A stretch of 64,000 nucleotides of DNA, from NCBI RefSeq assembly GCF_007273535.1, contig NZ_RIBP01000004.1:3754602-3818601 (forward strand). Direction: 5' to 3'. The DNA is from Niallia circulans. GTDB lineage: Bacteria > Bacillota > Bacilli > Bacillales > Cytobacillaceae. The position numbers were made by a program, and so were the translations under genes. Positions 1 through 64,000 of the stretch are shown here, in pieces. The notes under the pieces were generated by a model. The model had not been told where the DNA came from. It did no database searches and saw only the letters and a list, made by a program, of their open reading frames with translations. Position 1 is the stretch's first letter, and each line of letters opens with the position of its first letter.

Positions 1-56
1 CAATACTCCGATATGAAGCCAAATATAGCTTAACGTCTTTTCAACGCTGATTGTTT

Positions 57-1055
57 TTATTTTTCCCAGTCCACTGAAAGATCCCATGCGATTGGCTTCT
101 CCATCCATTGTTTTGCTGCTTCCACATTATCTGCTTTACCTAATACCCACATCAACTTTGCTATGATTGCTTCTGTGTTCATATCTGCCGATAAGATAAC
201 ATTATATTGCGCAACTTTTCTTCCTACTTCGTATAAATACAGGTCTTGGCCTTCTTCCAAACACTGGGTTGAGATAACGACCGCAACACCTGCTTCTACC
301 ATTTCCGCTAATTTCGGAAGCAGGTTTCTATCTTCAAATGGCAAGCCGCCATTACCGAAGCTTTCAATTACAATACCTTTATAATTATTCTTTAAATAGT
401 CAAAGATCTCAGGCTTTGTACCGGGATGCAATTTCAGCAGAAACACATCAGAACATAAGCTAGTATCCTTTTTGAAAGCCTCTGAAGATTTTTTAGGTTT
501 CCAGTAATACTGGATTTTTTTATTTTGCATAGACGCTACATATGGGTGATTAATACTCTCAAATGCATCATAGCTTTTTGTCCTCATTTTCACTGCTCGT
601 GTACCAATGATAACCCTGCCATCAAACACAACAAAAACCCCGCCTATATCTTCTGTAGCAAAATGAATGCTGTCTGCAACATTTTTCTTTGCGTCAGTTT
701 GCTTAAAGCTGATTGGAACTTGAGATCCAGTTATTACAACAGGCTTTTCAAGTCCTTGAAGCATGTATGATAATGCAGCAGAAGTATACCCCATCGTATC
801 CGTTCCATGTGTAATTACAAATCCATCATATAAGTCATAATTGTTGCTGATGGCTTCTGCAATCACTTTCCAATGCTCTGGCTGCATATTCGTACTGTCT
901 CTGTTCATTAGAATTTCACATGTTACATCAACTGATTGGGAATCTCCCTCAAAATGCACTAATAACTCCTCTGCAGTCATTCCAGGAACTAACCCTTCAT
1001 TTCCCTCTATAGAAGCAATGGTACCGCCTGTGGCTAGCAGCAATATTTTTTTCAT
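57..1055 (-). CDS. ansA: L-asparaginase, type I (AnsA-like)
   Basis: Hydrolyses L-asparagine to aspartate and ammonia in the cytoplasm. The 332-residue protein has both asparaginase active-site signatures: the N-terminal TGGTIAS block (residues 9-15, nucleophile Thr12) and the THGTDTM block (residues 82-88, Thr85-Asp86). There is no signal peptide, and the length matches Bacillus AnsA. The ATG follows an AGGAGGAGC ribosome site. It is divergent from an AnsR-like HTH gene, as expected for the Bacillus ans locus. No ansB (aspartase) lies downstream inside the window, though only 56 bases remain to the edge. Regulation by the neighbour is inferred. Confidence 0.93.
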
Positions 1056-1095
1056 GATAGCTCCTCCTAGTTACAAATCCTTTTTTACGTATGCG

Positions 1096-1105
1096 ATACG
1101 CGTAT
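1096..1105. promoter_or_regulatory. Palindromic operator candidate O1 of the ans locus
   Basis: ATACGCGTAT is a perfect 10-bp palindrome just downstream of the likely ansA start site. A near copy, ATTCGCGTAT (9 of 10 identical), lies at 1160-1169, 64 bp away. Assignment to the AnsR-like protein is inference. Confidence 0.55.
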
Positions 1106-1117
1106 TCATTTATTTGT

Positions 1118-1147
1118 ATTATAGTACCACCATTACCAATAAAGCAA
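1118..1147 (-). promoter_or_regulatory. Candidate ansA promoter
   Basis: On the minus strand TATAAT (1123-1118) is preceded after 18 bp by TTGCTT (1147-1142), so transcription would start near 1111. The palindrome at 1096-1105 would then sit at about +6 to +15, a position that fits a repressor. Confidence 0.5.
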
Positions 1148-1159
1148 TATTTGTATTCA

Positions 1160-1169
1160 ATTCGCGTAT
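1160..1169. promoter_or_regulatory. Palindromic operator candidate O2 of the ans locus
   Basis: ATTCGCGTAT is the second copy of the ATACGCGTAT palindrome. It lies upstream of the extended -10 (TGCTATACT, 1196-1204) of the divergent regulator gene, so both promoters could be controlled from the pair. Confidence 0.5.
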
Positions 1170-1235
1170 TTTTTCTTTTAAAACGAATTTAGACATGCTA
1201 TACTTCCAAATATAGAGTAAAAGGGGGAACATTCG

Positions 1236-1562
1236 TTGCTGCAAATATTAAGCGAGCTTAGAAAAAACAAAAATTGGTCTCAAGCTGAAACAGCGGAGCT
1301 TTTAGGGATAGCCAAAAGTACATACGCTGGTTATGAATCAGGATATCGTGAACCTTCTTTAAGAGCCCTCATCCAAATAGCTGATTTATTTGACGTCTCT
1401 ATTGATGTAATTCTTGCTCGCAAAAATCAGACTACTATATTAGAGCTGGCTACCATTTCTAAAATGGATAATATCGTTCTGACTGTTGATGGCAAGCCAC
1501 TGACAGAGGAAGAGATCACAAACCTCATAGCATTTACTACAGTTAGGCGAAAGCTTGGCTAG
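1236..1562 (+). CDS. ansR: XRE-family HTH repressor, AnsR-like
   Basis: A 108-residue DNA-binding protein with an XRE/Cro helix-turn-helix at about residues 4-60 (recognition region around the AKSTYAGYESGYREPS stretch) and a short C-terminal tail. In B. subtilis, AnsR represses ansAB; divergent placement next to an asparaginase gene supports the same role here. The start is TTG at 1236, preceded by a strong AAGGGGGA site (1221-1228) at 7 bp. An extended -10 (TGCTATACT, 1196-1204) lies upstream. The identity as AnsR rests on position and HTH similarity. Confidence 0.72.
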   Translation: MLQILSELRKNKNWSQAETAELLGIAKSTYAGYESGYREPSLRALIQIADLFDVSIDVILARKNQTTILELATISKMDNIVLTVDGKPLTEEEITNLIAFTTVRRKLG

Positions 1563-1571
1563 AACGATGCA

Positions 1572-1607
1572 TAAAAAAAACCTGATTTATAAAATCAAGT
1601 TTTTTTC
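1572..1607. terminator. Bidirectional terminator between ansR and the nitroreductase
   Basis: An A-rich arm plus CTGATTT pairs with AAATCA plus a T-run around a short ATA loop, with one mismatch. It has an A-tract on one side and a T-tract on the other, so it can serve both convergent genes. Confidence 0.6.
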
Positions 1608-1619
1608 CTGCTTCGTATA

Positions 1620-2105
1620 TTAATTTAAATGCTTAACTTTTAATTCAATTGATTGCCTTTCCTTTGCATCCTTTGTTTCATCAGGATACCCAACTGCAAT
1701 CACACCAACTACATCATAGTCGTCTGAAACACCTAAAATGTTTCTTCCATTTTCAGAAGCGCCAACAGAACTCCAGAATGTTCCTAAGCCTTTTTCACAT
1801 GATAGTAAAAGGAAATTTTGGATGAAACAAGAAACAGCAGCTGCGTTTTCTTCCCTTTCTAAGGTGTTTCTTCCTTTATGTGAAAGAACAGCAAATAAGA
1901 TTGGTGCATCTCCGAAATTAATTTTATGATTAAACTTCGCTCTTGTTTCTTCCCCAATAAACAGAATTTCCCAAGGCTCTGTCATCTTATGGTTCGGAGC
2001 AAATGCGGATACTTGGAGAAGTTCTTTAATTGTATCTGTACTAACAGCTGTCGTTTTAAACTTTTTAATCGTTCTTCTACCTTTAATTATTGTTTCCAAG
2101 CTCAT
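1620..2105 (-). CDS. Nitroreductase-family FMN oxidoreductase
   Basis: A 161-residue flavin-dependent oxidoreductase of the nitroreductase fold (short YdjA/YfhC-like branch). The opening segment SLETIIKGRRTIKKFK is the FMN-phosphate-binding RRSxR-type motif, followed by the APNHKMTEPWEI segment and a C-terminal VGYPDE motif. These are usual landmarks of NAD(P)H-dependent nitro/quinone reductases. I chose the ATG at 2105 because AAAAGGGGATAG lies just upstream; the frame is open for 33 more codons but without a better start. The physiological substrate cannot be told from sequence. It is convergent with ansR. Confidence 0.8.
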   Translation of the reverse strand: MSLETIIKGRRTIKKFKTTAVSTDTIKELLQVSAFAPNHKMTEPWEILFIGEETRAKFNHKINFGDAPILFAVLSHKGRNTLEREENAAAVSCFIQNFLLLSCEKGLGTFWSSVGASENGRNILGVSDDYDVVGVIAVGYPDETKDAKERQSIELKVKHLN

Positions 2106-2290
2106 TCTATCTATCCCCTTTTCACATTTTTTCTCTTTCATTATACATGAAAACAGCATTTTTTTCCTATCGACAAATTTCCCAGGAAATCTATGAACCA
2201 ACAAATTATCGCAAAATTCGTTTCATTCGTTTTAGATTCTCTCATTAAGGGAACTAGAATTGTAATTTACAATAGAAAAGGAGAATGAAC

Positions 2291-3064
2291 ATGGATAAAA
2301 AAGTTGCAGTCATAACTGGTTCTGGACAGGGTATCGGGAAAGCCATCGCAGAAAGGCTTGGCAAAGATGGATTTACCATTGTTATTAGTGATGTTAATGA
2401 AGAAAGTGCAAACAGAACAAGCATTGAATTAATGGATAAAGGCATTGAAAGTATGGCCGTCCAGGCAAATGTCAGCTCCAAGAAAGAGATAGAAAATCTC
2501 GTCGAACAAACTGTGCAGCAGTATGGACAGCTTGATGTTTTCATTAATAATGCTGGAATTGATCAAGTTGATTCAATCTTAAATATTTCAGAAGAAGATG
2601 TCCAAAAAATCTTTGAAGTGAATGTATTTGGAACATTATACGGCATCCAAGCCGCTGCTGAACAAATGAAAAAACAAGGTACAGGCGGAAAAATCATAAA
2701 TGCCTGCAGCATCGCTGGCCATCGGGCTTATTCCTTGTTAGGTGCTTATTCTGCGACAAAGTTTGCTGTTAAAGCATGGACACAGGCCGCTGCTGAGGAG
2801 CTTGCTTCAGCCAAAATAACCGTTAATTCTTATTGTCCAGGTATTGTTGGCACAAGTATGTGGGACAGAATCGATGCAGGCATGGTCGAATATATGAATC
2901 TCGAAAAAGGACAGGCATTTGAACAATTCTCTAAAAGCATTGCATTAGGACGCACCCAAGAACCAGAGGATGTTGCTAATTTCGTTTCCTTCCTTGCTTC
3001 AAAGGATTCAGATTATATGACAGGGCAATCGGTTCTTATTGACGGCGGTATACTTTACGGTTAA
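2291..3064 (+). CDS. budC: Acetoin (diacetyl) reductase / 2,3-butanediol dehydrogenase, SDR family
   Basis: A 257-residue classical short-chain dehydrogenase that interconverts diacetyl, acetoin and 2,3-butanediol with NADH, an overflow and redox-balancing step. The cofactor motif TGSGQGIG is at residues 9-16, NNAG near 87-90, and the catalytic Ser140-Tyr153-Lys157 triad matches BudC spacing. The C-terminal [14 protein letters not shown] segment is typical of the BudC branch. The AAAAGGAG site (2276-2283) is 7 bp from the ATG at 2291 and only 1 bp from an ATG at 2285, so the second is the better start. It is a single-gene unit ending in a strong terminator. Confidence 0.85.
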
Positions 3065-3066
3065 AA

Positions 3067-3104
3067 AAGAAAGAAGGCTTCCTTGACGGAAGCCTTCTTT
3101 CTTA
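3067..3104. terminator. Strong bidirectional terminator after budC
   Basis: A perfect 16-bp stem (3067-3082 with 3088-3103) around the loop TTGAC. It separates budC from the convergent kimA gene and can stop transcription from both sides. Confidence 0.85.
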
Positions 3105-3126
3105 AGTTGTTCATTCTAACTGGCTA

Positions 3127-4953
3127 TTACTTTTCAAAACGGAAAGGTACTGTTGTAACAATCACGTTTCTTCTATAAAGCAGATGTGCTTTCAGCAGCA
3201 AGCTTGATTGATTGTGCAGGATATTATGCCAGCTTTTCTTCGTGATGAATTGGGGAATAATAACGGTCACACTGTTATGGTTTTCCGCTCCCTTTTCTTC
3301 AATCACGTCTATGAATCTTCTTAACGGTCTAACTAAACTGCGATACTGTGAATGAATGGTTACTAGACGAATATCTGGTCGATATGCTTGCCATTTTTCC
3401 TCCATCCGCTTTTCACTTTCTCTGTCAAAAGCAACGTAAACAGCGATAATCGTTTGCCCGATACTTTCAGCATAGGCCAAGGAATTATCCACAACTTTCG
3501 TAATTCCTGCCACAGGTAGAATAACGATATTACCCTCCGGTTTTTCTGCCTTATGATTTTCATCCATACGCAGCTGTTTGGCAACATCCTCGTAATGTCC
3601 TTTAATACGATGGAAGATAAACACAATAATTGGCAGGAAGATTAACACAGACCAAACTTGCGAAAACTTAGTTGTAAATAAGATAAGCAGTACAGTCAAT
3701 GTGATGATCGCTCCGGCAAGATTGATGCTCATTTTCCATTTCCAGTTTTTCGGTCTTTCCGTAAACCATTTTTTAATCATTCCACTTTGCGATAAAGTAA
3801 ATGGAATGAATACACCAACTGCATATAGCGGAATCAGCATTTCCGTATTTCCCTTAAACAGGAAGATTAACAGGATTGATGCTGCACCGAGTGTAACAAT
3901 ACCATTTGAGTAGCCCAATCTATCACCGCGAATGGTGAATATTCTTGGCATATACTTATCAACGGCAAGGTTAACAGCCAATAACGGAAACGCAGCAAAA
4001 CCAGTGTTTGCAGCTAATATCAAAATAAGCGCTGTTGTTACTTGGATAAAATAATATACTCCAGTTCGTCCGAAAACTTCTGAAGCAATTTGAGATACGA
4101 CTGTTTCATCTGCTTTAGGAGATATTCCATACCAATAAGCCAATAAGGTAATCCCCGTGAACAGCACACCAAGAATAAGCCCCATCATCGTTAATGTTCG
4201 GACAGCATTTTTTGCTGATGGCTCTTTAAAGTTCGGAACAGCATTGGAGATAGCCTCAACCCCTGTTAGCGCAGAGCACCCAGATGAAAATGCCTTTAAT
4301 AACAAAAAGATGCTAAGTCCCGGGACAGCAGTCCCTATCGGCGTATGTTCAACGCTTCCGACATCTCCTGTGGCAATCTTCCACAGCCCAGTGCCTATAA
4401 GCACTGCCAACGCTATAACAAATAGGTACACCGGATAAGCAAGAATAGAGGCAGATTCAGTAACACCTCTTAAATTCAATATTGTAATTAAAACAACAAA
4501 CAAACAAGCAATGATTACATTATGTTCATGCAAAACAGGAAAGGCCGATGTTATAGCATCCGTTCCTGCTGAAACACTTACTGCTACAGTCAAAATATAA
4601 TCGACAAGCAAGGACCCCCCTGCAATCAAACCGGCATTTTCTCCCAGGTTTTTCTTTGAAACAATATATGCCCCGCCACCACGCGGATACGCATAAATGA
4701 TTTGTCTATACGACAGGATTAGTGCAACAAGGAGCACAAGTACGCCAATTGCAATCGGAATAGAATACCAGTATGCAAGAATACCAATACCTGCTAATAC
4801 GAGCAAAATTTGTTCTGTTCCGTATGCAACAGATGAAAGTGCATCAGAAGAAAGAATCGCCAATGCTTTAAGCTTGTTTAATTTTTGATCCCCAAGTGCA
4901 CTTGTTTTTAGTGGCTTCCCAATTAAAATTCGTTTTAAAATTGAACCGCTCAT
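3127..4953 (-). CDS. kimA: High-affinity potassium importer KimA (YdaO), KUP-like APC superfamily
   Basis: A proton-coupled K+ importer of the membrane; in B. subtilis KimA is inhibited by c-di-AMP binding to its cytosolic domain, and its mRNA is switched off by the c-di-AMP riboswitch. The protein shows about 12 hydrophobic segments in residues 30-460 and a soluble C-terminal region to residue 608. Stretches such as LSSDALSSVAYGTEQIL, GGGAYIVSK and LKAFSSGCSALTGVEAISNA closely follow KimA. The ATG at 4953 has GGAGG upstream and gives 608 residues, against 607 in B. subtilis. A ydaO riboswitch in the leader makes the assignment firm. Confidence 0.96.
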   Translation of the reverse strand: MSGSILKRILIGKPLKTSALGDQKLNKLKALAILSSDALSSVAYGTEQILLVLAGIGILAYWYSIPIAIGVLVLLVALILSYRQIIYAYPRGGGAYIVSKKNLGENAGLIAGGSLLVDYILTVAVSVSAGTDAITSAFPVLHEHNVIIACLFVVLITILNLRGVTESASILAYPVYLFVIALAVLIGTGLWKIATGDVGSVEHTPIGTAVPGLSIFLLLKAFSSGCSALTGVEAISNAVPNFKEPSAKNAVRTLTMMGLILGVLFTGITLLAYWYGISPKADETVVSQIASEVFGRTGVYYFIQVTTALILILAANTGFAAFPLLAVNLAVDKYMPRIFTIRGDRLGYSNGIVTLGAASILLIFLFKGNTEMLIPLYAVGVFIPFTLSQSGMIKKWFTERPKNWKWKMSINLAGAIITLTVLLILFTTKFSQVWSVLIFLPIIVFIFHRIKGHYEDVAKQLRMDENHKAEKPEGNIVILPVAGITKVVDNSLAYAESIGQTIIAVYVAFDRESEKRMEEKWQAYRPDIRLVTIHSQYRSLVRPLRRFIDVIEEKGAENHNSVTVIIPQFITKKSWHNILHNQSSLLLKAHLLYRRNVIVTTVPFRFEK

Positions 4954-5017
4954 GTCATCCTCCAGCTTTCCGCTAAAATGTCTTTCCAAGTTAGGTGATT
5001 ATCCAATTTTTGCACAC

Positions 5018-5043
5018 AAAAAAACCACGAGGATACCCCGTGG
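5018..5043 (-). terminator. Riboswitch-controlled terminator of kimA
   Basis: On the minus strand CCACGGGG-TAT-CCTCGTGG (plus 5025-5043) is followed by a run of seven Ts (plus 5024-5018), 65 bp before the kimA start. It is the expression platform for the c-di-AMP aptamer directly upstream, and premature stop at high c-di-AMP is expected. Confidence 0.9.
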
Positions 5044-5049
5044 CCGATT

Positions 5050-5200
5050 GTTAAAAATCGAACATCAGATTATTCCTCTCTCTAAACGCTTACGGAGTTA
5101 GCTGTCGGGTTGGGACATCTGAGAGTTGCCCCTCCTGCAATAGGATTCACCCCAAGTGCCTAGCATATGGCACAAAAAATTGGGTCCCCCGCTCCAAAAA
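5050..5200 (-). ncRNA. c-di-AMP riboswitch (ydaO-yuaA class)
   Basis: Read on the minus strand, the leader holds the conserved blocks of the class in order: CGGGGGACCCA, TTGGGGTGAATC, GGGCAACTCTC, CCCAACCCGACAGCTAACTCC and GTAAGCG. They are followed at once by an intrinsic terminator and kimA. In this class c-di-AMP binding favours termination, lowering K+ import. Exact 5' and 3' limits are approximate. Confidence 0.95.
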
Positions 5201-5237
5201 TGGATTAAGCGATTTACGAAATATTATTTACTTGAAG

Positions 5238-5266
5238 ATATTACTCCCATTCAGATAAAAAGTAAA
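5238..5266 (-). promoter_or_regulatory. Candidate kimA promoter
   Basis: The minus strand has TTTACT (5266-5261), a 17-bp spacer and TAATAT (5243-5238), placing a start about 30 bases before the riboswitch. Both hexamers are imperfect. The rest of the stretch 5267-5400 shows nothing I can name. Confidence 0.45.
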
Positions 5267-5401
5267 TGAAGGAAAAAGACCATAAACGAACAAAAAAACG
5301 CAAATGAACGCATGCAAGACAAATTACTCGTCCTCACCTAATCAACTCTCTGTTTTTTGCGGTTTTTCTCGTTATTTCATGTTTTCTAAAAAACAAAAAA
5401 T

Positions 5402-5437
5402 AAAAAAGGAAGGAATGCCGAGAACGGCATTCCTTCC
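5402..5437 (-). terminator. Terminator of the yjlC-ndh operon
   Basis: A perfect 13-bp stem GGAAGGAATGCCG (5408-5420) pairs with 5425-5437 around AGAA. On the minus strand it is followed by a T-run from the A-tract at 5402-5407. Confidence 0.88.
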
Positions 5438-5459
5438 AATAGTTCATTTATTAGTTTTA

Positions 5460-6644
5460 TTAGTATGCTAAGCTGAACAAGCCTTTAATATGTGAAAGAT
5501 AACGAATGTTAGATGCTTCTTTCATCATTGATGCAGGCATGCCTTTAAGCGGAGTTGAGCTTCCGCCAACAATTGCAACACCGTCTTTGCGGCCAAGGCT
5601 TGCAAGTGTACCAGAGTTGATTGGGCTGAATCCTTCTAATGCTTTACCTTCAAGGTATGCAAAAAGGTTGTACCCGATTAACTCACCCATTTGCCATGCG
5701 ATTTGAGCAGTTGGAGGTGCTGGACGTCCATCTCCATCAGCTGGGAAGTAAACTGCGCTGTCACCAGCAACAAATACTTCAGGATGTGAAGTGGATTGTA
5801 AGAAGTCGTTCACTGTTGCACGTCCACGGTTTACTTCTAAACCAGAAACGCCAACTAGTGGGTTACCTTGAACTCCACCTGTCCATACAAATGTGTTAGC
5901 AACGATTTTTTGACCATCTTTCAAGTCAATTACATTGCCTGCTACATTTGTTACAGCAAGTCCAGTCAAGAACTTAACGCCGCGAGCTTCCAAGCTTTTA
6001 GTTGCTCTCTCAATCAAATTATCTGGAAGAACAGGAAGAATTTTTGGTCCTGCTTCAACTAAAGATAAGTTGATTTCTTTGTAGTCTACGCCGTATTTCT
6101 TTGTCATTGCAGGAAGAATGTCAGCTAGTTCACCAACTAGTTCAACGCCAGTTAGACCGCCGCCACCGATAAGGATTGTAGCATCTTCCGGTTTTTTCGT
6201 TTTAGCATATTCACTGATGCGTGCTTCAACATGTTTGTAGATGTTGTTTGCATCTTCAGCTGATTTAAGAACCATGCTGTTTTCTTCTAATCCTGGAATT
6301 CCGAAGTAAGCTGTTACGCTACCTAATGCAACAACAAGTGCATCGTAGCTCAACTTAGATCCATCACCAAGGATAACTTCTTTGTTGTCTACATTGAAAG
6401 TTTCAACTGTAGCAATCTTAATGTCTACATCAAGACCTTTAAGAAGTTTATCTAGAGGCATTGCTACAGCTTTTTCATGAACGTTTCCTGCTGCAAGGCG
6501 ATGTAATTCTGTAATAATTTGATGTGTTGGATATTTGTTAATAACCGTCACATTTGCTTGTGATTTAGTGTAATATTTACGAACATTTTGAGCAGCTAAA
6601 AGCCCGCCGTATCCTGCACCTAAAATAACTATGTTTTTTGACAT
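5460..6644 (-). CDS. ndh: Type II NADH dehydrogenase (NDH-2)
   Basis: A single-subunit, non-proton-pumping NADH:menaquinone oxidoreductase on the inner face of the membrane; the main entry of NADH electrons into the Bacillus respiratory chain. Two dinucleotide folds are visible: GAGYGG (residues 9-14) for FAD and IGGGGLTGVELVGE for NADH. The FAD-ribose motif FVAGDSAVYF follows, and the C-terminal SHIKGLFSLAY region is the membrane-anchoring end. The ATG at 6644 has GGAGG upstream and gives 394 residues, close to B. subtilis Ndh. It forms an operon with yjlC, 39 bp upstream. A Rex-type operator lies before yjlC. Confidence 0.95.
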   Translation of the reverse strand: MSKNIVILGAGYGGLLAAQNVRKYYTKSQANVTVINKYPTHQIITELHRLAAGNVHEKAVAMPLDKLLKGLDVDIKIATVETFNVDNKEVILGDGSKLSYDALVVALGSVTAYFGIPGLEENSMVLKSAEDANNIYKHVEARISEYAKTKKPEDATILIGGGGLTGVELVGELADILPAMTKKYGVDYKEINLSLVEAGPKILPVLPDNLIERATKSLEARGVKFLTGLAVTNVAGNVIDLKDGQKIVANTFVWTGGVQGNPLVGVSGLEVNRGRATVNDFLQSTSHPEVFVAGDSAVYFPADGDGRPAPPTAQIAWQMGELIGYNLFAYLEGKALEGFSPINSGTLASLGRKDGVAIVGGSSTPLKGMPASMMKEASNIRYLSHIKGLFSLAY

Positions 6645-6683
6645 GGTATATCCTCCGTCCTTCGTTCTATTCAATTGTTGAAC

Positions 6684-7115
6684 TTATTTTTGTTGGTCAC
6701 GCTCGTTCAAGATTTGAAGATAGCTTTGTGTAAAACGCAGCATTTTTTGAGCTTGAGGATCTTTTAGTAATTTAAGCAAACCGAATACACCGATTGTTTC
6801 ATTGCTTTGCTCTGCACGATCCTTCGCTTCGATTACAGCTGAAGCCATGCCTTTTGCTGAATGAACGACTGGTTCAAGCATTTCAGTTGTTGCATTAACC
6901 ATATCACTCATGAAGACCTCATCTTTTGATAGGCCTTGAACAAGATCATATGAGCTTGTTAATGTATTAACGACTTCTGTTAATTTTGGCAGCTGTTCGA
7001 TTAAAGTAGTCAATGACTCTTGTACCTCAGGCTTTAAAAGCTGATCCAATAAGTCTTGGCTATTAGTAGATGTAGCTGTCAGTTCAGCACTTGTTTGTGT
7101 AGTTGTTTCTGACAT
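6684..7115 (-). CDS. yjlC: DUF1641 protein YjlC, partner of ndh
   Basis: A 143-residue soluble, acidic and mostly helical protein of the DUF1641 family. Bacillus YjlC is co-transcribed with ndh, and the same gene pair is seen here. Its molecular role is not established. The C-terminal segment (GVFGLLKLLKDPQAQKMLRF, about residues 109-128) is the most conserved part of the family. The ATG has AAAGGAG at 8 bp. There are no transmembrane segments. Shared Rex control suggests a link to respiratory NADH oxidation, which is inference. Confidence 0.85.
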   Translation of the reverse strand: MSETTTQTSAELTATSTNSQDLLDQLLKPEVQESLTTLIEQLPKLTEVVNTLTSSYDLVQGLSKDEVFMSDMVNATTEMLEPVVHSAKGMASAVIEAKDRAEQSNETIGVFGLLKLLKDPQAQKMLRFTQSYLQILNERDQQK

Positions 7116-7160
7116 AACTGATTCTCCTTTGCTATTGGCATTTTCCTAATGTGTTTTGGA

Positions 7161-7188
7161 ATAATACTTCCAAAAACTATTGTGCAAA
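7161..7188 (-). promoter_or_regulatory. Candidate yjlC-ndh promoter
   Basis: On the minus strand TTTGCA (7188-7183), 16 bp, then TATTAT (7166-7161). The -35 lies inside the Rex palindrome, so Rex binding would block RNA polymerase. Confidence 0.5.
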
Positions 7189-7197
7189 ATTGCACAA
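7180..7197. promoter_or_regulatory. Rex operator before yjlC-ndh
   Basis: TTGTGCAAAATTGCACAA keeps the TTGTG...CACAA arms and the 18-bp length of the Gram-positive Rex (NADH/NAD+ sensor) box. B. subtilis Rex represses yjlC-ndh, so site and genes agree. The 20-bp sequence is palindromic except for its central pair. Confidence 0.85.
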
Positions 7198-7372
7198 TGG
7201 TTTGTAGACTAATAATTAGTGCATTTTTTTTGGATACATTGATAATAAGGTATGTGGTTATACAAAACTAGTAAATAAACAACAACCCTTCATTAACTCC
7301 TTTAATATAATACCACTTTTTTATTAAAAATAAATGTGAACAGCACAAAATTTTAAAGATTTTTTTGTCCAG

Positions 7373-7388
7373 AGTGATATTTGTCACA
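7373..7388 (-). promoter_or_regulatory. Fnr-type box upstream of yjlC
   Basis: The minus strand reads TGTGACAAATATCACT, a full match to the Bacillus Fnr consensus TGTGA-N6-TCACT. A -10-like TAAAAT (7355-7350) lies on its downstream side. It is about 260 bp before yjlC. Otherwise the 490-bp gap 7116-7605 contains no gene I can support. Confidence 0.5.
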
Positions 7389-7572
7389 CTTAGTTTGACT
7401 ATTTTTATTATTGAAATGAATGAAAAAAATCTAATTAGTTTATCGTTTTGTATAATGCCCCCATAAATAATCAAGCATATACTACAAATTATTTGTGAAT
7501 TAATACTATTGTTAGCTTGTAATCATGACACTATGCATTCTTTCTGCTTAAATTTATTTAAGTCAAACACAT

Positions 7573-7598
7573 GAAAAAAACAGGTCATTACGACCTGT
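7573..7598 (-). terminator. Terminator after the Dabb-domain gene
   Basis: ACAGGTC (7580-7586) pairs with GACCTGT (7592-7598) around ATTAC; the minus strand continues into a T-run (7580-7573). Confidence 0.85.
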
Positions 7599-7605
7599 CG
7601 CGTTT

Positions 7606-7899
7606 TTATATTTCAATATCTACTACTATACTGTCCACTCTGCCGACTTCACGAATATATGCTGCAACGGCTTGATGTTCAGGGTTTGGGCCATACAATG
7701 AAAGTGCCTCTCTGTCTTCAAAACGCACCTTCAAGACAACCTGATAGTCTGTATTGCTTTGGGCAAAGTTCAACCCTGCCTGCAGGTCAACTACTCCCAT
7801 TATTTTATTTCTTAACGCGCGAAACCTTTTAATTACTTCCTGCAATTGTTCATCTGTAGTAGTTTCACTAAATTTAACAAGGACGATATGATCTATCAT
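7606..7899 (-). CDS. Dabb (stress-responsive A/B barrel) domain protein
   Basis: A 97-residue single-domain protein of the dimeric alpha-beta barrel Dabb family. The N-terminal IDHIVLVKF strand with the conserved His, the central YQVVLKVRFEDREAL segment and the HQAVAAYIREVG helix are typical of the family. Members are small cytosolic proteins; some are cyclases or quinone-handling enzymes, but no specific reaction can be assigned here. I chose the ATG at 7899 (AAAGAGG at 7 bp) over a start 13 codons earlier. It is a monocistronic unit with its own terminator. Confidence 0.78.
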   Translation of the reverse strand: MIDHIVLVKFSETTTDEQLQEVIKRFRALRNKIMGVVDLQAGLNFAQSNTDYQVVLKVRFEDREALSLYGPNPEHQAVAAYIREVGRVDSIVVDIEI

Positions 7900-8145
7900 G
7901 CACGAACCTCTTTCTGACTTACTATTTTTCGTTCTCATTTTAGCTGAATTTTAGTAAAGCAGCAAATTTTTCTGATATTTTCTTTAAAGTTATGTAAATG
8001 GACTTATTTTTCCTAAGTCCTTTGTAGGAATAAACTTACTGGTATCTGTATTTTAATGGAAGCCTGCTCTTTAAATATTTCCTTAAAACTTACGCATACT
8101 AATTTTAAACAAACGAATTCATTTTTCATTAAAAAAGGAGTTACT

Positions 8146-9504
8146 ATGAGCAGCCAAGATAAAACCAAACAGAAAAGTTCACAAAAACAAGGGAACATGA
8201 AGTGGTGGGAATTATCACTAGTCGGTGTTGGTTGTACAATCGGCACTGGATACTTTGTAGGTTCCAGCCTCGGGGTCATTGAAACAGGGCCAGCCATCGT
8301 AATATCTTTTATGATTGCTGCAATTGGTACATATATTGTTTTTAATTTATTGGCAAAGATGACAGCGGAGGATCCACAGGAAGGGTCGTTTTGCTATTAT
8401 GCCAATAAAGCTTTTGGCTCATGGGCAGGCTTTAGCTGCGGGTGGAATTATTGGGGTTCCAACATTCTCATTATGGGCAGTCAGCTTACTGCCCTGTCTC
8501 TCCTTTCCCAGTTTTGGTTCCCGAACATACCACTTTGGGTCTTTGCTTGTATCTATGCTGTATTATCCATCTTTGTCGTGTTTTTAGGGACTGACGGTTT
8601 TGATAAGGTTGAAAATTATTTAGCTGTCATTAAAACCGCAGCGATAATTATGTTTATCATTTTAGGAGCAGCAGCATTATTCGGCTGGATACATGGCGGA
8701 GATCACCCGATGCAAACTCCTAAATCATTTGATGCATTTTTCCCGAAAGGACTTCAAGGGTTTTGGACTTCCCTCATTTATGCATTTTACGCATATGGAG
8801 GAATCGAAGTTATCGGGTTAATGGCCATGCAGCTAAAAGATAAAAAAGATGCACCAAAAGCAGGTACGAATATGCTGATCATATTGCTGATTATATATTG
8901 TCTTTCTTTAGCTCTCGCTGTTTTACTTGTTCCATTGGATAAATTTAATGAAAAGGAGAGCCCTTTTGTAACAGCGCTTGCTGGATATCCACTCAGCTTT
9001 TTTCCACATGTATTTAATGGAGCCATCATTATTGCAGGATTTTCAACGATGACTGCATCCTTATTTGGAGTGACTAACTTGCTTGTCACATTAGCAAAGA
9101 GTGGCGATGCGCCTGCTATTTTTGAGAAGAAGCTGAAGAAGTTTCATAAGCTTCCACTTCCATCATTAATATTGGGAGCAGTTGGGCTGTTTGCTTCTGT
9201 TTTAGCAGCATTGCTTTTGCCAGGAAAAATATTCGAGTATATAACGACAGCGGCTGGAATTCTGCTGTTGTACAACTGGGCATTTATCCTTTTCTCCTCA
9301 TTTAAAGTACTGAAGCCGTCTGGCTGGGATAAAACAAAAGCAGTTTTCGGTATTGTGCTTATCGTTGCTGCTGTCAGCGGGACAGCAATGGAAAAGGGAA
9401 TCAGAATAGGTTTTTTTGTCAGCCTTGCTTGTGTCGCTCTTATTGGAGTCGCTACATTTATTATGCACTTAAGGCAAAAAAAATCCGAACCTGAAAGTGC
9501 TTAG
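8146..9504 (+). CDS. Amino-acid permease, APC family
   Basis: A 452-residue integral membrane amino-acid importer with about 12 hydrophobic segments. The first helix carries the substrate-binding GxGxG-type unwound stretch (VGCTIGTGYFVGSSLG, about residues 24-39), and helix 6 has the IYAFYAYGGIEVIG signature. The start at 8146 has AAGGAG 5 bp upstream; an earlier in-frame ATG lacks a ribosome site. The nearest relatives appear to be the Bacillus YcgH/YbxG-like permeases, but the substrate is not readable. The gene stands alone. Confidence 0.85.
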   Translation: MSSQDKTKQKSSQKQGNMKWWELSLVGVGCTIGTGYFVGSSLGVIETGPAIVISFMIAAIGTYIVFNLLAKMTAEDPQEGSFCYYANKAFGSWAGFSCGWNYWGSNILIMGSQLTALSLLSQFWFPNIPLWVFACIYAVLSIFVVFLGTDGFDKVENYLAVIKTAAIIMFIILGAAALFGWIHGGDHPMQTPKSFDAFFPKGLQGFWTSLIYAFYAYGGIEVIGLMAMQLKDKKDAPKAGTNMLIILLIIYCLSLALAVLLVPLDKFNEKESPFVTALAGYPLSFFPHVFNGAIIIAGFSTMTASLFGVTNLLVTLAKSGDAPAIFEKKLKKFHKLPLPSLILGAVGLFASVLAALLLPGKIFEYITTAAGILLLYNWAFILFSSFKVLKPSGWDKTKAVFGIVLIVAAVSGTAMEKGIRIGFFVSLACVALIGVATFIMHLRQKKSEPESA

Positions 9505-9569
9505 CCTTATGTTTTCTAGGACTGTTTTGACATACCTTATGCTGATGAATAGATTCTCCTTATAAAATT

Positions 9570-9609
9570 AGCCGAGCTATTATGGGAAAATACGCATAAT
9601 GGCTTGGCT
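9570..9609. repeat. Imperfect hairpin downstream of the permease gene
   Basis: A 15-bp inverted repeat (9570-9584 with 9595-9609), perfect except for two G-T-type pairs, around a 10-base loop. A T-run appears only 17 bases later, so it may end the permease transcript but is not a textbook terminator. Confidence 0.5.
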
Positions 9610-9636
9610 TATGAGTTGAAAAATCTATTTTTTTTC

Positions 9637-9771
9637 TTATTCTGATTTACCTTTCTTATTTTGCAGCCCTGCCTTAATTTGTTTTTCTTCCGCCTCATTA
9701 ATAATTCCGAGTGTTTTGCAAATATAAGAATACGCAACTATTTTCTTGTCAACTCGTCTGCCTCGATTCAC
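9637..9771 (-). CDS. Small basic protein, unrecognised
   Basis: I do not recognise this gene. A 44-residue reading frame starts at a GTG (9771) with AAGGGAG 8 bp upstream and ends in a lysine-rich tail (LQNKKGKSE). It holds one cysteine, no membrane segment, and a short helical part (INEAEEKQIKAGL). It lies between the permease hairpin and the terminator of the upstream epimerase gene, so it would need its own promoter, which I could not identify. The good ribosome site and charged composition favour a real gene. Confidence 0.42.
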   Translation of the reverse strand: MNRGRRVDKKIVAYSYICKTLGIINEAEEKQIKAGLQNKKGKSE

Positions 9772-9829
9772 ATAAACCACTCCCTTTTTATCATTAATAT
9801 GCGTTAAGTTAAAAATGTTTCCTCTATGC

Positions 9830-9860
9830 AAAAAAACTAGTCATTTACCTAAATGACTAG
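9830..9860 (-). terminator. Terminator of the epimerase-like gene
   Basis: CTAGTCATTT (9837-9846) pairs perfectly with AAATGACTAG (9851-9860) around ACCT; the minus strand continues with seven Ts. Confidence 0.88.
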
Positions 9861-9872
9861 CTGCTGTAGATA

Positions 9873-10757
9873 TTATTCAGCTGGATTTTTTAATAAATCT
9901 TTAATGAGCCTTGGCAGCCATTCATAGAGATTGGAAAAATGAAACCCTAAGCTTTTTGCTTTGTCATTGCTCATTGCCCAAAAAGACTCGATTCCATAAG
10001 GTGACGCATTTTCTTCGTTCTTCTCTATTGCCAATTGTGCTGTTTTCCCTGCACTTTTTTCAATAAGCTCCAGCAGTTCAGCTATTGTAATGATGCCGTC
10101 AGCACATGCGTTAACGGGACCTTCTACTCCTTCAACACCTGTCCAAGCAATAAAATGTCCTGCTTCTTTTTCGTCAACAAACCCCATGGCTGCATTAAGA
10201 TTTGGAAAATAAATTTCACGTCCACTTGCGACTTTGTCTGTATGGAACTTAAGCCTTTGCGTATAGTCATTAACTCCAACGACAATCGGTATTCTTACTG
10301 CTGCTGTTTTAAAGGGTGCCTTTTGAAAGAAAACAGCTTCTGCTTGTCTTTTTCCTTCTTTATATGTAACATCCTTCGTTGGTTTTACCTCAATAGGATA
10401 TATGTATGGATTAAAATCCTCTTCTTTCAAAAGCTCCGATGATGAATCATATACAGACAAGGTGGATGTTAAGATATATTTGTCTGTTTTGCCGTTGAAT
10501 ACCTCGATTGCATCCACCGCATCATGAGCTGAATAACAGATTTGATCATAAATGACATCCCATTTAGTGTCTTGGAACGCTGCTTTAAAGTTAGCTAAAT
10601 CTGAGCGGTCAAAGGCAATGCGCTTAACTCTATCGCCAAAGGAATCTGCCGTTTTACCTCTTGTTGCGACCGTGACTTCCATACCACGTTCTAATAATGA
10701 CTCAACAAGATGTACTCCAAAAAACCTCGTACCACCAATAACAAGTGCATTTTTCAA
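9873..10757 (-). CDS. NAD-dependent epimerase/dehydratase-like protein (atypical SDR)
   Basis: A 294-residue Rossmann protein of the extended/atypical SDR group. The N-terminal IGGTRFFG (residues 7-14) is the variant glycine motif of CSP41-like and isoflavone-reductase-like members. A TSTLSVYDSS segment and YKEGKRQAE supply the Tyr/Lys part of an SDR active site. The start is TTG at 10757, with GGGGAGG 8 bp upstream. There is no signal peptide. The substrate is unknown; a nucleotide-sugar or a role in RNA or metabolite binding are both possible. It is monocistronic, flanked by terminators. Confidence 0.75.
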   Translation of the reverse strand: MKNALVIGGTRFFGVHLVESLLERGMEVTVATRGKTADSFGDRVKRIAFDRSDLANFKAAFQDTKWDVIYDQICYSAHDAVDAIEVFNGKTDKYILTSTLSVYDSSSELLKEEDFNPYIYPIEVKPTKDVTYKEGKRQAEAVFFQKAPFKTAAVRIPIVVGVNDYTQRLKFHTDKVASGREIYFPNLNAAMGFVDEKEAGHFIAWTGVEGVEGPVNACADGIITIAELLELIEKSAGKTAQLAIEKNEENASPYGIESFWAMSNDKAKSLGFHFSNLYEWLPRLIKDLLKNPAE

Positions 10758-10835
10758 TAGCTTTTCCTCCCCTGTTTTTCATGTGTGTATTTTATATACA
10801 TTCTCTATCTGTTTGGGGTTTCCTTTTCTTTCAAT

Positions 10836-10862
10836 AAAAAAAGTGCATATTGCTATGCACCT
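10836..10862 (-). terminator. Terminator of namA
   Basis: GTGCATA (10843-10849) pairs with TATGCAC (10854-10860) around TTGC, followed on the minus strand by a run of seven Ts. Confidence 0.85.
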
Positions 10863-10872
10863 TTTGCTTTCA

Positions 10873-11901
10873 TTACTTAGGAAATCCTGTAACGTATTGT
10901 TGTGGGACTGTTGTTTCTTTTTTTAGTTGGGCTGCTGCTTCTAATGCCCAGTATGGGTTTCTTAGCATACCTCTTCCTACGGCAACAAGATCTGCGTCTT
11001 CGTTGCCGATAACGGAATTGGCAAGTGCTGCATCGTCGAGTCTGCCGACTGCAATGACTGGAATATTAAATGCTTGTTTATACGCTCTTGCAAACGGCAC
11101 TTGATATGCATTATGTGTTCCAGGTCTTCCTGCAGCAGCAATTGGGCCTTCTCCGCCTGCGCTAATATGGAAAATATCCACACCTGCATCTACATATGCT
11201 TTGGAGAACTCAATGCTTTCTTCTACTTCATATCCGCCTTCTACATACTCTTTCGCAGAAATACGCAAAATTAGCGGCATCTCTTCAGGCATTACGCTTT
11301 TTGCTGCTTTAATAACTTCTACGCCAAACTTCTTCCGATCCTGACCATATTTGTCTTCCCGTTTATTTGTCAGCTTTGATTGGAATTGATGAATTAAGTA
11401 TCCATGAGCACCATGAAGCTCAATCGTATCAACGCCTGCTTTAACAGCTCGTTCAACTGCTGCCCGGAATTTCTCAACCATTGTACTAACTTCCACTGTT
11501 GATAAAGCTCTTGGTGTTTTAGAGTTTTCGTCAAACGGAATAGCTGATGGAGCAACTGGCACTTCCGCGTCTTCTGCTTTGCGGCCAGCATGGGCGATTT
11601 GAATACCAACTTTTGCTCCATGCTGATGACATGCATCAACAATCCGTGCAAGTGGCGCAATTTGCTCATCTGACCACAAGCCTAAATCATTGTCTGTTAT
11701 TCTGCCATCTGGTTCTACATCTGTCATTTCAATAATGATTAAACTCGCACCACCAATAGCACGGCTTACATAATGAACATAATGCCAATCTGTGGCAACC
11801 CCATCCTTTTTCGTAACAGAATATTGACACATTGGGGGCATAACAACCCTGTTTTTTAACTCGAGGCTCTTGTGAGAATATGGTGAAAATAAATGGTCCA
11901 T
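10873..11901 (-). CDS. namA: NADPH dehydrogenase NamA (YqjM), Old Yellow Enzyme family
   Basis: An FMN enzyme that reduces activated C=C bonds of enones and some nitro compounds with NADPH; in Bacillus it is linked to electrophile and oxidative stress. The 342-residue TIM barrel shows the YqjM-class residues: Cys25 and Tyr27 in PPMCQYS, His163 and His166 in ELHGAHGYL, and the FMN-phosphate motif VAVGRGMLRNP near the end. Cys25 (instead of Thr) is the mark of this bacterial subgroup. The ATG has AGAAGGA upstream. It is a single-gene unit. Confidence 0.93.
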   Translation of the reverse strand: MDHLFSPYSHKSLELKNRVVMPPMCQYSVTKKDGVATDWHYVHYVSRAIGGASLIIIEMTDVEPDGRITDNDLGLWSDEQIAPLARIVDACHQHGAKVGIQIAHAGRKAEDAEVPVAPSAIPFDENSKTPRALSTVEVSTMVEKFRAAVERAVKAGVDTIELHGAHGYLIHQFQSKLTNKREDKYGQDRKKFGVEVIKAAKSVMPEEMPLILRISAKEYVEGGYEVEESIEFSKAYVDAGVDIFHISAGGEGPIAAAGRPGTHNAYQVPFARAYKQAFNIPVIAVGRLDDAALANSVIGNEDADLVAVGRGMLRNPYWALEAAAQLKKETTVPQQYVTGFPK

Positions 11902-12051
11902 TGTAAAATTCCTTCTTTCTTTTTAAAATGCATGCTCATGCATATAAATTATCATTCCTACTATGTATGGTCAAATAATTCACCTTAGTAAAATTAAAAA
12001 ATAATAATTTTAGACAGATTACCGCTTTACTTTACCCGTATTTTACCGACA

Positions 12052-12523
12052 TTATTCTACTACAATGGCAAAAGCGTAATAAGCATCCCCACTTGATATA
12101 GTCTCGTCTTTTTCATCCTTCCACCTGCAACTGTATGCATGATAATAAACGCCTTTGTCTGCAGGTGCCTTTATTTTATTATTTGTAATAGGAACTTCTA
12201 TTCCCTTATTATCCTGCTCCACTTGAGCTAATCTTACTTCGGAGGGCTTTATCTCATAATTCAGCTTGAATTGGATAGTCTCATTAGGCCTGACACTAAT
12301 TGGTGGTTCATCTTCAAGGAGGTCCTGCACTCCCAATACATCTGAGCATACCCCATTTCCATTACCTGACCAGCAATAGCTTCCCAGCTTTGTTTCATAT
12401 TCACTTCCATCAATAACAACATAAAGTGGTGGTGGTTTATCCCCTTCAAGCAAATCTGAACAGCCAGTCAGCAATAACAATAAGGAAAGAAGCAGTAATC
12501 AGTAATCTACTGTGCCTAAACAT
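12052..12523 (-). pseudogene. Small lipoprotein gene with a frameshift in its signal peptide
   Basis: From ATG 12523, with GGAGGG 7 bp upstream, the frame reads a basic start and hydrophobic stretch (MFRHSRLLITASFL) and then leaves the gene frame at 12481. One base later the frame continues LLLLTGCSD, a perfect lipobox, and runs open for about 140 residues to 12052. Joining the two frames gives a normal lipoprotein signal. The mature part has Cys pairs (SYCWSGNGNGVC, YSCRWKD) and a PNETIQFKLNYEIKPSEV beta-rich segment, of no family I recognise. Translation from TTG at 12480 would lack a ribosome site and most of the signal. It could be a true mutation or a sequence error. Confidence 0.7.
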
Positions 12524-12602
12524 CCTAAATCCCTCCATTTATATAATTGTCTACACCTATATGGCGAAGTTTCCTTTAATAAAGTTACATAATTTTGGAA
12601 AT

Positions 12603-12646
12603 GAAAAAAGAATAAAAGCTGACAAGGAGATCGTCAGCTTTTATTC
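12603..12646 (-). terminator. Terminator overlapping the MarR stop codon
   Basis: AATAAAAGCTGAC (12611-12623) pairs with GTCAGCTTTTATT (12633-12645); the minus strand runs on into a T-rich tract. The stop codon of the gene lies inside the stem. Confidence 0.75.
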
Positions 12647-13081
12647 TTTTTCAAACATCATTTGCAAAATGGTCTGAAGTTCATTATTTGTTTCTTTCTG
12701 TTCCAGAAGGTTTGCGAGCGTCGTTGAGAAGGTTTCGTTTGATTGTGTCAGCTTGTCTTCCCCGTACTCTGTCAACGAAGTATAAATACCTCTTCTGTCA
12801 TCTGTGCAAATATGCCTTTTCAGCACACCACAGTCCTTGGCCTCAAGCCTTGTCACAAGCCTTGATAATGCACTTTGACTCAAACCAACCATTTCCTGCA
12901 ACTGCTGAAGCCGCAGCTTTTTCTCAGGTGCTTTAGACAAAAATAGTAGCACATAAAACTCTCTTAAAGAAAGCTGATGTCGATTCTGCAGAACATGCTC
13001 CAACTCATTGGCAATCCTCGCCTGCAAGCCCGATAAAGACAGCCAGCTCTCGATATACGGATCTGCCGGTTTTTCTTTCAT
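12641..13081 (-). CDS. MarR-family transcriptional regulator
   Basis: A 146-residue winged-helix repressor of the MarR type. The DNA-binding region is at about residues 55-105: RLQQLQEMVGLSQSALSRLVTRLEAK is the helix-turn-helix and DDRRGIYTSLTEYGEDKL the wing, with the typical DxRxxxxxLT motif. The first of two adjacent ATGs sits too close to the GGTGGAG site, so the second (13081) is preferred. No divergent target gene is adjacent; the next gene upstream is gdh on the same strand, so its target is unknown. Confidence 0.85.
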   Translation of the reverse strand: MKEKPADPYIESWLSLSGLQARIANELEHVLQNRHQLSLREFYVLLFLSKAPEKKLRLQQLQEMVGLSQSALSRLVTRLEAKDCGVLKRHICTDDRRGIYTSLTEYGEDKLTQSNETFSTTLANLLEQKETNNELQTILQMMFEKE

Positions 13082-13190
13082 CATATCTCCACCTATATCT
13101 TGATAAATCCGATTTCTTCCTATTGAATATTATCCTATTCTACCAACAAGAAGAATTGCGAGTCAATCAGGAGAGATTAAATAGACTGTA

Positions 13191-13991
<801 letters not shown>

Positions 13992-14852
13992 TTATTTTTT
14001 GGCGATGCCTAAACAGATTACTCCCGCTATAATGAGGATAATCCCAATTGCAACGAAGATGAGCTGGCGCTTCGTTTTCTTTTCTCCCAACAAGAAGATA
14101 CCGCCAAGTGTGGAAATTACAACACCTGTTTGCGATAACGAGTAGCTTATTGCGACACCGACCTTCGGTTGAGAGATGAATAAAAACATATTACCTGCTG
14201 CCCAAAATAGGCCAGGCAGGATATTTTTTATTGCATATAAATTAAAGGGTTTGTGCTTATATGTAATGATAAGGCCACCAATAACCATGCCAATGGACTG
14301 TGGAAACAATGCTGACCAGCCATCAACAGAAAACAGTCTTGCGATAACAACATAGCCAAGATATCCTAAAGTAGATATCAGTAACGTAACCGTTCCTTTT
14401 TTCAGCTTTGCTGATTCATCCTCACTTCTCTTCTGATCGTAAGTTGTTAATACAATACCTGCGAGAATACAAAGAATCGCAATAATGCCAAGAATTATTG
14501 TCGTAGCGGTTGTCCACTCATGAAACACAAGTACACCAAACAGCGTTGTGGACACAATCTGAAGACCAGTTGAAATCGGCATTGTCTTTGAGACACCAAT
14601 ATATTCAATTGATTTAAACTGATTGCTTTGTCCAACCGCCCAAAAGATACCAGAGCATATGCCGACAATTAAGATAAGCGGTGAGAGCTCAGGTCTTGCA
14701 ATTAAATACACAACTAGTGAGAACAACAGCGCACCAATTGTTGTTCCTAACGTTTGGCTGTATGCTCCACCACCTATTTTTACATTAAGTAACACAATGC
14801 TGCCCCAAAACAGAGCAGGAAGTATAGCTAGAAAAAACTCCACGTAAATCAT
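13992..14852 (-). CDS. glcU: Glucose uptake protein GlcU
   Basis: A non-PTS glucose/H+ importer of the GRP family with ten hydrophobic helices in 286 residues. The opening FFLAILPALFWGSIVLLNVKI, GQSNQFKSIEYIGVSKTMPISTG and the late SQPKVGVAISYSLSQTGVVISTLGGIFLLGEK stretches match Bacillus GlcU. I take the ATG at 14852, which aligns with the family; the frame is open further upstream but the extra 31 residues are not membrane-like. With gdh it supplies and oxidises free glucose. Its ribosome site (AAAGTAGG) is close to the ATG and rather poor. Confidence 0.9.
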   Translation of the reverse strand: MIYVEFFLAILPALFWGSIVLLNVKIGGGAYSQTLGTTIGALLFSLVVYLIARPELSPLILIVGICSGIFWAVGQSNQFKSIEYIGVSKTMPISTGLQIVSTTLFGVLVFHEWTTATTIILGIIAILCILAGIVLTTYDQKRSEDESAKLKKGTVTLLISTLGYLGYVVIARLFSVDGWSALFPQSIGMVIGGLIITYKHKPFNLYAIKNILPGLFWAAGNMFLFISQPKVGVAISYSLSQTGVVISTLGGIFLLGEKKTKRQLIFVAIGIILIIAGVICLGIAKK

Positions 14853-14995
14853 ACCTACTTTCTTGTTATATCGTATAAATTCCCCTAAATGGTCAAATCT
14901 AATCAGAATATTTACCGGAATTTTTGCAAACAAGTTATTTGGCAAATAAAAAAGCCCAAAATCACAGTTTGCGGATTCCAGGCCACTCCTAACAG

Positions 14996-15892
14996 CTATT
15001 CCATTTTCTTAAGCTTATCTTCTAATATACAAATCGCTTTCTGGCACTCACTATCACTAATGGAGGCTTTCAGTTCACCAATCGCCATCTGTACTATGTG
15101 CTTGCGGCGGTTTTGGGGCTCTACAAGCTCTTCTTCAACAAACTCGACTAATTCTTCGTATTTTTTTTGCTCTTCCACATTTTGCACACTGTTTTTTATC
15201 ATCAATTTAAGCGACTCAATTACACAAGATATATTTTTGCTGTCTGTATGTCTGTCATTTTCCGCACTGTCTGACAGCCATTTTAACAATAAATCTGGAG
15301 ACAGGAGGCGCTCTCCATTTTTCGAAACGTCTTCGACCATCCCGATAATTCTGTTCACACTATATTGAACAATCTTATGGACATCTGTATGGCGTTGCTT
15401 ATCCAATGAATAAAAATAAATCAAATTGTGAAGATTTCCTGTCAGCATGACAGCACAATCAAGCAAATAAGGCTTTTTATCAATACCACATATATCCATT
15501 AATCGATTATACAGCCAGTTAATTTCTTGAATACGTCTTCTATTCAAAAATTGCTTGAGCTCAGGATCATTGGTAAACAAAATTTCTTCGAATAAAGAAA
15601 TAATCTTATACTGATTATTTGTATTTATTAGTAATTCAATCTGCTGGATAAAAATAGCCAATGACGACTTATCCTGACCTATCATTAGGTTCTTGCGCTT
15701 TTCGCCGAGCTCACTGTAAATTTCTTTAAAAATAGAAATTAGAAGTTCATTTTTACTTGAAAAATAATTGTAAAAGGTTCCTTTTGAAATCCCGCTGCTA
15801 TCCAATATTTCTTGAATGGATGTTGCTTGGAACCCTTTTTCAATAAAGAGCTCATGAGCCTTGTTTAACACATGCTTTTTCCGGTTATTCAT
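14996..15892 (-). CDS. TetR-family regulator, divergent from a drug-efflux gene
   Basis: A repressor of about 298 residues, long for the TetR family (usually about 200). The N-terminal HTH is clear (KKHVLNKAHELFIEKGFQATSIQEILDSSGISKGTFYNYFSSKNELL, read in overlapping parts, about residues 5-50). The C-terminal two thirds are helical ligand-binding and dimer parts, with an extra charged end (VEFVEEELVEPQ). I prefer ATG 15892, placed 4 bp after AAGGTGAT. It is divergent from an EmrB-type MFS gene whose promoter holds a palindrome, so it most likely represses that pump. Confidence 0.85.
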   Translation of the reverse strand: MNNRKKHVLNKAHELFIEKGFQATSIQEILDSSGISKGTFYNYFSSKNELLISIFKEIYSELGEKRKNLMIGQDKSSLAIFIQQIELLINTNNQYKIISLFEEILFTNDPELKQFLNRRRIQEINWLYNRLMDICGIDKKPYLLDCAVMLTGNLHNLIYFYSLDKQRHTDVHKIVQYSVNRIIGMVEDVSKNGERLLSPDLLLKWLSDSAENDRHTDSKNISCVIESLKLMIKNSVQNVEEQKKYEELVEFVEEELVEPQNRRKHIVQMAIGELKASISDSECQKAICILEDKLKKME

Positions 15893-16064
15893 ATTCATCA
15901 CCTTAGGGAAATTATACTAACAGTTCAAAAAACATACTAACCTATATAGCAATAAAATTCAAGAATCTAACTAAGAAAACGTTATCAAAACAACTTTCGC
16001 CTATTTAATATAAAGGTAGAAAAATACTGATAATTTATATTTTTAGTAAACCTAAACATTTTTA

Positions 16065-16093
16065 TTGCAAAATTTATACTGCCAGTATATTAT
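16065..16093 (+). promoter_or_regulatory. Promoter of the EmrB-type efflux gene
   Basis: TTGCAA (16065-16070), a 17-bp spacer and TATTAT (16088-16093) form a strong sigma-A promoter. The spacer contains the palindromic operator listed next. Confidence 0.75.
16075..16089. promoter_or_regulatory. Operator palindrome for the TetR-family regulator
   Basis: TATACTGCCAGTATA is a perfect 15-bp palindrome (central base C) between the -35 and -10. It would give tight repression. A related half, ATACTAACAGT, occurs near the regulator start at about 15918. Confidence 0.7.
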
Positions 16094-16156
16094 TATTTAA
16101 GCCTATAACAATTGTATAAAAAATGAACTCGATGTTCATAAGGAGGAAAACATTTC

Positions 16157-17704
16157 ATGAACAACACAGCAACACAAAACACGAAAAAGCCACCATATGG
16201 CATTATCGCCATTCTTATGGCTGGGGCTTTTGTTGCTATCTTAAATTCGACTTTATTGAATATAGCATTGCCTTCTATTAATAAAGATTTCGACATTGAA
16301 GCATCTGTAGGTCAATGGCTCGTTACTGGCTATATGCTTGTCAACGGCATTATGATTCCAACAACTGCCTTCTTAATTCAAAGGTATTCTATTAGAAGAC
16401 TGTTTATCACTGCCATGTCCTTATTTACTATCGGGACACTTGTTGCAGGATTCGCTGACTCTTTCCCAGTCCTTTTGGGTGCACGTATGGTCCAAGCTTC
16501 TGGTTCAGCAATTATGATGCCAGTACTTATGAACTTCCTGTTAACAAGCTTCCCAGTTGAAAAACGTGGTAGTGCAATGGGAGTTTTCGGTTTAGTTATG
16601 ATCTTCGCACCAGCGATTGGTCCGACACTTTCCGGTTATATTGTGGAGCATTTCCACTGGCACGTATTGTTCCGTTTCATTGCTCCAATTGCAATTATCG
16701 TATTACTGTTCGCAATCTTTAAATTGAAAGACAAAAAGGATAAAGTAGAAATCTCTATTGATGTCCTATCTGTTATTCTTTCCACTTTAGGCTTTGGCGG
16801 TCTGTTGTATGGCTTCAGTACTGCTGGGAGCAAAGGCTGGGACAGTGTTTATGTATATGGAACATTAATTATCGGTTTCTTAAGCTTAGTTCTCTTCATT
16901 GTAAGACAGCTTAAAATTCCGAATCCGATGCTTGAATTCAGGATTTTCAAATATCCACTTTTCGCATTGTCCGCAACAATTTCTATCGTAGTAAATATCG
17001 CTATGTTTTCTGCGATGCTGTTAATGCCAATGTACATTCAGACAGTTAGAGGAATTTCTCCATTAGATTCTGGTCTACTGCTTTTACCTGGTGCTATCAT
17101 CATGGGGATCATGTCACCAATTACAGGTAAACTATTTGATAAATATGGAGCAAGAGTTTTAGCTATTACTGGTTTAACACTTACAGCTATTACAACATAT
17201 ATGTTTAGCAAACTAACAATGGATACATCTTACACAACATTGATTATCATCTACTCCATCCGTATGTTTGGTATGTCAATGGTTATGATGCCAGTAATGA
17301 CAAATGGTTTGAACCAAGTGCCTGCACGATTGAATCCGCATGGTACAGCTATGAACAACACATTACAGCAAGTATCTGGCGCCATCGGTTCTGCTTTAAT
17401 GATTACCATCATGTCAAACCGCACGACTACACATGCTAAGGAATTAGCAGAAGATGCAATGAAAAACATGTCAAATGCGACAGCACAGCCTGATGCAGCA
17501 ACATTAGCTGCGGCTAAAGAACAGCTTGCAATGAAGGCGATGATGGAAGGAATTAATGATGCATTCCTTATCTCTGTCGGCGTTGTAGTGATAGCACTTA
17601 TTCTATCGTTCTTTATGAAACGTGCGAAGCCTGCTGAAGACTTTCTAAGCAAGCAAAACACAGTGAAGCCTAACGGTTCTTCTGCTAAACTAGCAGAAAA
17701 TTAA
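16157..17704 (+). CDS. MFS multidrug exporter, DHA2 (EmrB/QacA) family
   Basis: A 515-residue drug:H+ antiporter with 14 predicted helices. Family signatures are present: the motif C region (GLVMIFAPAIGPTLSGYI, about residues 145-165) that marks exporters, LNSTLLNIALPSI in helix 1, and WLVTGYMLVNGIMIP in helix 2. The ATG at 16157 follows AAGGAGG. It is divergent from a TetR gene and carries a TetR-type operator in its promoter, so induction by a substrate drug is likely. The substrates are unknown. It is related to Bacillus LmrB/MdtP-type pumps. Confidence 0.9.
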   Translation: MNNTATQNTKKPPYGIIAILMAGAFVAILNSTLLNIALPSINKDFDIEASVGQWLVTGYMLVNGIMIPTTAFLIQRYSIRRLFITAMSLFTIGTLVAGFADSFPVLLGARMVQASGSAIMMPVLMNFLLTSFPVEKRGSAMGVFGLVMIFAPAIGPTLSGYIVEHFHWHVLFRFIAPIAIIVLLFAIFKLKDKKDKVEISIDVLSVILSTLGFGGLLYGFSTAGSKGWDSVYVYGTLIIGFLSLVLFIVRQLKIPNPMLEFRIFKYPLFALSATISIVVNIAMFSAMLLMPMYIQTVRGISPLDSGLLLLPGAIIMGIMSPITGKLFDKYGARVLAITGLTLTAITTYMFSKLTMDTSYTTLIIIYSIRMFGMSMVMMPVMTNGLNQVPARLNPHGTAMNNTLQQVSGAIGSALMITIMSNRTTTHAKELAEDAMKNMSNATAQPDAATLAAAKEQLAMKAMMEGINDAFLISVGVVVIALILSFFMKRAKPAEDFLSKQNTVKPNGSSAKLAEN

Positions 17705-17719
17705 TTGCTTAAAATAAAC

Positions 17720-17762
17720 AAAAGCCAAGCTGTTAAGGGTCATCCTACAGCTTGGCTTTTTT
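17720..17762 (+). terminator. Terminator of the efflux gene
   Basis: AAAAGCCAAGCTGT (17720-17733) pairs perfectly with ACAGCTTGGCTTTT (17747-17760), loop of 13 bases, followed by Ts. Confidence 0.88.
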
Positions 17763-17821
17763 ATATTGATATATCATCCCCTTCTTTTAAATAAAACATA
17801 TCCCCTATACTTGCCCGTCAA

Positions 17822-17877
17822 TCACCAATAAATTTTCTAATTTCATTGGTGAACTCTTGGTTATTTTTTGGTATAAT
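17822..17877 (+). promoter_or_regulatory. Hairpin and extended -10 promoter before the DeoR-type gene
   Basis: An inverted repeat TCACCAAT...ATTGGTGA (17822-17829 with 17845-17852) precedes an extended -10, TGGTATAAT (17869-17877), about 140 bp before the gene. The repeat may be an autoregulatory operator. Nothing else is visible in 17763-18010. Confidence 0.45.
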
Positions 17878-18023
17878 TTAGCTAAGTTATCGAAAAAACT
17901 TTTAACAGGACCCCTATACTTTAACGACAGCAGCAGGATTGACATAGGTTTTTGAAGAAAAGGCAACTGCTTGACAGAACAAATAGAAAATCAGGCATAG
18001 CGGAATAACAAAAGGTGGCTAGA

Positions 18024-18794
18024 ATGATGCTGAAAAATAAACGAATTAAAGAAATTCAAGATTATGTATTTGAGCATGAAACGGTTTCTCTCGATGAATT
18101 GGTTGAAGTATTTAATGTCTCCAAAAATACGATTCGAAGAGATATACAGGAGCTGGTGGAAGAAGGCGAGCTTAAAAAGGTGTATGGCGGTGTTGCCGTT
18201 AATCATGCTACACTCGTTTCTTTTAATGACCGGCAAATCCGCAATAAGGATGAAAAGATGCTGATTGGGAAAAGCGCAGCGGAATTTGTCCAGGATGGTG
18301 ACATTATCTTTATTGATTCAGGCACTACCACACTGGAAATGCTAGAGTTTCTCAAAACAAAACAGCTTTCCATTATTACAAATAATCTTGATTTTATTAT
18401 TAAGGCGCTTCCTTATGAAAATCTTCACATCATTACATTTGGGGGTGTGTTAGAACGTAAAACTAAGTCTTTTGCAAGCATTCAAAGCACTGACGTAATT
18501 AAATCCTATAATATTAATAAGGCCTTCATGGCTTCAACAGGTATTTCCATCTCAAATGGTGTCACAAATTCGTCTCCATTGGAAAGTGAGATTAAGAAGA
18601 ATGTTGTGGAAAGAAGTGCCGAGGTGTACTTGCTTGTCGACCATCATAAGTTTGACAAATATGCCCTTATGACATACTGCACACTTCATGACATTGACTG
18701 CTTAATTACTGGTGCGGAACCGCCTAAGGAGTATCAGGCTTTTACGAAAGAAAACAATATTAAGCTAATTATTGCGGCGGAAGATAAAGAATAA
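18024..18794 (+). CDS. DeoR-family sugar regulator, IolR-like
   Basis: A 256-residue repressor with an N-terminal DeoR winged HTH (residues about 5-58, with VSLDELVEVFNVSKNTIRRD and KKVYGGV) and a C-terminal sugar-phosphate sensor of the ribose-5-phosphate-isomerase fold. That fold shows IDSGTTTLEM, the phosphate loop. Wording in the HTH is close to B. subtilis IolR, the inositol-catabolism repressor. The ATG at 18024 has AAAGGTGG upstream. No iol operon is adjacent, so it acts at a distance or on itself. Gfo/Idh and isomerase genes lie 11 kb away, but a link is only a guess. Confidence 0.78.
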   Translation: MMLKNKRIKEIQDYVFEHETVSLDELVEVFNVSKNTIRRDIQELVEEGELKKVYGGVAVNHATLVSFNDRQIRNKDEKMLIGKSAAEFVQDGDIIFIDSGTTTLEMLEFLKTKQLSIITNNLDFIIKALPYENLHIITFGGVLERKTKSFASIQSTDVIKSYNINKAFMASTGISISNGVTNSSPLESEIKKNVVERSAEVYLLVDHHKFDKYALMTYCTLHDIDCLITGAEPPKEYQAFTKENNIKLIIAAEDKE

Positions 18795-18796
18795 AA

Positions 18797-18830
18797 AAAC
18801 GGCTCCTAAATTACCATTTAGGAGCCGTTT
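18797..18830. terminator. Bidirectional terminator shared by convergent genes
   Basis: A perfect 15-bp stem (18797-18811 with 18816-18830) around TACC, with flanking A- and T-runs. The minus-strand MFS gene ends within its right arm. Confidence 0.9.
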
Positions 18831-20097
18831 CTAACGCTTTGCGCTTTTCAAACATATGAAACATCCTGTAATAGAGGATGCCGCTTATGCAAGCTAATAA
18901 GCTGATGATGATGAAAGTCCATGTATAGCCAAACCAAACACTCATTGGTATGGACACTGGTGCAATCACCTTTGAGAACGTGTAGCGCAGACTAGCAGCA
19001 GCAAAGTATTTCCCTCTTTTGTCTGCAGGCGCAAGCTCAGAAATAAAGCCTTGCTGTAGTCCTGCTGTCATGAGTTCTGCCAATGTGAACACAAGCATAG
19101 CAAACAGCAGCCCCCATATCCACGAGGTTTGACTGAATAGTAAAACAGAAACAGCGTATGTGAACGAGGAAATAATAAATACGTTTCGTTCCTTGTATTT
19201 GCCCATCCACCTTGTCACAACAATTGTAAAGATTGCAACAAGCAAGCCATTTTCTGCGAGCACAAGTCCGAACGCCTGTGTATTTTCAACAACATAGGAC
19301 CAGTCTCCGATTTTCAACAGTGGCTGGTTTGTCACCACTTCGTTGATATAAACAGGGAACAACAGGTCAAGCTGCATAAAGGTTTGTCCAACAAGAACAC
19401 CTGCGATGATAAACAGGAGAAAAACCCGGTCATTCATAATTATTCTGTAATCCTTCAGTTGATCACCAAGCACAGAAGACCAGTTTTTGTTTTGGGAGCT
19501 CTCCTCTTTCTTTTCAACTGGAGCTGTTTCTTTCACCATGTATTGAAGCACTAAACCAAGAACAAGATTTAAAACACCTGCCATTAACAGCAATGTGAAA
19601 CGGTAGTCTGCAAAAAAGATGCCTCCAATAATCGGTCCAATTACGACTGCAATATTTGTGGAAGTATAAAAAATCGCAAAAACGTCGCTGCGATCCTTTT
19701 CTCCTACGACATCTGCAATCATCGCCTGGCTTGCCGGCCAGTAAACAGCACCAAACATGCTAACAACAGTAAAACAAAGAAACCCAAGCAATGGAGAATC
19801 AAACCACTGCGAGCTTGAAACGGCAAAAACAGTGAAAGCTGCACCTTGAACAAAAGCGGACAGCACCATCATTTTCTTGCGGCCATATTTATCTGCATAA
19901 TATCCCCCAAGCAAGTTTGCGGCACAAGAAAACACTTGTGAAAGTATCAGCAGCATTCCGGCAGTTGTTTTGCCAAAGGCTTCCGTAAAATAAATAGATA
20001 AAAACGGAAAAAACATCCAAAATGTAATATTAACAACAGATTCTCCTGCAAGGCGAATCTTTAAATTCTGGTCCCAATCTCTTAGACGCATACTCAT
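18811..20097 (-). CDS. MFS transporter, YttB/YqjV-like DHA1 exporter
   Basis: A 428-residue, 12-helix major facilitator. The loop 2-3 motif GGYYADKYGRKKMM (about residues 64-77), GPIIGG in helix 5 (exporter motif C) and the opening RLRDWDQNLKIRL are like the Bacillus YqjV/YttB group, whose substrates are undefined. I take ATG 20097; the frame is open upstream but the extra residues are charged and unlike the family. The ribosome site there is weak. It is a single gene ending in a shared terminator. Confidence 0.82.
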   Translation of the reverse strand: MSMRLRDWDQNLKIRLAGESVVNITFWMFFPFLSIYFTEAFGKTTAGMLLILSQVFSCAANLLGGYYADKYGRKKMMVLSAFVQGAAFTVFAVSSSQWFDSPLLGFLCFTVVSMFGAVYWPASQAMIADVVGEKDRSDVFAIFYTSTNIAVVIGPIIGGIFFADYRFTLLLMAGVLNLVLGLVLQYMVKETAPVEKKEESSQNKNWSSVLGDQLKDYRIIMNDRVFLLFIIAGVLVGQTFMQLDLLFPVYINEVVTNQPLLKIGDWSYVVENTQAFGLVLAENGLLVAIFTIVVTRWMGKYKERNVFIISSFTYAVSVLLFSQTSWIWGLLFAMLVFTLAELMTAGLQQGFISELAPADKRGKYFAAASLRYTFSKVIAPVSIPMSVWFGYTWTFIIISLLACISGILYYRMFHMFEKRKALETAPKW

Positions 20098-20176
20098 ATG
20101 AAGATAACTCTCTTTCTTTATTCTCCTTTTATCATACCAAGCCATGACAGGGAAGCTCAAGTTAATTAATAAAGTG

Positions 20177-20213
20177 AAAAGGACAACTCCTGCATCAGGA
20201 ATTGTCCTTTTTA
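20177..20213 (-). terminator. Terminator of the MarR-controlled efflux operon
   Basis: AAAAGGACAA pairs with TTGTCCTTTT, extended by a CTCCTG/CAGGAA stem with one mismatch, around a three-base loop. The T-tract on the minus strand is short. Confidence 0.7.
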
Positions 20214-20214
20214 A

Positions 20215-20850
20215 TCAGATTGATATTTTCACTTCTGCATTCATACCGAGAAGCACTTTTTTCGTTGGGTTTTGAATCGAAATTTTCACTTGAACCTTCT
20301 GGGTTACTTTAGTGTAGTTTCCAGTTGCGTTTTGTGATGGTAGTGCAGAAAAGACAGAGTTTGTTGCATAACTGATATCTTCTACCTTCCCATCAAACGT
20401 TACATTTGAATCACCGTCGACTGTTATATCAACATTGTCACCAATTTCAATGTCGTTCAATTCGGTTTCCTTTATATTTGCAAGCACATACATATGATCC
20501 ATGTCTGCCGTTTGTGCGAGCACCTGCCCTGCCTGTACTAGTTCGTTTGCCTTTGCTTCATTTTTAATGATTGTTCCCGCAGCTATACTGTCGATTTCAT
20601 GTGCTGCTTTTCCATCACTTACATTCCCTACTGCTTGGTTTACTTTTATATCTTTTCCTGCACTGCCCTTCCATTCAGTAAGAATACCTGATGTTGGTGC
20701 AGCTATTTCGGTAATATCTGCTGAAACGACGGCATCATCTGTTTTTACATAGTTTTTATGTTGATAGTACATGTATACTCCAGTGACAATAAGACCTAAC
20801 ACGACCACAAGGCCAATGAAGTTTATTATTAATATTTTTCCTTTGCTCAT
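20215..20850 (-). CDS. HlyD/EmrA-type membrane fusion protein, short
   Basis: A 211-residue periphery component with one N-terminal membrane anchor (residues about 6-28), the YVKTDDAVVSADITEIAAPTSG start of the lipoyl half and a C-terminal beta-barrel (KVQVKISI...MNAEVKISI). Unlike Gram-negative EmrA it has no long coiled-coil hairpin, as expected for a Gram-positive cell; B. subtilis YhbJ is similar in size. It follows the MFS gene by 37 bp in one operon. It probably assists that pump in moving drugs or lipophilic compounds across the envelope. Confidence 0.85.
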   Translation of the reverse strand: MSKGKILIINFIGLVVVLGLIVTGVYMYYQHKNYVKTDDAVVSADITEIAAPTSGILTEWKGSAGKDIKVNQAVGNVSDGKAAHEIDSIAAGTIIKNEAKANELVQAGQVLAQTADMDHMYVLANIKETELNDIEIGDNVDITVDGDSNVTFDGKVEDISYATNSVFSALPSQNATGNYTKVTQKVQVKISIQNPTKKVLLGMNAEVKISI

Positions 20851-20887
20851 TTATTTCTCTCCTATGCTTCATTTTATAATGTATTAT

Positions 20888-22489
20888 TTATGTTTGTTTT
20901 TGTACTGGCTTTGGTTGTTTTTGAACAAGTGAACGCCCTTTACCTGTTGCCGTTTTCCCGACAGAAGCAAGCAGCATGATTACACCTAACACAAGCAAAA
21001 TGGTAAACAAATTATGGTACGCTCCAAGAATAGCCGCTTTTTTTGTATGAACAATCAGCTCATAGGATGCCAACGATTTAGCATTTGCTGCCGAATTTCC
21101 TTGCTCCATTAAATTCCTAGTCCAGACTGCCATTTCCTGTTTGAATTCTGTGCTGTCACTTTGCAGACTCCAGCGGATTTTTTCATAATTGCTGGCATTA
21201 ACTGTCGTTAAAAACCAAGCAAGAACCGGTGAAATAATCGCACCAACAAAATTCCGAATCGAATGCAGTGTAACAGATCGCATGGAAGCCTGATGAATGT
21301 CCCCTGCAAGAGCTGTTCCTAATGCACCACCCACAAGAACCATACTCACACCAGCACCAAGACAAGCTACTTGAAAATAAAGTTCATGTAATGTAACCGC
21401 AGAGTCAATTGTTCTCCATTGATAGCTTACGTAAATGACTGCTATTGACCCAATGATGCCTAATATACCAGCGCCAAGCTTATCGTACAGAACCGTTTTC
21501 AAAATGGCTGTTACGACAATACCGACGAAGAACCAAAAATAAAAATGAGATAAATACATAAACGGCAAATCAAGATTATTACGTAAGAATCCATTAATTC
21601 CAGCAATAGCAAATACTAATGCTAAATGGGAAGCTACTGCCATTATTGTGCCTGATATTGGTTTCGATGCCTTAAGTGTTTTAAATGGCACTAACGGTGT
21701 TTCTGCCTTTCTGTCCACAATAATAAATAATAGTAGAAGCACAGAAGCAACAACTAAAAACGGCCATACATATGTGGATGTGAAGCCCTTCTGAACTAAA
21801 TTACATAATGGAATGGCTAAGACAAGCATCATTACCGTCCACAGAAATATCCCTGTTTTATCTAAGGAAAAACGCTCCTCTTGCTGCTCAAGCTTAGGTA
21901 AGCCGATAAAACCAACTATTAAACAAATAACAGCAGCTGTGACATTAAGAATAAACAACCAGCGCCACGCATCTGCTTCTAAGGACAATGCACCAAATAA
22001 AGCACCTAAAGCACTAGCTCCAAACAGCCCTGTAATAACCATAAGCAAAAACGTATTCCTGATTTTGTTTGGAAACGATTTAAGGCTTGCTGGCAAAATC
22101 GTCAAAAATAAAAAGCCTGCGCTTATTCCTTGAATAATTTTTGCTAGTATCAAAAACTGCAAATCCTCAGAGAATACCGCAATAACGGAACCAACCAGAA
22201 AAACACTTATGAAAAGCAAATAGTTTTTGCGCAAACCAAGTTTTCTTGTTAAAACAGGTCCAAGTGGTACACCGAATGCAAAACCGAGATTAGACAAGGT
22301 AGACGGCAACAATAAGGAATTGGAGCCAAGCTGCAAGCCATTTTGAATAACCCCTTGATTTAATATATAGGAAAGATTGGAAAAGTACTGTGATCCGATT
22401 GCGAAGATTGTCAGGATCGAGATAATCAAATACTGAGGTACTGCAACCTTTTCTGATTCAGATGCAGAAGTATGAATTTGCTGACTCAT
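20888..22489 (-). CDS. MFS exporter of a MarR-MFS-HlyD efflux operon (YhcA-like)
   Basis: A 533-residue transporter of about 14 helices. GLPKLEQQEERF follows helix 6 and GVPLGPVLTRKLGLRKNYLL is the loop 2-3 motif. The C-terminal third carries a large extracytoplasmic loop (about residues 420-485, SNYEKIRWSLQSDSTEF) before the last helix. The ATG at 22489 follows AAAGGGGGAGGG. It is co-transcribed with the HlyD-like gene, and a MarR gene lies directly upstream. B. subtilis yhbI-yhbJ-yhcA has the same three components in another order. Substrates are unknown. Confidence 0.87.
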   Translation of the reverse strand: MSQQIHTSASESEKVAVPQYLIISILTIFAIGSQYFSNLSYILNQGVIQNGLQLGSNSLLLPSTLSNLGFAFGVPLGPVLTRKLGLRKNYLLFISVFLVGSVIAVFSEDLQFLILAKIIQGISAGFLFLTILPASLKSFPNKIRNTFLLMVITGLFGASALGALFGALSLEADAWRWLFILNVTAAVICLIVGFIGLPKLEQQEERFSLDKTGIFLWTVMMLVLAIPLCNLVQKGFTSTYVWPFLVVASVLLLLFIIVDRKAETPLVPFKTLKASKPISGTIMAVASHLALVFAIAGINGFLRNNLDLPFMYLSHFYFWFFVGIVVTAILKTVLYDKLGAGILGIIGSIAVIYVSYQWRTIDSAVTLHELYFQVACLGAGVSMVLVGGALGTALAGDIHQASMRSVTLHSIRNFVGAIISPVLAWFLTTVNASNYEKIRWSLQSDSTEFKQEMAVWTRNLMEQGNSAANAKSLASYELIVHTKKAAILGAYHNLFTILLVLGVIMLLASVGKTATGKGRSLVQKQPKPVQKQT

Positions 22490-22533
22490 CTTCCCTCCCC
22501 CTTTCCTTGTGAATTTTATATTGTATATAACAA

Positions 22534-22566
22534 GTTGTATTATACAACATATAAACCAAAACACAA
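22534..22566 (-). promoter_or_regulatory. Efflux operon promoter with MarR-type operator over the -10
   Basis: On the minus strand TTGTGT (22566-22561), 16 bp, TATAAT (22544-22539). The -10 is the centre of the perfect 15-bp palindrome GTTGTATTATACAAC (22534-22548), the likely site of the adjacent MarR protein. Confidence 0.75.
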
Positions 22567-22587
22567 TATGTTTTCTTTTTTAAAACT

Positions 22588-22617
22588 AAAAAAAGAGACT
22601 CCTTAAGAATCTCTTTT
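22588..22617 (-). terminator. Terminator of the MarR gene
   Basis: AAAAGAGA pairs with TCTCTTTT around a partly paired loop, followed on the minus strand by a T-run. It isolates the regulator transcript from the efflux operon. Confidence 0.75.
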
Positions 22618-23045
22618 CACCCTTGTCCCCAACGCTTAAAATCTGCATTAAGGCGGTTCATTAACTTGTCCAATTGTTCAATATCTTCCTGTTTCCAATT
22701 CTTTAGTATCTCTCCATATACAGTGTAGCGGGCCTTTTGCACACGTTCGAGCACTTCTAGCCCACTCTTTGTAATTTCTATTAAGCTAATCCGGCCATTG
22801 TTTGCATCAGGGTATCTTTTAACATAGGATTTTGTTTCAAGATTACTAACTTGTCTGCTCGCTGTTGAGATATTCAGCAGCAGCTGATGCGCAATTTCAT
22901 TTATTCCGATCGGTCCCTTACTTTGTAATTCACTTAATATTAAGTATTCTGATCGGTCCAAACTCCCGAGTTTTGGGTTATTTGCTGTAATTAAACGAAC
23001 AAGTAATGCCACTTCATATTCAATAGCTTGAAGTGAATCATTCAT
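22617..23045 (-). CDS. MarR-family regulator of the efflux operon
   Basis: A 142-residue winged-helix regulator. IGINEIAHQLLLNISTASRQVSNLETK is the HTH (about residues 46-72) and DANNGRISLIEITKSG the wing. A GTG two codons earlier is nearly on top of the GGGGAG site, so the ATG at 23045 (7 bp) is preferred. It is upstream of and on the same strand as the MFS-HlyD pair, separated by a terminator and by a promoter with a palindrome over its -10. Repression of the pump, relieved by a ligand, is the likely role. Confidence 0.85.
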   Translation of the reverse strand: MNDSLQAIEYEVALLVRLITANNPKLGSLDRSEYLILSELQSKGPIGINEIAHQLLLNISTASRQVSNLETKSYVKRYPDANNGRISLIEITKSGLEVLERVQKARYTVYGEILKNWKQEDIEQLDKLMNRLNADFKRWGQG

Positions 23046-23084
23046 TTGCACTCTCCCCTTTTAAAAGCGTTCAACGTCTAAACA

Positions 23085-23519
23085 CTAATGCTTCCTTGAT
23101 GCTGCTGCTGAAATTATATAATAGCTGAGCACTAATACAAGAATAGCACAAGTATATAAAAGAGTGTGCAATGGATTATCGTGATAGACAATGATAAGCC
23201 TAACCATTGCAGTAATTCCGATATACAAAAAATACCTTAGTGGGAAATGATAGCTCTCTTGAAAATACTTAACAATTAGTGCAATAAATTCAAAATACAA
23301 AAAGAACACTAATATTCTTTCAAGCAGTTCATAATTGTTGCTTGCCTGCTGAAGCTCGACTGCATATGCGATAAAATAAATAATCTCCTTACATAACAGC
23401 ACACTTAATGTGATTGCAAGCAAAATCAGCGATACGTTTAAGATTTGCTGCAGCATGGCCGCAAGCAGTATATGCTGCTTTTTCACCTGCTTCTTTGCTT
23501 TTTCTTTTCGTGCTTCCAA
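23085..23519 (-). CDS. psiE: PsiE-family membrane protein
   Basis: A 144-residue membrane protein of the PsiE family (phosphate-starvation-inducible in E. coli; molecular role unknown). After a lysine-rich cytoplasmic start there are four hydrophobic helices, at about residues 27-50, 68-88, 95-112 and 118-137. The FEFIALIVKYFQESYHFPLRYFLYIGITAMVR core (read in parts) is the conserved segment between helices 2 and 3. Translation starts at TTG 23519, 8 bp after AAGGAGG. No Pho box was identified. Confidence 0.85.
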   Translation of the reverse strand: MEARKEKAKKQVKKQHILLAAMLQQILNVSLILLAITLSVLLCKEIIYFIAYAVELQQASNNYELLERILVFFLYFEFIALIVKYFQESYHFPLRYFLYIGITAMVRLIIVYHDNPLHTLLYTCAILVLVLSYYIISAAASRKH

Positions 23520-23605
23520 CTTTTTTTCCTCCTTGCTTGAGGATAACTCTGAATGATTCTTTTATTTTATACATATTTGCTTATTTTTACTATGATTTAC
23601 ATAGT

Positions 23606-23637
23606 AAAAAACCATTTACGTATGGTAAATGGTTTTA
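23606..23637 (-). terminator. Terminator downstream of the sugar-efflux gene
   Basis: AAAACCATTTAC (23608-23619) pairs perfectly with GTAAATGGTTTT (23625-23636). It lies about 90 bp after the stop codon and is followed by TTTTTTA on the minus strand. Confidence 0.8.
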
Positions 23638-23724
23638 GTTGATTCTTCTGTAGTTTGTAAAAAATACCGTAAATTTAGAAAATGAGTTAAAAATATCATG
23701 CCAAAATGAGATATAAAAAAATCG

Positions 23725-24951
23725 CTAATCCATTCCGAGGGTTGCTGATTTGTTGGTACTGTGTTTTTCTTTTCCGAAGAGAATCAGGCAAACTAGGGCA
23801 ATGATTGCGAAAATGGCGTAAATAATTATTACATTGCCATAGTTCATTGCTTCTGCTAATACACCGAACATTAAATAGCCCACAGTGTTGCCAATTTGAG
23901 TCGAGTTCATATAAAGGGTTGTTGCTGTCCCTTGTGCTTGTGGAATGAAATCTTGGAAATAGGAAATGGCAATTCCTGATGTAATAGAAACCTGTGCTGC
24001 ACTTAGTATTTGCAGCGGATATATTTGCCAAGGCTCGTTAACAAAAAAGAATAACGAAAAATAAATGGCAGCAATAGCAAAGCCAATTCTTATAAGCAAT
24101 CCATTATCCAGCTTGGTTGCCAGCATTCCAACTGCAATCATCATCGGTACTTCGAAAATCGGCGGCACACTGAAAATCAACCCAACATCCAGCTCGCTGC
24201 CGCCAAGCACCTTTGTAACAAACTGTGGTGCATTCAGCATATGAATGGAGGTTGCGGCAGCTAAAAGCATTGCTGCAGCGAGATTTCCAAATATATGGGG
24301 CTTGCGGACATAGGATGCCACGCCTGTTGAGACACCCTTTCTCACAGGAGCTATCTTTGGAATATCCTTTAAGAAGAATAAGATGACGAATAATCCTATT
24401 CCATAGCTTGCTGCCACAAATAAAAACAAGCCTTTAAAGCCAATTGCCGCAAGCAACCATGCAGCTACAGCAGGACCAACCGTCCAGGAAAGGGCAAAGA
24501 ACATCCGAAAAACATTCATAATAAATGGTGCTTGCTCTTTAGGAACATTTGCATGGTGCAGCGCCTCTCTTGCATATGCCCACAGCTGTGGTACAGAGGC
24601 AGCAGCAGAGCCTAACAAAACAAAAGCAACAATCGCTAGTAACACGTAATCACGAATAAAGGCAAAGCCAATATAGCCAAGCATCCCTGTTAGACTTGTA
24701 AAAATAAGGATTTTCTTTCTGCTTAATTGCATATCTGATTTTTTGGCTATGATTGTGCTAATGACAACACCGCCAATTGCCATAATCGTCATAAACAGTC
24801 CAAAGCCGATATTACTCATTCCAACTTCATCTATCCCGAAAAGGGAGGAGAATGGGGCAAAAAACGACATGGACAATCCAAAGATAAAGTTGGCTAAAAA
24901 TAGGATTGGAAACGATGGGATTTTCCAAACAAATAAAAGCTTCTCTTTCAT
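23725..24951 (-). CDS. MFS sugar-efflux transporter, SetA/SotA-like
   Basis: A 408-residue, 12-helix major facilitator. The first helix region FLANFIFGLSMSFFAPFSSLFGIDEVGMS and the later APQFVTKVLGGSELDVGLIFS segment are typical of the sugar-efflux (Set) group, which exports lactose-, glucose- or IPTG-like sugars in E. coli. The ATG at 24951 follows AGGAGAGGG. It is a monocistronic gene. Export of an overflow sugar fits the sugar-rich surroundings but is not proven by sequence. Confidence 0.8.
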   Translation of the reverse strand: MKEKLLFVWKIPSFPILFLANFIFGLSMSFFAPFSSLFGIDEVGMSNIGFGLFMTIMAIGGVVISTIIAKKSDMQLSRKKILIFTSLTGMLGYIGFAFIRDYVLLAIVAFVLLGSAAASVPQLWAYAREALHHANVPKEQAPFIMNVFRMFFALSWTVGPAVAAWLLAAIGFKGLFLFVAASYGIGLFVILFFLKDIPKIAPVRKGVSTGVASYVRKPHIFGNLAAAMLLAAATSIHMLNAPQFVTKVLGGSELDVGLIFSVPPIFEVPMMIAVGMLATKLDNGLLIRIGFAIAAIYFSLFFFVNEPWQIYPLQILSAAQVSITSGIAISYFQDFIPQAQGTATTLYMNSTQIGNTVGYLMFGVLAEAMNYGNVIIIYAIFAIIALVCLILFGKEKHSTNKSATLGMD

Positions 24952-24999
24952 AATTCCCTCTCCTGTTCTCATTAATTACATCGTATTTATCTTAACAAA

Positions 25000-25035
25000 A
25001 CAAACATTGCCATCTTTTGGACAGCAATGTTTTAC
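25000..25035 (-). terminator. Terminator of the aldo-keto reductase/esterase pair
   Basis: AAACATTGC (25002-25010) pairs with GCAATGTTT (25024-25032); the minus strand continues GTTTTGTT. Confidence 0.75.
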
Positions 25036-25039
25036 AGTG

Positions 25040-26038
25040 TTATATCGAATCCGTCAATATATTATCAATACTGGAAAGCTCTTCATTAGAAAATTCCAGG
25101 TTATTCAATGCAGCCACATTTTCTTCCACTTGGCTCACTCTGCTTGCACCAATTAACGCGGAAGTTACTTTTCCATTGCGCAGCACCCAAGCTAGCGACA
25201 TCTGTGCGAGGCTTTGACCCCGGTTTGCTGCAATTTCGTTAAGCTTTTTAACACGATTAATCACGTCTTGCGTCACCTGTGCTTCATTCAGGAAGCTGGA
25301 CGGTTTTTTTGCTCTTGAATCTTCTGGAATTCCATGAGCGTATTTGCTTGTCAACAGGCCTTGAGCCAATGGGCAAAACGCAATCGAGCCAACACCATTT
25401 TGCTCTAAAACGTCCTGCAGGCCATCCTCTACCCAACGCTCTAATAGGGAATATTTCGGCTGATGGATTAACAGCGGAGTACCAAGTCGATTCAAAATTT
25501 CAATCGCTGCTGAGGTCTGTTCCGCACTGTAATTGGAGACTCCGACATATAAAGCCTTCCCTTGCTTAACAACGAGGTCAAGTGCCGCCATTGTCTCTTC
25601 TAAAGGAGTAAAAGGATCTGGACGATGTGAATAAAAAACATCCACATAATCAAGTCCCATTCTTTTCAAGCTTTGGTCAAGGCTCGATACAAGATATTTC
25701 TTAGAGCCCCAGTCTCCGTATGGTCCTGGCCACATATGATAGCCAGCCTTAGTGGAAATTACCATTTCATCCCGATATGGGGCGAAATCAGCTTGCAGCA
25801 TTTTCCCAAACATTTCTTCTGCAGATCCTGGCGGTGGTCCATAATTATTGGCCAAATCAAAATGGGTAATCCCTAGATCAAACGCTCTTCTTAGAATCGC
25901 CCTTCCGTTTTCATATGTATCCACACCACCGAAATTATGCCAAAGTCCTAAAGAGATAGCCGGAAGCAGCAGCCCTGAATTTCCTGTGCGATTATATTTC
26001 ATTGATTCATACCGAGTCTCACTTGCTTGATATCCCAT
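25040..26038 (-). CDS. Aldo-keto reductase, YghZ/Gpr-type (L-glyceraldehyde 3-phosphate reductase family)
   Basis: A 332-residue NADPH-dependent reductase of the AKR14 branch. The tetrad Asp61, Tyr66, Lys97 and His138 is present (DLANNYGPPPGS, STKAGY, FYSHRPD). The signature RTGNSGLLLPAISLGLWHNFG is specific to the YghZ branch, which detoxifies L-glyceraldehyde 3-phosphate and methylglyoxal. The ATG follows AAAGGGG. The stop codon of the SGNH esterase lies 12 bp upstream, so the two form an operon. Substrate in this organism is inferred from the family. Confidence 0.87.
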   Translation of the reverse strand: MGYQASETRYESMKYNRTGNSGLLLPAISLGLWHNFGGVDTYENGRAILRRAFDLGITHFDLANNYGPPPGSAEEMFGKMLQADFAPYRDEMVISTKAGYHMWPGPYGDWGSKKYLVSSLDQSLKRMGLDYVDVFYSHRPDPFTPLEETMAALDLVVKQGKALYVGVSNYSAEQTSAAIEILNRLGTPLLIHQPKYSLLERWVEDGLQDVLEQNGVGSIAFCPLAQGLLTSKYAHGIPEDSRAKKPSSFLNEAQVTQDVINRVKKLNEIAANRGQSLAQMSLAWVLRNGKVTSALIGASRVSQVEENVAALNNLEFSNEELSSIDNILTDSI

Positions 26039-26050
26039 TTTCTTTCCCCT

Positions 26051-26674
26051 TTACTTTTTATTTAAAAAAGCTTGAAGCCAGGTTTGCGCCATCAGCATAT
26101 TTCCGATGGTGTTCATATGAACACCATCTGTTGTTAGTACTTGGCAGTCTGGCGTATTTAAATAGGCAATAAATGCTTGATGTGTTGGCACCAACAAGGA
26201 ATTAGACTCTGCAGCCAGTTCCTGTATTGCAGCCACATAAGGCTTTAACAGTTTGTTTCCTTGTGCATTCACATCCTCCTGAATAACTGTCGGCTCCATT
26301 AAAATAACTTTGGCACTTGTATGTGTATGAACCTGCTCTATCAAATCTGCGTATATCGCCTTAAAATGGTCGTGTGACATTGCTTCTTGCTGAGGCGAAT
26401 CAAGCTGTCGCCATACATCATTTATACCGATTGATATCGACACATAATCTGGCTTTAAATCCAAGACATCCTGTTTCCACCGCTCTGCTAAATCAGGAAC
26501 TCTGTTTCCGCCAATACCCTTATTAATAATTTGCGGGAGGATCTCTGGCTTATTTATCGCAAGAAAATCTCTTACATACCGAACATAACTGTTACCAATC
26601 TGCTCTGGGTCTTCATATCTGCCTGCTTCTGTTATGCTGTCACCGATGAACAGCAAAAGATCATTTTTATTCAC
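26051..26674 (-). CDS. SGNH/GDSL esterase, acetyl-xylan-esterase-like
   Basis: A 207-residue serine esterase. All four SGNH blocks are present: GDSIT with nucleophile Ser13, Gly56 in IGGNR, Asn85 in GINDVWRQ, and Asp183/His186 in TDGVH. The GINDVWRQ wording resembles the cytoplasmic acetylxylan esterase Axe2 of Geobacillus, which deacetylates imported xylo-oligosaccharides. There is no signal peptide, in line with that. The start is GTG at 26674, 9 bp after GAGGT. A cre-like site lies 69 bp upstream. An xylo-oligosaccharide role is inference, supported by the xylan genes 20 kb away. Confidence 0.8.
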   Translation of the reverse strand: MNKNDLLLFIGDSITEAGRYEDPEQIGNSYVRYVRDFLAINKPEILPQIINKGIGGNRVPDLAERWKQDVLDLKPDYVSISIGINDVWRQLDSPQQEAMSHDHFKAIYADLIEQVHTHTSAKVILMEPTVIQEDVNAQGNKLLKPYVAAIQELAAESNSLLVPTHQAFIAYLNTPDCQVLTTDGVHMNTIGNMLMAQTWLQAFLNKK

Positions 26675-26742
26675 GAAAGACCTACCTCTTTCCCCTCACA
26701 TTAGTAGCGATCACTTATGTATATTTCCAGCTGTTCAATATT

Positions 26743-26756
26743 ATTAAACGCTTTCA
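26743..26756 (-). promoter_or_regulatory. cre-like site upstream of the esterase
   Basis: The minus strand reads TGAAAGCGTTTAAT, 12 of 14 to the CcpA box TGWAANCGNTNWCA with a perfect core. It suggests catabolite repression of the esterase/reductase operon. Confidence 0.5.
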
Positions 26757-26869
26757 ATCTGTTGTTTGCCCCAATACTAGCATTCTCTCACACTATTTGC
26801 AATTGCTTTTTAGCCATTTACAAAAATTGAAAACGAATGGTTTTAGGGATAAAGCTCTTTTGCACAGAT

Positions 26870-26903
26870 AAAGAGGATACCTAAATAATGGCATCCTCTT
26901 TTA
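26870..26903 (-). terminator. Terminator of the znuA-like gene
   Basis: AAAGAGGAT (26870-26878) pairs with ATCCTCTTT (26893-26901) with an inner CC/GG pair; the following T-tract is short. Confidence 0.65.
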
Positions 26904-26906
26904 TGT

Positions 26907-27863
26907 TTATTCAGACTGTGCTTGGACAATTGCATTCAAATTATTTTTCATGATTGAAATGTAATCGAGTCCGTTCTTTTGATCTTCCTCATTAACTAAT
27001 TCTAGTGTATTTAAAACGGTCGTTTTCGCATCTATTTCATTTGCCAGTGTCTCTGCAACCTTAGGTGATGCCGCCTCTTCAAAATAGATAACGTTAATAT
27101 CATGCTCACTTGCGAATGTTTTTAATTCAGCAAGCTTCGCTGCCGATGGCTCCTGCTCTGGTGACAGCCCTGCAATGGCAATTTGTTCAAGACCATAGTC
27201 GTGTGCCAAATAACCAAATGCTGCGTGCTGTGTAATCATTTCCTTTTTCGAGACTAATGCAAGCTTCTCCTTATACTCACTATCAAGCGCTGAAAGCTCC
27301 TTTAAGTACGACTCACTATTGTTTTTATATTCGTCTTCATGCGTTGGATCTGACTCAATCAGACTAGCTGTGATTGTCTCGACTTCTTTCATTGCCAATG
27401 CTGGGCTCAGCCAGACATGCGGATCCATTTCATGACTATGATCATGATGATGCTCTTCCTCCTCATCATGATGTTCTTCCTCTTCTTCCAATCCTTCCAT
27501 AAGTGCAATTCCCTGACTCGCTTCTACAAAGACTGTGCCTTCATCCTCTGCTGCCGCTTCGATTGTTGGGACAAATGTCTCCATATACTCACTGTTGTAA
27601 ATAAACAAATCTGCATCATGCACTTTTTTTATATCCTTCGGAGTTGGTTCCCAATCATGCGGTTCTGTTGATGACGGAATCAGCAGCTCCACATCAGCTT
27701 GATTTCCTGCAATTTGTTTCGTAAATTCATACATTGGATAAAAGCTTGTCATAATTTTCAGCTGCTTATCCCCATCATTATTTGTTTGGACGTCTTGTGC
27801 GCCACAGCCTGACAGCAATGTTACTGCTGCTGCAAGTACAATGCCCCATTTAGTTTTTTTCAT
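26907..27863 (-). CDS. znuA: Zinc ABC transporter substrate-binding lipoprotein (ZnuA/AdcA-like)
   Basis: A 318-residue extracellular zinc-binding lipoprotein. The signal peptide ends in the lipobox LLSGC (Cys20). The cluster A-I fold is indicated by SFYPMYEFTKQIAG, STEPHDWEPTPKD (metal-ligand His) and MDPHVWLSPALA (second ligand). A His/Glu-rich loop (about residues 126-147) is typical of zinc-specific members, and QHAAFGYLAHDYGL gives the third His. No permease or ATPase gene is next to it. A Zur box sits in its promoter, in the gap after zagA. It is expressed under zinc starvation by inference. Confidence 0.93.
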   Translation of the reverse strand: MKKTKWGIVLAAAVTLLSGCGAQDVQTNNDGDKQLKIMTSFYPMYEFTKQIAGNQADVELLIPSSTEPHDWEPTPKDIKKVHDADLFIYNSEYMETFVPTIEAAAEDEGTVFVEASQGIALMEGLEEEEEHHDEEEEHHHDHSHEMDPHVWLSPALAMKEVETITASLIESDPTHEDEYKNNSESYLKELSALDSEYKEKLALVSKKEMITQHAAFGYLAHDYGLEQIAIAGLSPEQEPSAAKLAELKTFASEHDINVIYFEEAASPKVAETLANEIDAKTTVLNTLELVNEEDQKNGLDYISIMKNNLNAIVQAQSE

Positions 27864-27894
27864 ACTCTCTTCTCTCCCGATATCTACTATTCAT

Positions 27895-27923
27895 TTTATA
27901 AATTGTAATGATTACGATTTAAA
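27895..27923 (-). promoter_or_regulatory. znuA promoter with Zur box
   Basis: Minus-strand TTTAAA (27923-27918), 17 bp, TATAAA (27900-27895). The spacer is a Zur box: AATTGTAATGATTACGATT (27901-27919), one base from a perfect match to the B. subtilis consensus TCGTAATNATTACGA core. Confidence 0.88.
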
Positions 27924-27937
27924 CCTTAAACCAAGTT

Positions 27938-29116
27938 CTATATATACAATGGCAATGGGTCTTGGAATGTCTGCCAGTCACTCTTCATTTCTTGATCTGT
28001 TAACAGACAGCCATCCAGCTCACTCTGAATTGCGTGTTTATCCATATTAAGACCAATAAATACTAATTCTGTTTGCCTGTCACCCCATGTTTCATGCCAA
28101 CTTTCCTGAACTTCTGGCTCTTCTGCCAGGACTTCATTCCTCTGCTCATCTGGAAGACAGGCAATCCATTTCCCTGCTCCTTGAATGGATACAGATGAAC
28201 CGGCTTGAGAAAGCAAGCCAATATCATCATTTCTTGTCGCCAGCCAAAAGAAACCCTTTGCTCTGATTATTACAGACGGCCAATTTTCTAGCCACTCCAT
28301 CAATCGCCCTGGATGAAATGGTTTTGCTTTTTTGTATAAAAAGGAAGAAATGCCATACTCCTCTGTTTCTGGGATATGCTCCTCTTGCAGCTCCTTTATC
28401 CAGCCAGCTGCTTGACTTGCTTCATCTAAGTTAAACACATTTTTGTCCCATATATGCTCTAATGAAAGCTTGCTGAACTTTGTTGTATGAATAGCTGCAT
28501 CTGGATTGAGTTTTTTTAACACCTGCTGCAATTCAGAAACCGATTGCTCTGGAACAAGATCCATCTTATTCAAAATAATGATGTTTGCAAACTCAATTTG
28601 GTCAATCAGCAGATCGGCTATTTCGCGATCATCATGGTCATCTCTGCCGATATGTCTGTCTATTAACGTTTCTCCAGACCCATAATCATGCCAGAATCTA
28701 TTGGCATCCACCACTGTTATCATTGCATTGATTTTGCAAATAGCTGCTAAATCAATTCCTGTCTCTTCATCCATATATGTAAACGTCTGTGCGACAGGAA
28801 CAGGTTCACTAATGCCTGAGGATTCAATTAAAATATGGTCGATTTCGCCATCCTCTGCAAGCTTCTTTACCTCCAATAGCAAATCCGCTCTTAATGTGCA
28901 GCAGATACAGCCATTCTGCATTTCGACAAGCCTTTCATCCGTTCTTGTGAATCCACCTTGCTTAATAAGTTTACCGTCGATATTCACCTCGCTCATATCA
29001 TTGACGATAACGGCAATCCTTTCACTATGCTTACTTGTTAAAATATGATTTAACAAGGTCGTTTTTCCTGACCCCAGATAACCACTGAGTACAGTCACTC
29101 CTATCCGTTCATTCAA
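27938..29116 (-). CDS. zagA: Zinc-responsive GTPase metallochaperone ZagA (YciC), COG0523
   Basis: A CobW/COG0523 GTPase that delivers zinc to essential enzymes, such as folate synthesis, when zinc is scarce. Visible motifs: Walker [10 protein letters not shown] (residues 12-20), the zinc site CICC (Cys70, Cys72, Cys73), the ESSGISEP switch, NKMD for guanine specificity, and a C-terminal CobW_C domain. I choose TTG 29116 (AAGGA upstream); an earlier TTG at 29137 would overlap the Zur box. Two Zur boxes upstream match the two-box layout of B. subtilis yciC. It is divided from znuA by a third Zur box. Confidence 0.92.
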
Positions 29117-29135
29117 TTTAATTCCTTCTTTCTTC

Positions 29136-29156
29136 AAAGCGTAATTATTACGATTT
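29136..29156. promoter_or_regulatory. Zur box 1 of zagA
   Basis: GCGTAATTATTACGATTT matches the Zur consensus AAATCGTAATNATTACGATTT, with one change in the left arm (G for T). It is about 20 bp before the chosen start codon. Confidence 0.88.
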
Positions 29157-29198
29157 ATGTGTTATATCGATAACCTGATCTTTTTCCCTTATTCATAT

Positions 29199-29219
29199 TA
29201 ATCGTAACTATTACGATTT
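29199..29219. promoter_or_regulatory. Zur box 2 of zagA
   Basis: AATCGTAACTATTACGATTT is a second near-consensus Zur box, 63 bp (about six helical turns) upstream of the first. Two-site repression, as in B. subtilis yciC, is likely. Confidence 0.87.
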
Positions 29220-29243
29220 GTAAAGAGGTTTTTTAATTTAATG

Positions 29244-29280
29244 GAAAAACCTTTGCGGAAATAGTCCCACAAAGGTTTTA
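29244..29280 (-). terminator. Terminator of the ThuA/Gfo-Idh operon
   Basis: AAAACCTTTG (29246-29255) pairs perfectly with CAAAGGTTTT (29270-29279), and the minus strand goes on with Ts. Confidence 0.8.
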
Positions 29281-29283
29281 GTA

Positions 29284-30339
29284 TTAAGCCATTTCTTCCT
29301 GTGCATTTTCGTGGAAAGTAACTCTTTCTCTTTTCTTGCCAGATTCATAGATAGCACAGATCATTTTCTGTGTTTTTAATGCATCCTCGCCCGTAACATC
29401 AGGTGCTGCTCCGGATTTCAATGACTCATAGAAATTATTGATTTGCTTCACATGGCTTACACCCCAGTATCCCTTTGCCCCATTGTCATAATGGAAGGTT
29501 TCCTGTGGATTATTGTCTGCGATGAATTCTCTTCCATCCATTAACCTGACAGTCGCACGGTCTGCGACCATCTTTGCAATTCCTTGTTCACAATGCAGTT
29601 CAATTTCAACAGGTGCATCATATGTGTAGTAGTTAATTGCATGGAAGGCTGATACTACTCCGTTTTGGAAAGAGATAACGCCTTCTGCCGAGTCCTCTAC
29701 TTCAATAATTTCATGGGCACGGTTGCTGATTGTAGCATCGACATATTTAATGTCACTGTCAACGAACCATCTCATTAAGTCCAACGTGTGGATAGCCTGA
29801 TCGATGATCACACCGCCGCCTTCTTTTTCCCATGTGCCTTTCCAATCGCTTTTTAAGTAATATTCATCAGAACGGTCCCATGTTACAGACAGTTTTCCTG
29901 ATTTAATTGCCCCCAGTTCTCCATTCACTAGCATGTTTTTAATAAGCTGGGAGCCTGGATTATAGCGATTTTGGAAAATGACTCCTAATGTTGTATCATT
30001 TTCTTTTGCTGTTTCAACCATTTCCCGAGCATCGTCAAATGCGATTGACATCGGCTTTTCTGTCAAAACATGAATCTTTCTTTTTGCTGCTGCAATCGCA
30101 ACAGGTGCATGTAAATGATGAGGCAGGCAAATATGGATAACATCAAGCTGCTCGCTGTTAAACATTTCCTCATAATCTGTGTATGATGCACAATTATAAA
30201 TTGCTGCTTTTGCGTCTGCTCTGTCCTTTTTAACATCACATACAGCGACAAGCTTTGCATCCTCTCTTGTTATTATTGATTGAGCATGCATCGGAAATAT
30301 ATTGCCGCACCCTACGATTCCTACTTTATATGAAGTCAT
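29284..30339 (-). CDS. Gfo/Idh/MocA-family sugar oxidoreductase (distal)
   Basis: A 351-residue NAD(P)-dependent oxidoreductase. The N-terminal Rossmann motif is VGIVGCGNIFP. EKPMS (in VLTEKPMSIAF) carries the catalytic Lys, and GGGVIIDQAIHTLDLMRWF carries the Asp/His pair of the Gfo/Idh C-terminal domain. The ATG at 30339 lies 9 bp after AAGGAGG, while the earlier ATG is directly on it. It is the last gene of a four-gene operon with a TIM-barrel isomerase, a second Gfo/Idh enzyme and a ThuA-like protein. Oxidation of a sugar or cyclitol hydroxyl is likely; the substrate is unknown. Confidence 0.87.
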   Translation of the reverse strand: MTSYKVGIVGCGNIFPMHAQSIITREDAKLVAVCDVKKDRADAKAAIYNCASYTDYEEMFNSEQLDVIHICLPHHLHAPVAIAAAKRKIHVLTEKPMSIAFDDAREMVETAKENDTTLGVIFQNRYNPGSQLIKNMLVNGELGAIKSGKLSVTWDRSDEYYLKSDWKGTWEKEGGGVIIDQAIHTLDLMRWFVDSDIKYVDATISNRAHEIIEVEDSAEGVISFQNGVVSAFHAINYYTYDAPVEIELHCEQGIAKMVADRATVRLMDGREFIADNNPQETFHYDNGAKGYWGVSHVKQINNFYESLKSGAAPDVTGEDALKTQKMICAIYESGKKRERVTFHENAQEEMA

Positions 30340-30357
30340 ACTTAACATCCTCCTTAA

Positions 30358-31326
30358 TTATGCCCACCACATTTGAGATGGAGCTTCTTCAATAACTACT
30401 GACTTAAGTGTTGATACAGCTCTTGCCAGTCCTTCTCGGATAGACATTAGCGGATCCTCGTGTTCAATGCTGACAACATAGTCATAGCCGTATGTTCGTA
30501 ATGCACTCATCATATCAGACCATTCGGATGCACTGTGCCCGCAGCCTACTGAACGGAAAGTCCATGCTCTTGTTTGAACATTGCCGTATGGCTGCATATC
30601 TGTTAAGCCATACATATTGGCATTATCCTGGTCAATATAAGTATCCTTTGCATGAAAATGATGAATGGCATTTGCCTTTGCCAATATTTTAATTGCTCCA
30701 ACAGGATCAATTCCTTGCCACCATAAATGACTTGGATCAAGATTGGCCCCAATTGCGTCACTTGTTTCTTCCCTTAGCTTCAGCAAGGTATATGGTGTGT
30801 GAACCAAAAATCCGCCATGCAGCTCAAGACCGATCTTCACGCCATGCTCGCTCGCATATTGGCCAACTTCCTTCCAATACGGAATAAGCTTTTCCTCCCA
30901 TTGCCATGTTTTCACATCACTGTATTCTGTTGGCCATGGGGTTACAGGCCAATTCGGGAATTTTGCTCCTTCATGATCACCAGCTGTCCCAGAAAAACAA
31001 TTTACAACAGGCACATTCATAAGAGAAGCAAGCTTAATTGTTTTCATCAATGTTTCGTGTGATTCTAAAGCAAAGTCCTTTTCAGGTGAAATCGGGTTTC
31101 CATGACAGCTGAATGCACTGATCATCAAGCCCCGCTTCTCTACCTGCTGCAAGTAATCCTGTCTCTTTTCTTCGTTCTCCAGCAAGCCGTCCAAATCACA
31201 GTGGGCATTGCCTGGATAACCTCCTGTCCCGATTTCAACAGCCTGGAGGCCAGCCTCTTTAACCGCATCAAGCATTTCCTCGAAATTTTTATCCGAAAAC
31301 AGAACTGTAAAGACTCCTAGTTTCAT
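30358..31326 (-). CDS. Sugar phosphate isomerase/epimerase-like TIM-barrel protein
   Basis: A 322-residue member of the AP-endonuclease-2/xylose-isomerase-like TIM-barrel family (IolE, IolI, YfiH relatives). Metal-binding landmarks are visible: LQAVEIGTGGY, GLELHGGF (Glu ligand), NLDPSHLWWQG (Asp/His), HFHAKDTY (His) and VSIEHEDP (Glu). The ATG has an AGGGGA-type site. It is located between two Gfo/Idh genes, and B. subtilis yfiH-yfiI is a similar pairing. Isomerisation, epimerisation or cleavage of a keto-sugar produced by the neighbouring oxidoreductases is inferred. Confidence 0.85.
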   Translation of the reverse strand: MKLGVFTVLFSDKNFEEMLDAVKEAGLQAVEIGTGGYPGNAHCDLDGLLENEEKRQDYLQQVEKRGLMISAFSCHGNPISPEKDFALESHETLMKTIKLASLMNVPVVNCFSGTAGDHEGAKFPNWPVTPWPTEYSDVKTWQWEEKLIPYWKEVGQYASEHGVKIGLELHGGFLVHTPYTLLKLREETSDAIGANLDPSHLWWQGIDPVGAIKILAKANAIHHFHAKDTYIDQDNANMYGLTDMQPYGNVQTRAWTFRSVGCGHSASEWSDMMSALRTYGYDYVVSIEHEDPLMSIREGLARAVSTLKSVVIEEAPSQMWWA

Positions 31327-31356
31327 AGCTATTCTCCCCTTTTATTCATTCATAAT

Positions 31357-32388
31357 CTATTTGTTAATTTTCGCAATTTGCTTCGTTTCATTTGATTTGA
31401 TTGCACCTAATATAACCTCAAGAGATTTTTTCCCCTCTGCTCCTGTGATTAAAGGCTCTGTGTCAGACACGATGGAAGATACAAAGTGATCAATGACACC
31501 TGTTGCGTCTTGGCCGCCAGCATCGTTTGATTGGATTTTGCCAAGTTCATAGTTTACTATTTCACCTGTCGCATATTGTACAATCAATGAATATTGCGGG
31601 TGATCCTCTAGTCTAAGAATTGCCTTTTCACCGTAAATAACCGTAGAGTTATCCTCTTTGCTTGTGTAAGCCCAGCTTGCCGCCAATGTCCCAATGATGC
31701 CGCTTTCTGTTTTAAGAACACATACAGCGTTATCGTCAACATCCGCAAAGTCCTTCGCATTCGTTTCTACAAATGCGCCTACTTCAACGAACTCTTCTCC
31801 AAGCACATAGCGAAGCAGGTCTGTTTTATGAACACCTAAGTCTCCCATTGCCCCGATAAATGCCTTCTCCTTTTGGAAGAACCAGCTTTCCTTGCCGTCC
31901 ACACTCCATTGTTCAGGTCCGCCATGTCCAAATGCAGACCGGAAGCTGTAAATTTTGCCCACTGCACCAGATTGGATAAGTTCACGAGCTTTTTGATGGG
32001 ATTTAACGAAGCGTTGGTTATGACCGATCATTAGTTTCTTTCCGTTCTTTTCCGCTGCCTCGATCATCTGTGCTGCTTCTTCTGATGAAGTTGCCATTGG
32101 CTTTTCACAAAGAACGTGCTTACCTGCATTAAGTGCATCAATAGAGATGGGTGCATGCAGATAGTTCGGTGTACAAACACTGACTGCATCTATGTCTTTG
32201 TCAGCAAGCAGTTCCTTATAATCTGTATAAGCTTTTGCACTGTACTCTTTACCAATCTCAAGTGCACGCTCTTCGTTAATATCACAAACAGCAACAATCT
32301 CGACTGCCTTATTCCAGCTATATTCCTGCAAATGTCTATGCTGAGCAATACTGCCGCAGCCAATAACACCGATCTTTAATGTACTCAT
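31357..32388 (-). CDS. Gfo/Idh/MocA-family sugar oxidoreductase (proximal)
   Basis: A 343-residue oxidoreductase, second of its family in the operon. It shows GVIGCGSIAQ (NAD site), CEKPMATSSEEA (catalytic Lys), and IGAMGDLGVHKTDLLRYVLG (Asp/His active-site helix). The two Gfo/Idh enzymes differ strongly, so this is not a recent duplication; they could act on different substrates or run an oxidation-reduction cycle around the isomerase. The ThuA-like gene ends 23 bp upstream. Confidence 0.87.
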   Translation of the reverse strand: MSTLKIGVIGCGSIAQHRHLQEYSWNKAVEIVAVCDINEERALEIGKEYSAKAYTDYKELLADKDIDAVSVCTPNYLHAPISIDALNAGKHVLCEKPMATSSEEAAQMIEAAEKNGKKLMIGHNQRFVKSHQKARELIQSGAVGKIYSFRSAFGHGGPEQWSVDGKESWFFQKEKAFIGAMGDLGVHKTDLLRYVLGEEFVEVGAFVETNAKDFADVDDNAVCVLKTESGIIGTLAASWAYTSKEDNSTVIYGEKAILRLEDHPQYSLIVQYATGEIVNYELGKIQSNDAGGQDATGVIDHFVSSIVSDTEPLITGAEGKKSLEVILGAIKSNETKQIAKINK

Positions 32389-32411
32389 AACTATTTTCCC
32401 CCTATTATTGT

Positions 32412-33128
32412 TTAGTTTGCTGTTGGATTTTCTAACGCCTGACTATTGCCATACACAGGTCTGTTTCTTGCTACAGGCTTCGCCCACTTCACTGCATTAA
32501 CGATGACCTGCTGTACGTCTTTATGATGATATGTAGGATATGTTTCATGTCCTGGTCTGAAATAGAATATCTTGCCGTTTCCTCGAGTATACGTGCAGCC
32601 GCTTCTAAACACTTCTCCGCCTGTAAACCAGCTTGTAAAAATCAGCTCATCTGGAGCAGGAATATCAAAATGCTCGCCATACATCTCTTCTTTTTCTATT
32701 TCGATGTATTCACCAATCCCTTCTGCAATTGGATGGCTTGGTGCTACAACCCACAGTCTTTCTTTGTCGTCCGCTTCTCTCCACTTCAAATCACAGCTTG
32801 TTCCCATCAGCAATTTGAATATTTTAGAGAAATGACCGGAGTGAAGAACAATCAATCCCATGCCATCAAGAACACGTTGCTGTACCTTTTGTACAATTTC
32901 GTCCTTTACTTCTCCATGAGCAATATGGCCCCACCAAATCAAAACCTCTGTATTATTAAGCACTTCATCTGTAAGCCCATGCTCCGGCTCATCCAGTGTT
33001 GCTGTTTTTGTTTCAAAGCCTGCATTTTTTAAAATACTTTCAATACAGCCGTGTATACCTGTCGGATAGATTTCCGCTACAGTAGAATTTATTTTTTCAT
33101 GGCGATTTTCATTCCAGATAGTTATCAA
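32412..33128 (-). CDS. ThuA-like domain protein
   Basis: A 238-residue protein of the ThuA family (class-I glutamine-amidotransferase-like fold). Typical segments are [10 protein letters not shown] at the start, [27 protein letters not shown] and [14 protein letters not shown]. In rhizobia ThuA works with the Gfo/Idh enzyme ThuB in trehalose and other disaccharide use through 3-keto sugars. The start is probably TTG at 33128, which gives the usual opening; GGAG is 10 bp upstream. It is first in the operon, and a cre site and TATAAT lie just before it. Confidence 0.85.
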
Positions 33129-33161
33129 GTTACCCACACTCCAATATCGATTTATGGTATC

Positions 33162-33186
33162 ATTATAAAAAATGAAAGCGATTTAA
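33162..33186 (-). promoter_or_regulatory. Promoter and cre site of the ThuA operon
   Basis: TATAAT on the minus strand (33167-33162) is preceded by TGAAAGCGATTTAA (plus 33173-33186), 13 of 14 to the CcpA cre consensus, over the -35 region. This predicts glucose repression. Confidence 0.7.
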
Positions 33187-33228
33187 TAAATGCTCAAAAC
33201 TGGCTTCTTTTTATTCAAATGTGTCATT

Positions 33229-33257
33229 TATGAAAAATATAAAAATATATTTTCATA
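33229..33257. repeat. AT-rich inverted repeat in the AraC promoter region
   Basis: TATGAAAA (33229-33236) and TTTTCATA (33250-33257) flank an almost self-complementary AT core. It may be a binding site of the divergent AraC regulator, or simply curved DNA. Confidence 0.4.
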
Positions 33258-33298
33258 TGGACTGATGCCAGTATATTTTGAGTCGGGGGTCTTAACGC

Positions 33299-34204
33299 AT
33301 GATTAAAAATACATATGAAGAGCTAGTTAATGAAGTCGTTCACTATGAAAATCCTTTATTATCTTTAAAGGTGTGGGAAATCAATGAAGAACCAGCATAC
33401 ACAGCTGCCATCGAAAAGGAAACATGGCATTTCCATAAAGAAGTTGAGTTTCTGGCTATAATAGAAGGGAATTTGGCGATCCAGCACCAGTATCAATCGA
33501 CTGTCATTGGCGAGGGCGACACCTATATTATGGGTGCCTCCCAGCCCCACAGGACGTGTAAGCAGTTTGAAGGGAATTTAAGGTATATCGTGTTTCAAGT
33601 AGATTTATTGAAGCATTTTGACCAAAGCATACTTCCTTATTTGCACTGCTTTTCAGAGGTTACGACACCACTTCAGCATTTGAATTATATATTTAAGCAG
33701 AATGATGCAACAAAGAAGCAAGTCTACAACCTCATTATTGAAATTTATATGGAGGCACAAAAGAAGGAAAAGGGTTACGAAATTGCCATTAATGCAGCCA
33801 TTAAGAAGCTTCTCCTTCTTTTAATTAGGAATGACGAGGAAAACCTCTTGAAATTTGCGGATGCCGATTCCTTCACTCGCCTTAAGCCAGTTCTCGATTA
33901 TATTGAGGACCATTTAAAGGATAAGCTTTTTGTTGAGGAGGCATGTGCCATCTTAAACTTAAGCTATCATTATTTCATTAAATATTTCAAAAAGAGCATG
34001 GGAGTTTCCTTTATTGACTACGTGAATCTTAAAAGGATAAAAAAGGCGGAGCTGCTGTTGTTAACAAGTGAAAAAAGTATTATGGAGATTAGCTTTGATG
34101 TTGGTATAAGCAATATTGCCCAATTTTATAAGCTTTTCAAACGGCATAATCTCTGCTCTCCAAAGGAGTACCGGCTTCGCATGCAGCAAAATGCAGTAGT
34201 TTAA
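33299..34204 (+). CDS. AraC-family regulator of the ThuA/Gfo-Idh operon
   Basis: A 301-residue regulator with an N-terminal cupin sensor (HFHKEVEFLAIIEG about residues 43-56; GEGDTYIMGASQPH) and two C-terminal HTH motifs: EACAILNLSYHYFIKYFKKSMG and EISFDVGISNIAQFYKLFKRH. It is divergent from the sugar operon, so it is its probable inducer-dependent activator. B. subtilis yfiF has the same setting before yfiH-yfiI. A weak GGGGG-type ribosome site precedes ATG 33299. Confidence 0.85.
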   Translation: MIKNTYEELVNEVVHYENPLLSLKVWEINEEPAYTAAIEKETWHFHKEVEFLAIIEGNLAIQHQYQSTVIGEGDTYIMGASQPHRTCKQFEGNLRYIVFQVDLLKHFDQSILPYLHCFSEVTTPLQHLNYIFKQNDATKKQVYNLIIEIYMEAQKKEKGYEIAINAAIKKLLLLLIRNDEENLLKFADADSFTRLKPVLDYIEDHLKDKLFVEEACAILNLSYHYFIKYFKKSMGVSFIDYVNLKRIKKAELLLLTSEKSIMEISFDVGISNIAQFYKLFKRHNLCSPKEYRLRMQQNAVV

Positions 34205-34220
34205 TAGAACGATGATGTAA

Positions 34221-34237
34221 CTTAAGAAATTCTTAAG
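34221..34237. repeat. 17-bp perfect palindrome between araC-type gene and the repeat protein
   Basis: CTTAAGAAATTCTTAAG, centred on one base, lies 16 bp after the AraC stop codon and 70 bp before the next gene. It lacks a T-run, so an operator for the downstream gene is as likely as an RNA hairpin. Confidence 0.5.
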
Positions 34238-34306
34238 GTTTCCCCTCTATTATTAATACGGTTTATCTTTTTCGGAGCCTATTTCTAATAGAAGGGAATT
34301 TTTTTT

Positions 34307-35179
34307 ATGTCATTATCAGTTAGTAATTCTACTGCAGTTGCCTACTTACAATGGGCACAAAAGACTGCATCAGAAGCAGCAGCTTCGACGCAAGACAGCT
34401 CCCAGCAATCTTTTCAGGACATGCTTATCTCAAGCAGTCAACTGAGTAATGTGCCGTCAGCTTACACAATTGCAGGTGTGAACAACACAACAGACTATGC
34501 TTCATTAACAACAGACCAAAAGCTAGCTTTTCTTGAAAATATGCAAGCAAAAGCAGAAAAAGTCGGAAACACAACAGATGCCACTCTTCCTGAAGGTCTG
34601 CAAACTGCTTTCAACACAATAAGTGACCTGCTGTCAGACTTTACCTTGAACGAGAGCTCAGAGGAGGATATAACCTCTCTATTTGACCAAATCACTACAG
34701 TTTTAGAGGATTCTAAACCACAGGGAACAGCAATGCCTTTTGGCGCAGTGCCACCGCCAAACTTTGCGGAGACATCAGTTATGGACGAAACCTATTCTGT
34801 TGAACAGATGAGTCAATTTCTTGCTGACCTTATCAGCAGCTTTAATACGGATGACGAGGATGATGAGAAGAATTCTATCCTTACAGATTCACTATCTGAA
34901 AATACAACGAATCAGCTTTCGAGCTTTGATTTAGGTTCAGCATCAGAGGAGCAGATCACTTCTTTATTTGAGAGCATTATCGCAGAGTTAGAGGCGGCAA
35001 AGCAAGAGCAAACCAATTCTGCCAGTGCTGCTGGCAATGAAGACTCTGAAACAAGTGCTGAAGCATTTCCAAACAGCATTCAGTTGTCTGGAACGTCGCT
35101 TCCGCCAATAAATTGGAAACCGACAACCAATACTGCTGCTAGCACTTATGCTGCCATCAACAGCGCATCTTTTTATTAA
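34307..35179 (+). CDS. Acidic low-complexity protein with an internal duplication, unrecognised
   Basis: I do not recognise this 290-residue protein. It is rich in Ser, Thr, Ala, Gln, Glu and Asp, has no Cys, one Lys-poor acidic block (DDEDDEKN, 182-189) and no signal peptide or membrane helix. Two segments are related: residues 112-136 (FTLN-SSEEDITSLFDQI) and 207-231 (FDLG-ASEEQITSLFESI), 13 of 25 identical. Each sits before a disordered linker. The ribosome site AGAAGGGA precedes the ATG by 10 bp. It is monocistronic. Composition resembles secreted or appendage-associated helical proteins, but no role can be assigned. Confidence 0.72.
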   Translation: MSLSVSNSTAVAYLQWAQKTASEAAASTQDSSQQSFQDMLISSSQLSNVPSAYTIAGVNNTTDYASLTTDQKLAFLENMQAKAEKVGNTTDATLPEGLQTAFNTISDLLSDFTLNESSEEDITSLFDQITTVLEDSKPQGTAMPFGAVPPPNFAETSVMDETYSVEQMSQFLADLISSFNTDDEDDEKNSILTDSLSENTTNQLSSFDLGSASEEQITSLFESIIAELEAAKQEQTNSASAAGNEDSETSAEAFPNSIQLSGTSLPPINWKPTTNTAASTYAAINSASFY

Positions 35180-35186
35180 TATTTAC

Positions 35187-35220
35187 GGATGGAAGGTGAC
35201 AGGGTCTCCTGCCATCCTTT
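35187..35220 (+). terminator. Probable terminator after the repeat protein
   Basis: GGATGGAAGG pairs with CCTGCCATCC with one mismatch around a loop of about 11 bases, followed by only three Ts. Confidence 0.5.
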
Positions 35221-35241
35221 CAGCCCACCCATGTATCCTCA

Positions 35242-35280
35242 CACTTTTCACACTAGGTGAATAGCCTAGAGTAAAAAGTG
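35242..35280 (+). repeat. Hairpin in the leader of the PhoD-like gene
   Basis: The 16-base arms CACTTTTCACACTAGG (35242-35257) and 35265-35280 pair at 14 positions around TGAATAG, ending 16 bp before the start codon. It may be a leader hairpin that affects translation or a terminator for the upstream gene. Confidence 0.5.
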
Positions 35281-35296
35281 CGGGACGGTGATACCG

Positions 35297-37306
35297 ATGA
35301 ATTTTCCTGACATATTAGCTGGACCGATTTTGCGGAGAACAGAAAAGAAGGAGATATACTGCTGGATTGCATTAAGCAAGTTAATTGATACACGAACAGT
35401 GGTATATGATATCCAACAAACAAATGATAACTTCTCCCTCGAATGTGTTAGCAGCAATTGTGAAACAACAATTGCCAAAATGGGAGAAAACCTCTTTATC
35501 TATTTAATGAAGGCAACACCTAATGAAGAAGCTTTTCCGACAGAGCAGCTTCTTGGATACAATGTTTTCTTTAGCGACAAATCTAAAGAATGGAGCTTGA
35601 CAGACTATCAATTACTAGACAACCATCATCCACTCTCAATTGTTTATGGCAATTTGCCTCTTCCGTCCTTTTTCATAACAGAGACTGAATCTGCCAGCTT
35701 TCTTTACGGATCCTGTCAAAAGCTGCATGGCATCGGCGAGGATGCCCTCACCAAAGGTGACAGTATGCTTGCAGACTGCTGGTCTGATTTAACGAAAAGA
35801 CCTTCCTCCCTTTTTCTGTTAGGCGACCAAATCTACGCAGATGATGTTGCAGACCCAATTGCCCCATTTATACAATTACTTGGTGAAAAGCTGATTGGCA
35901 AAAAAGAAGCTTATAAGGAATTACCCATTTTACTTGGACCAGACTATAACATATCCTTTTCTCAAGTGCATGGTCGTGCAGAAATGATGAAGGAATTATG
36001 CTGCTTTACCTCGACAAAAGCGGCCAACCATCTGATTACATTAGGTGAATATGCAGCAATGTACTTGTTAAGCTGGAGCCCAGCTCTTTGGGAAACAGCA
36101 AAGGAAGCAAATTCATTTTTGACATTTGATGAGCTGATAGCTCGGGATAAATATTATATGGATAAGACGTTAAACACTGACAAAGCATTGGAAACAAGAC
36201 GTAAAGAATATGAAGACCAAGCAAATTCACTGACTAAATTCGCAAATTCTGTCCCCAAAATTCGCAGATTACTGGCAAATCTGCCTGTCTATATGATCTT
36301 TGATGATCATGACATAACAGATGATTGGAATATCTCCATTGATTGGAGGCAAAAGGTTAGCAACGCGCCGCTCGGCAGGCATGTTGTCGCTAATGGATTG
36401 ACTGCATACTGGGCATTTCAAGGTTGGGGCAATGCTCCTGACACCTTTTCTGAACAATTTTTGGCTGCCATTCATGCAAGGATAAAAGGAAGCAGTATCC
36501 AAACACAAGACTATGAATATTGGCTCACGTCTATGTGGTTATTCTCCAATTGGCATTATACGATACCATCCACTCCTGTTACGCTAGTTCTTGATACACG
36601 AACACAGCGCTTCTACCCTGACACAAAAACAAAATTAATTGGTTCCTATCTCAGCAAGCGGACGAAGGGTCCAAACCTTATAAAAAGGGAAGCATGGCAA
36701 AAATTAGAAAAAAGTCTTTATTCATCTAACTGGAAAAAAGGAGAAAAGCTGATACTGCTGTCAGCAACCCCTTTATACGGTGTAGATCTTATCGAATCAT
36801 TTTTAAAAAGAATCGTCCTTCCAATCTCTAACAAAATCCCAAATCTTCAGGAAACACTGGATTTAGAATGGTGGAAATTCAATGGACGTGGATACCATGA
36901 ATTTCATAATTGGCTAGCAAAATGGAATCTCTCTGAATGTATCATTCTATCTGGTGATGCACATATGGCATTTGCGCTTCATTCAGAGGTAGAGCATCCG
37001 TTTCATGGCAGCAGAACGATTCATCAATACACGAGCAGCCCCATCAAAAATGAATCCTTTCGAGGTCTTGCAAGTGTTGCTTTAAAAGGCTCGCTCTTAT
37101 TAGGTAATCAGCTTATCAAAAAAAATGTCACACACCGCTATTGTGATCATGATTTTCTTCTATGTGAAGGTGACCCAACATCTGATTATATTTGGAAGGA
37201 AAGAATTCAACACGAAACACTGGACAGTGGCTTTATCATTAAAACAAATAATAATCTTGGCCTGCTTGAAGTTTCTCCACCTGGCATTACGAATAAGTTT
37301 CTGTAA
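35297..37306 (+). CDS. PhoD-like metallophosphatase without signal peptide
   Basis: A 669-residue member of the PhoD alkaline phosphatase/phosphodiesterase superfamily. Metal-site blocks are FLLGDQIYADD (about residue 175), MIFDDHDITDDWN (about 335) and ILSGDAHMAFA (about 555). Classical PhoD is exported by the Tat route; this protein has no twin-Arg signal and is probably cytosolic. The start ATG at 35297 uses GGTGAT (the 3' half of the SD sequence) 4 bp away; a GTG at 35288 is less likely. It ends exactly where the convergent nadE gene ends. Substrate unknown. Confidence 0.8.
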   Translation: MNFPDILAGPILRRTEKKEIYCWIALSKLIDTRTVVYDIQQTNDNFSLECVSSNCETTIAKMGENLFIYLMKATPNEEAFPTEQLLGYNVFFSDKSKEWSLTDYQLLDNHHPLSIVYGNLPLPSFFITETESASFLYGSCQKLHGIGEDALTKGDSMLADCWSDLTKRPSSLFLLGDQIYADDVADPIAPFIQLLGEKLIGKKEAYKELPILLGPDYNISFSQVHGRAEMMKELCCFTSTKAANHLITLGEYAAMYLLSWSPALWETAKEANSFLTFDELIARDKYYMDKTLNTDKALETRRKEYEDQANSLTKFANSVPKIRRLLANLPVYMIFDDHDITDDWNISIDWRQKVSNAPLGRHVVANGLTAYWAFQGWGNAPDTFSEQFLAAIHARIKGSSIQTQDYEYWLTSMWLFSNWHYTIPSTPVTLVLDTRTQRFYPDTKTKLIGSYLSKRTKGPNLIKREAWQKLEKSLYSSNWKKGEKLILLSATPLYGVDLIESFLKRIVLPISNKIPNLQETLDLEWWKFNGRGYHEFHNWLAKWNLSECIILSGDAHMAFALHSEVEHPFHGSRTIHQYTSSPIKNESFRGLASVALKGSLLLGNQLIKKNVTHRYCDHDFLLCEGDPTSDYIWKERIQHETLDSGFIIKTNNNLGLLEVSPPGITNKFL

Positions 37307-38131
37307 TTATTGCCACTGATCAAACATGGTGACAGGGCTTAAGCGCTTATGCTCTGTCACGATATATCTTGCTTCAATCCGCTCGGCAAATTCAGCATCT
37401 ACTTCTTTTCCTTCCAAGTAATCGTCAATCACTTCATAACGCAAGCCGAGCGCTGTTTCATCGGGAATTTGCGGCTTATTATCCTCTAAATCAGCTGTCG
37501 GTGTTTTTGTATATAAATGTTCCGGACAGCCAAGCAGTTTCAAAATTTGCTTGCCTTGCCGCTTATTTAGCCGATACAGTGGCAAAATATCTGCCGCACC
37601 ATCACCGAATTTAGTAAAAAAGCCTGTCACTGCCTCTGCAGCATGATCTGTCCCCACAACAAGACCGTCTGATGCACCAGCAATATCATACTGAACCTTC
37701 ATTCTTTCCCTCGCTTTCACATTTCCCTTAAGAAAGTCTGCTTTCACTCCCCTTTTAATGGGAACAGACGCAAAGCTTGCATCCACACTTGCTTGAATAT
37801 TAACTGTTATTACCCTTGAAGGCTTAATAAACTCGATAGCATCAAGACAATCCTGTTCATCAAGCTGAACACCGTATGGCAGACGGACTGCAATAAACTC
37901 ATACGTCTGTTCATGCTGCTCCATGTTCAATTCATTGACAACAGTCTGACACATGAAGCCTGCAAGTGTTGAATCCTGTCCGCCAGACAGGCCCAAAACT
38001 AGTGCTTTACATGCCTTATTTCTAGTTAAATACCCCTTTAAAAAATCCACACTTTTTCTAAATTCAATGGCTGGATCTATGTTTGGCTGAACATGAAGCG
38101 TTTCAATAATTTCTCCTTGTAGCTGTCTCAT
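37307..38131 (-). CDS. nadE: NH3-dependent NAD+ synthetase
   Basis: Last step of NAD+ synthesis: amidates deamido-NAD with ATP and ammonia. The 274-residue protein has the N-type ATP pyrophosphatase P-loop SGGQDS (residues 49-54), the [26 protein letters not shown] deamido-NAD block (read in parts) and [16 protein letters not shown]. It lacks a glutaminase domain, as in B. subtilis. It is the last gene of a pncA-pncB-nadD-nadE operon and has no terminator before the convergent PhoD-like gene; the two stop codons abut. Confidence 0.95.
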
Positions 38132-38151
38132 CTTTTCCTCTCCCTACTACT

Positions 38152-38766
38152 CTATTTGTAAAGTTTGTTCTCCTTAATATAACTGTAGCAAGCGTCAGGC
38201 AATAAGTACCGCGGCTCTCCCCCCATTGCCAGTTCCTCACGAATATAGGTGGAGCTTATCTCCATTGCCAGTCCTTTATCAAGGAGATGAAAAGTACTGC
38301 CATCATCATTATTCCTCAATATAGGAGAGTGACTGATTGCCGTTAGCATATCAATGCCATCTCTTGCCATAACAATGAACTTATTTTCGGCAATAAGTTC
38401 TTCCCCCTTCGCCCACTTCCCCTTCCCGATATCCACAAGCAAATCTGCTCCCATAATAAAATAGACATCATCATTAGGATAAACTGCTTTAAAGTGCCGA
38501 AGCGTATTATAGGTGTAAATATTCCACGCCTCTTCCTTCATTTCATACTCATCTGCCGTAAACTTCGGGTTGTTTTCAATTGCTAACTCAAGCATTTTCC
38601 AGCGATGGCTATCATCAACATGAAGCTGTTTATCCCGTCGTTTGCTTGAGCACGGCAGAAAAATCACTTTATCCAGCTTACAGCGGTGCGCAACAGTGCT
38701 TGCCGTCCATAAATGCACATTCGTAACCGGATCAAACGAAGAGCCATATATACCGATTTTCCCCAT
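38152..38766 (-). CDS. nadD: Nicotinate mononucleotide adenylyltransferase, divergent NadD-like
   Basis: A 204-residue nucleotidyltransferase that should turn nicotinate mononucleotide into deamido-NAD. The first motif is GSSFDPVTNVHLW (residues 8-20), where the usual HxGH is TxVH; Thr is tolerated in the superfamily first position but Val for Gly is unusual. The last motif ISSTYIREEL (about 172-181) is normal. ATG 38766 follows AAGGAGGT. It is located between pncB and nadE, so the operon supplies all steps from nicotinamide to NAD. It is probably a second copy next to a housekeeping nadD elsewhere, which is inference. Confidence 0.85.
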   Translation of the reverse strand: MGKIGIYGSSFDPVTNVHLWTASTVAHRCKLDKVIFLPCSSKRRDKQLHVDDSHRWKMLELAIENNPKFTADEYEMKEEAWNIYTYNTLRHFKAVYPNDDVYFIMGADLLVDIGKGKWAKGEELIAENKFIVMARDGIDMLTAISHSPILRNNDDGSTFHLLDKGLAMEISSTYIREELAMGGEPRYLLPDACYSYIKENKLYK

Positions 38767-38772
38767 TTTTGA

Positions 38773-40233
38773 TTACCTCCTTCCCATGCTTTTTTCAACT
38801 TCTTCTTGGACTTCTTTAATAAGCTTCATTTTGTTATTCCAGCATTCCTCGCTAAGATCAACTGGATATTCCTCTGGATTGAGCATGCGTTTATATTCGT
38901 CCCAAAACAGCTTTAGATTATCTGCTGCATACCTTTGAATCTCTTGGAGGGACGGCAATTCATAACAGCTCTTCCCAGCCTTTATTGCTGTCACATGCAA
39001 TTCTTTTGCAGTGTAATCTGTGACGAACTTGCTGATATATGTGTGAACAGGATGAAACATTTTCAGGCGCTCCTGGGTAACATCCTCACTAGCTAGCGCG
39101 AGATAATCCCCTTCTGCATGACCGTTTCCTTTATTAATGATGCGGTACAGTCTTTTTTGACCAGGCGTCGTTACTTTTTCCGGATTAGCAGAGATTTTTA
39201 TCGTATCTGCCATTCCGCCATTATCTTCTTCAATACTGACAAGCTTATATACACCACCAAGTGCAGCTTGATCATAGGCGGTGATCAGCTTTGTACCAAT
39301 ACCCCATACATCAATTCTCGCACCCTCTGCTTTCACATTCATGATGGTATATTCATCTAAGTCATTTGACGCAATTATCTCTGTATTTGTAAAGCCAGCC
39401 TCATCGAGCATTTGTCTTGCTCGTTTTGATAAGTATGCCAAATCACCACTATCCAGTCTTATTGCCTTAAAGTTAATGCGACCGGCAAATTCCTTAGCAA
39501 CCTTGATTGCATTTGGCACGCCTGAGCGTAAAGTGTCATACGTATCGACTAAAAAAACACAATCCTTATGGCTGCTTGCATAGCTCTTGAATGCTTTATA
39601 CTCATCACGATATGCCTGCACAAGCGCATGGGCATGTGTACCTGCAATCGGAATGTCAAAGAGCTTACCTGCTCTTACATTACTGGTTGCAGCAAAACCG
39701 CCGATATAAGCAGCTCTCGTTCCCCACAAAGCGGCATCCAGTTCATGTGCTCTTCTCGTACCAAACTCCATTGCCGTGTTTTCACCAATTACCATCTTAA
39801 TACGAGATGCCTTTGTCGCAATTAAGGTTTGATAGTTTACAATATTGAGGAGAATTGTTTCTAACAGCTGTGCCTCTGCTAATGTTGCCTCAACCCTCAG
39901 TAGTGGTTCATTAGCAAACACGATTTCTCCCTCTCTCACACAATGAATGTCACCAGTAAAGCGAATTCCACTCAGATAACGCAAGAACTCTTCTGAGTAG
40001 CCAACCTCTCGCAAATACTCAATATCCGTTTCTGAAAAATGAAAGCTCTCAATTATGTCCATAACTCGCTCAAGTCCTGCAAAAACAGCGTATCCATTTC
40101 CGAAGGGAAGCTTGCGAAAATACATTTCAAACTCAGCCTTACGTTCATGAACATTGTCCTTCCAGTACGTTTCTACCATGTTAATCTGATATAAGTCTGT
40201 GTGCAGCATCAAGCTGTCATCTGAATATCTCAT
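38773..40233 (-). CDS. pncB: Nicotinate phosphoribosyltransferase
   Basis: Converts nicotinate and PRPP to nicotinate mononucleotide, the entry of the Preiss-Handler salvage route. The 486-residue protein has LHTDLYQINMVETYW at the start, EFGTRRAHELDAALWGTRAAYIGGFAATSN (the phosphoribosyl-site His region, read in parts), GTHAHALVQAY and IRLDSGDLAYLSKRAR. Length and wording fit the Bacillus PncB. Its ATG shares one base with the pncA stop (TAATG), so translation is coupled. The nadD gene starts 6 bp downstream. Confidence 0.95.
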   Translation of the reverse strand: MRYSDDSLMLHTDLYQINMVETYWKDNVHERKAEFEMYFRKLPFGNGYAVFAGLERVMDIIESFHFSETDIEYLREVGYSEEFLRYLSGIRFTGDIHCVREGEIVFANEPLLRVEATLAEAQLLETILLNIVNYQTLIATKASRIKMVIGENTAMEFGTRRAHELDAALWGTRAAYIGGFAATSNVRAGKLFDIPIAGTHAHALVQAYRDEYKAFKSYASSHKDCVFLVDTYDTLRSGVPNAIKVAKEFAGRINFKAIRLDSGDLAYLSKRARQMLDEAGFTNTEIIASNDLDEYTIMNVKAEGARIDVWGIGTKLITAYDQAALGGVYKLVSIEEDNGGMADTIKISANPEKVTTPGQKRLYRIINKGNGHAEGDYLALASEDVTQERLKMFHPVHTYISKFVTDYTAKELHVTAIKAGKSCYELPSLQEIQRYAADNLKLFWDEYKRMLNPEEYPVDLSEECWNNKMKLIKEVQEEVEKSMGRR

Positions 40234-40805
40234 TATTTATCTGCTCCTTTTCCCTGAATAATTTTCGCTCCTAAGACTGTCTTAAAGTGTTCAATTGCCC
40301 ATTCATGCCCCTTTTGGGAGAAGGAGGCAACCGCATCCTCATATATAACGAGGCTAAAGCCTTTATTATATGCATCAACCGCAGTATGAAGCACACATAT
40401 ATCTGTGCATAAGCCGACAAGATGAAGCTCTGTTATCCCTCTTTCTCTTAGCTTCAACTCCAAATCTGTCCCTGCAAAGGCTGAGTATCTTGTTTTATCT
40501 AAATAATAAATATGATTGAACTGGTTATTTCTTTCATAAACCTCCCGCAAACTGCCGAATAAACTTCTGCCTGCTGTGTTCCTTATATTATGAGGTGGAA
40601 ATAATGCATGCTCTGGATGAAGTGTATCCTCCGCTTCATGCACATCCACCGCAAAAACCGTATAATCACCATTTCGAATAAATTTCTCTGTAATAGATGT
40701 AACTTCTTTTTCTATTAATTGCCCTTTCTCACCGCAGGATAACCTTCCGTCAATTGAGGCAAAATCAACAGTATAGTCAATATTTATTAACGCCTTATTC
40801 GCCAT
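40233..40805 (-). CDS. pncA: Nicotinamidase
   Basis: Deamidates nicotinamide to nicotinate. The 190-residue isochorismatase-fold hydrolase has the full catalytic triad: Asp10 (NIDYTVDF), Lys104 (DKTRYSAF) and Cys137 (GLCTDICVLHTA). The metal site is Asp54/His56/His63-66 (VDVHEAEDTLHPEH). The ATG follows AGGGAGGA. It is the first gene of the NAD salvage operon. A 17-bp palindrome 46 bp upstream matches one at the Nudix regulator gene. Confidence 0.93.
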   Translation of the reverse strand: MANKALINIDYTVDFASIDGRLSCGEKGQLIEKEVTSITEKFIRNGDYTVFAVDVHEAEDTLHPEHALFPPHNIRNTAGRSLFGSLREVYERNNQFNHIYYLDKTRYSAFAGTDLELKLRERGITELHLVGLCTDICVLHTAVDAYNKGFSLVIYEDAVASFSQKGHEWAIEHFKTVLGAKIIQGKGADK

Positions 40806-40842
40806 TTATTATTCCTCCCTAATTAATATATTGTGGCTATTA

Positions 40843-40872
40843 ATTTTGTTATTTGTAATTTACAAATTTCAA
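40843..40872 (-). promoter_or_regulatory. Promoter and operator of the NAD salvage operon
   Basis: ATTTGTAATTTACAAAT (40851-40867) is a perfect 17-bp palindrome. It lies in the spacer between TTGAAA (40872-40867) and CAAAAT (40848-40843) on the minus strand (18 bp). A 14-of-17 copy lies before the Nudix gene. Confidence 0.7.
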
Positions 40873-40884
40873 ATTACTTTAGTT

Positions 40885-40922
40885 AAAAAGAAGGAGGAAA
40901 GCTTTTTGTCTTTCCCTTCTTT
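40885..40922 (-). terminator. Terminator of the Nudix regulator gene
   Basis: AAAAGAAGG/GGAAAG and CTTTCC/CTTCTTTT arms form a stem with a small bulge around CTTTTTGT; Ts follow on the minus strand. Confidence 0.65.
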
Positions 40923-40930
40923 TACACCCA

Positions 40931-41728
40931 TTAATGATAAATGGATTCAATAATTTCAAAGTCATTAAAAACATATAGCTGAGATGGTCTGAATGAATTT
41001 CTTTTTGTCTTTTTAGGCGACCCGTCAACGTCGAGTGCTTTTTCAATAAATGGAAGCTTTGGTGCCTTCGTGAAAAAGACCGAATCATTCGAAATCCTTG
41101 GATCATCTCCAACTGTCAGCAGTACCCGCTGCAGTTCTGACAGTGTAAATTCCTTTGGCAAGAAGTTTTTAGCTGCAGTCGTCGTAATCATGTCCCGCTT
41201 TATAAAGCGCAGTCCATCTTTAATGATTTCTTGATGATCAAACGCCAAGTTTAAAGCTGGTATCTCCTCTACATCAAATAACTCCACTTCTGCTGCGTCA
41301 TCATTTGCCTGACGCTTTTTTATATCTTCTTCTGGAACGATTGCATAAAAAGCATTTGATATCATCCAGCCTCTAGGATCTCGTTTAAATTTGTCATATA
41401 CACCAAAATGCAATATATGCAAACCATCCACATTTGTTTCTTCCTTTAATTCTCTTTTGGCTGCCATTAAAGCCGTTTCTTCCTTAAGCGCATCAACAAA
41501 TCCTCCAGGGAGAGCCCATTTTCCACCCTCAATATTTGGATTTCCTTCTTGGTCTGTTTCAGCACGCTTTATAAGCAACAGCTTCAGTGTCATGGATGGC
41601 GGTGCTTTTTCCTCTGTTTTTTCTGATACAATGGTGAAAATGGCAATATCAGCAGTATAGCCGTCAGGCGTTCGGTACTTAGCCGAATCATAATTTGCCA
41701 GTGCTTCTTTTTCTGTTTTATATTTCAT
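40931..41728 (-). CDS. nrtR: Nudix-domain regulator of NAD metabolism, NrtR-like
   Basis: A 265-residue protein made of a Nudix domain (about residues 25-165) and a C-terminal winged helix (about 180-262), the layout of the NrtR repressors that sense ADP-ribose. The Nudix box is GGFVDALKEET...KRELKEETNV: the RE..EE residues are kept, but two extra residues sit before the first conserved Glu. The FLPKEFTLSELQRV segment opens the winged helix, and RPSQLYVF ends it, as in NrtR. The ATG at 41728 follows AGAGGG. The same palindrome-like site occurs before this gene and before pncA. In bacilli NiaR normally has this task. Confidence 0.82.
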   Translation of the reverse strand: MKYKTEKEALANYDSAKYRTPDGYTADIAIFTIVSEKTEEKAPPSMTLKLLLIKRAETDQEGNPNIEGGKWALPGGFVDALKEETALMAAKRELKEETNVDGLHILHFGVYDKFKRDPRGWMISNAFYAIVPEEDIKKRQANDDAAEVELFDVEEIPALNLAFDHQEIIKDGLRFIKRDMITTTAAKNFLPKEFTLSELQRVLLTVGDDPRISNDSVFFTKAPKLPFIEKALDVDGSPKKTKRNSFRPSQLYVFNDFEIIESIYH

Positions 41729-41752
41729 GCTAAACCCTCTTATCAAATAGTA

Positions 41753-41769
41753 ATTTGTAATTCGTAAAT
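41753..41769. promoter_or_regulatory. Operator copy before the Nudix regulator
   Basis: ATTTGTAATTCGTAAAT shares 14 of 17 bases with the perfect palindrome before pncA. It ends 25 bp before the start codon, fitting autoregulation. Confidence 0.65.
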
Positions 41770-41949
41770 TACTTGTTAATAACAATATACCTCCTTTTCC
41801 TTCCAATTGCAAGCCTAAAATTTTAAAATTTCCAGATAAAAAAACGAAAGCCTCCTGTCATACAGACCCTATAATATTGAAGTAATAACAAATAAAGCAT
41901 TTTCATTGCAATAATTTTAGCAATAATATTTTTTTTCAGAATAACTGCT

Positions 41950-41976
41950 TTAATTTATCACCTTCAATGCCGAAAT
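41950..41976 (+). promoter_or_regulatory. Sigma-D promoter of the chemoreceptor gene
   Basis: TTAA (41950-41953), 15 bp, GCCGAAAT (41969-41976); consensus TAAA-N15-GCCGATAT. Two mismatches in total. Motility-type control is normal for chemoreceptors. Confidence 0.75.
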
Positions 41977-42050
41977 AAACCTTAATAAGATAGCAATCAC
42001 CATAAATGGCATTGTGCTATCTTGAAACTAAACTTAAGGAGAAAGCAGCA

Positions 42051-44024
42051 ATGAAAAAATTAAACATCACATGGAATCTAAGGGCAAAGCTTTACACAGC
42101 TTTTGCTATTATTCTTTTAATTCCAACAATAGCAGTGGGCTTCCTTTCCTACAATAGTGCTAAAAATGAACTAGAAAACAGTTTATTAAAAAGTGCCGAA
42201 GAAAATATTAAACTGCTTAATTCAAACATAGACAATACGCTTTCCCCAAAGGTGCATGATGCAGACTTTTTTAGTGATTTACTGACTGCAGACATGTTTA
42301 AAGACGGAGACAAAAATTCACAAGGCATCCAAAAGTTCACCCAATATATCGGATTACATCCTGAAGTACAGAGTATTTATATCGGTACTACAGATGGACG
42401 AATGATTTCTTATCCTGAAACGGATCTGCCAAGTGATTATGACCCTAGAGAAAGACCGTGGTATCAAGGTGGAATGGATAATAATGACGTAGTTGTTACA
42501 AGTCCTTATCAAGATGCAAGCACAGGAGATATGGTTGTTACTGTCACGAAAAAGCTAAATGACGGAAGTGGCGTTATGGCAATTGATATCAATATAAAAA
42601 GACTGGCAGACACAGCTAGTAGTGTGAATATCGGTGATGATGGATATGCCATCTTACTTGATGCACAGCAGCTCTTTATCGTGAATCCAAAAGGCGAAGT
42701 TGGTGCGAAGGCAGAGCAAAGCTATTATAAGGAGCTTTACAAAGCAAACAGCGGGATCATCAACTATACTGCTGACGGCAACGATAGTGTGATGTATTAC
42801 ACGACAAATGAGCTAACAGGCTGGAAAATAGCCGGCACTATGTATTCATCAGAAACAGAGGAAGCGGCTTCACCAATATTAAACACTACCTTCCTTGTGA
42901 TTGCTGTAGCTGTAGTTATCGGTGCGGCAATTGTTATGGTGATAGTAAGATCGATTGTTATCAGAGTGAGAGCACTCCAAAAAACAGCACAGAAAATCAG
43001 CAGTGGTGATTTAACAGAAGATATTAAAACGAATTCGAACGATGAAATCGGCAAACTTGCTTTATCCTTCATTGATATGCAGGCAAGCTTAAGAAGTTTG
43101 TTAGGAACTGTTGAGCATAACGCCGTTCAAGTGGCTGCTTCAGCCGAAGAGCTTAACGCAAGTGCTGTACAGACAAGCGAAGCAACAGAACAAGTGGCTG
43201 AAGCAATTCAAGAGGTTGCAGCAAGTGCTGAAAAACAAACGTCAGGAATGGAAGAAAATATCATTGCATTAAACAGAATTTCGGCAGGGACTGCTTCCAT
43301 TTCTGAAAGCACTACTGCTGTTTCCAACCTGACGAGAGAAACAACCGAAAAAGCGGAAACAGGCGGCCGTTCTGTTAAGCTGACTGTTGACCAAATGAAT
43401 CTTATTCATGAATCAGTACTTGATTCAAACACAGTCATTCACTCCTTGTATGACCGCTCTAAAGAAATCGGGACTATCTTAAACGTCATTACAGCAATAG
43501 CAGAACAGACAAATCTTCTAGCATTAAATGCAGCCATCGAAGCTGCAAGAGCAGGAGAATCTGGCAAAGGTTTTGCCGTTGTTGCTGAAGAAGTCCGGAA
43601 ACTCGCTGAACAGTCCCAAAGCTCAGCAAGTCAGATTTCAGATTTAATTAAAGCCATCCAGCACGATACAGAAAGCACTGTTCAAAAAATGGCTACTGTC
43701 GTTGACAACGTTCAAAGTGGTCTGTCTGTATCAGAGGATGCGATTGAAAAGTTTGATGATATTCTTTCCAGCATGAAGGAAATATCACCAAAAATGACTG
43801 ACGTATCTAACACAATTAAGGAAATGCTTGTAGTCGTTAAGGAAGTAGAAGCTACAGCTTATGATGTGTCAGATATTGCCAAAAGCAATGCAGCCTCATC
43901 AGAAGAGGTCGCTGCATCAACAGAAGAACAGCTTGCAGCAATGGAGGAGATTTCATCATCCTCCCATACACTCTCTGTAATGGCAGATGAGCTACACGAC
44001 ATTATAAAAAAATATAAATATTAA
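42051..44024 (+). CDS. Methyl-accepting chemotaxis protein with dCache sensor
   Basis: A 657-residue chemoreceptor. Order of parts: membrane helix 1 (about residues 12-34), an extracellular double-Cache sensor (about 38-275) with the PRERPWYQ motif of amino-acid-binding dCache domains, helix 2 (about 280-303), HAMP (about 304-358), and a signalling helix bundle with the tip hairpin [20 protein letters not shown] and [26 protein letters not shown] 42051 follows AAGGAG. A sigma-D promoter lies 75 bp upstream. The ligand is probably an amino acid or related amine, from the sensor type only. It is similar to B. subtilis McpB/McpA/TlpA. Confidence 0.93.
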
Positions 44025-44028
44025 CAAC

Positions 44029-44068
44029 AAAGCCGCCGCAAATTTATAATAAATCTGCGGCGGCTTTT
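44029..44068. terminator. Bidirectional terminator between chemoreceptor and kinase genes
   Basis: AAAGCCGCCGCA (44029-44040) pairs perfectly with TGCGGCGGCTTT (44056-44067); A-rich before, T-rich after. Confidence 0.88.
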
Positions 44069-44077
44069 CATTTATCA

Positions 44078-45676
44078 TTATTCATCTGCAAGCGGAAGTC
44101 TAATTTCAATAGTCGTTCCTTGATTAACAGCACTCTCAATATGAAGATGACCTTTATGCTGTTCAATAATTTTGAATATCACCATATAGCCTAATCCTGT
44201 TCCCGTATCCTTTGTCGTGTAAAATGGAAGTCCGAGTTTTTTGATTTGCGCAGAGGTCATACCAATACCATTATCCTCAATTTGAATAATTGCTTCCTTT
44301 TCCTCTGTCACATCTGTAAGAATTTTGATCGTTCCTCCATATGGCATTGCTTCCACACTGTTTTTAAAAACGTTCATGAAAACTTGCTTTAATTGGTTTT
44401 CATCACATTGGAGTAGTATACTATCCTCGTTATAATTTCTTTCCATTAAGATATTGTTCATATTGGCACTTGCCTGGAACAAGGAAACTGTTTCATCCAT
44501 AATCTTCTGCAAGTCTTGTTTAACAAAATGAACAGCATGCGGCTTAGAAAGAATTAAAAATTCCCCTACAATAAAATTAATTCGTTTTAACTCAGACATT
44601 ATCAGGTCATAATGGGCTTTTTTATTGAAGTCATTTTCTAAGTACTGGATAAATCCTTGTATCGTAGTGAGCGGATTCCGAATTTCGTGTGCAACACTTG
44701 CAGCCATCTGTCCGACAGCAGTCAGCTTTTCTGAATTCAATAAAAGCTGTTCTGTTTTCTTGCGATCAGTAAAATCCCTGAATTGAGCAAATGCACCCAC
44801 AAGCGTCCCGTTGTTCAGAAAGATTGGGAAGCAATCAAGCAAGAAAATAAGGGTCTCATTATCCTTTTCTCTCGTAAAGGAAATTTCAATATCTGTATAA
44901 GGTCTTTTCGTGTTAAGCACATTCTGCAAATATTCTCCAAAATACTTTAGATCCAAAATGCTCGCACCGACAATATCCTCTTTTTTCCATCCAGTTATAT
45001 GTTCTGCAAATGCATTGAAATCAAGCAGCCTGCCACTTTGGGCAGCTACTAATATTCCATTCCTTGTCGTATCCATGATAATCTTGTTCAAAATATTTAA
45101 CTCATGGTTTTGCCTAATTAAATCGATTTCCCTTTCAATTGTCTGATTCACAGTGGACAGAAGTGTCAGCATCAGAGGGCTTGCATGTTCAAGCTCTGTC
45201 ATAATGGAAATGGTCCCAATAACCTTATCCTCCGTCCAATCCATAATAGGGACTGCATAACAGGCTTTCGTATGAAGATGTGTATGAAAATGCTGATATC
45301 CAACAATTTCAACGCTTTTTTTATGCTTCAATGACAAGGAAATGGCATCAATGCCACAATCTTCTTCTTTAAAGAGTACACCTTCAGCAATACCGATTAT
45401 TTCTGCATTCCGCATGCTCTGTTCATGACCAAGATTCCTCAGCAAATATCCCTCTGCATCACAGACAGAAGCGATAATCGGCATCTCCTTTAAAGAATCG
45501 AGGAATTTATCGAGAAAATACACAACGACATCCAAGATTTCCTGGTACTCCATATGCTTTTGAAGTAATTCCTCTTTATTCAGCCTTTCCGAAAAAACTG
45601 TCATTGCAGTTGGATTTAGTCCATTTTCCAGGCACTTTTGTTTAAGTGATTTAAAATCAATAGATGCTTTCTCCAT
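44078..45676 (-). CDS. GAF-PAS sensor histidine kinase, sporulation-kinase-like
   Basis: A 532-residue cytosolic kinase. A GAF-like sensor (about residues 50-185), a PAS domain (about 195-305), a dimerisation and phospho-acceptor domain with His330 in SVAHEIRNPLTTIQGF, and an ATPase domain (N box NSVEAMPYGG, G1 DNGIGM, G2 TGLGY) are present. The RNPLTTIQGF wording is that of the Kin phosphorelay kinases that feed Spo0F, and no response regulator gene is adjacent, as for orphan Kin proteins. The G2 block reads GTGLGYMV where GTGLGLMV is usual. The ATG follows GGGAGT. Which signal is sensed is unknown. Confidence 0.87.
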   Translation of the reverse strand: MEKASIDFKSLKQKCLENGLNPTAMTVFSERLNKEELLQKHMEYQEILDVVVYFLDKFLDSLKEMPIIASVCDAEGYLLRNLGHEQSMRNAEIIGIAEGVLFKEEDCGIDAISLSLKHKKSVEIVGYQHFHTHLHTKACYAVPIMDWTEDKVIGTISIMTELEHASPLMLTLLSTVNQTIEREIDLIRQNHELNILNKIIMDTTRNGILVAAQSGRLLDFNAFAEHITGWKKEDIVGASILDLKYFGEYLQNVLNTKRPYTDIEISFTREKDNETLIFLLDCFPIFLNNGTLVGAFAQFRDFTDRKKTEQLLLNSEKLTAVGQMAASVAHEIRNPLTTIQGFIQYLENDFNKKAHYDLIMSELKRINFIVGEFLILSKPHAVHFVKQDLQKIMDETVSLFQASANMNNILMERNYNEDSILLQCDENQLKQVFMNVFKNSVEAMPYGGTIKILTDVTEEKEAIIQIEDNGIGMTSAQIKKLGLPFYTTKDTGTGLGYMVIFKIIEQHKGHLHIESAVNQGTTIEIRLPLADE

Positions 45677-45941
45677 AAAAATTACTCCCGTTTCGTTACA
45701 TATATAATGAGTATTAATGTTTTATTAAGATTAAATTAATGAGAGGCGTTACTGCCATTTGCGTCGAATTATATCATAACAAAAAATTCATCCTTTTAGA
45801 GGAATAAATTCTTTATACCTATAAATATGTATCAATTTTCCTTTGTTCTATGAAAATATATATTACCATAAGAACAGGACTATTTATCATAATTGTTTAC
45901 TATTATTAAAGAGAATACATTTTTCATATAGGAGGTCCAAG

Positions 45942-46802
45942 ATGATTGACAACTCTACAATCCTGATTATTGGCGGTGATCAACGCCAGCTTCAAGTGAT
46001 TGATAAGCTTGCCAAAACAGCTGGAAAGATTATTTTAACAGGTTTTGATCAAATACAGCTGGAGTATGTTAATGTCAGCAAACAACGACTTTCTGAAGTC
46101 GATTTCAGCAGTGTGGACAAAATCCTTTTGCCTATCCCTGGTATTGCAACTGATGGAAAAGCAGAATCCAAGTTTGCAAGTGAGGAAATTTTTTTAACAG
46201 AGGAAATGTTTCGGCAGACAAAAGAGTATTGCAAAATCTATTCAGGCATTATTACCCCATTTCTGGAATACATAAAAAAAACAACAGGCAGAAGCATCAT
46301 CCCTATCTTTTCACGCAATGATGTCGCAATTTTGAACTCGATCCCAACTGCTGAAGGAACATTAAAGATTGCCATAGAAGAAACAGACTATACGATGCAT
46401 GGTGCCAATGTAGTAGTATTAGGCTTTGGCAGGGTTGGTATGACCGTTGCCCGCCTTTTTGCAAATGTCGGTGCCAATGTCAGTGTTGCCGTAAGAGAAA
46501 CAGCTGACAAAGCGCGTGTACAGGAAATGGGCCTAAAGCCAATCATATTTCATGCATTATCTGAAGAGATCGCACAGCAAAACATTTGTATTAATACCGT
46601 TCCCTTTCATGTTGTCACAAAAGACCTGATTGATGCCATGTCAGCACAAGCCTTCATTATTGATCTTGCCTCAAAGCCCGGTGGAACAGATTTTGCTTAT
46701 GCAAAGGAAAAAGGTATAAAGGCCATTCATGCTCTCGGTCTGCCAGCGAAGGTTGCACCAACTACTGCAGGGGAAATCATTGCCGATATTGTCCTCGAAT
46801 AG
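45942..46802 (+). CDS. dpaA: Dipicolinate synthase subunit A, orphan copy
   Basis: A 286-residue Rossmann-fold protein of the SpoVFA family. With DpaB it oxidises a dihydrodipicolinate precursor to dipicolinate in the mother cell during sporulation. The N-terminal DpaA domain is IIGGDQRQLQVIDKL...FDQI, and the NAD site VLGFGRVGMTVA is at residues 159-170. The end DLASKPGGTDFAYAKEKGIKAIHALGLPAKVAPTTAGEIIA (read in parts) is highly like DpaA. The ATG at 45942 follows AGGAGGT. Normally dpaB follows directly; here a convergent reductase gene follows. No sigma-K or sigma-G promoter was clear in the 265-bp gap upstream. Confidence 0.88.
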   Translation: MIDNSTILIIGGDQRQLQVIDKLAKTAGKIILTGFDQIQLEYVNVSKQRLSEVDFSSVDKILLPIPGIATDGKAESKFASEEIFLTEEMFRQTKEYCKIYSGIITPFLEYIKKTTGRSIIPIFSRNDVAILNSIPTAEGTLKIAIEETDYTMHGANVVVLGFGRVGMTVARLFANVGANVSVAVRETADKARVQEMGLKPIIFHALSEEIAQQNICINTVPFHVVTKDLIDAMSAQAFIIDLASKPGGTDFAYAKEKGIKAIHALGLPAKVAPTTAGEIIADIVLE

Positions 46803-46825
46803 CAAGCTAACCATTTATACAAAAA

Positions 46826-46852
46826 GAAAAAGGGGCGGCTGCCCCTTTTTTT
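46826..46852. terminator. Bidirectional terminator after dpaA
   Basis: AAAAAGGGGC (46827-46836) pairs with GCCCCTTTTT (46841-46850) around GGCT, with A- and T-runs on both sides. Confidence 0.88.
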
Positions 46853-46855
46853 GCT

Positions 46856-47839
46856 TTAATATGGTCCCCTAATGCTGTTTTTCACTTTTTGTTGATAAAA
46901 CTCCTGCAGCCTTGTTATTTCTGCCGGAGAAAAGGACCTCTCTTCCAACGCCACTAAGTTACCCTTTACTTGCTGCTCATTTTTGAAACCTGGGATGATA
47001 CAAGATACCTCTTCATGATCAAGTATCCATCTTAAAGAAGCGGATGCCATTGATTGGCGACCTTTAGCAATCCAGCGAAGGTCGTCTGCCAGCTCAACTC
47101 CCTTTGAAAAACCAAGGCCAGCAAATGTCTCGCCAATATTAAAAGACTCGCCATTTTCATTAAATGCTCGATGATCGTCCTGTTCAAAACGATGCCCTTG
47201 CGAAAATTTCCCTGTTAACAGCCCGCTCGCAAGAGGCAAGCGCACCAAAATTCCGGTGCCATTCTGCTTTGCTTTTGGCAAAAGTGCTTCTAATGGCTTT
47301 TGACGGAAGATATTAAAGATGACTTGCAGTGCAGCAACACTTTTATGATTGAGGCATACTAATCCTTCTTCCACTGTTTCTACACTGACGCCATAGTGCT
47401 TAATTTTCCCTTCCTTTTTCAAACGGTCCAAAACTTCAAAAACACGGCCATCCCGAAGGATTTCAAGTGGCGGACAATGAATCTGATACAAGTCGATAGC
47501 CTCTCTGTTCAAGCGCCTCAAGCTGTTTTCGCAAAAGGTCTGAACATTTTCATATGTGTAGGTGTCAGCTGAATGAATATCTCCGCTCCGGCAAAATTTC
47601 GTCGCAATGTGAATGTCATTTTCCTTACCCTTAGTCGCCTTCGCAAGCAGCTCTTCACTATGTCCATTTCCATAGACATCGGCTGTATCAAAGAAATTCA
47701 CACCTTCTCCTATTGCCAGATCAAGCGATTTAAGAGCTTCGACATCATTTGTTTGCCCCCAAGAGCCACCAATCGCCCAAGTCCCAAAACTTACTTCACT
47801 TACCTCTAAACCTGTGTTCCCCAGCTTTCTATATTTCAT
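46856..47839 (-). CDS. Aldo-keto reductase at the end of the xylose cluster
   Basis: A 327-residue NADPH-dependent reductase with the tetrad Asp51, Tyr56, Lys81 and His121 (DTADVYGNGHSEE, TKFCRSGD, LYQIHCPP) and the cofactor end IIPGFKNEQQVKGN. It is close to the YhdN/IolS-type AKR11 group rather than to yeast xylose reductase. It is 20 bp downstream of xylB, so it is probably co-transcribed and may act on a pentose or a reactive aldehyde made during xylose growth. It is clearly different from the YghZ-type enzyme at 25-26 kb. Confidence 0.87.
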   Translation of the reverse strand: MKYRKLGNTGLEVSEVSFGTWAIGGSWGQTNDVEALKSLDLAIGEGVNFFDTADVYGNGHSEELLAKATKGKENDIHIATKFCRSGDIHSADTYTYENVQTFCENSLRRLNREAIDLYQIHCPPLEILRDGRVFEVLDRLKKEGKIKHYGVSVETVEEGLVCLNHKSVAALQVIFNIFRQKPLEALLPKAKQNGTGILVRLPLASGLLTGKFSQGHRFEQDDHRAFNENGESFNIGETFAGLGFSKGVELADDLRWIAKGRQSMASASLRWILDHEEVSCIIPGFKNEQQVKGNLVALEERSFSPAEITRLQEFYQQKVKNSIRGPY

Positions 47840-47859
47840 TTTTCTGCCTCCAAGTCTTA

Positions 47860-49350
47860 TTACTTTCGAAACTGTGATAACTCCTCAGACAGCGTTTTTG
47901 TTTGACTATATACCGTTTGATAAATTCGATATAGCTCTTCATACCGTGTAACATTCTCTTGAATTGGCTCAAATTCCTTCACAGGCTGCAGCATTTTTTC
48001 AGCGCATTCCTGAAGGGACTGAAACCAGCCCGCACCAACTGCTGCAAGCATTGCCGCACCCATGCCAGGACCCTGTTCACTTGATAGCTTTTGCACGCTT
48101 GCCTTAAAGATATCTGCCTGCATCTGCAGCCAGTCATCATTTTTGGCTCCGCCGCCAATCGAGATTATCTTGTTGATTGTCTTTCCGTTCGCCCGAAATA
48201 TTTCAATCGACTCATTTAATGAGAAGGTGATTCCTTCCAGCACTGCACGAACAAAATCCCTCCGTTTGTGGGCAGCATCCATACCAATAAAGCTGGCGCG
48301 AATTGCTGCATCAGGATGCGGCGTTCTTTCTCCCGCCAAATAAGGAGTAAACACCAATCCATTTGCCCCAATCGGAACATTATTAAGGTCTTCCAGCAGT
48401 TCATCAAACCCAATATTTTCAGCAAACGTTTCTTTAAACCAGCTCAAGCTGTGCCCTGCCGCCAATGTTACCCCCATCGTATAGTAGGCATTTTCCTCAC
48501 CATGATTGAAATAATGTACCTTACCTTCAAAATCCTTGTCTGCTTTTTCTTCGTAGGAAAGAACGACACCAGATGTGCCGATGCTGCAAAGTGTTTTTCC
48601 ATCTGCTAGTATGCCTGCCCCAATCGCGCCACAAGCATTGTCAGCGCCACCAGCGAACACTTTGCAGGATAAACCTGTTTTCTTCGTAACATCGGCCGTA
48701 ACAGTACCAACAAAGGCATGTGACTCTACAAGTGGCGGACAAAGGCGGCTATCAATTCCGAACAGTTCACAAAGCTCTGTACTCCACTCCTTTTTACTTA
48801 TATCCAAAAGCAAGGTGCCTGCTGCATCTGAGTATTCTGTATGTATGTTTCCAGTCAGCCTAAAGCGCAAATAATCCTTTGGCAGCATGAAAACAGCTGC
48901 TTTATTGAATATCTCTTTTTCATATTGCTTAACCCAAAGCAGCTTAGGCAGGGTAAAGCCTTCCAATGCTGGGTTTTTTGTGATCTCAAGCAATTTGTCC
49001 CCGGCTTTGTCAATAATAATTTGGCACTGCTCTGTCGTTCTCGTATCATTCCATAGTATTGCGTTCCGCAATACGTGCTTCTCCTCATTTAACAAAACAA
49101 GGCCATGCATTTGCCCTGAAAAGCTGATGCCTTCAATATCCTCTTTCTCGCCTTCAAACACTTCCATTATGTCCGTTAAACCTGCAAGCGTTTTCTGAAC
49201 CCATTCCTCTGGGTCCTGTTCACTATAGCCCGATTTTTCATGAATAAGCGGATAAGATTTTGATACTTCATGAACAACATTTCCCCCTTTATCTACAAGC
49301 AAAATCTTCACAGCACTTGTACCTAAATCAACTCCTAAGCAATACTTCAT
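47860..49350 (-). CDS. xylB: Xylulokinase
   Basis: Phosphorylates D-xylulose to xylulose 5-phosphate with ATP. The 496-residue FGGY-family kinase has the N-terminal phosphate motif LGVDLGTSAVKILLVD (residues 4-19), SGQMHG for substrate binding, NDTRTTEQ, GGADNACGAIGAG with the catalytic Asp, and the second-domain block PYLAGERTPHPDAAIR with IGGGAKNDDW (adenosine site). It is 73 bp after xylA and separated from it by a terminator-like hairpin. An aldo-keto reductase gene follows. Confidence 0.95.
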   Translation of the reverse strand: MKYCLGVDLGTSAVKILLVDKGGNVVHEVSKSYPLIHEKSGYSEQDPEEWVQKTLAGLTDIMEVFEGEKEDIEGISFSGQMHGLVLLNEEKHVLRNAILWNDTRTTEQCQIIIDKAGDKLLEITKNPALEGFTLPKLLWVKQYEKEIFNKAAVFMLPKDYLRFRLTGNIHTEYSDAAGTLLLDISKKEWSTELCELFGIDSRLCPPLVESHAFVGTVTADVTKKTGLSCKVFAGGADNACGAIGAGILADGKTLCSIGTSGVVLSYEEKADKDFEGKVHYFNHGEENAYYTMGVTLAAGHSLSWFKETFAENIGFDELLEDLNNVPIGANGLVFTPYLAGERTPHPDAAIRASFIGMDAAHKRRDFVRAVLEGITFSLNESIEIFRANGKTINKIISIGGGAKNDDWLQMQADIFKASVQKLSSEQGPGMGAAMLAAVGAGWFQSLQECAEKMLQPVKEFEPIQENVTRYEELYRIYQTVYSQTKTLSEELSQFRK

Positions 49351-49382
49351 AAAATCACCTCATTATGTCATTTGTATTTTTA

Positions 49383-49419
49383 AAAAATGTGCTGGCAACA
49401 TAAGTCCCAGCACATTTTT
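49383..49419 (-). terminator. Intercistronic hairpin/terminator between xylA and xylB
   Basis: AAAAATGTGCTGG (49383-49395) pairs perfectly with CCAGCACATTTTT (49407-49419); on the minus strand six Ts follow. No promoter for xylB is evident after it, so partial read-through is likely. Confidence 0.8.
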
Positions 49420-49423
49420 CCCT

Positions 49424-50755
49424 TTATACGCGAACAGTTGATAAAGTTTCCAGTAAATATTGATTCACAATCGCTTTTAAACGCTCTTGACGGCCTGATT
49501 TATTTGTTACTTCCCCAGCTGTGAGCGCATATTGCTCTAATTTATGGAGATTCGTTCTACCTTCGACAATATCAAGACCAATTCCTTCATTAAAGCTTGC
49601 ATAACGATCGGCAATAAAGTCTTCCAGCACTCTGTCCTCAATCAGCTTATTTGCCACCTTAAGACCGATAGCAAATGAATCCATTCCCGCAATATGGGCA
49701 TGGAAAAGATCTTCTGCCTCAAAGGAACCTCTGCGAACCTTCGCATCAAAGTTTAAGCCGCCTTTGCCAAGTCCGCCATTCATTAAAATTTCATACATTG
49801 CCAAAGTCGTGCTGTACAAATCAGTTGGGAATTCGTCTGTATCCCAGCCAATCAGTGTATCCCCTTGATTGGCATCAACAGAGCCAAGCATGCCGTTTAT
49901 TCTCGCCACTCGCAATTCATGCTCGAAAGTGTGACCGGCAAGCGTCGCATGGTTTGCTTCAATATTAAACTTAAAGTGATCTTTGAGATCATATTTCTGC
50001 AGGAATGCCAATCCTGTCGCTACATCAAAATCATACTGATGCTTTGTCGGCTCTTTTGGCTTCGGCTCAATAAGGAACGGAACATTAAAGTCAATTTCCT
50101 TCGCATAATCAATGGCCATATGGAAGAAACGAGCCAGGTTGTCTTGCTCTAATTTCATATCAGTGTTCAGCAATGTGTCATACCCTTCGCGGCCACCCCA
50201 GAACACATAGTTTTCTGCACCTAATTCCTTGCCGATTTCAAGACCTTTTTTTACTTTTGCTGCAGCGTATGCAAACACATCCGCATTATTGGAAGTTGCT
50301 GCACCGTGCACATATCGTGGGTGTGTAAACATATTAGCAGTATTCCAAAGCAGTTTTGTTTTGCTTGTTTTCATATATTCTTTAATCATCGCAACAATTG
50401 GATCCAGATTATCATATGTTTCTTTTAATGTATTTCCTTCTGGTGCAATATCAGAATCATGAAAGCAGAAAAACGGAGCGTTCAGTTTTTCAAATAATTC
50501 AAAAGCTGCTTCAACACGAGCTTTTGCCAAATCAAGACCTTTTAAGTGATTCCAAGGGCGGATTGCTGTACCGCTTCCGAACGGGTCTGTGCCGTCCGCT
50601 GTGAATGTGTGCCAGTATGCAACAGAGAAACGGAGCTGCTCCTCCATGGAAGCGCCATTTACGATTTCCTCTGGATTATAATACTTAAAAGAAAAAGGAT
50701 TTTTCGATGTAGGACCCTCATACTTTATTTGATTAATGTTTTCAAAATACGCCAT
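49424..50755 (-). CDS. xylA: Xylose isomerase
   Basis: Interconverts D-xylose and D-xylulose using two divalent metals. The 443-residue TIM barrel has [12 protein letters not shown] (His/Asp), [34 protein letters not shown] (metal Glu and Lys), [36 protein letters not shown] and [13 protein letters not shown] (metal Asp). These are the signatures of class II isomerases. The ATG at 50755 has GGGAGG 9 bp upstream. It is divergent from xylR, with three XylR-like boxes and a cre site between the genes. Confidence 0.97.
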
Positions 50756-50786
50756 TGTTAACTGCCTCCCTATTACATTCATTTTT

Positions 50787-50800
50787 TGATACCGCTTACA
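50787..50800. promoter_or_regulatory. cre site in the xylA leader
   Basis: TGATACCGCTTACA matches the CcpA consensus TGWAANCGNTNWCA at 13 of 14 positions. It lies about 60 bp downstream of the predicted xylA start site, so it would work as a road-block. Confidence 0.75.
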
Positions 50801-50865
50801 AAATACAAGAAAAAGAAGAATCATATATTCCATTCTCTTTCTATCTTCTTGTTAGCTATGAAGCT

Positions 50866-50894
50866 ATTATATCAGCGTAAACTTAGTTTGTCTA
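50866..50894 (-). promoter_or_regulatory. xylA promoter
   Basis: Minus-strand TAGACA (50894-50889), 17 bp, TATAAT (50871-50866). The first XylR box occupies the spacer next to the -35. Confidence 0.8.
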
Positions 50895-50947
50895 TTGAAT
50901 AAACTAAGTTTATTGCACTTTGTTTGTTTATTAGATAAACTTAGTTT
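50879..50947. promoter_or_regulatory. Three XylR-type boxes in the xylA-xylR intergenic region
   Basis: The 11-bp palindrome AAACT(T/A)AGTTT occurs at 50879-50889, 50901-50911 and 50937-50947. The first two form TTAGTTT...AAACTAA over 25 bp, the geometry of the Bacillus xyl operator. The third covers the -10 of a xylR promoter (TTGCAC 50913-50918, 17 bp, TAAACT 50936-50941). Confidence 0.85.
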
Positions 50948-51023
50948 AATTGTATTACTGTTTTTCCCTATTAATGTTAAAATGGGGATATTATTTTCAA
51001 ATCAAGGGGGCTAAAATACATTC

Positions 51024-52193
51024 ATGCCAATCACTTGGAACCAACAGCTCGTTAAAAAAGAAAACAAATCACTTGTACTTTCGCAAATAATCAATCATGC
51101 TCCCCTCTCTCGTGCAGATATTGCTCAGCGTTCTGGTCTTAATAAAGGCACTGTTTCCTCGCTTGTAGCAGAGCTCATTGAAGAAAAACTTATTAATGAA
51201 TCTGGTCCAGGCGAATCAAGCGGCGGCAGACGCCCCGTCATGCTCCACTTTAATCATGGAGCTGGCCATACAATTGGAATCGACCTTGGTGTCAATTACA
51301 TCCTCGGCGTACTAACAGACTTGAGCGGCAATATTATTGTCCATAAAAATGAATCGTATAAAAACATATCCTATGAAGATACGATGAGCCGCGTAGTAAA
51401 TATAATCAAGGCCTTAATAAGCGCTGCCCCTCCCTCCCCTTACAATATTGTTGGAATTGGAGTAGGCACACCAGGTATCGTCGATAAAAAAGGCATACTT
51501 TTACTTGCACCCAACCTAGGCTGGCACGACATCCCTTTTCAAACAGAACTGGAGAGAATCTTTCAAATACCAGTTATTGTTGAAAACGAAGCGAACACTG
51601 GTGCTTATGGAGAAAAACGGTTTGGAGTTGGTCAGCATGCTGACAACTTGATATACATTAGCGCAGGTATCGGTATTGGTGCTGGCATTATTATTAATGG
51701 CGAGCTTTACAGTGGATTTACCGGCTATTCTGGTGAAGTCGGACATATGACAATTGACAGAAATGGTGTTAAATGTACATGCGGCAACAAAGGCTGCTGG
51801 GAGCTTTATGCTTCAGAACAGGCTTTACTGTCAAAATATTACAGCAAGAACCTCAAAAAGGAAAACGGTTTGGATGATATCATCAGCCTTGCAAAACAAG
51901 GAAACAAAGAAGTTCTTGAGACATTAGCAGAAATAGGTGAAAACCTGGCTCTCGGGATTATTAATATCATTCATGCCTTCAATCCAGAACAAATCATTAT
52001 CGGAAATCGGCTCGCTTCCTGTAAACAATGGCTCGAACCAAAAGTAAAGGAAGTCATCCAGCAATATACTTCCCCCTTTAATCAGACAGATATCAGAATT
52101 GATTTCTCTAATCCAATTATGCCAGTTTCAGCAATTGGAGCATCAGCTTTTTCGGCAGAGGCGTTTTTGAAAGCACAGCTTGAAATTAAGTAA
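51024..52193 (+). CDS. xylR: Xylose repressor XylR, ROK family
   Basis: A 389-residue repressor: an N-terminal winged HTH (about residues 12-65; PLSRADIAQRSGLNKGTVSS) and a C-terminal ROK sugar-kinase-like domain (from about 84). The domain shows IGIDLGVNYILGVLTDLSG, ENEANTGAYGE and the zinc motif CTCGNKGCWE (residues 251-260; Cys251, 253, 258). Xylose binding releases it from its operators. It is divergent from xylA, and its own promoter overlaps one box, so it is likely autoregulated. The AAGGGGG site is 13 bp from the ATG, wider than usual. Confidence 0.93.
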   Translation: MPITWNQQLVKKENKSLVLSQIINHAPLSRADIAQRSGLNKGTVSSLVAELIEEKLINESGPGESSGGRRPVMLHFNHGAGHTIGIDLGVNYILGVLTDLSGNIIVHKNESYKNISYEDTMSRVVNIIKALISAAPPSPYNIVGIGVGTPGIVDKKGILLLAPNLGWHDIPFQTELERIFQIPVIVENEANTGAYGEKRFGVGQHADNLIYISAGIGIGAGIIINGELYSGFTGYSGEVGHMTIDRNGVKCTCGNKGCWELYASEQALLSKYYSKNLKKENGLDDIISLAKQGNKEVLETLAEIGENLALGIINIIHAFNPEQIIIGNRLASCKQWLEPKVKEVIQQYTSPFNQTDIRIDFSNPIMPVSAIGASAFSAEAFLKAQLEIK

Positions 52194-52226
52194 AAAAGCG
52201 TGAGCGAAGTAGCTCACGCTTTTTTA
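52192..52226. terminator. Bidirectional terminator after xylR
   Basis: GCGTGAGC (52198-52205) pairs with GCTCACGC (52212-52219), extended by A6/T6 flanks. Confidence 0.9.
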
Positions 52227-52233
52227 TGCTTGC

Positions 52234-52866
52234 CTAAACAGCCAGTCCTTTCCCCCCTTTTTTCTCAATCAACCTAAAGCTGTAGCTCCCTCCTGCCATC
52301 CATATCCACGCAATAGAAATTCCACCGTAAAACGGTATTAGCCCAGGCATATATAACAAAAGACAAACTGTCGCTATTGTAAGAACCAGCATGAGTAGTG
52401 TGATGTGAAGATGATACGCCCCAAGGAGCAGGGCATATTTAAGATGGTCGCCAAGCTTTAAGTCATAATGGACAAAAATAGGGAAAAAGTATCCTAGCAG
52501 TGTGAGAAAAACAGCTGACAGCAGCAACAGCAAACCTGTCATCATCCCTTTGATTACGCCATCTGTATATTGAAGAAACCAATAATCCAAACAAAGAATC
52601 GCACAAATGACCATCAGGAAAAGCCCTAATAGATTCGCTTTGATAAATTCCTGTTTATAGATAGTATGAAATGTCCTCCACACAGGTATATCTGTTTCTC
52701 TTAGCAGCCATTTCCTTATCACCGCAAACAGAGCTGTGGTCGCAGGCATGAAACCGAATACAAGCAGACCTGCTATTGTATACACCATCCAAATGATATT
52801 AAGGTAAGCTGCCTTCGTGATCCACTCACATGCAATGAATAGTTTACCCATCGACTTTGCCCACAT
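52234..52866 (-). CDS. DUF624 (YesL-like) membrane protein
   Basis: A 210-residue protein with five hydrophobic helices. Bacillus YesL-type DUF624 proteins are regularly encoded with oligosaccharide ABC transporters of the YesO-YtcQ type, with no proven role. Here it is the last gene after the GH52 beta-xylosidase (20-bp gap), so it belongs to the xylo-oligosaccharide operon. The ATG has AGAGGTGA upstream. It ends at the terminator shared with xylR. Confidence 0.82.
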   Translation of the reverse strand: MWAKSMGKLFIACEWITKAAYLNIIWMVYTIAGLLVFGFMPATTALFAVIRKWLLRETDIPVWRTFHTIYKQEFIKANLLGLFLMVICAILCLDYWFLQYTDGVIKGMMTGLLLLLSAVFLTLLGYFFPIFVHYDLKLGDHLKYALLLGAYHLHITLLMLVLTIATVCLLLYMPGLIPFYGGISIAWIWMAGGSYSFRLIEKKGGKGLAV

Positions 52867-52886
52867 AGTTTCACCTCTTTTTTGTT

Positions 52887-55007
52887 CTACTTACTTTCTG
52901 CAAGCCAAAGGATGCTTGTTACACCACGAGGATAATATTTGCTCCCAGCAATTTCTCCTGCGATGATTTGATCGCTCCAGCTCCAAACGGAAAGTTGCGG
53001 ATGTGTCAGCCATTTAACATGGGCAGCGTCAGCTTTTGCCCCTGTTTCATCCCATTGCCATCCGAGAATTTCTCTTGCGATGAATTGGCTTAAGTAGATT
53101 TTGCTGAGCCATGAGTTGCTGCTTGTTGATGATATTTTCCAGCCGCCGTCTGCAAACAGACAAACTCCTTCTGTCATCACTGTTTCCAAATGCTTTTTCA
53201 ATGCTTGAATATAAGCACCGAATCTTCCTGTTTCTTCAAGTGCTTCCTTGCAATTGGTGAAGTATGGGAAAATCAGCCCTTCAATTGCGGGAATTATCTT
53301 CGAATCATTGCCCTCTCCAATTACTGCTGGAATGTAGCCCTCTTCTGTCACATTCTCCACAATTGTATTGGCACATTTTTCTGCTTGAATGCCTGCTTGC
53401 TCTGCAAGCTCTGTCAGCCCTTGTTCACTGAATATCTTTTCAAGAGCGACATACGAGGCCCAGACTTTCCCAGCGAGATAAATATTATTTCTTGCTTGCC
53501 CTAATGAAACATCTAAGCTGTCATATGTCGTTATTTCAGCTCCGCCCATAACTCGGGAGGAATCAAGTCCCATTAAACCATTTCTCTTTTCAGGAATTGG
53601 ATGATCCCTGTTCAGCAAGCTTTCAAAGCAGCTCTCGACAATCGACATGTTTGCCTTCAACCATGCTTCATCCTTTGTATGTGTTACATAAACAGCAGCA
53701 CATAATATCCAGTTTACGAGCTGTTCATGTGTCATATGAGAAAAACAGCCGTCAAGCCCATACAGCTCGTAGGAAGAATAATGCGGACGGGAAATAGTAT
53801 TAGCAACACCCATATCATGGGTAAAGCTGATGCCGCCAGGATATTCGATATCGCTGTCAGGGAAGCGAACCTTATCCTCGTAGCTGAAGCGCTGCACAAA
53901 CATATCCAATTCATTTTTGACTGTCCATGGGTTCATTTTCAGCTCAAAAAATAGCTGATCGACCGTTAAATCAAATGTATTCATCATTCTGTATTCCCCT
54001 TCGTTGACAACCCAGAACGGCTCGTCGTCAACAATTAGGAACTGTGTGGAACCATAGTAGCTGCGAATCGAGTGAATCAGCATGAACTTTTGGTCTGCCG
54101 ATAAATGATCAGCAGTAAGCAGACGATTGTCTGCAGCTTCTGCTCTTTCGGCTATTTCAGCAAAATGCTCCAAGGCAAATGAGGCGACAGACTCAATATT
54201 TTCAAAATACTTCGTATAGTAATAGGATGTATCCATGCCTGCTGTAACAATGCCGCCGCGATAGAAGCAGACAGCAAACCGGTATGTCCTCACCTCTCCT
54301 GCAGGCACATCTGCGACAAGGGCACCGAGCGGACCTAAGCCGAATGTCCAATTTTCCTCATTTGGAGTCGTAAGGATATTTTCCATGCTGAAATGCATCG
54401 CTGACTTCATGTCTGCATTACTTGCAGCGATTGCCGTCAGTCTGCCTTGGCAGATTCCAGCAATTCCGTCCATCGTATCATCGAGCCGTCGCATCGAGCT
54501 GTACGGATCACTGCCTTCATAGCCGAAAAACGCCCGCCTTGCTTTTGTTCCGTTTGTATTATCAACTGTCAATTCTGCGAGAACAGCAGGCATAAGGATT
54601 TTTTTCATTTCATCCTCCTTATCCGCTCCCGGCTCTGGCACTGATTCTACTTGTGTATAAATCTTGAAGGTTAAGTCCCCTGCTTTCCATGTATCTGTTC
54701 CAAGCTTAAATTCCCTTGATACCTTCTCCTTTGGAAACGGAAAAATGATATTTGGCTTATCAGGATCTGGGTCCATGTTTTCAATATCATAACGTTTGCT
54801 TTCATCGTCTTCCTGATAGGCGAAAAACGGCAATGCCTCGTATACACCCTCTTTATCTATGCTTTCAACACCAATATAAACATTTTGTTTTGGTGAACGG
54901 CCAAGCTCCAAGTCAAGTCCTCCGCCTGCACCTGGAAATCCAAGCGTAAAGCTTGAGAATGACCCAATCGGGGAGTGATGTGCATTAAAAAACATATTTT
55001 CCGGCAT
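52887..55007 (-). CDS. xynB: Beta-xylosidase, glycoside hydrolase family 52
   Basis: A 706-residue retaining beta-xylosidase, cytoplasmic (no signal peptide), which splits imported xylo-oligosaccharides to xylose. It closely follows the Geobacillus GH52 enzyme XynB2 over its whole length. By that alignment the nucleophile is Glu336 in VVNEGEYRM and the acid/base Asp496 in TTYDSLDV. Other hallmarks are FFNAHHSPIGSF at the start and GSKYYPRGVTSILW at the end. It lies 22 bp downstream of the last ABC permease gene, so it is made with the importer. The xylA/xylB products use the xylose released. Confidence 0.96.
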   Translation of the reverse strand: MPENMFFNAHHSPIGSFSSFTLGFPGAGGGLDLELGRSPKQNVYIGVESIDKEGVYEALPFFAYQEDDESKRYDIENMDPDPDKPNIIFPFPKEKVSREFKLGTDTWKAGDLTFKIYTQVESVPEPGADKEDEMKKILMPAVLAELTVDNTNGTKARRAFFGYEGSDPYSSMRRLDDTMDGIAGICQGRLTAIAASNADMKSAMHFSMENILTTPNEENWTFGLGPLGALVADVPAGEVRTYRFAVCFYRGGIVTAGMDTSYYYTKYFENIESVASFALEHFAEIAERAEAADNRLLTADHLSADQKFMLIHSIRSYYGSTQFLIVDDEPFWVVNEGEYRMMNTFDLTVDQLFFELKMNPWTVKNELDMFVQRFSYEDKVRFPDSDIEYPGGISFTHDMGVANTISRPHYSSYELYGLDGCFSHMTHEQLVNWILCAAVYVTHTKDEAWLKANMSIVESCFESLLNRDHPIPEKRNGLMGLDSSRVMGGAEITTYDSLDVSLGQARNNIYLAGKVWASYVALEKIFSEQGLTELAEQAGIQAEKCANTIVENVTEEGYIPAVIGEGNDSKIIPAIEGLIFPYFTNCKEALEETGRFGAYIQALKKHLETVMTEGVCLFADGGWKISSTSSNSWLSKIYLSQFIAREILGWQWDETGAKADAAHVKWLTHPQLSVWSWSDQIIAGEIAGSKYYPRGVTSILWLAESK

Positions 55008-55029
55008 AATTTACAGCTCCTTTTTGTTT

Positions 55030-55926
55030 TTATCCTTTGACAGAACCTGCTGCTAATCCTTCGACAATTCGATTACTCAAGGCAATAAAAGCAATTAATA
55101 TTGGGATGATGCTAATCATTAACGTTGCACCGATTGCTCCCCAATCTGTTAAATATTGACCGACAAAATTATTAACACCAACAGTTAATGTCTTCCACTT
55201 ATCAGAACTGATAAAGGTATTGACGAAGACGAACTCATTCCAGTTATAAATCATATTGATAATGACGATTGTTGCCATAACTGGAGTTGTCATTGGCAAG
55301 GTGATTTGAAAGAAGATCCTGTGAATGGAACAACCGTCCATAACTGCCGCCTCTTCAATTTCCCGTGGCAGTGTCTGATAGAAGCCTAATAGAATCATAA
55401 TTGTTAATGGCAGATTAAAGGCAGTATAGGAAATGATGATGGAAATGGGATTATCAATCAGGTGAATGTTGTTAAAGAAGCTGAATAATGGAATTAAAGT
55501 AGAATGCAGTGGAATCATAATCCCTACCATAAACAGTCCAAGAACAAGCTTGCTCCACTTCCAATACATTCTTGTTATCGCAAAGGTGACAAAGCTTGCA
55601 AGTATGACCGTCAGCACAACTGCGACAACAGTTATCCAAACACTGTTAAAGAAATACAGACTGATATTGCCCTGTGTCCACACCTTTGCATAATTACTCC
55701 ATTGCGGGTCCTTTGGCAGAGCAAATGGTGATAAACCGAACACTTCTTGATTTGTTTTCAGAGAAAAGAAGAACAGCCAGACTAATGGGTAAATTTGAAA
55801 TACAGCAATGATACCTAAAATAATGTACAGGAAACCGAAGCCGATTTTTGATCCGATAGAACTCTTCGTCTTAGGTGAAAGTGACTTATTTGTTTTCAGT
55901 CTTTTTTGTACGGACAGCTCACTCAT
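55030..55926 (-). CDS. xynG: Xylo-oligosaccharide ABC transporter permease (MalG type)
   Basis: A 298-residue inner-membrane permease with six helices and the EAA loop REIEEAAVMDGCSIHRIFFQITLP (read in parts), which docks the ATPase. The N-terminal extension is polar. ATG 55926 follows AGAAGGGAG. It is the third gene after xynE and xynF. By order and neighbours this is the XynG equivalent of Geobacillus. No ATPase gene is present, so a shared MsmX-type ATPase is needed. The substrate assignment rests on context with GH52 and XynDC. Confidence 0.88.
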   Translation of the reverse strand: MSELSVQKRLKTNKSLSPKTKSSIGSKIGFGFLYIILGIIAVFQIYPLVWLFFFSLKTNQEVFGLSPFALPKDPQWSNYAKVWTQGNISLYFFNSVWITVVAVVLTVILASFVTFAITRMYWKWSKLVLGLFMVGIMIPLHSTLIPLFSFFNNIHLIDNPISIIISYTAFNLPLTIMILLGFYQTLPREIEEAAVMDGCSIHRIFFQITLPMTTPVMATIVIINMIYNWNEFVFVNTFISSDKWKTLTVGVNNFVGQYLTDWGAIGATLMISIIPILIAFIALSNRIVEGLAAGSVKG

Positions 55927-55946
55927 TTTTATCACTCCCTTCTGAG

Positions 55947-56825
55947 TTAATACTGGACATCTTCTTTTGATGCAGTAAGCTTTTGAATAACCCAAGTCAT
56001 AATAAGACAAAGGATAAGTAAGGCAAAGCCAATGGCACTGCCATAGCCAAAGTTATACGTTTTAAAAGCCTCTTTGTACATATAGGAAGCAATCACTTCA
56101 CTTGAACCGTTTGGCCCGCCTCCTGTCATGACATAAATGAGGTCAAAATATTTCAGTGAGCCGACAATTGCAAGGACAATCGTTACTTTAATAACCCCTG
56201 AAATGAGCGGAAGTTTTATTCTGTAAGCAATCTGCAAAGGTGTTGCACCATCTATTCTTGCTGCCTCTATTACTTCCTCCGGCACGTTTTTTAATGCTGC
56301 ATAATAAATAATGATATAGAAGCCTGCATACTGCCAAATAATTGGAACAAAGATAGCAATAAGCACAAGATTAGGATCTGCCAGCCATATTGGTGTATTT
56401 TCCACACCGAACAGCTCTAGCAATTTATTAAGCATCCCGTTTGTCGGATCGAATATTTTCAGCCACAGCTGTGCAATCGCAACAGAGGATAACAGCATTG
56501 GAATTAAATATATTTTTCGAAGCAGGTTTGCTCCTTTAATCCTGCTGGCAAGGATTACAGAGATGACTAAGTAGAAAATCAAGCTTACTGCCGAAAATAA
56601 CGCCAATAAAACAGAATGATATGTACTTGTCCAGAACATTTTATCCTTTATGAGCTGCACATAATTGTCTAAACCGATAAACTTCATTGCGCCAATACCA
56701 TCCCAATCCATCAGCCCGTAATAGCCTGTCATAACGATCGGAATATAAATCAGCACCAGAATCAGAATTAAAGCAGGCAGCACATATAAGCAAATTGCAA
56801 ATTTATTAGACATGACCGTTTTCAT
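55947..56825 (-). CDS. xynF: Xylo-oligosaccharide ABC transporter permease (MalF/UgpA type)
   Basis: A 292-residue permease with six helices and the EAA motif EEVIEAARIDGATPLQIAYRI. The opening LYVLPALILILVLIYIPI is typical of UgpA-like partners. The ATG follows AAGGAGGGGAG at 8 bp. It lies between xynE (72-bp gap with a stable hairpin) and xynG (20-bp gap). Confidence 0.88.
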   Translation of the reverse strand: MKTVMSNKFAICLYVLPALILILVLIYIPIVMTGYYGLMDWDGIGAMKFIGLDNYVQLIKDKMFWTSTYHSVLLALFSAVSLIFYLVISVILASRIKGANLLRKIYLIPMLLSSVAIAQLWLKIFDPTNGMLNKLLELFGVENTPIWLADPNLVLIAIFVPIIWQYAGFYIIIYYAALKNVPEEVIEAARIDGATPLQIAYRIKLPLISGVIKVTIVLAIVGSLKYFDLIYVMTGGGPNGSSEVIASYMYKEAFKTYNFGYGSAIGFALLILCLIMTWVIQKLTASKEDVQY

Positions 56826-56852
56826 TCGCTAATCTCCCCTCCTTTTAACTAT

Positions 56853-56876
56853 AAGGGGCACTGAACCATGCCCCTT
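56853..56876 (-). repeat. Hairpin between xynE and xynF
   Basis: AAGGGGCA (56853-56860) pairs perfectly with TGCCCCTT (56869-56876), with no T-run. It is typical of the mRNA stabilisers or attenuators that raise binding-protein levels over permeases. Confidence 0.65.
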
Positions 56877-56897
56877 CATGCCTGTAACCTATGTTTG

Positions 56898-58205
56898 TTA
56901 CTCCTCTTCAGATAATGCCTCTTCCTGCTTTTTCACAAAATCTTTTGGAGTCGCCTGCCCGCCAAATAAGGATTGAATCATATCCAAATGGACTTGTGCA
57001 ACACTTGAACTCATTTGTACATCTGCATAAAGAGTCAGGTTGGATGCACTGCCTAAATCATTAAGGATATCAATATACATTTGGTCAAGCTCTGTACTAG
57101 AAGTGTCAACAACTGTTGCTGGAATCACTCCAGCATCTGAGACTGAACGCTTGCCCCACTCCTTCACAAGGTATGAAACAAAGTCCTTTGCTTCGTCCTT
57201 TACCTTGGAATTCTCTGAAACAAATAAACCAACTCCAGGTCCACCAACATAGCTGTTAATATCTCCTTTACCGCCTTTATATGTTGGAAACTTGAAATAG
57301 CCTACCTTATCTTTAAATTCTTGTGTCACATCAGGACTAGTTGTATAGTTAGGCAGCTCCCATGTTGCCATTAAATACATGGCCGCCTGTTCATTCATGA
57401 AATAGCCTTTTGCCTCATCGTTTGATAAGCCATTAAACCCTTTGACAAATGCCCCCATGTCAACAAGCTTCTTCACTTCTTCGGCTGCTTTTAACAAAGC
57501 CGGATCTTCAAAGCTTCCAGACCGATTAATCGCCTTTGCCAGAGCTTCAGAACCGCCAATTCGGTCGGCAAGGTACATATACCACATGGATCCTGTCCAT
57601 CTGTCCTTGTTTCCAAGCGTAATAGGTGTTACTCCTTTATCTACTAACGTTTTGACTACATCAACGAATTGATTATATGTTTCTGGTATTTCAAGATTAT
57701 ATTTCTCGAAAATTTCTTTGTTGTAGTAGACTGGTGTTATGTTCAGCTCAAGTGGCAATCCGTATGTTTTACCATCCACTGCGTATGCTTCAGTCGTCCC
57801 TGCTACAAACGAGTCTTTGAAATCGCTCTCGATTTTGTCATCTAATGGTGCAAGCATGTTTCCTTCCACGAAAGGCTTTAAGTAGCCAGCAGCCCATGTT
57901 ACCCCAACGTCTGGAAGTTCATTTGATGCAGATAAAACTTTGATTTTATCTTTGTATTGTTCATTTCCAAGAATTTCTGTTTGAATTTTTATATCGGGAT
58001 GATCCTTTTCATATTGCTTGATGATATTATTAACAATCGTGTATTGTGCCTTTGAAGATCCTTCTGGCCAAAGGTGCATAAATTTAATGACGGTTTCCCC
58101 ATCACTTGAAGCGCTTTCATTTGTTGGTGAAGAACACCCTGCTAATGCTAAGACAACTATCATGACAATGGACATCATAACGAAAATAGATTTACGTCTA
58201 ATCAC
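56898..58205 (-). CDS. xynE: Xylo-oligosaccharide-binding lipoprotein
   Basis: A 435-residue extracellular solute-binding protein (family 1). The signal peptide ends in LALAGCSS with lipid Cys24. The mature part has the cluster features ADVGVTW-like PDVGVTWAAGYLKPFVEGNMLAPLD and YGLPLELNITPVYYNKEIFEKYNL. The start is GTG at 58205, 7 bp after GGGGG. It heads xynEFG and has its own promoter in the gap after xynC. Specificity for xylo-oligosaccharides is inferred from synteny with the Geobacillus xynDCEFG locus. Confidence 0.88.
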   Translation of the reverse strand: MIRRKSIFVMMSIVMIVVLALAGCSSPTNESASSDGETVIKFMHLWPEGSSKAQYTIVNNIIKQYEKDHPDIKIQTEILGNEQYKDKIKVLSASNELPDVGVTWAAGYLKPFVEGNMLAPLDDKIESDFKDSFVAGTTEAYAVDGKTYGLPLELNITPVYYNKEIFEKYNLEIPETYNQFVDVVKTLVDKGVTPITLGNKDRWTGSMWYMYLADRIGGSEALAKAINRSGSFEDPALLKAAEEVKKLVDMGAFVKGFNGLSNDEAKGYFMNEQAAMYLMATWELPNYTTSPDVTQEFKDKVGYFKFPTYKGGKGDINSYVGGPGVGLFVSENSKVKDEAKDFVSYLVKEWGKRSVSDAGVIPATVVDTSSTELDQMYIDILNDLGSASNLTLYADVQMSSSVAQVHLDMIQSLFGGQATPKDFVKKQEEALSEEE

Positions 58206-58221
58206 TTGTTTGCCCCCTTTT

Positions 58222-58250
58222 TTTATAGTTTCTTTTCACTTTTTAGTCTA
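58222..58250 (-). promoter_or_regulatory. Candidate xynE promoter
   Basis: Minus-strand TAGACT (58250-58245), 17 bp, TATAAA (58227-58222). The region upstream to 58306 should hold the response-regulator sites, but I could not define them. Confidence 0.6.
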
Positions 58251-58306
58251 CCATCATTTCTTATGGCCCTGAAAGGTCACTGTCATTAGGAAAAATACTA
58301 CTTTTT

Positions 58307-59092
58307 TTAGAAAACTCTTACATTGTTTGTCCTTCTATACAAGCTTGGTGTAACACCTTCTAACTCACGGAAAATCTTAATAAAATATTTAGCTGTTTTA
58401 TAGCCGCATTCCTCGGCAATATCTGCCACTGGATGGTTAGTGGAAATCAGCAGCTCCTTTGCATACTGAATTCTGCGCCTTGTTATATATTCACTAAAGG
58501 TTACTTTCATTTGTTCCTTAAAAAGCACACTTAAATAGCTGGAATTTAAATGGACATGCTCTGCGACTCCTTTTAAACTCAGCTCTACTTTTAAGTGCTG
58601 GTCAATATAATGAATTGCTTCTCTCACTGGTTCCTTCGTCGTTATTTCTTTCAGGTTGAGCTTGAGCAGCTTGTCATCGACAACCTTTTCAATCATTTCT
58701 GCTCTTGTTTGCTTTGTTTCGATGGTGACAGCTGCTTCGACTGCTTCAATCAGCTTCTTTTTACTGACAGGCTTAAGTAAATAGTTAACAACACCTAAGC
58801 GGAGTGCTTCCTGGGCATACTCGAACTCCGAATAAGCAGAAATGACGATTGCAACTGGTGATAGGTTTTGCATTTTTATTGCCTGCAATAGCTTAAGACC
58901 AGTTATTTGCGGCATCCGGATATCTGTTATTATTATATGAATCTTGTATTGCTTGACGAGTTCAATCGCTTCCTCGCCGTCTGCTGCAGCAATTATTTGC
59001 CATCTTTGGTCTGCCCAAGCCTCCAGTGTATTCTTAATTCCTTGCCTTGCTTTAGGCTCATCATCGACAATTAAGATTGTTTTCGTATACAT
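58307..59092 (-). CDS. xynC: AraC-type response regulator of xylo-oligosaccharide uptake
   Basis: A 261-residue response regulator of the YesN type. The receiver domain (residues 1-120) has the acidic pair DD at 10-11, phospho-acceptor Asp57 in IIITDIRMP, and Lys in LLKPVSKKK. The C-terminal AraC domain (about 160-258) shows SLKGVAEHVHLNSSYLSVLFKEQ and ADIAEECGYKTAKYFIKIFRELEGVTPSLYRR. It is shorter than usual for YesN because the linker between domains is minimal. The kinase gene lies 2 bp upstream. In Geobacillus the XynC product activates xynEFG. Confidence 0.9.
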   Translation of the reverse strand: MYTKTILIVDDEPKARQGIKNTLEAWADQRWQIIAAADGEEAIELVKQYKIHIIITDIRMPQITGLKLLQAIKMQNLSPVAIVISAYSEFEYAQEALRLGVVNYLLKPVSKKKLIEAVEAAVTIETKQTRAEMIEKVVDDKLLKLNLKEITTKEPVREAIHYIDQHLKVELSLKGVAEHVHLNSSYLSVLFKEQMKVTFSEYITRRRIQYAKELLISTNHPVADIAEECGYKTAKYFIKIFRELEGVTPSLYRRTNNVRVF

Positions 59093-59094
59093 TC

Positions 59095-60837
59095 CTATTC
59101 TCCCCCTATAATTGGAATTTCGAAGGAAACAGTTGTCCCCTTATCTAGCATACTTTTAATCTCCAGCCCCTCATGTCCATCCTCTTGGTAGTAGAGCTTC
59201 AACCTTTTAAATACGTTGGAAATAGCCATACCCTTGCCTTTTATGGAGGTAATTCCGCCTTCCTCCATCGCTGCCTTGATTTTTTCCAAGCTGTCCTCGG
59301 CTATACCTGCTCCATCATCTTCAACCGTTACCAACAAGTGTTGTGTGTTCAACATATGTCTGACAGAAATGATAATATAACAAACGCCTATCTTATTGCC
59401 TGCACCATGTATAACGGCATTTTCAACTAACGGCTGAATTAAAAACTTTGGTACCTTTACCAGTTCATAAGCTGTATCCATCTCGATGCGCCATTTTAAC
59501 TTATCGCCGAACCGCATTTGCATGATTTCCATATAATCGTTTATATGATTAAGCTCATCCTTCAAAAATACCCATTCATCCTCCAGGCTGTTCGTAATTG
59601 TATAGCGAAACAAATTAGACATTGCCACAACTGTTTCTGCAAGCTCCTCCTCTTCCTTTTCCTCAAGCGACCAATGAAGAGCATTAAGTGTATTAAAGAG
59701 AAAATGGGGGTTAATCTGTGCTTGAATTGCTTTCAATTCACTCCTGCTTTTGACGATTTCCTTTTCATAAACCATTTTAATTAAATGATTTGTTTCTTTA
59801 ACAAGTTGGTTATAGGTGCTATTCAACTCATTTATCTCATTAACAGACGGAAGCTTTGGATTCATCTCCAGTGACCCTTGACTCGCATGTCTCATTGTTT
59901 TTGTAAGCCTAATGATGGGTCTTGTGATAATGGTCGATAAAAATAAAGAACAGATAAAATAAATCAGCAGACCGATCAGGCCAGAAACGAAGATGCTTGA
60001 ACGAAGAACAGAAATACCGCTTGTCAAGGCGGTGACAGGCGTTAGAATCAGAACAGTCCAGCCGGTAATATCCGATGCCTCTCTTGTTACCATATAATCC
60101 GTTCTCTTAATTTCAACTGTCGAACTGTCATTATGTATGATAGAATGTAGCGGCTTGTCATAATCGGTAATTATCGGCTCAAGTGCTTTATCAAGCAATA
60201 TCGAATACTGATTTGTTTTATTAGTCAAATCTTTGTTTACAAATTGAAAATACTCTTTATACATACTGATAAGGATATACCCACCATTGGCATAGTTTTT
60301 GTCCATCAGATTTACTCGTCTGATAGCAAGAAAATAATTAGCATCGTTTGGGTCTTCGCCGATCCATACAAGTCTTCCCTTTTCTCTCTTCGCCATTTCC
60401 ACCCAGCTTTTCCGTAATTTAAGTGGTGCATTTGCATCATCAAGTGGTAAAACCCGATGCTCTTCATTCGTAAAAAGCTGGAAAGAAAAAATGCCATCAG
60501 AGTTTGCTGTAATGGTGTTCACTGTTCCCATCAATTCCTGCAGCTCCAAAAATGGCACTTCCTTATTTTCATATTCCTTCGTCAAAAGCTTTTGTACTTT
60601 GTCATTTGTTACAACTAGCTTTGAAGCCATGTTGATTTGCTCATACAATGATTCTAGTCTTCCATTGGCTTCCACAGCGACTTGTTTAATCTGTTTTTCC
60701 GCATTGTTTTTCAGCAAGTAGGAAACTTGATTAAAGGTGAGGATACTTACAATCAATAACACAATAAACATTGCTGACAGGAAAACTATTAATATTTGGT
60801 TTCGTAATGTATTCCACTTTTTTAAGGCTTTAAGCAT
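59095..60837 (-). CDS. xynD: Membrane sensor histidine kinase for xylo-oligosaccharides (YesM type)
   Basis: A 580-residue kinase of the LytS/YesM class. It has helix 1 (about residues 13-35), a large extracellular Cache-like sensor (about 36-275), helix 2 (about 278-302), HAMP (about 303-355), the phospho-acceptor His378 in AQINPHFLFNTLN, and an ATPase domain with PLVENAVIHG and EDDGAGI. Its promoter region carries an XylR-like box. Xylo-oligosaccharide sensing is inferred from the neighbouring transporter and GH52 gene. Confidence 0.9.
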   Translation of the reverse strand: MLKALKKWNTLRNQILIVFLSAMFIVLLIVSILTFNQVSYLLKNNAEKQIKQVAVEANGRLESLYEQINMASKLVVTNDKVQKLLTKEYENKEVPFLELQELMGTVNTITANSDGIFSFQLFTNEEHRVLPLDDANAPLKLRKSWVEMAKREKGRLVWIGEDPNDANYFLAIRRVNLMDKNYANGGYILISMYKEYFQFVNKDLTNKTNQYSILLDKALEPIITDYDKPLHSIIHNDSSTVEIKRTDYMVTREASDITGWTVLILTPVTALTSGISVLRSSIFVSGLIGLLIYFICSLFLSTIITRPIIRLTKTMRHASQGSLEMNPKLPSVNEINELNSTYNQLVKETNHLIKMVYEKEIVKSRSELKAIQAQINPHFLFNTLNALHWSLEEKEEEELAETVVAMSNLFRYTITNSLEDEWVFLKDELNHINDYMEIMQMRFGDKLKWRIEMDTAYELVKVPKFLIQPLVENAVIHGAGNKIGVCYIIISVRHMLNTQHLLVTVEDDGAGIAEDSLEKIKAAMEEGGITSIKGKGMAISNVFKRLKLYYQEDGHEGLEIKSMLDKGTTVSFEIPIIGGE

Positions 60838-60891
60838 AGTCTCCCCCTCTAGTTTTTTAGGCCACCCAACTTATAAGTAGTAAGTTCAACA

Positions 60892-60916
60892 ACTTAGTTT
60901 AATTGATGAACTAAGT
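60892..60916. promoter_or_regulatory. XylR-like operator at the xynDC promoter
   Basis: ACTTAGTT (60892-60899) and AACTAAGT (60909-60916) form a perfect inverted repeat with the same half-site as the xylA operators, TTAGTTT/AACTAA. It covers the start site predicted from TTGGGA (60946-60941), 17 bp, TATATT (60923-60918). Confidence 0.72.
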
Positions 60917-60955
60917 GAATATACTTTCCTGCAGGATTGTTCCCAACATCAAGCG

Positions 60956-60969
60956 TGTAAGCCCTTACT
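60956..60969. promoter_or_regulatory. Weak cre-like site upstream of xynD
   Basis: TGTAAGCCCTTACT matches the cre consensus at 12 of 14 positions, but the central CG is CC. It is just upstream of the -35. Confidence 0.35.
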
Positions 60970-61053
60970 TAATTCGAATTATACTATTTTTTCTAGATGG
61001 AGGATATAGAAGAGGATTAGTATTATGTAAAAATTCATTGAAATATATATAAG

Positions 61054-61087
61054 GAAAAGGGACATCCTTAACAGAATGTCCCTTTTC
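61054..61087 (-). terminator. Terminator of the luciferase-like oxidoreductase gene
   Basis: GAAAAGGGACAT (61054-61065) pairs perfectly with ATGTCCCTTTTC (61076-61087) around ten bases; the T-tract on the minus strand is poor. Confidence 0.65.
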
Positions 61088-61095
61088 TCTCCTGC

Positions 61096-62097
61096 TTATG
61101 AAAGCAGTTCCTCTGCAATCAGCCTGTATGACTGAATTTTATCAGCTATATCATAAGTAATGGTAACAATCATAATTTCATCGGCTGCATATGTCTCGCT
61201 CAGTTTGGTGAGCTTGTTTTTGACTTCCTGCGGATTTCCGATAATCATTTTTTCCTTCATGGAAGTAAGCTTTTCTGTTTCTTCTTCTGTAAGTTGATAG
61301 TTTTTTGCCTCTTCGATTGATGGGACGCCTTGTTCCCCTTGCCCCTTTGTTCGTTGCAGTGACCAAATGAGGGAGCTTAAGGCAATAGCTTCTGCTTGTT
61401 CGGTTGTTTCCGCACAAATAACGGAAACGGCCACAATTACTTCCGCTTGGCTTTCTCCATTTTTTCGCTTTTTGAAGGCGCGCTTATATTGCTGAACAAT
61501 TTCTGGGCCATCATTTTCACTCATAAAATGGCCAAATGTATAAGAAAGCCCAAGTGTTCCTGCAAGAGCAGCGCTTTTTTTGCTTGTCCCAAGCAGCCAC
61601 GGCACAGGCGAAATTTCTGGAACAGGCGCTGCCGATAATGTTGCTTGCTCGTGAACTGCAGGATATTCATCATCCAAAAACTGTAGCAGCTCCTTGATAT
61701 TTTCAGGCATTGCCCAAACCTGCTTAAGAAAGTTTTCGCAGAGGGCATTACTTGCTTCTGCAGAGCCACCTGGTGCTCTCCCAATTCCAACATCGATGCG
61801 ATTAGGAAATAATGTTGCCAGCATATTGTAGACTTCAGCAACCTTATATGGCTTATAATAGGGCAACAGAACAGCACCTGCACCAATTCGGATTGTACTT
61901 GTATTAGCTCCAATATAACTCAGCATCACTTCTGGTGCTGAGCATGCAAGGCCAGGCAAGTCATGATGTTCTGCAAGCCAATATCGTGTATATCCAAATT
62001 CCTCTCCTGCTTGTGCCAATTTGGCAGATGCAGCTAGGGCAGCTTGGGCATTTTGATTTGTAGAAATCGGTGATTGATCTAGTATTCCTAACCTCAT
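61096..62097 (-). CDS. Luciferase-like (LLM) flavin-dependent oxidoreductase
   Basis: A 333-residue FMN/F420-type monooxygenase-fold protein of the bacterial luciferase family, YceB/YddN-like subgroup. RYWLAEHHDLPGLACSAPEVML (read in parts), IRIGAGAVLLPYYKPYKVAE, NRIDVGIGRAPGG and the C-terminal MIIGNPQEVKNKL are its landmarks. Substrate and flavin source are unknown. It follows a YkvR-like gene by 15 bp and may be co-transcribed with it. Confidence 0.85.
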   Translation of the reverse strand: MRLGILDQSPISTNQNAQAALAASAKLAQAGEEFGYTRYWLAEHHDLPGLACSAPEVMLSYIGANTSTIRIGAGAVLLPYYKPYKVAEVYNMLATLFPNRIDVGIGRAPGGSAEASNALCENFLKQVWAMPENIKELLQFLDDEYPAVHEQATLSAAPVPEISPVPWLLGTSKKSAALAGTLGLSYTFGHFMSENDGPEIVQQYKRAFKKRKNGESQAEVIVAVSVICAETTEQAEAIALSSLIWSLQRTKGQGEQGVPSIEEAKNYQLTEEETEKLTSMKEKMIIGNPQEVKNKLTKLSETYAADEIMIVTITYDIADKIQSYRLIAEELLS

Positions 62098-62112
62098 AAT
62101 GATGCCTTCTTT

Positions 62113-62400
62113 CTATCTCTTCCTTTTTTCCAGTAGTGTTAACGTAAATTCGCCAACATTTCCTTTTTCGTATAAGTTCGTGACAGATGTTGAGTATTGT
62201 TGGATAGTTGCAGCAAAGGACAGCTCTGGTTCTGGAACGGTGACATGAAAGTCGTTTTTATACAATAATGTCGTAATTGCATGATAGTCCTCGTTTCCAA
62301 CATCAAAGACGACCGTAATAGAATGATGACCGTCTTTTAACTCTTCCTTATAGCTTTTCACAAGTATTTCTGTATCATTAAGCTTAATTTTGTTTACCAT
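62113..62400 (-). CDS. DUF3219 / YkvR-like small protein
   Basis: A 95-residue soluble protein resembling B. subtilis YkvR: the central segment YHAITTLLYKNDFHVTVPEPELSF and the later YSTSVTNLYEKGNVGEFTLTL agree with that family (from memory, not by search). No function is known. There is no cysteine and no membrane segment. It sits between the SNF2 helicase and LLM genes on the same strand with short gaps, so a three-gene unit is possible. Confidence 0.65.
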   Translation of the reverse strand: MVNKIKLNDTEILVKSYKEELKDGHHSITVVFDVGNEDYHAITTLLYKNDFHVTVPEPELSFAATIQQYSTSVTNLYEKGNVGEFTLTLLEKRKR

Positions 62401-62423
62401 ATCGCTAACATTCCCTCCTATAT

Positions 62424-64000
62424 CTATAAAAGCAGGCTCCGCAATTCCTCTTCTGTAATAGATGACAGCACGGCTTCTTCTGTATTGATAAGCTCATCAA
62501 CAAGAAGCCGTTTCTTTTCCTGCAGCTCATGGATTTTCTCTTCAATCGTGCCTTTCGCCATCAGCTTGATTACTTGTACCACGTTTTCCTGGCCAATCCG
62601 GTGAGCTCTGTCGGCAGCCTGCTCTTCTACTGCAGGATTCCACCAAGTATCATAAAGAATAACCGTATCAGCACTCATTAAATTAAGCCCTGTTCCGCCT
62701 GCCTTTAAGCTGATTAAAAAGTAGTCCCTTTCACCAGCATTATATCTATGGCAAAGCTCCACTCTTTCACTTGATGGTGTGTTACCGTCCAGATAAAAGA
62801 AAGGCATATCTCTTACAGCAAGCTCTCTGCCAATTAACTCAAGCATCTTCGTAAATTGAGAGAAAATCAGCACACGTCTGCCCGCTTGCTTGGACTCGTC
62901 TACCAATTGCAGCAGCTGCTCCAGCTTAGCGGATTTGCCATTATAGCCGTCCACAAAAAGCGCTGGATGGCAGCAAATTTGTCTTAGTCTCGTCAACCCT
63001 GCCAAAATTCTTATGCGGTTTTTGCGCAGTGTCGCTTTATCGAGATGCTTGAATGTATCATGACGCAGCTTTGCTAAATAAGCACCATACAGTTTCTTTT
63101 GGTCTGGCAGCAAATCGACCGCTTCCTCCCATTCCTCTTTACCAGGCAGCTCCATCAGCACATCCTCTTTAAGGCGGCGCAGCAGAAATGGTTTGATGCG
63201 CTGTGCTATTTGCTTTCTCGTCAGATTGGCATATTCCTTCAAGCTTCTGAAAAGCTGTGGAAAGACAATATAATACAGAGACCACAGCTCTTCAATCGAA
63301 TTTTCCACTGGTGTTCCAGTCAGGGCAAAACGGTTGTCCGCATGCAGTTGCTTCACGGCTTTTGCCGTTTGTGTTCCTGCATTCTTAAAGGCTTGTGCCT
63401 CATCAAAAAATACGGTGTGGAAGGCATGTGTTGCATACCATTTAACATCCTTGCGCAGAAGGGGATAAGATGTAATCACTACATCCATGCCATCAAGCTC
63501 ATCCAGCAGTTTTTTGCGGTCATTTGCAGCACCGTCGATAACAACTGCTTGAATCTCTGGTGCAAATTTCATTATTTCCTGAAGCCAGTTATATGTTAAC
63601 GAAGACGGACAAACAACTAAAACTGGCTTGTTATCTGTTCTTATGGCGGGAAGTTCTGAGGCAATGAAGGTAATGCTTTGCAGCGTTTTTCCCAGCCCCA
63701 TATCATCTGCCAAAATGCCCCCAAAACCATATCGTGCAAGTGTCTTCATCCATTTAAAGCCTGTTTTCTGGTACTCCTTTAAAATGGATTGCAAATGCTT
63801 TGGCACCTCTATGTCGGAGCGTTCTGGATTTCGCATTACTTGCATAAGCTCTGCCATTGATTCGTCCAATTCGATAATGCCTTGTTCTCCATCTGAAAAA
63901 AGGGAAAGACCTTCTGTGAACGGAAGCTCAAACATATCAACTTCTTCTTTCAGCTCCAGCTCTGGAAAGCGCAAAAACTGCTGAATTTTTTCAAATTCCC
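62424..64000 (-). CDS. SNF2-family DEAD/DEAH helicase, C-terminal part (runs off window)
   Basis: The visible 525 codons hold a complete Swi2/Snf2 ATPase core: GGILADDMGLGKTLQS (Walker A), FFDEAQAFKN (Walker B as DEAQ), LTGTPVEN (motif III), FSQFTKML, FYLDGNT, LISLKAGGTGLNL and ADRAHRIGQ (motif VI). The reading frame stays open through base 64000, and the first in-frame TTG (63974) has no ribosome site. The start, and probably an N-terminal SWIM zinc-finger region as in B. subtilis YwqA, therefore lie outside. It is likely a dsDNA translocase in repair or transcription-linked remodelling. Confidence 0.9.
   Translation of the reverse strand, partial: EFEKIQQFLRFPELELKEEVDMFELPFTEGLSLFSDGEQGIIELDESMAELMQVMRNPERSDIEVPKHLQSILKEYQKTGFKWMKTLARYGFGGILADDMGLGKTLQSITFIASELPAIRTDNKPVLVVCPSSLTYNWLQEIMKFAPEIQAVVIDGAANDRKKLLDELDGMDVVITSYPLLRKDVKWYATHAFHTVFFDEAQAFKNAGTQTAKAVKQLHADNRFALTGTPVENSIEELWSLYYIVFPQLFRSLKEYANLTRKQIAQRIKPFLLRRLKEDVLMELPGKEEWEEAVDLLPDQKKLYGAYLAKLRHDTFKHLDKATLRKNRIRILAGLTRLRQICCHPALFVDGYNGKSAKLEQLLQLVDESKQAGRRVLIFSQFTKMLELIGRELAVRDMPFFYLDGNTPSSERVELCHRYNAGERDYFLISLKAGGTGLNLMSADTVILYDTWWNPAVEEQAADRAHRIGQENVVQVIKLMAKGTIEEKIHELQEKKRLLVDELINTEEAVLSSITEEELRSLLL

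Follow-up and report, generated by a model that had tools for sequence, protein, structure and literature searches.

NiaR is the regulator to which NAD control in bacilli is usually ascribed. In the window, by which we mean the whole stretch of 64,000 nucleotides of Niallia circulans DNA analysed here, a gene for a Nudix/winged-helix protein stands ahead of a complete nicotinamide-to-NAD operon, which raises the questions of whether this protein is a regulator of the NrtR type, through which DNA element it would act on the operon, and how far such a circuit extends among the Bacillales.

A second NAD-salvage operon beside an NrtR-type gene

The source genome comprises 5.46 Mb, and nrtR and pncA-pncB-nadD-nadE all lie on the minus strand of the window. 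Domain and NCBIfam matches agreed with the initial annotation in placing a pncA-pncB-nadD-nadE operon from 40805 down to 37307, and Pfam matches likewise bore out its Nudix/winged-helix gene at 41728-40931. The genes and elements are as follows.

41784..41812, minus strand: likely sigma-A promoter of nrtR, TTGCAA-17 nt-TATATT (pattern scan)
41750..41772, no strand assigned: operator 1 (nrtR promoter), predicted; GTAATT-N11-AATTAC, one of two exact genome matches
41757-41772, plus strand: inner palindrome GTAATT-N4-AATTAC inside operator 1 (sequence)
40931..41728, minus strand: nrtR, predicted Nudix and winged-helix regulator of 265 aa (Pfam and predicted fold)
40895..40916, minus strand: terminator-like hairpin in the gap between nrtR and the pncA operon (51-nt fold, -16.8 kcal/mol, z -2.8)
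40855..40877, no strand assigned: operator 2 (pncA promoter), predicted; GTAATT-N11-AATTAC, the second exact genome match
40233..40805, minus strand: pncA, nicotinamidase of the isochorismatase family (PF00857, 8e-30), named from domain and operon context with no NCBIfam model above cut-off
38773..40233, minus strand: pncB, nicotinate phosphoribosyltransferase, second genome copy (NF006697 above cut-off)
38152..38766, minus strand: nadD, nicotinate-nucleotide adenylyltransferase, second copy (TIGR00482 above cut-off)
37307..38131, minus strand: nadE, NAD synthetase, second copy (NF001979 above cut-off)

The product of 41728-40931 is, as judged from its sequence and modelled structure, an NrtR-type protein with a Nudix domain and a C-terminal winged helix. 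Its N-terminal part matched Pfam NUDIX (PF00293, 7.1e-16), a domain found in 12/12 aligned NrtR members, and its winged helix matched NrtR_WHD (PF21906) at 1e-5, its 26.0 bits falling just short of the 27.0 cut-off; PF21906 was found in 11/12 members (E <=0.01, best 2.4e-13), with the row of L066 shortened ahead of the wing. Against the NCBIfam equivalog NF050029 (NtrR), the window protein scored 101 bits, below the cut-off of 400. The best structural matches of the predicted fold were AraR and SoNrtR, across both domains (3gz5, 3gz6, 5deq), and a helix at 215-224 of the model, within the winged helix, holds residues 217 and 220.

Among characterized relatives, Shewanella oneidensis NrtR (PDB 3GZ5, 3GZ6, 3GZ8) is likened to the window protein by structure, with 22-26% identity in the structural alignments. 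Bacteroides AraR (PDB 5BS6, 5DEQ) differs in that it responds to L-arabinose, serves sugar genes and has its nucleotide pocket filled (PMC4666351). Streptococcal NrtR (S. sobrinus, S. suis) resembles the window protein in being Gram-positive and in acting on NAD salvage, but its winged helix is N-terminal, an inverted order, whereas that of the window protein is C-terminal, as in Shewanella.

A single PF02829 match, in a separate gene (G000:C4:2150411), revealed that niaR is present in the source genome, so the NrtR circuit is no replacement for NiaR; a reading in which NrtR takes the place of NiaR was rejected, the genome having both genes. NiaR (YrxA) also serves NAD regulation in bacilli but belongs to a different family, that of the 3H domain, and the domain search returned no match to PF02829 in the window NrtR. 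Overlap of NiaR and NrtR is described for many lactic acid bacteria (PMC3616900). A canonical pncA-pncB-nadE, without GTAATT-N11-AATTAC, is also present in the genome; its pncB (G000:C4:3100842-3102284) compares at 70% with the window pncB, and the nadE beside it at 57% with the window copy. The genome further contains another nadD, 33% identical to the window copy, and a nadB above cut-off. The window operon as the only salvage set of the cell was accordingly dropped as a candidate, and with the canonical set elsewhere it represents a second, full nicotinamide-to-NAD set.

The element shared by the two promoters

The initial annotation had proposed a 17-bp palindrome as the operator of both promoters. 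This sequence, ATTTGTAATTTACAAAT, does lie at 40851-40867 between nrtR and pncA and reads as a perfect palindrome centred on its middle base; a 14/17 copy (3 mismatches) was confirmed at 41753-41769, 24 bp ahead of the nrtR ATG at 41728. As a shared operator, however, the 17-mer did not hold, being exact at pncA alone. With up to 3 mismatches it gave 5 matches in the window, two of which are both strands of one site, and 5 matches were also reached by 1/100 shuffles; with up to 2 mismatches a genome-wide scan returned 6 places compared with 3 for the reversed-pattern control, the nrtR copy not being among them. The 17-mer was dropped as the operator because its genome-wide enrichment was only slight and because of its mismatches at nrtR. 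On sequence comparison, the element common to both promoters is GTAATT-N11-AATTAC, relative to which the 17-mer is in the wrong register. The Streptococcus motif ATA-N-TTTA-N3-TAAAA-N2-ATA, as given in PMC6800001, differs from this element.

GTAATT-N11-AATTAC was picked after comparing the upstream regions of orthologues. Its two exact matches in the whole genome are those at 40855-40877 and 41750-41772, against ~1.3 expected from base composition and 11 for the reversed-pattern control, and with up to one mismatch it was found at 37 places compared with 80 for the reversed control, so that the motif displayed no genome-wide enrichment over composition or over the control. For each promoter, the probability that an exact match arises by chance is ~8e-5, given a pattern chosen after the orthologues had been seen. 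As we read the sequence, it is the placing of the motif, and not its genome-wide frequency, that is telling. None of the 35 one-mismatch places in the genome coincides by coordinate with nadB, with niaR or with the canonical pncA.

Operator 1 begins 11 nt downstream of the likely nrtR promoter. Promoter patterns of this kind matched 5 times in the region compared with a mean of 4.7 in shuffles, and the promoter is called because inspection by eye finds its hexamers again ahead of nrtR in the near orthologues L007-L010 (TTGCAT in L010). Ahead of pncA the scan gave no promoter that could be placed confidently. Operator 2 lies 49 nt ahead of the pncA ATG and overlaps the 17-mer. The hairpin between them parts nrtR from the pncA operon, which would explain the need for two operators. 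A hairpin reading of the element at 40845-40885 was weak (z -1.4) and was set aside.

Spread of the circuit and its operator types

Strong NrtR matches (E <=8.6e-80) were found in 7/13 genomes of the genus, with a weak one in G010 (5.7e-4), and 61/193 genomes of the family had a match at E <=1.3e-47. A sample of the order, searched with the A1 profile at 1e-20, yielded NrtR in 85/397 genomes and 31/136 genera. The NrtR of Niallia taxi (L112) is 95% identical to the window protein. We analysed 141 loci (61 and 80 named ones, overlapping), which became 126 once near-identical ones were removed. A salvage gene followed downstream on the same strand in 122 of the 126, in 117 of these within 400 nt, and the first of the six salvage genes sought was pncA in 74 loci, pncB in 9 and pnuC in 39, the last being a recurrence of the streptococcal nrtR-pnuC arrangement. 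Further non-duplicate loci displayed the link to a NAD gene in 28/28 cases, two of them with the gene ~1 kb off. Judged by gene order, the circuit extends across the Bacillales and is predicted to target either nicotinamide/nicotinate salvage or the uptake of ribosides (pnuC-nadR); it would constitute a second, NrtR-based layer of NAD control across the order, tied to salvage genes. The view of the initial annotation that such a circuit is a lineage-specific addition is contradicted by these counts; the link that it drew between regulator and operon is strongly supported by the conservation, whereas its choice of the 17-mer over GTAATT-N11-AATTAC as the operator is not.

Two loci, L166 and L169 (Bacillus sp. 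P14.5 and Rossellomorea marisflavi), have hybrid nrtR-pncA-pnuC-nadR operons in which nicotinamide and riboside salvage are joined. In L068 (G052) the nrtR match is split between two frames, with matches to pncA, pncB and nadE downstream.

The 150 nt ahead of nrtR were scanned in the 126 loci with patterns set after these upstream regions had been viewed. TTAAC-N3..12-GTTAA was present in 75 loci (shuffled mean 0.85, maximum 3), GTAATT-N11-AATTAC in 11 (shuffled 0), and TCATAATGA, an element unrelated to both repeats, in 19 (shuffled 0.35), leaving 21 loci with none of the three patterns and 40 (21 + 19) with neither repeat. Between nrtR and the salvage gene, a TTAAC- or GTAAT-type repeat was found in 16/23 gaps of 80-400 nt, 15/35 gaps of 40-79 nt and 0/59 gaps of <40 nt, the second kind being sought here as the looser GTAAT-N4..20-ATTAC. 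Half-site spacings of 4, 11 and 18, in steps of 7 bp, are readable across the sites.

A second NrtR-like group, ~43-47% identical, was noted in Paenibacillus and Saccharibacillus (L171, L172, L174-L179, L181-L190), often beside pncA-pncB; there TCATAATGA, often followed by TATCA, replaces the TTAAC and GTAATT repeats. L168 (53%), which lies off this group on the tree, likewise has TCATAATGA.

Within the genus, exact GTAATT-N11-AATTAC stands at both promoters in G000 (the source genome), G007, G009, G011 and G012, and at the nrtR promoter in G006; in three of these, G009, G011 and G012, the 17-mer is broken at pncA. G011 has two further exact matches elsewhere in its genome, and a single one, remote from the pncB genes, occurs in each of G001, G003 and G004, while the exact genome scan found none in G002, G005, G008 and G010. 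The five genus genomes with pncB2-nadD2 and no strong nrtR match carried neither repeat in the 300 nt ahead of pncB. Upstream in these five (L074-L078) a truA-like gene was recognized by eye, and neither nrtR nor pncA was present in the sequence covered. The nrtR-pncB gap of G006 (L080) contains a long palindrome, CTAATTTGTAATATGTAAATTACAAATTAG, with variant half-sites and spacings other than N11.

In a quick tree of 125 proteins with SH-aLRT support, the GTAATT type fell into one branch of 13 (SH-aLRT 95), as one change. In the set analysed, this branch, group B, comprises the Niallia group, Lysinibacillus macroides, two Peribacillus, Domibacillus, one Virgibacillus and one Oceanobacillus; the strict pattern accounts for 11 loci, and L114 and L119 were placed in the group by hand, L119 having a one-mismatch site read by eye and L114 a site ahead of pncA and none ahead of nrtR. 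The winged-helix columns that best separate the branch include 201, 211, 217, 220, 246 and 249. The separating columns apart from 217, 220, 246 and 249 are not named DNA contacts and include 41, 42, 80, 201, 211, 244 and 261, with 41, 42, 80 and 261 outside the winged helix. Residue 220 is Arg in 86/91 class-A proteins and Thr, Ala, Ser or Gly in the GTAATT branch, and residue 246 is Lys in 84/91 class-A proteins and Phe or Tyr in the branch. In the alignment with AraR, positions 217 and 220 fall on Asn181 and Lys184, at the major groove, while 246, 247 and 249 fall on Lys204, Arg205 and Ala207 of the wing, at the minor groove; all five AraR residues make DNA contacts in its complex with DNA (PMC4666351). 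Because gaps in the AraR alignment adjoin both stretches, this pairing is probable and not certain; on sequence, the separating residues 217, 220, 246 and 249 probably correspond to AraR DNA contacts.

A further test covered 40 of the 85 order genomes, taken down the listing, from which 12 duplicates were dropped ahead of counting (three of them, L240, L242 and L265, showing no pattern), leaving 28 loci. Residues 220 and 246 predicted the GTAATT type in 6 of these, of which 3 had the exact motif and 3 had it with one mismatch, read by eye in the last half-site, and none had the TTAAC type. Among the 22 loci predicted to be of the TTAAC type, 20 carried TTAAC and two (L247, L264) had no match; none had exact GTAATT-N11-AATTAC, and L227 also showed the looser GTAAT..ATTAC. 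This test answers in part the post hoc choice of patterns. Since the branch is one event in the tree, the changes in residues and operator are inseparable from shared descent.

We judge it reasonably probable that NrtR and its operator were recoded jointly, once, in the Bacillales, from Arg220/Lys246 with TTAAC..GTTAA to a small residue at 220 and Phe/Tyr246 with GTAATT-N11-AATTAC, that the recoded operator sits in the nrtR promoter and also in that of the salvage operon if this is a separate one, and that in Niallia it governs the second nicotinamide-to-NAD set. NrtR motifs vary widely among groups, and residue-operator correlations have been studied before (PMC4666351, PMC5045206); the principle of regulator-operator change is known, and what distinguishes this branch is the sequence of its operator. 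Our literature search found no instance of the GTAATT branch, although the paper that established the NrtR family (Rodionov et al. 2008) lay outside it and an earlier description is possible, and it found no paper pairing NrtR with Paenibacillus or with Niallia. With their two types of operator and corresponding substitutions at DNA-contact positions, these NrtR proteins would offer a clear and inexpensive test case for repressor-operator co-change.

Proposed mechanism and alternatives

An NrtR-type autoregulatory switch on the duplicate NAD-salvage operon, released by ADP-ribose or a related NAD-derived ligand, is in our view a very likely explanation of the locus as a whole. What the analysis itself shows is the domain composition and modelled fold, the pair of matching sites and how they are conserved along with the regulator, the terminator-like hairpin, and the absence of the site ahead of pncB in five related genomes that lack the regulator; that the protein binds as a dimer and represses, which ligand it senses and in which direction the ligand acts are carried over from relatives. 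An NrtR dimer would bind GTAATT-N11-AATTAC just downstream of its own -10 and ahead of pncA, thereby repressing nrtR and the separately transcribed pncA-pncB-nadD-nadE. Upon NAD breakdown, ADP-ribose or a related NAD-derived ligand would fill the Nudix pocket and swing the winged helices out of register, and the released repressor would allow the extra nicotinamide-to-NAD pathway to be switched on. A duplicate full pathway could in this way refill NAD upon its breakdown. The ADP-ribose logic is presumed because streptococcal NrtR is released by ADP-ribose: S. sobrinus SsNrtR binds the pnuC and pncB promoters in vitro and is released by this ligand (PMC12735969). Counted against the switch were the sub-cut-off scores for NrtR_WHD and NF050029, the 40/126 loci without a repeat, the lack of enrichment, L114, and the differently spaced palindrome at the pncB promoter of G006.

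The most credible alternative, to which we assign a distinctly smaller but appreciable likelihood, is that NrtR controls these genes in response to a different ligand (NAD, NADP or nicotinate in place of ADP-ribose) or as an activator. Among relatives, NdnR of C. glutamicum, of the NrtR family, answers to NAD and AraR to arabinose (PMC4666351), and SoNrtR Lys76 aligns with Glu97 of the window protein, a difference in the pocket that may go with a different ligand. Against this, the Tyr, aromatic, Asn and Arg positions of the pocket are retained: the ADP-ribose contacts Tyr10, Arg98 and Asn43 of SoNrtR are identical and Phe15 is Tyr, in an alignment that, like that of Lys76, carries an inferred chain offset of 3 and takes its residue names from PMC4666351. 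Operator 1 moreover closely follows the likely -10, as would be expected for a repressor, and the ADP-ribose-responsive S. sobrinus protein is itself Gram-positive.

It is improbable that the protein works as an ADP-ribose pyrophosphatase, recycling the products of NAD breakdown and kept beside NAD genes on metabolic grounds, with the palindromes bound by another regulator. Hydrolysis is conceivable from the RExxEE core, which is kept in 13/13 proteins of the window's branch and 63/91 class-A relatives, and from the canonical Nudix box, which is whole in 3/13 of the branch, 53/91 class-A and 19/21 class-C relatives; however, the signature GX5EX7REUXEEXGU is impaired in the window protein by a two-residue insertion and a G to N change, the winged helix is conserved (NrtR_WHD in 11/12 members, helix 215-224 in the model), and in further loci the operator type tracks the winged-helix residues of NrtR. 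Slighter still is the chance that the 17-mer is the operator and the GTAATT pair incidental, since the 17-mer, for all that it is the longer perfect palindrome at pncA and that G006 has a palindrome with ATTTGTAAT/ATTACAAAT arms ahead of pncB, is mismatched at nrtR and broken at pncA in three genomes where the GTAATT pair is exact.

A separate observation concerns the canonical pncA promoters of the genus, 5/13 of which (L084, L088, L089, L090, L093) contain GTATAATGTGTTCACATATTTT, a small palindrome by the likely -10. The genomes in question (G007, G009, G012, G011 and G000) are close kin and are the five with an exact NrtR site at both promoters.
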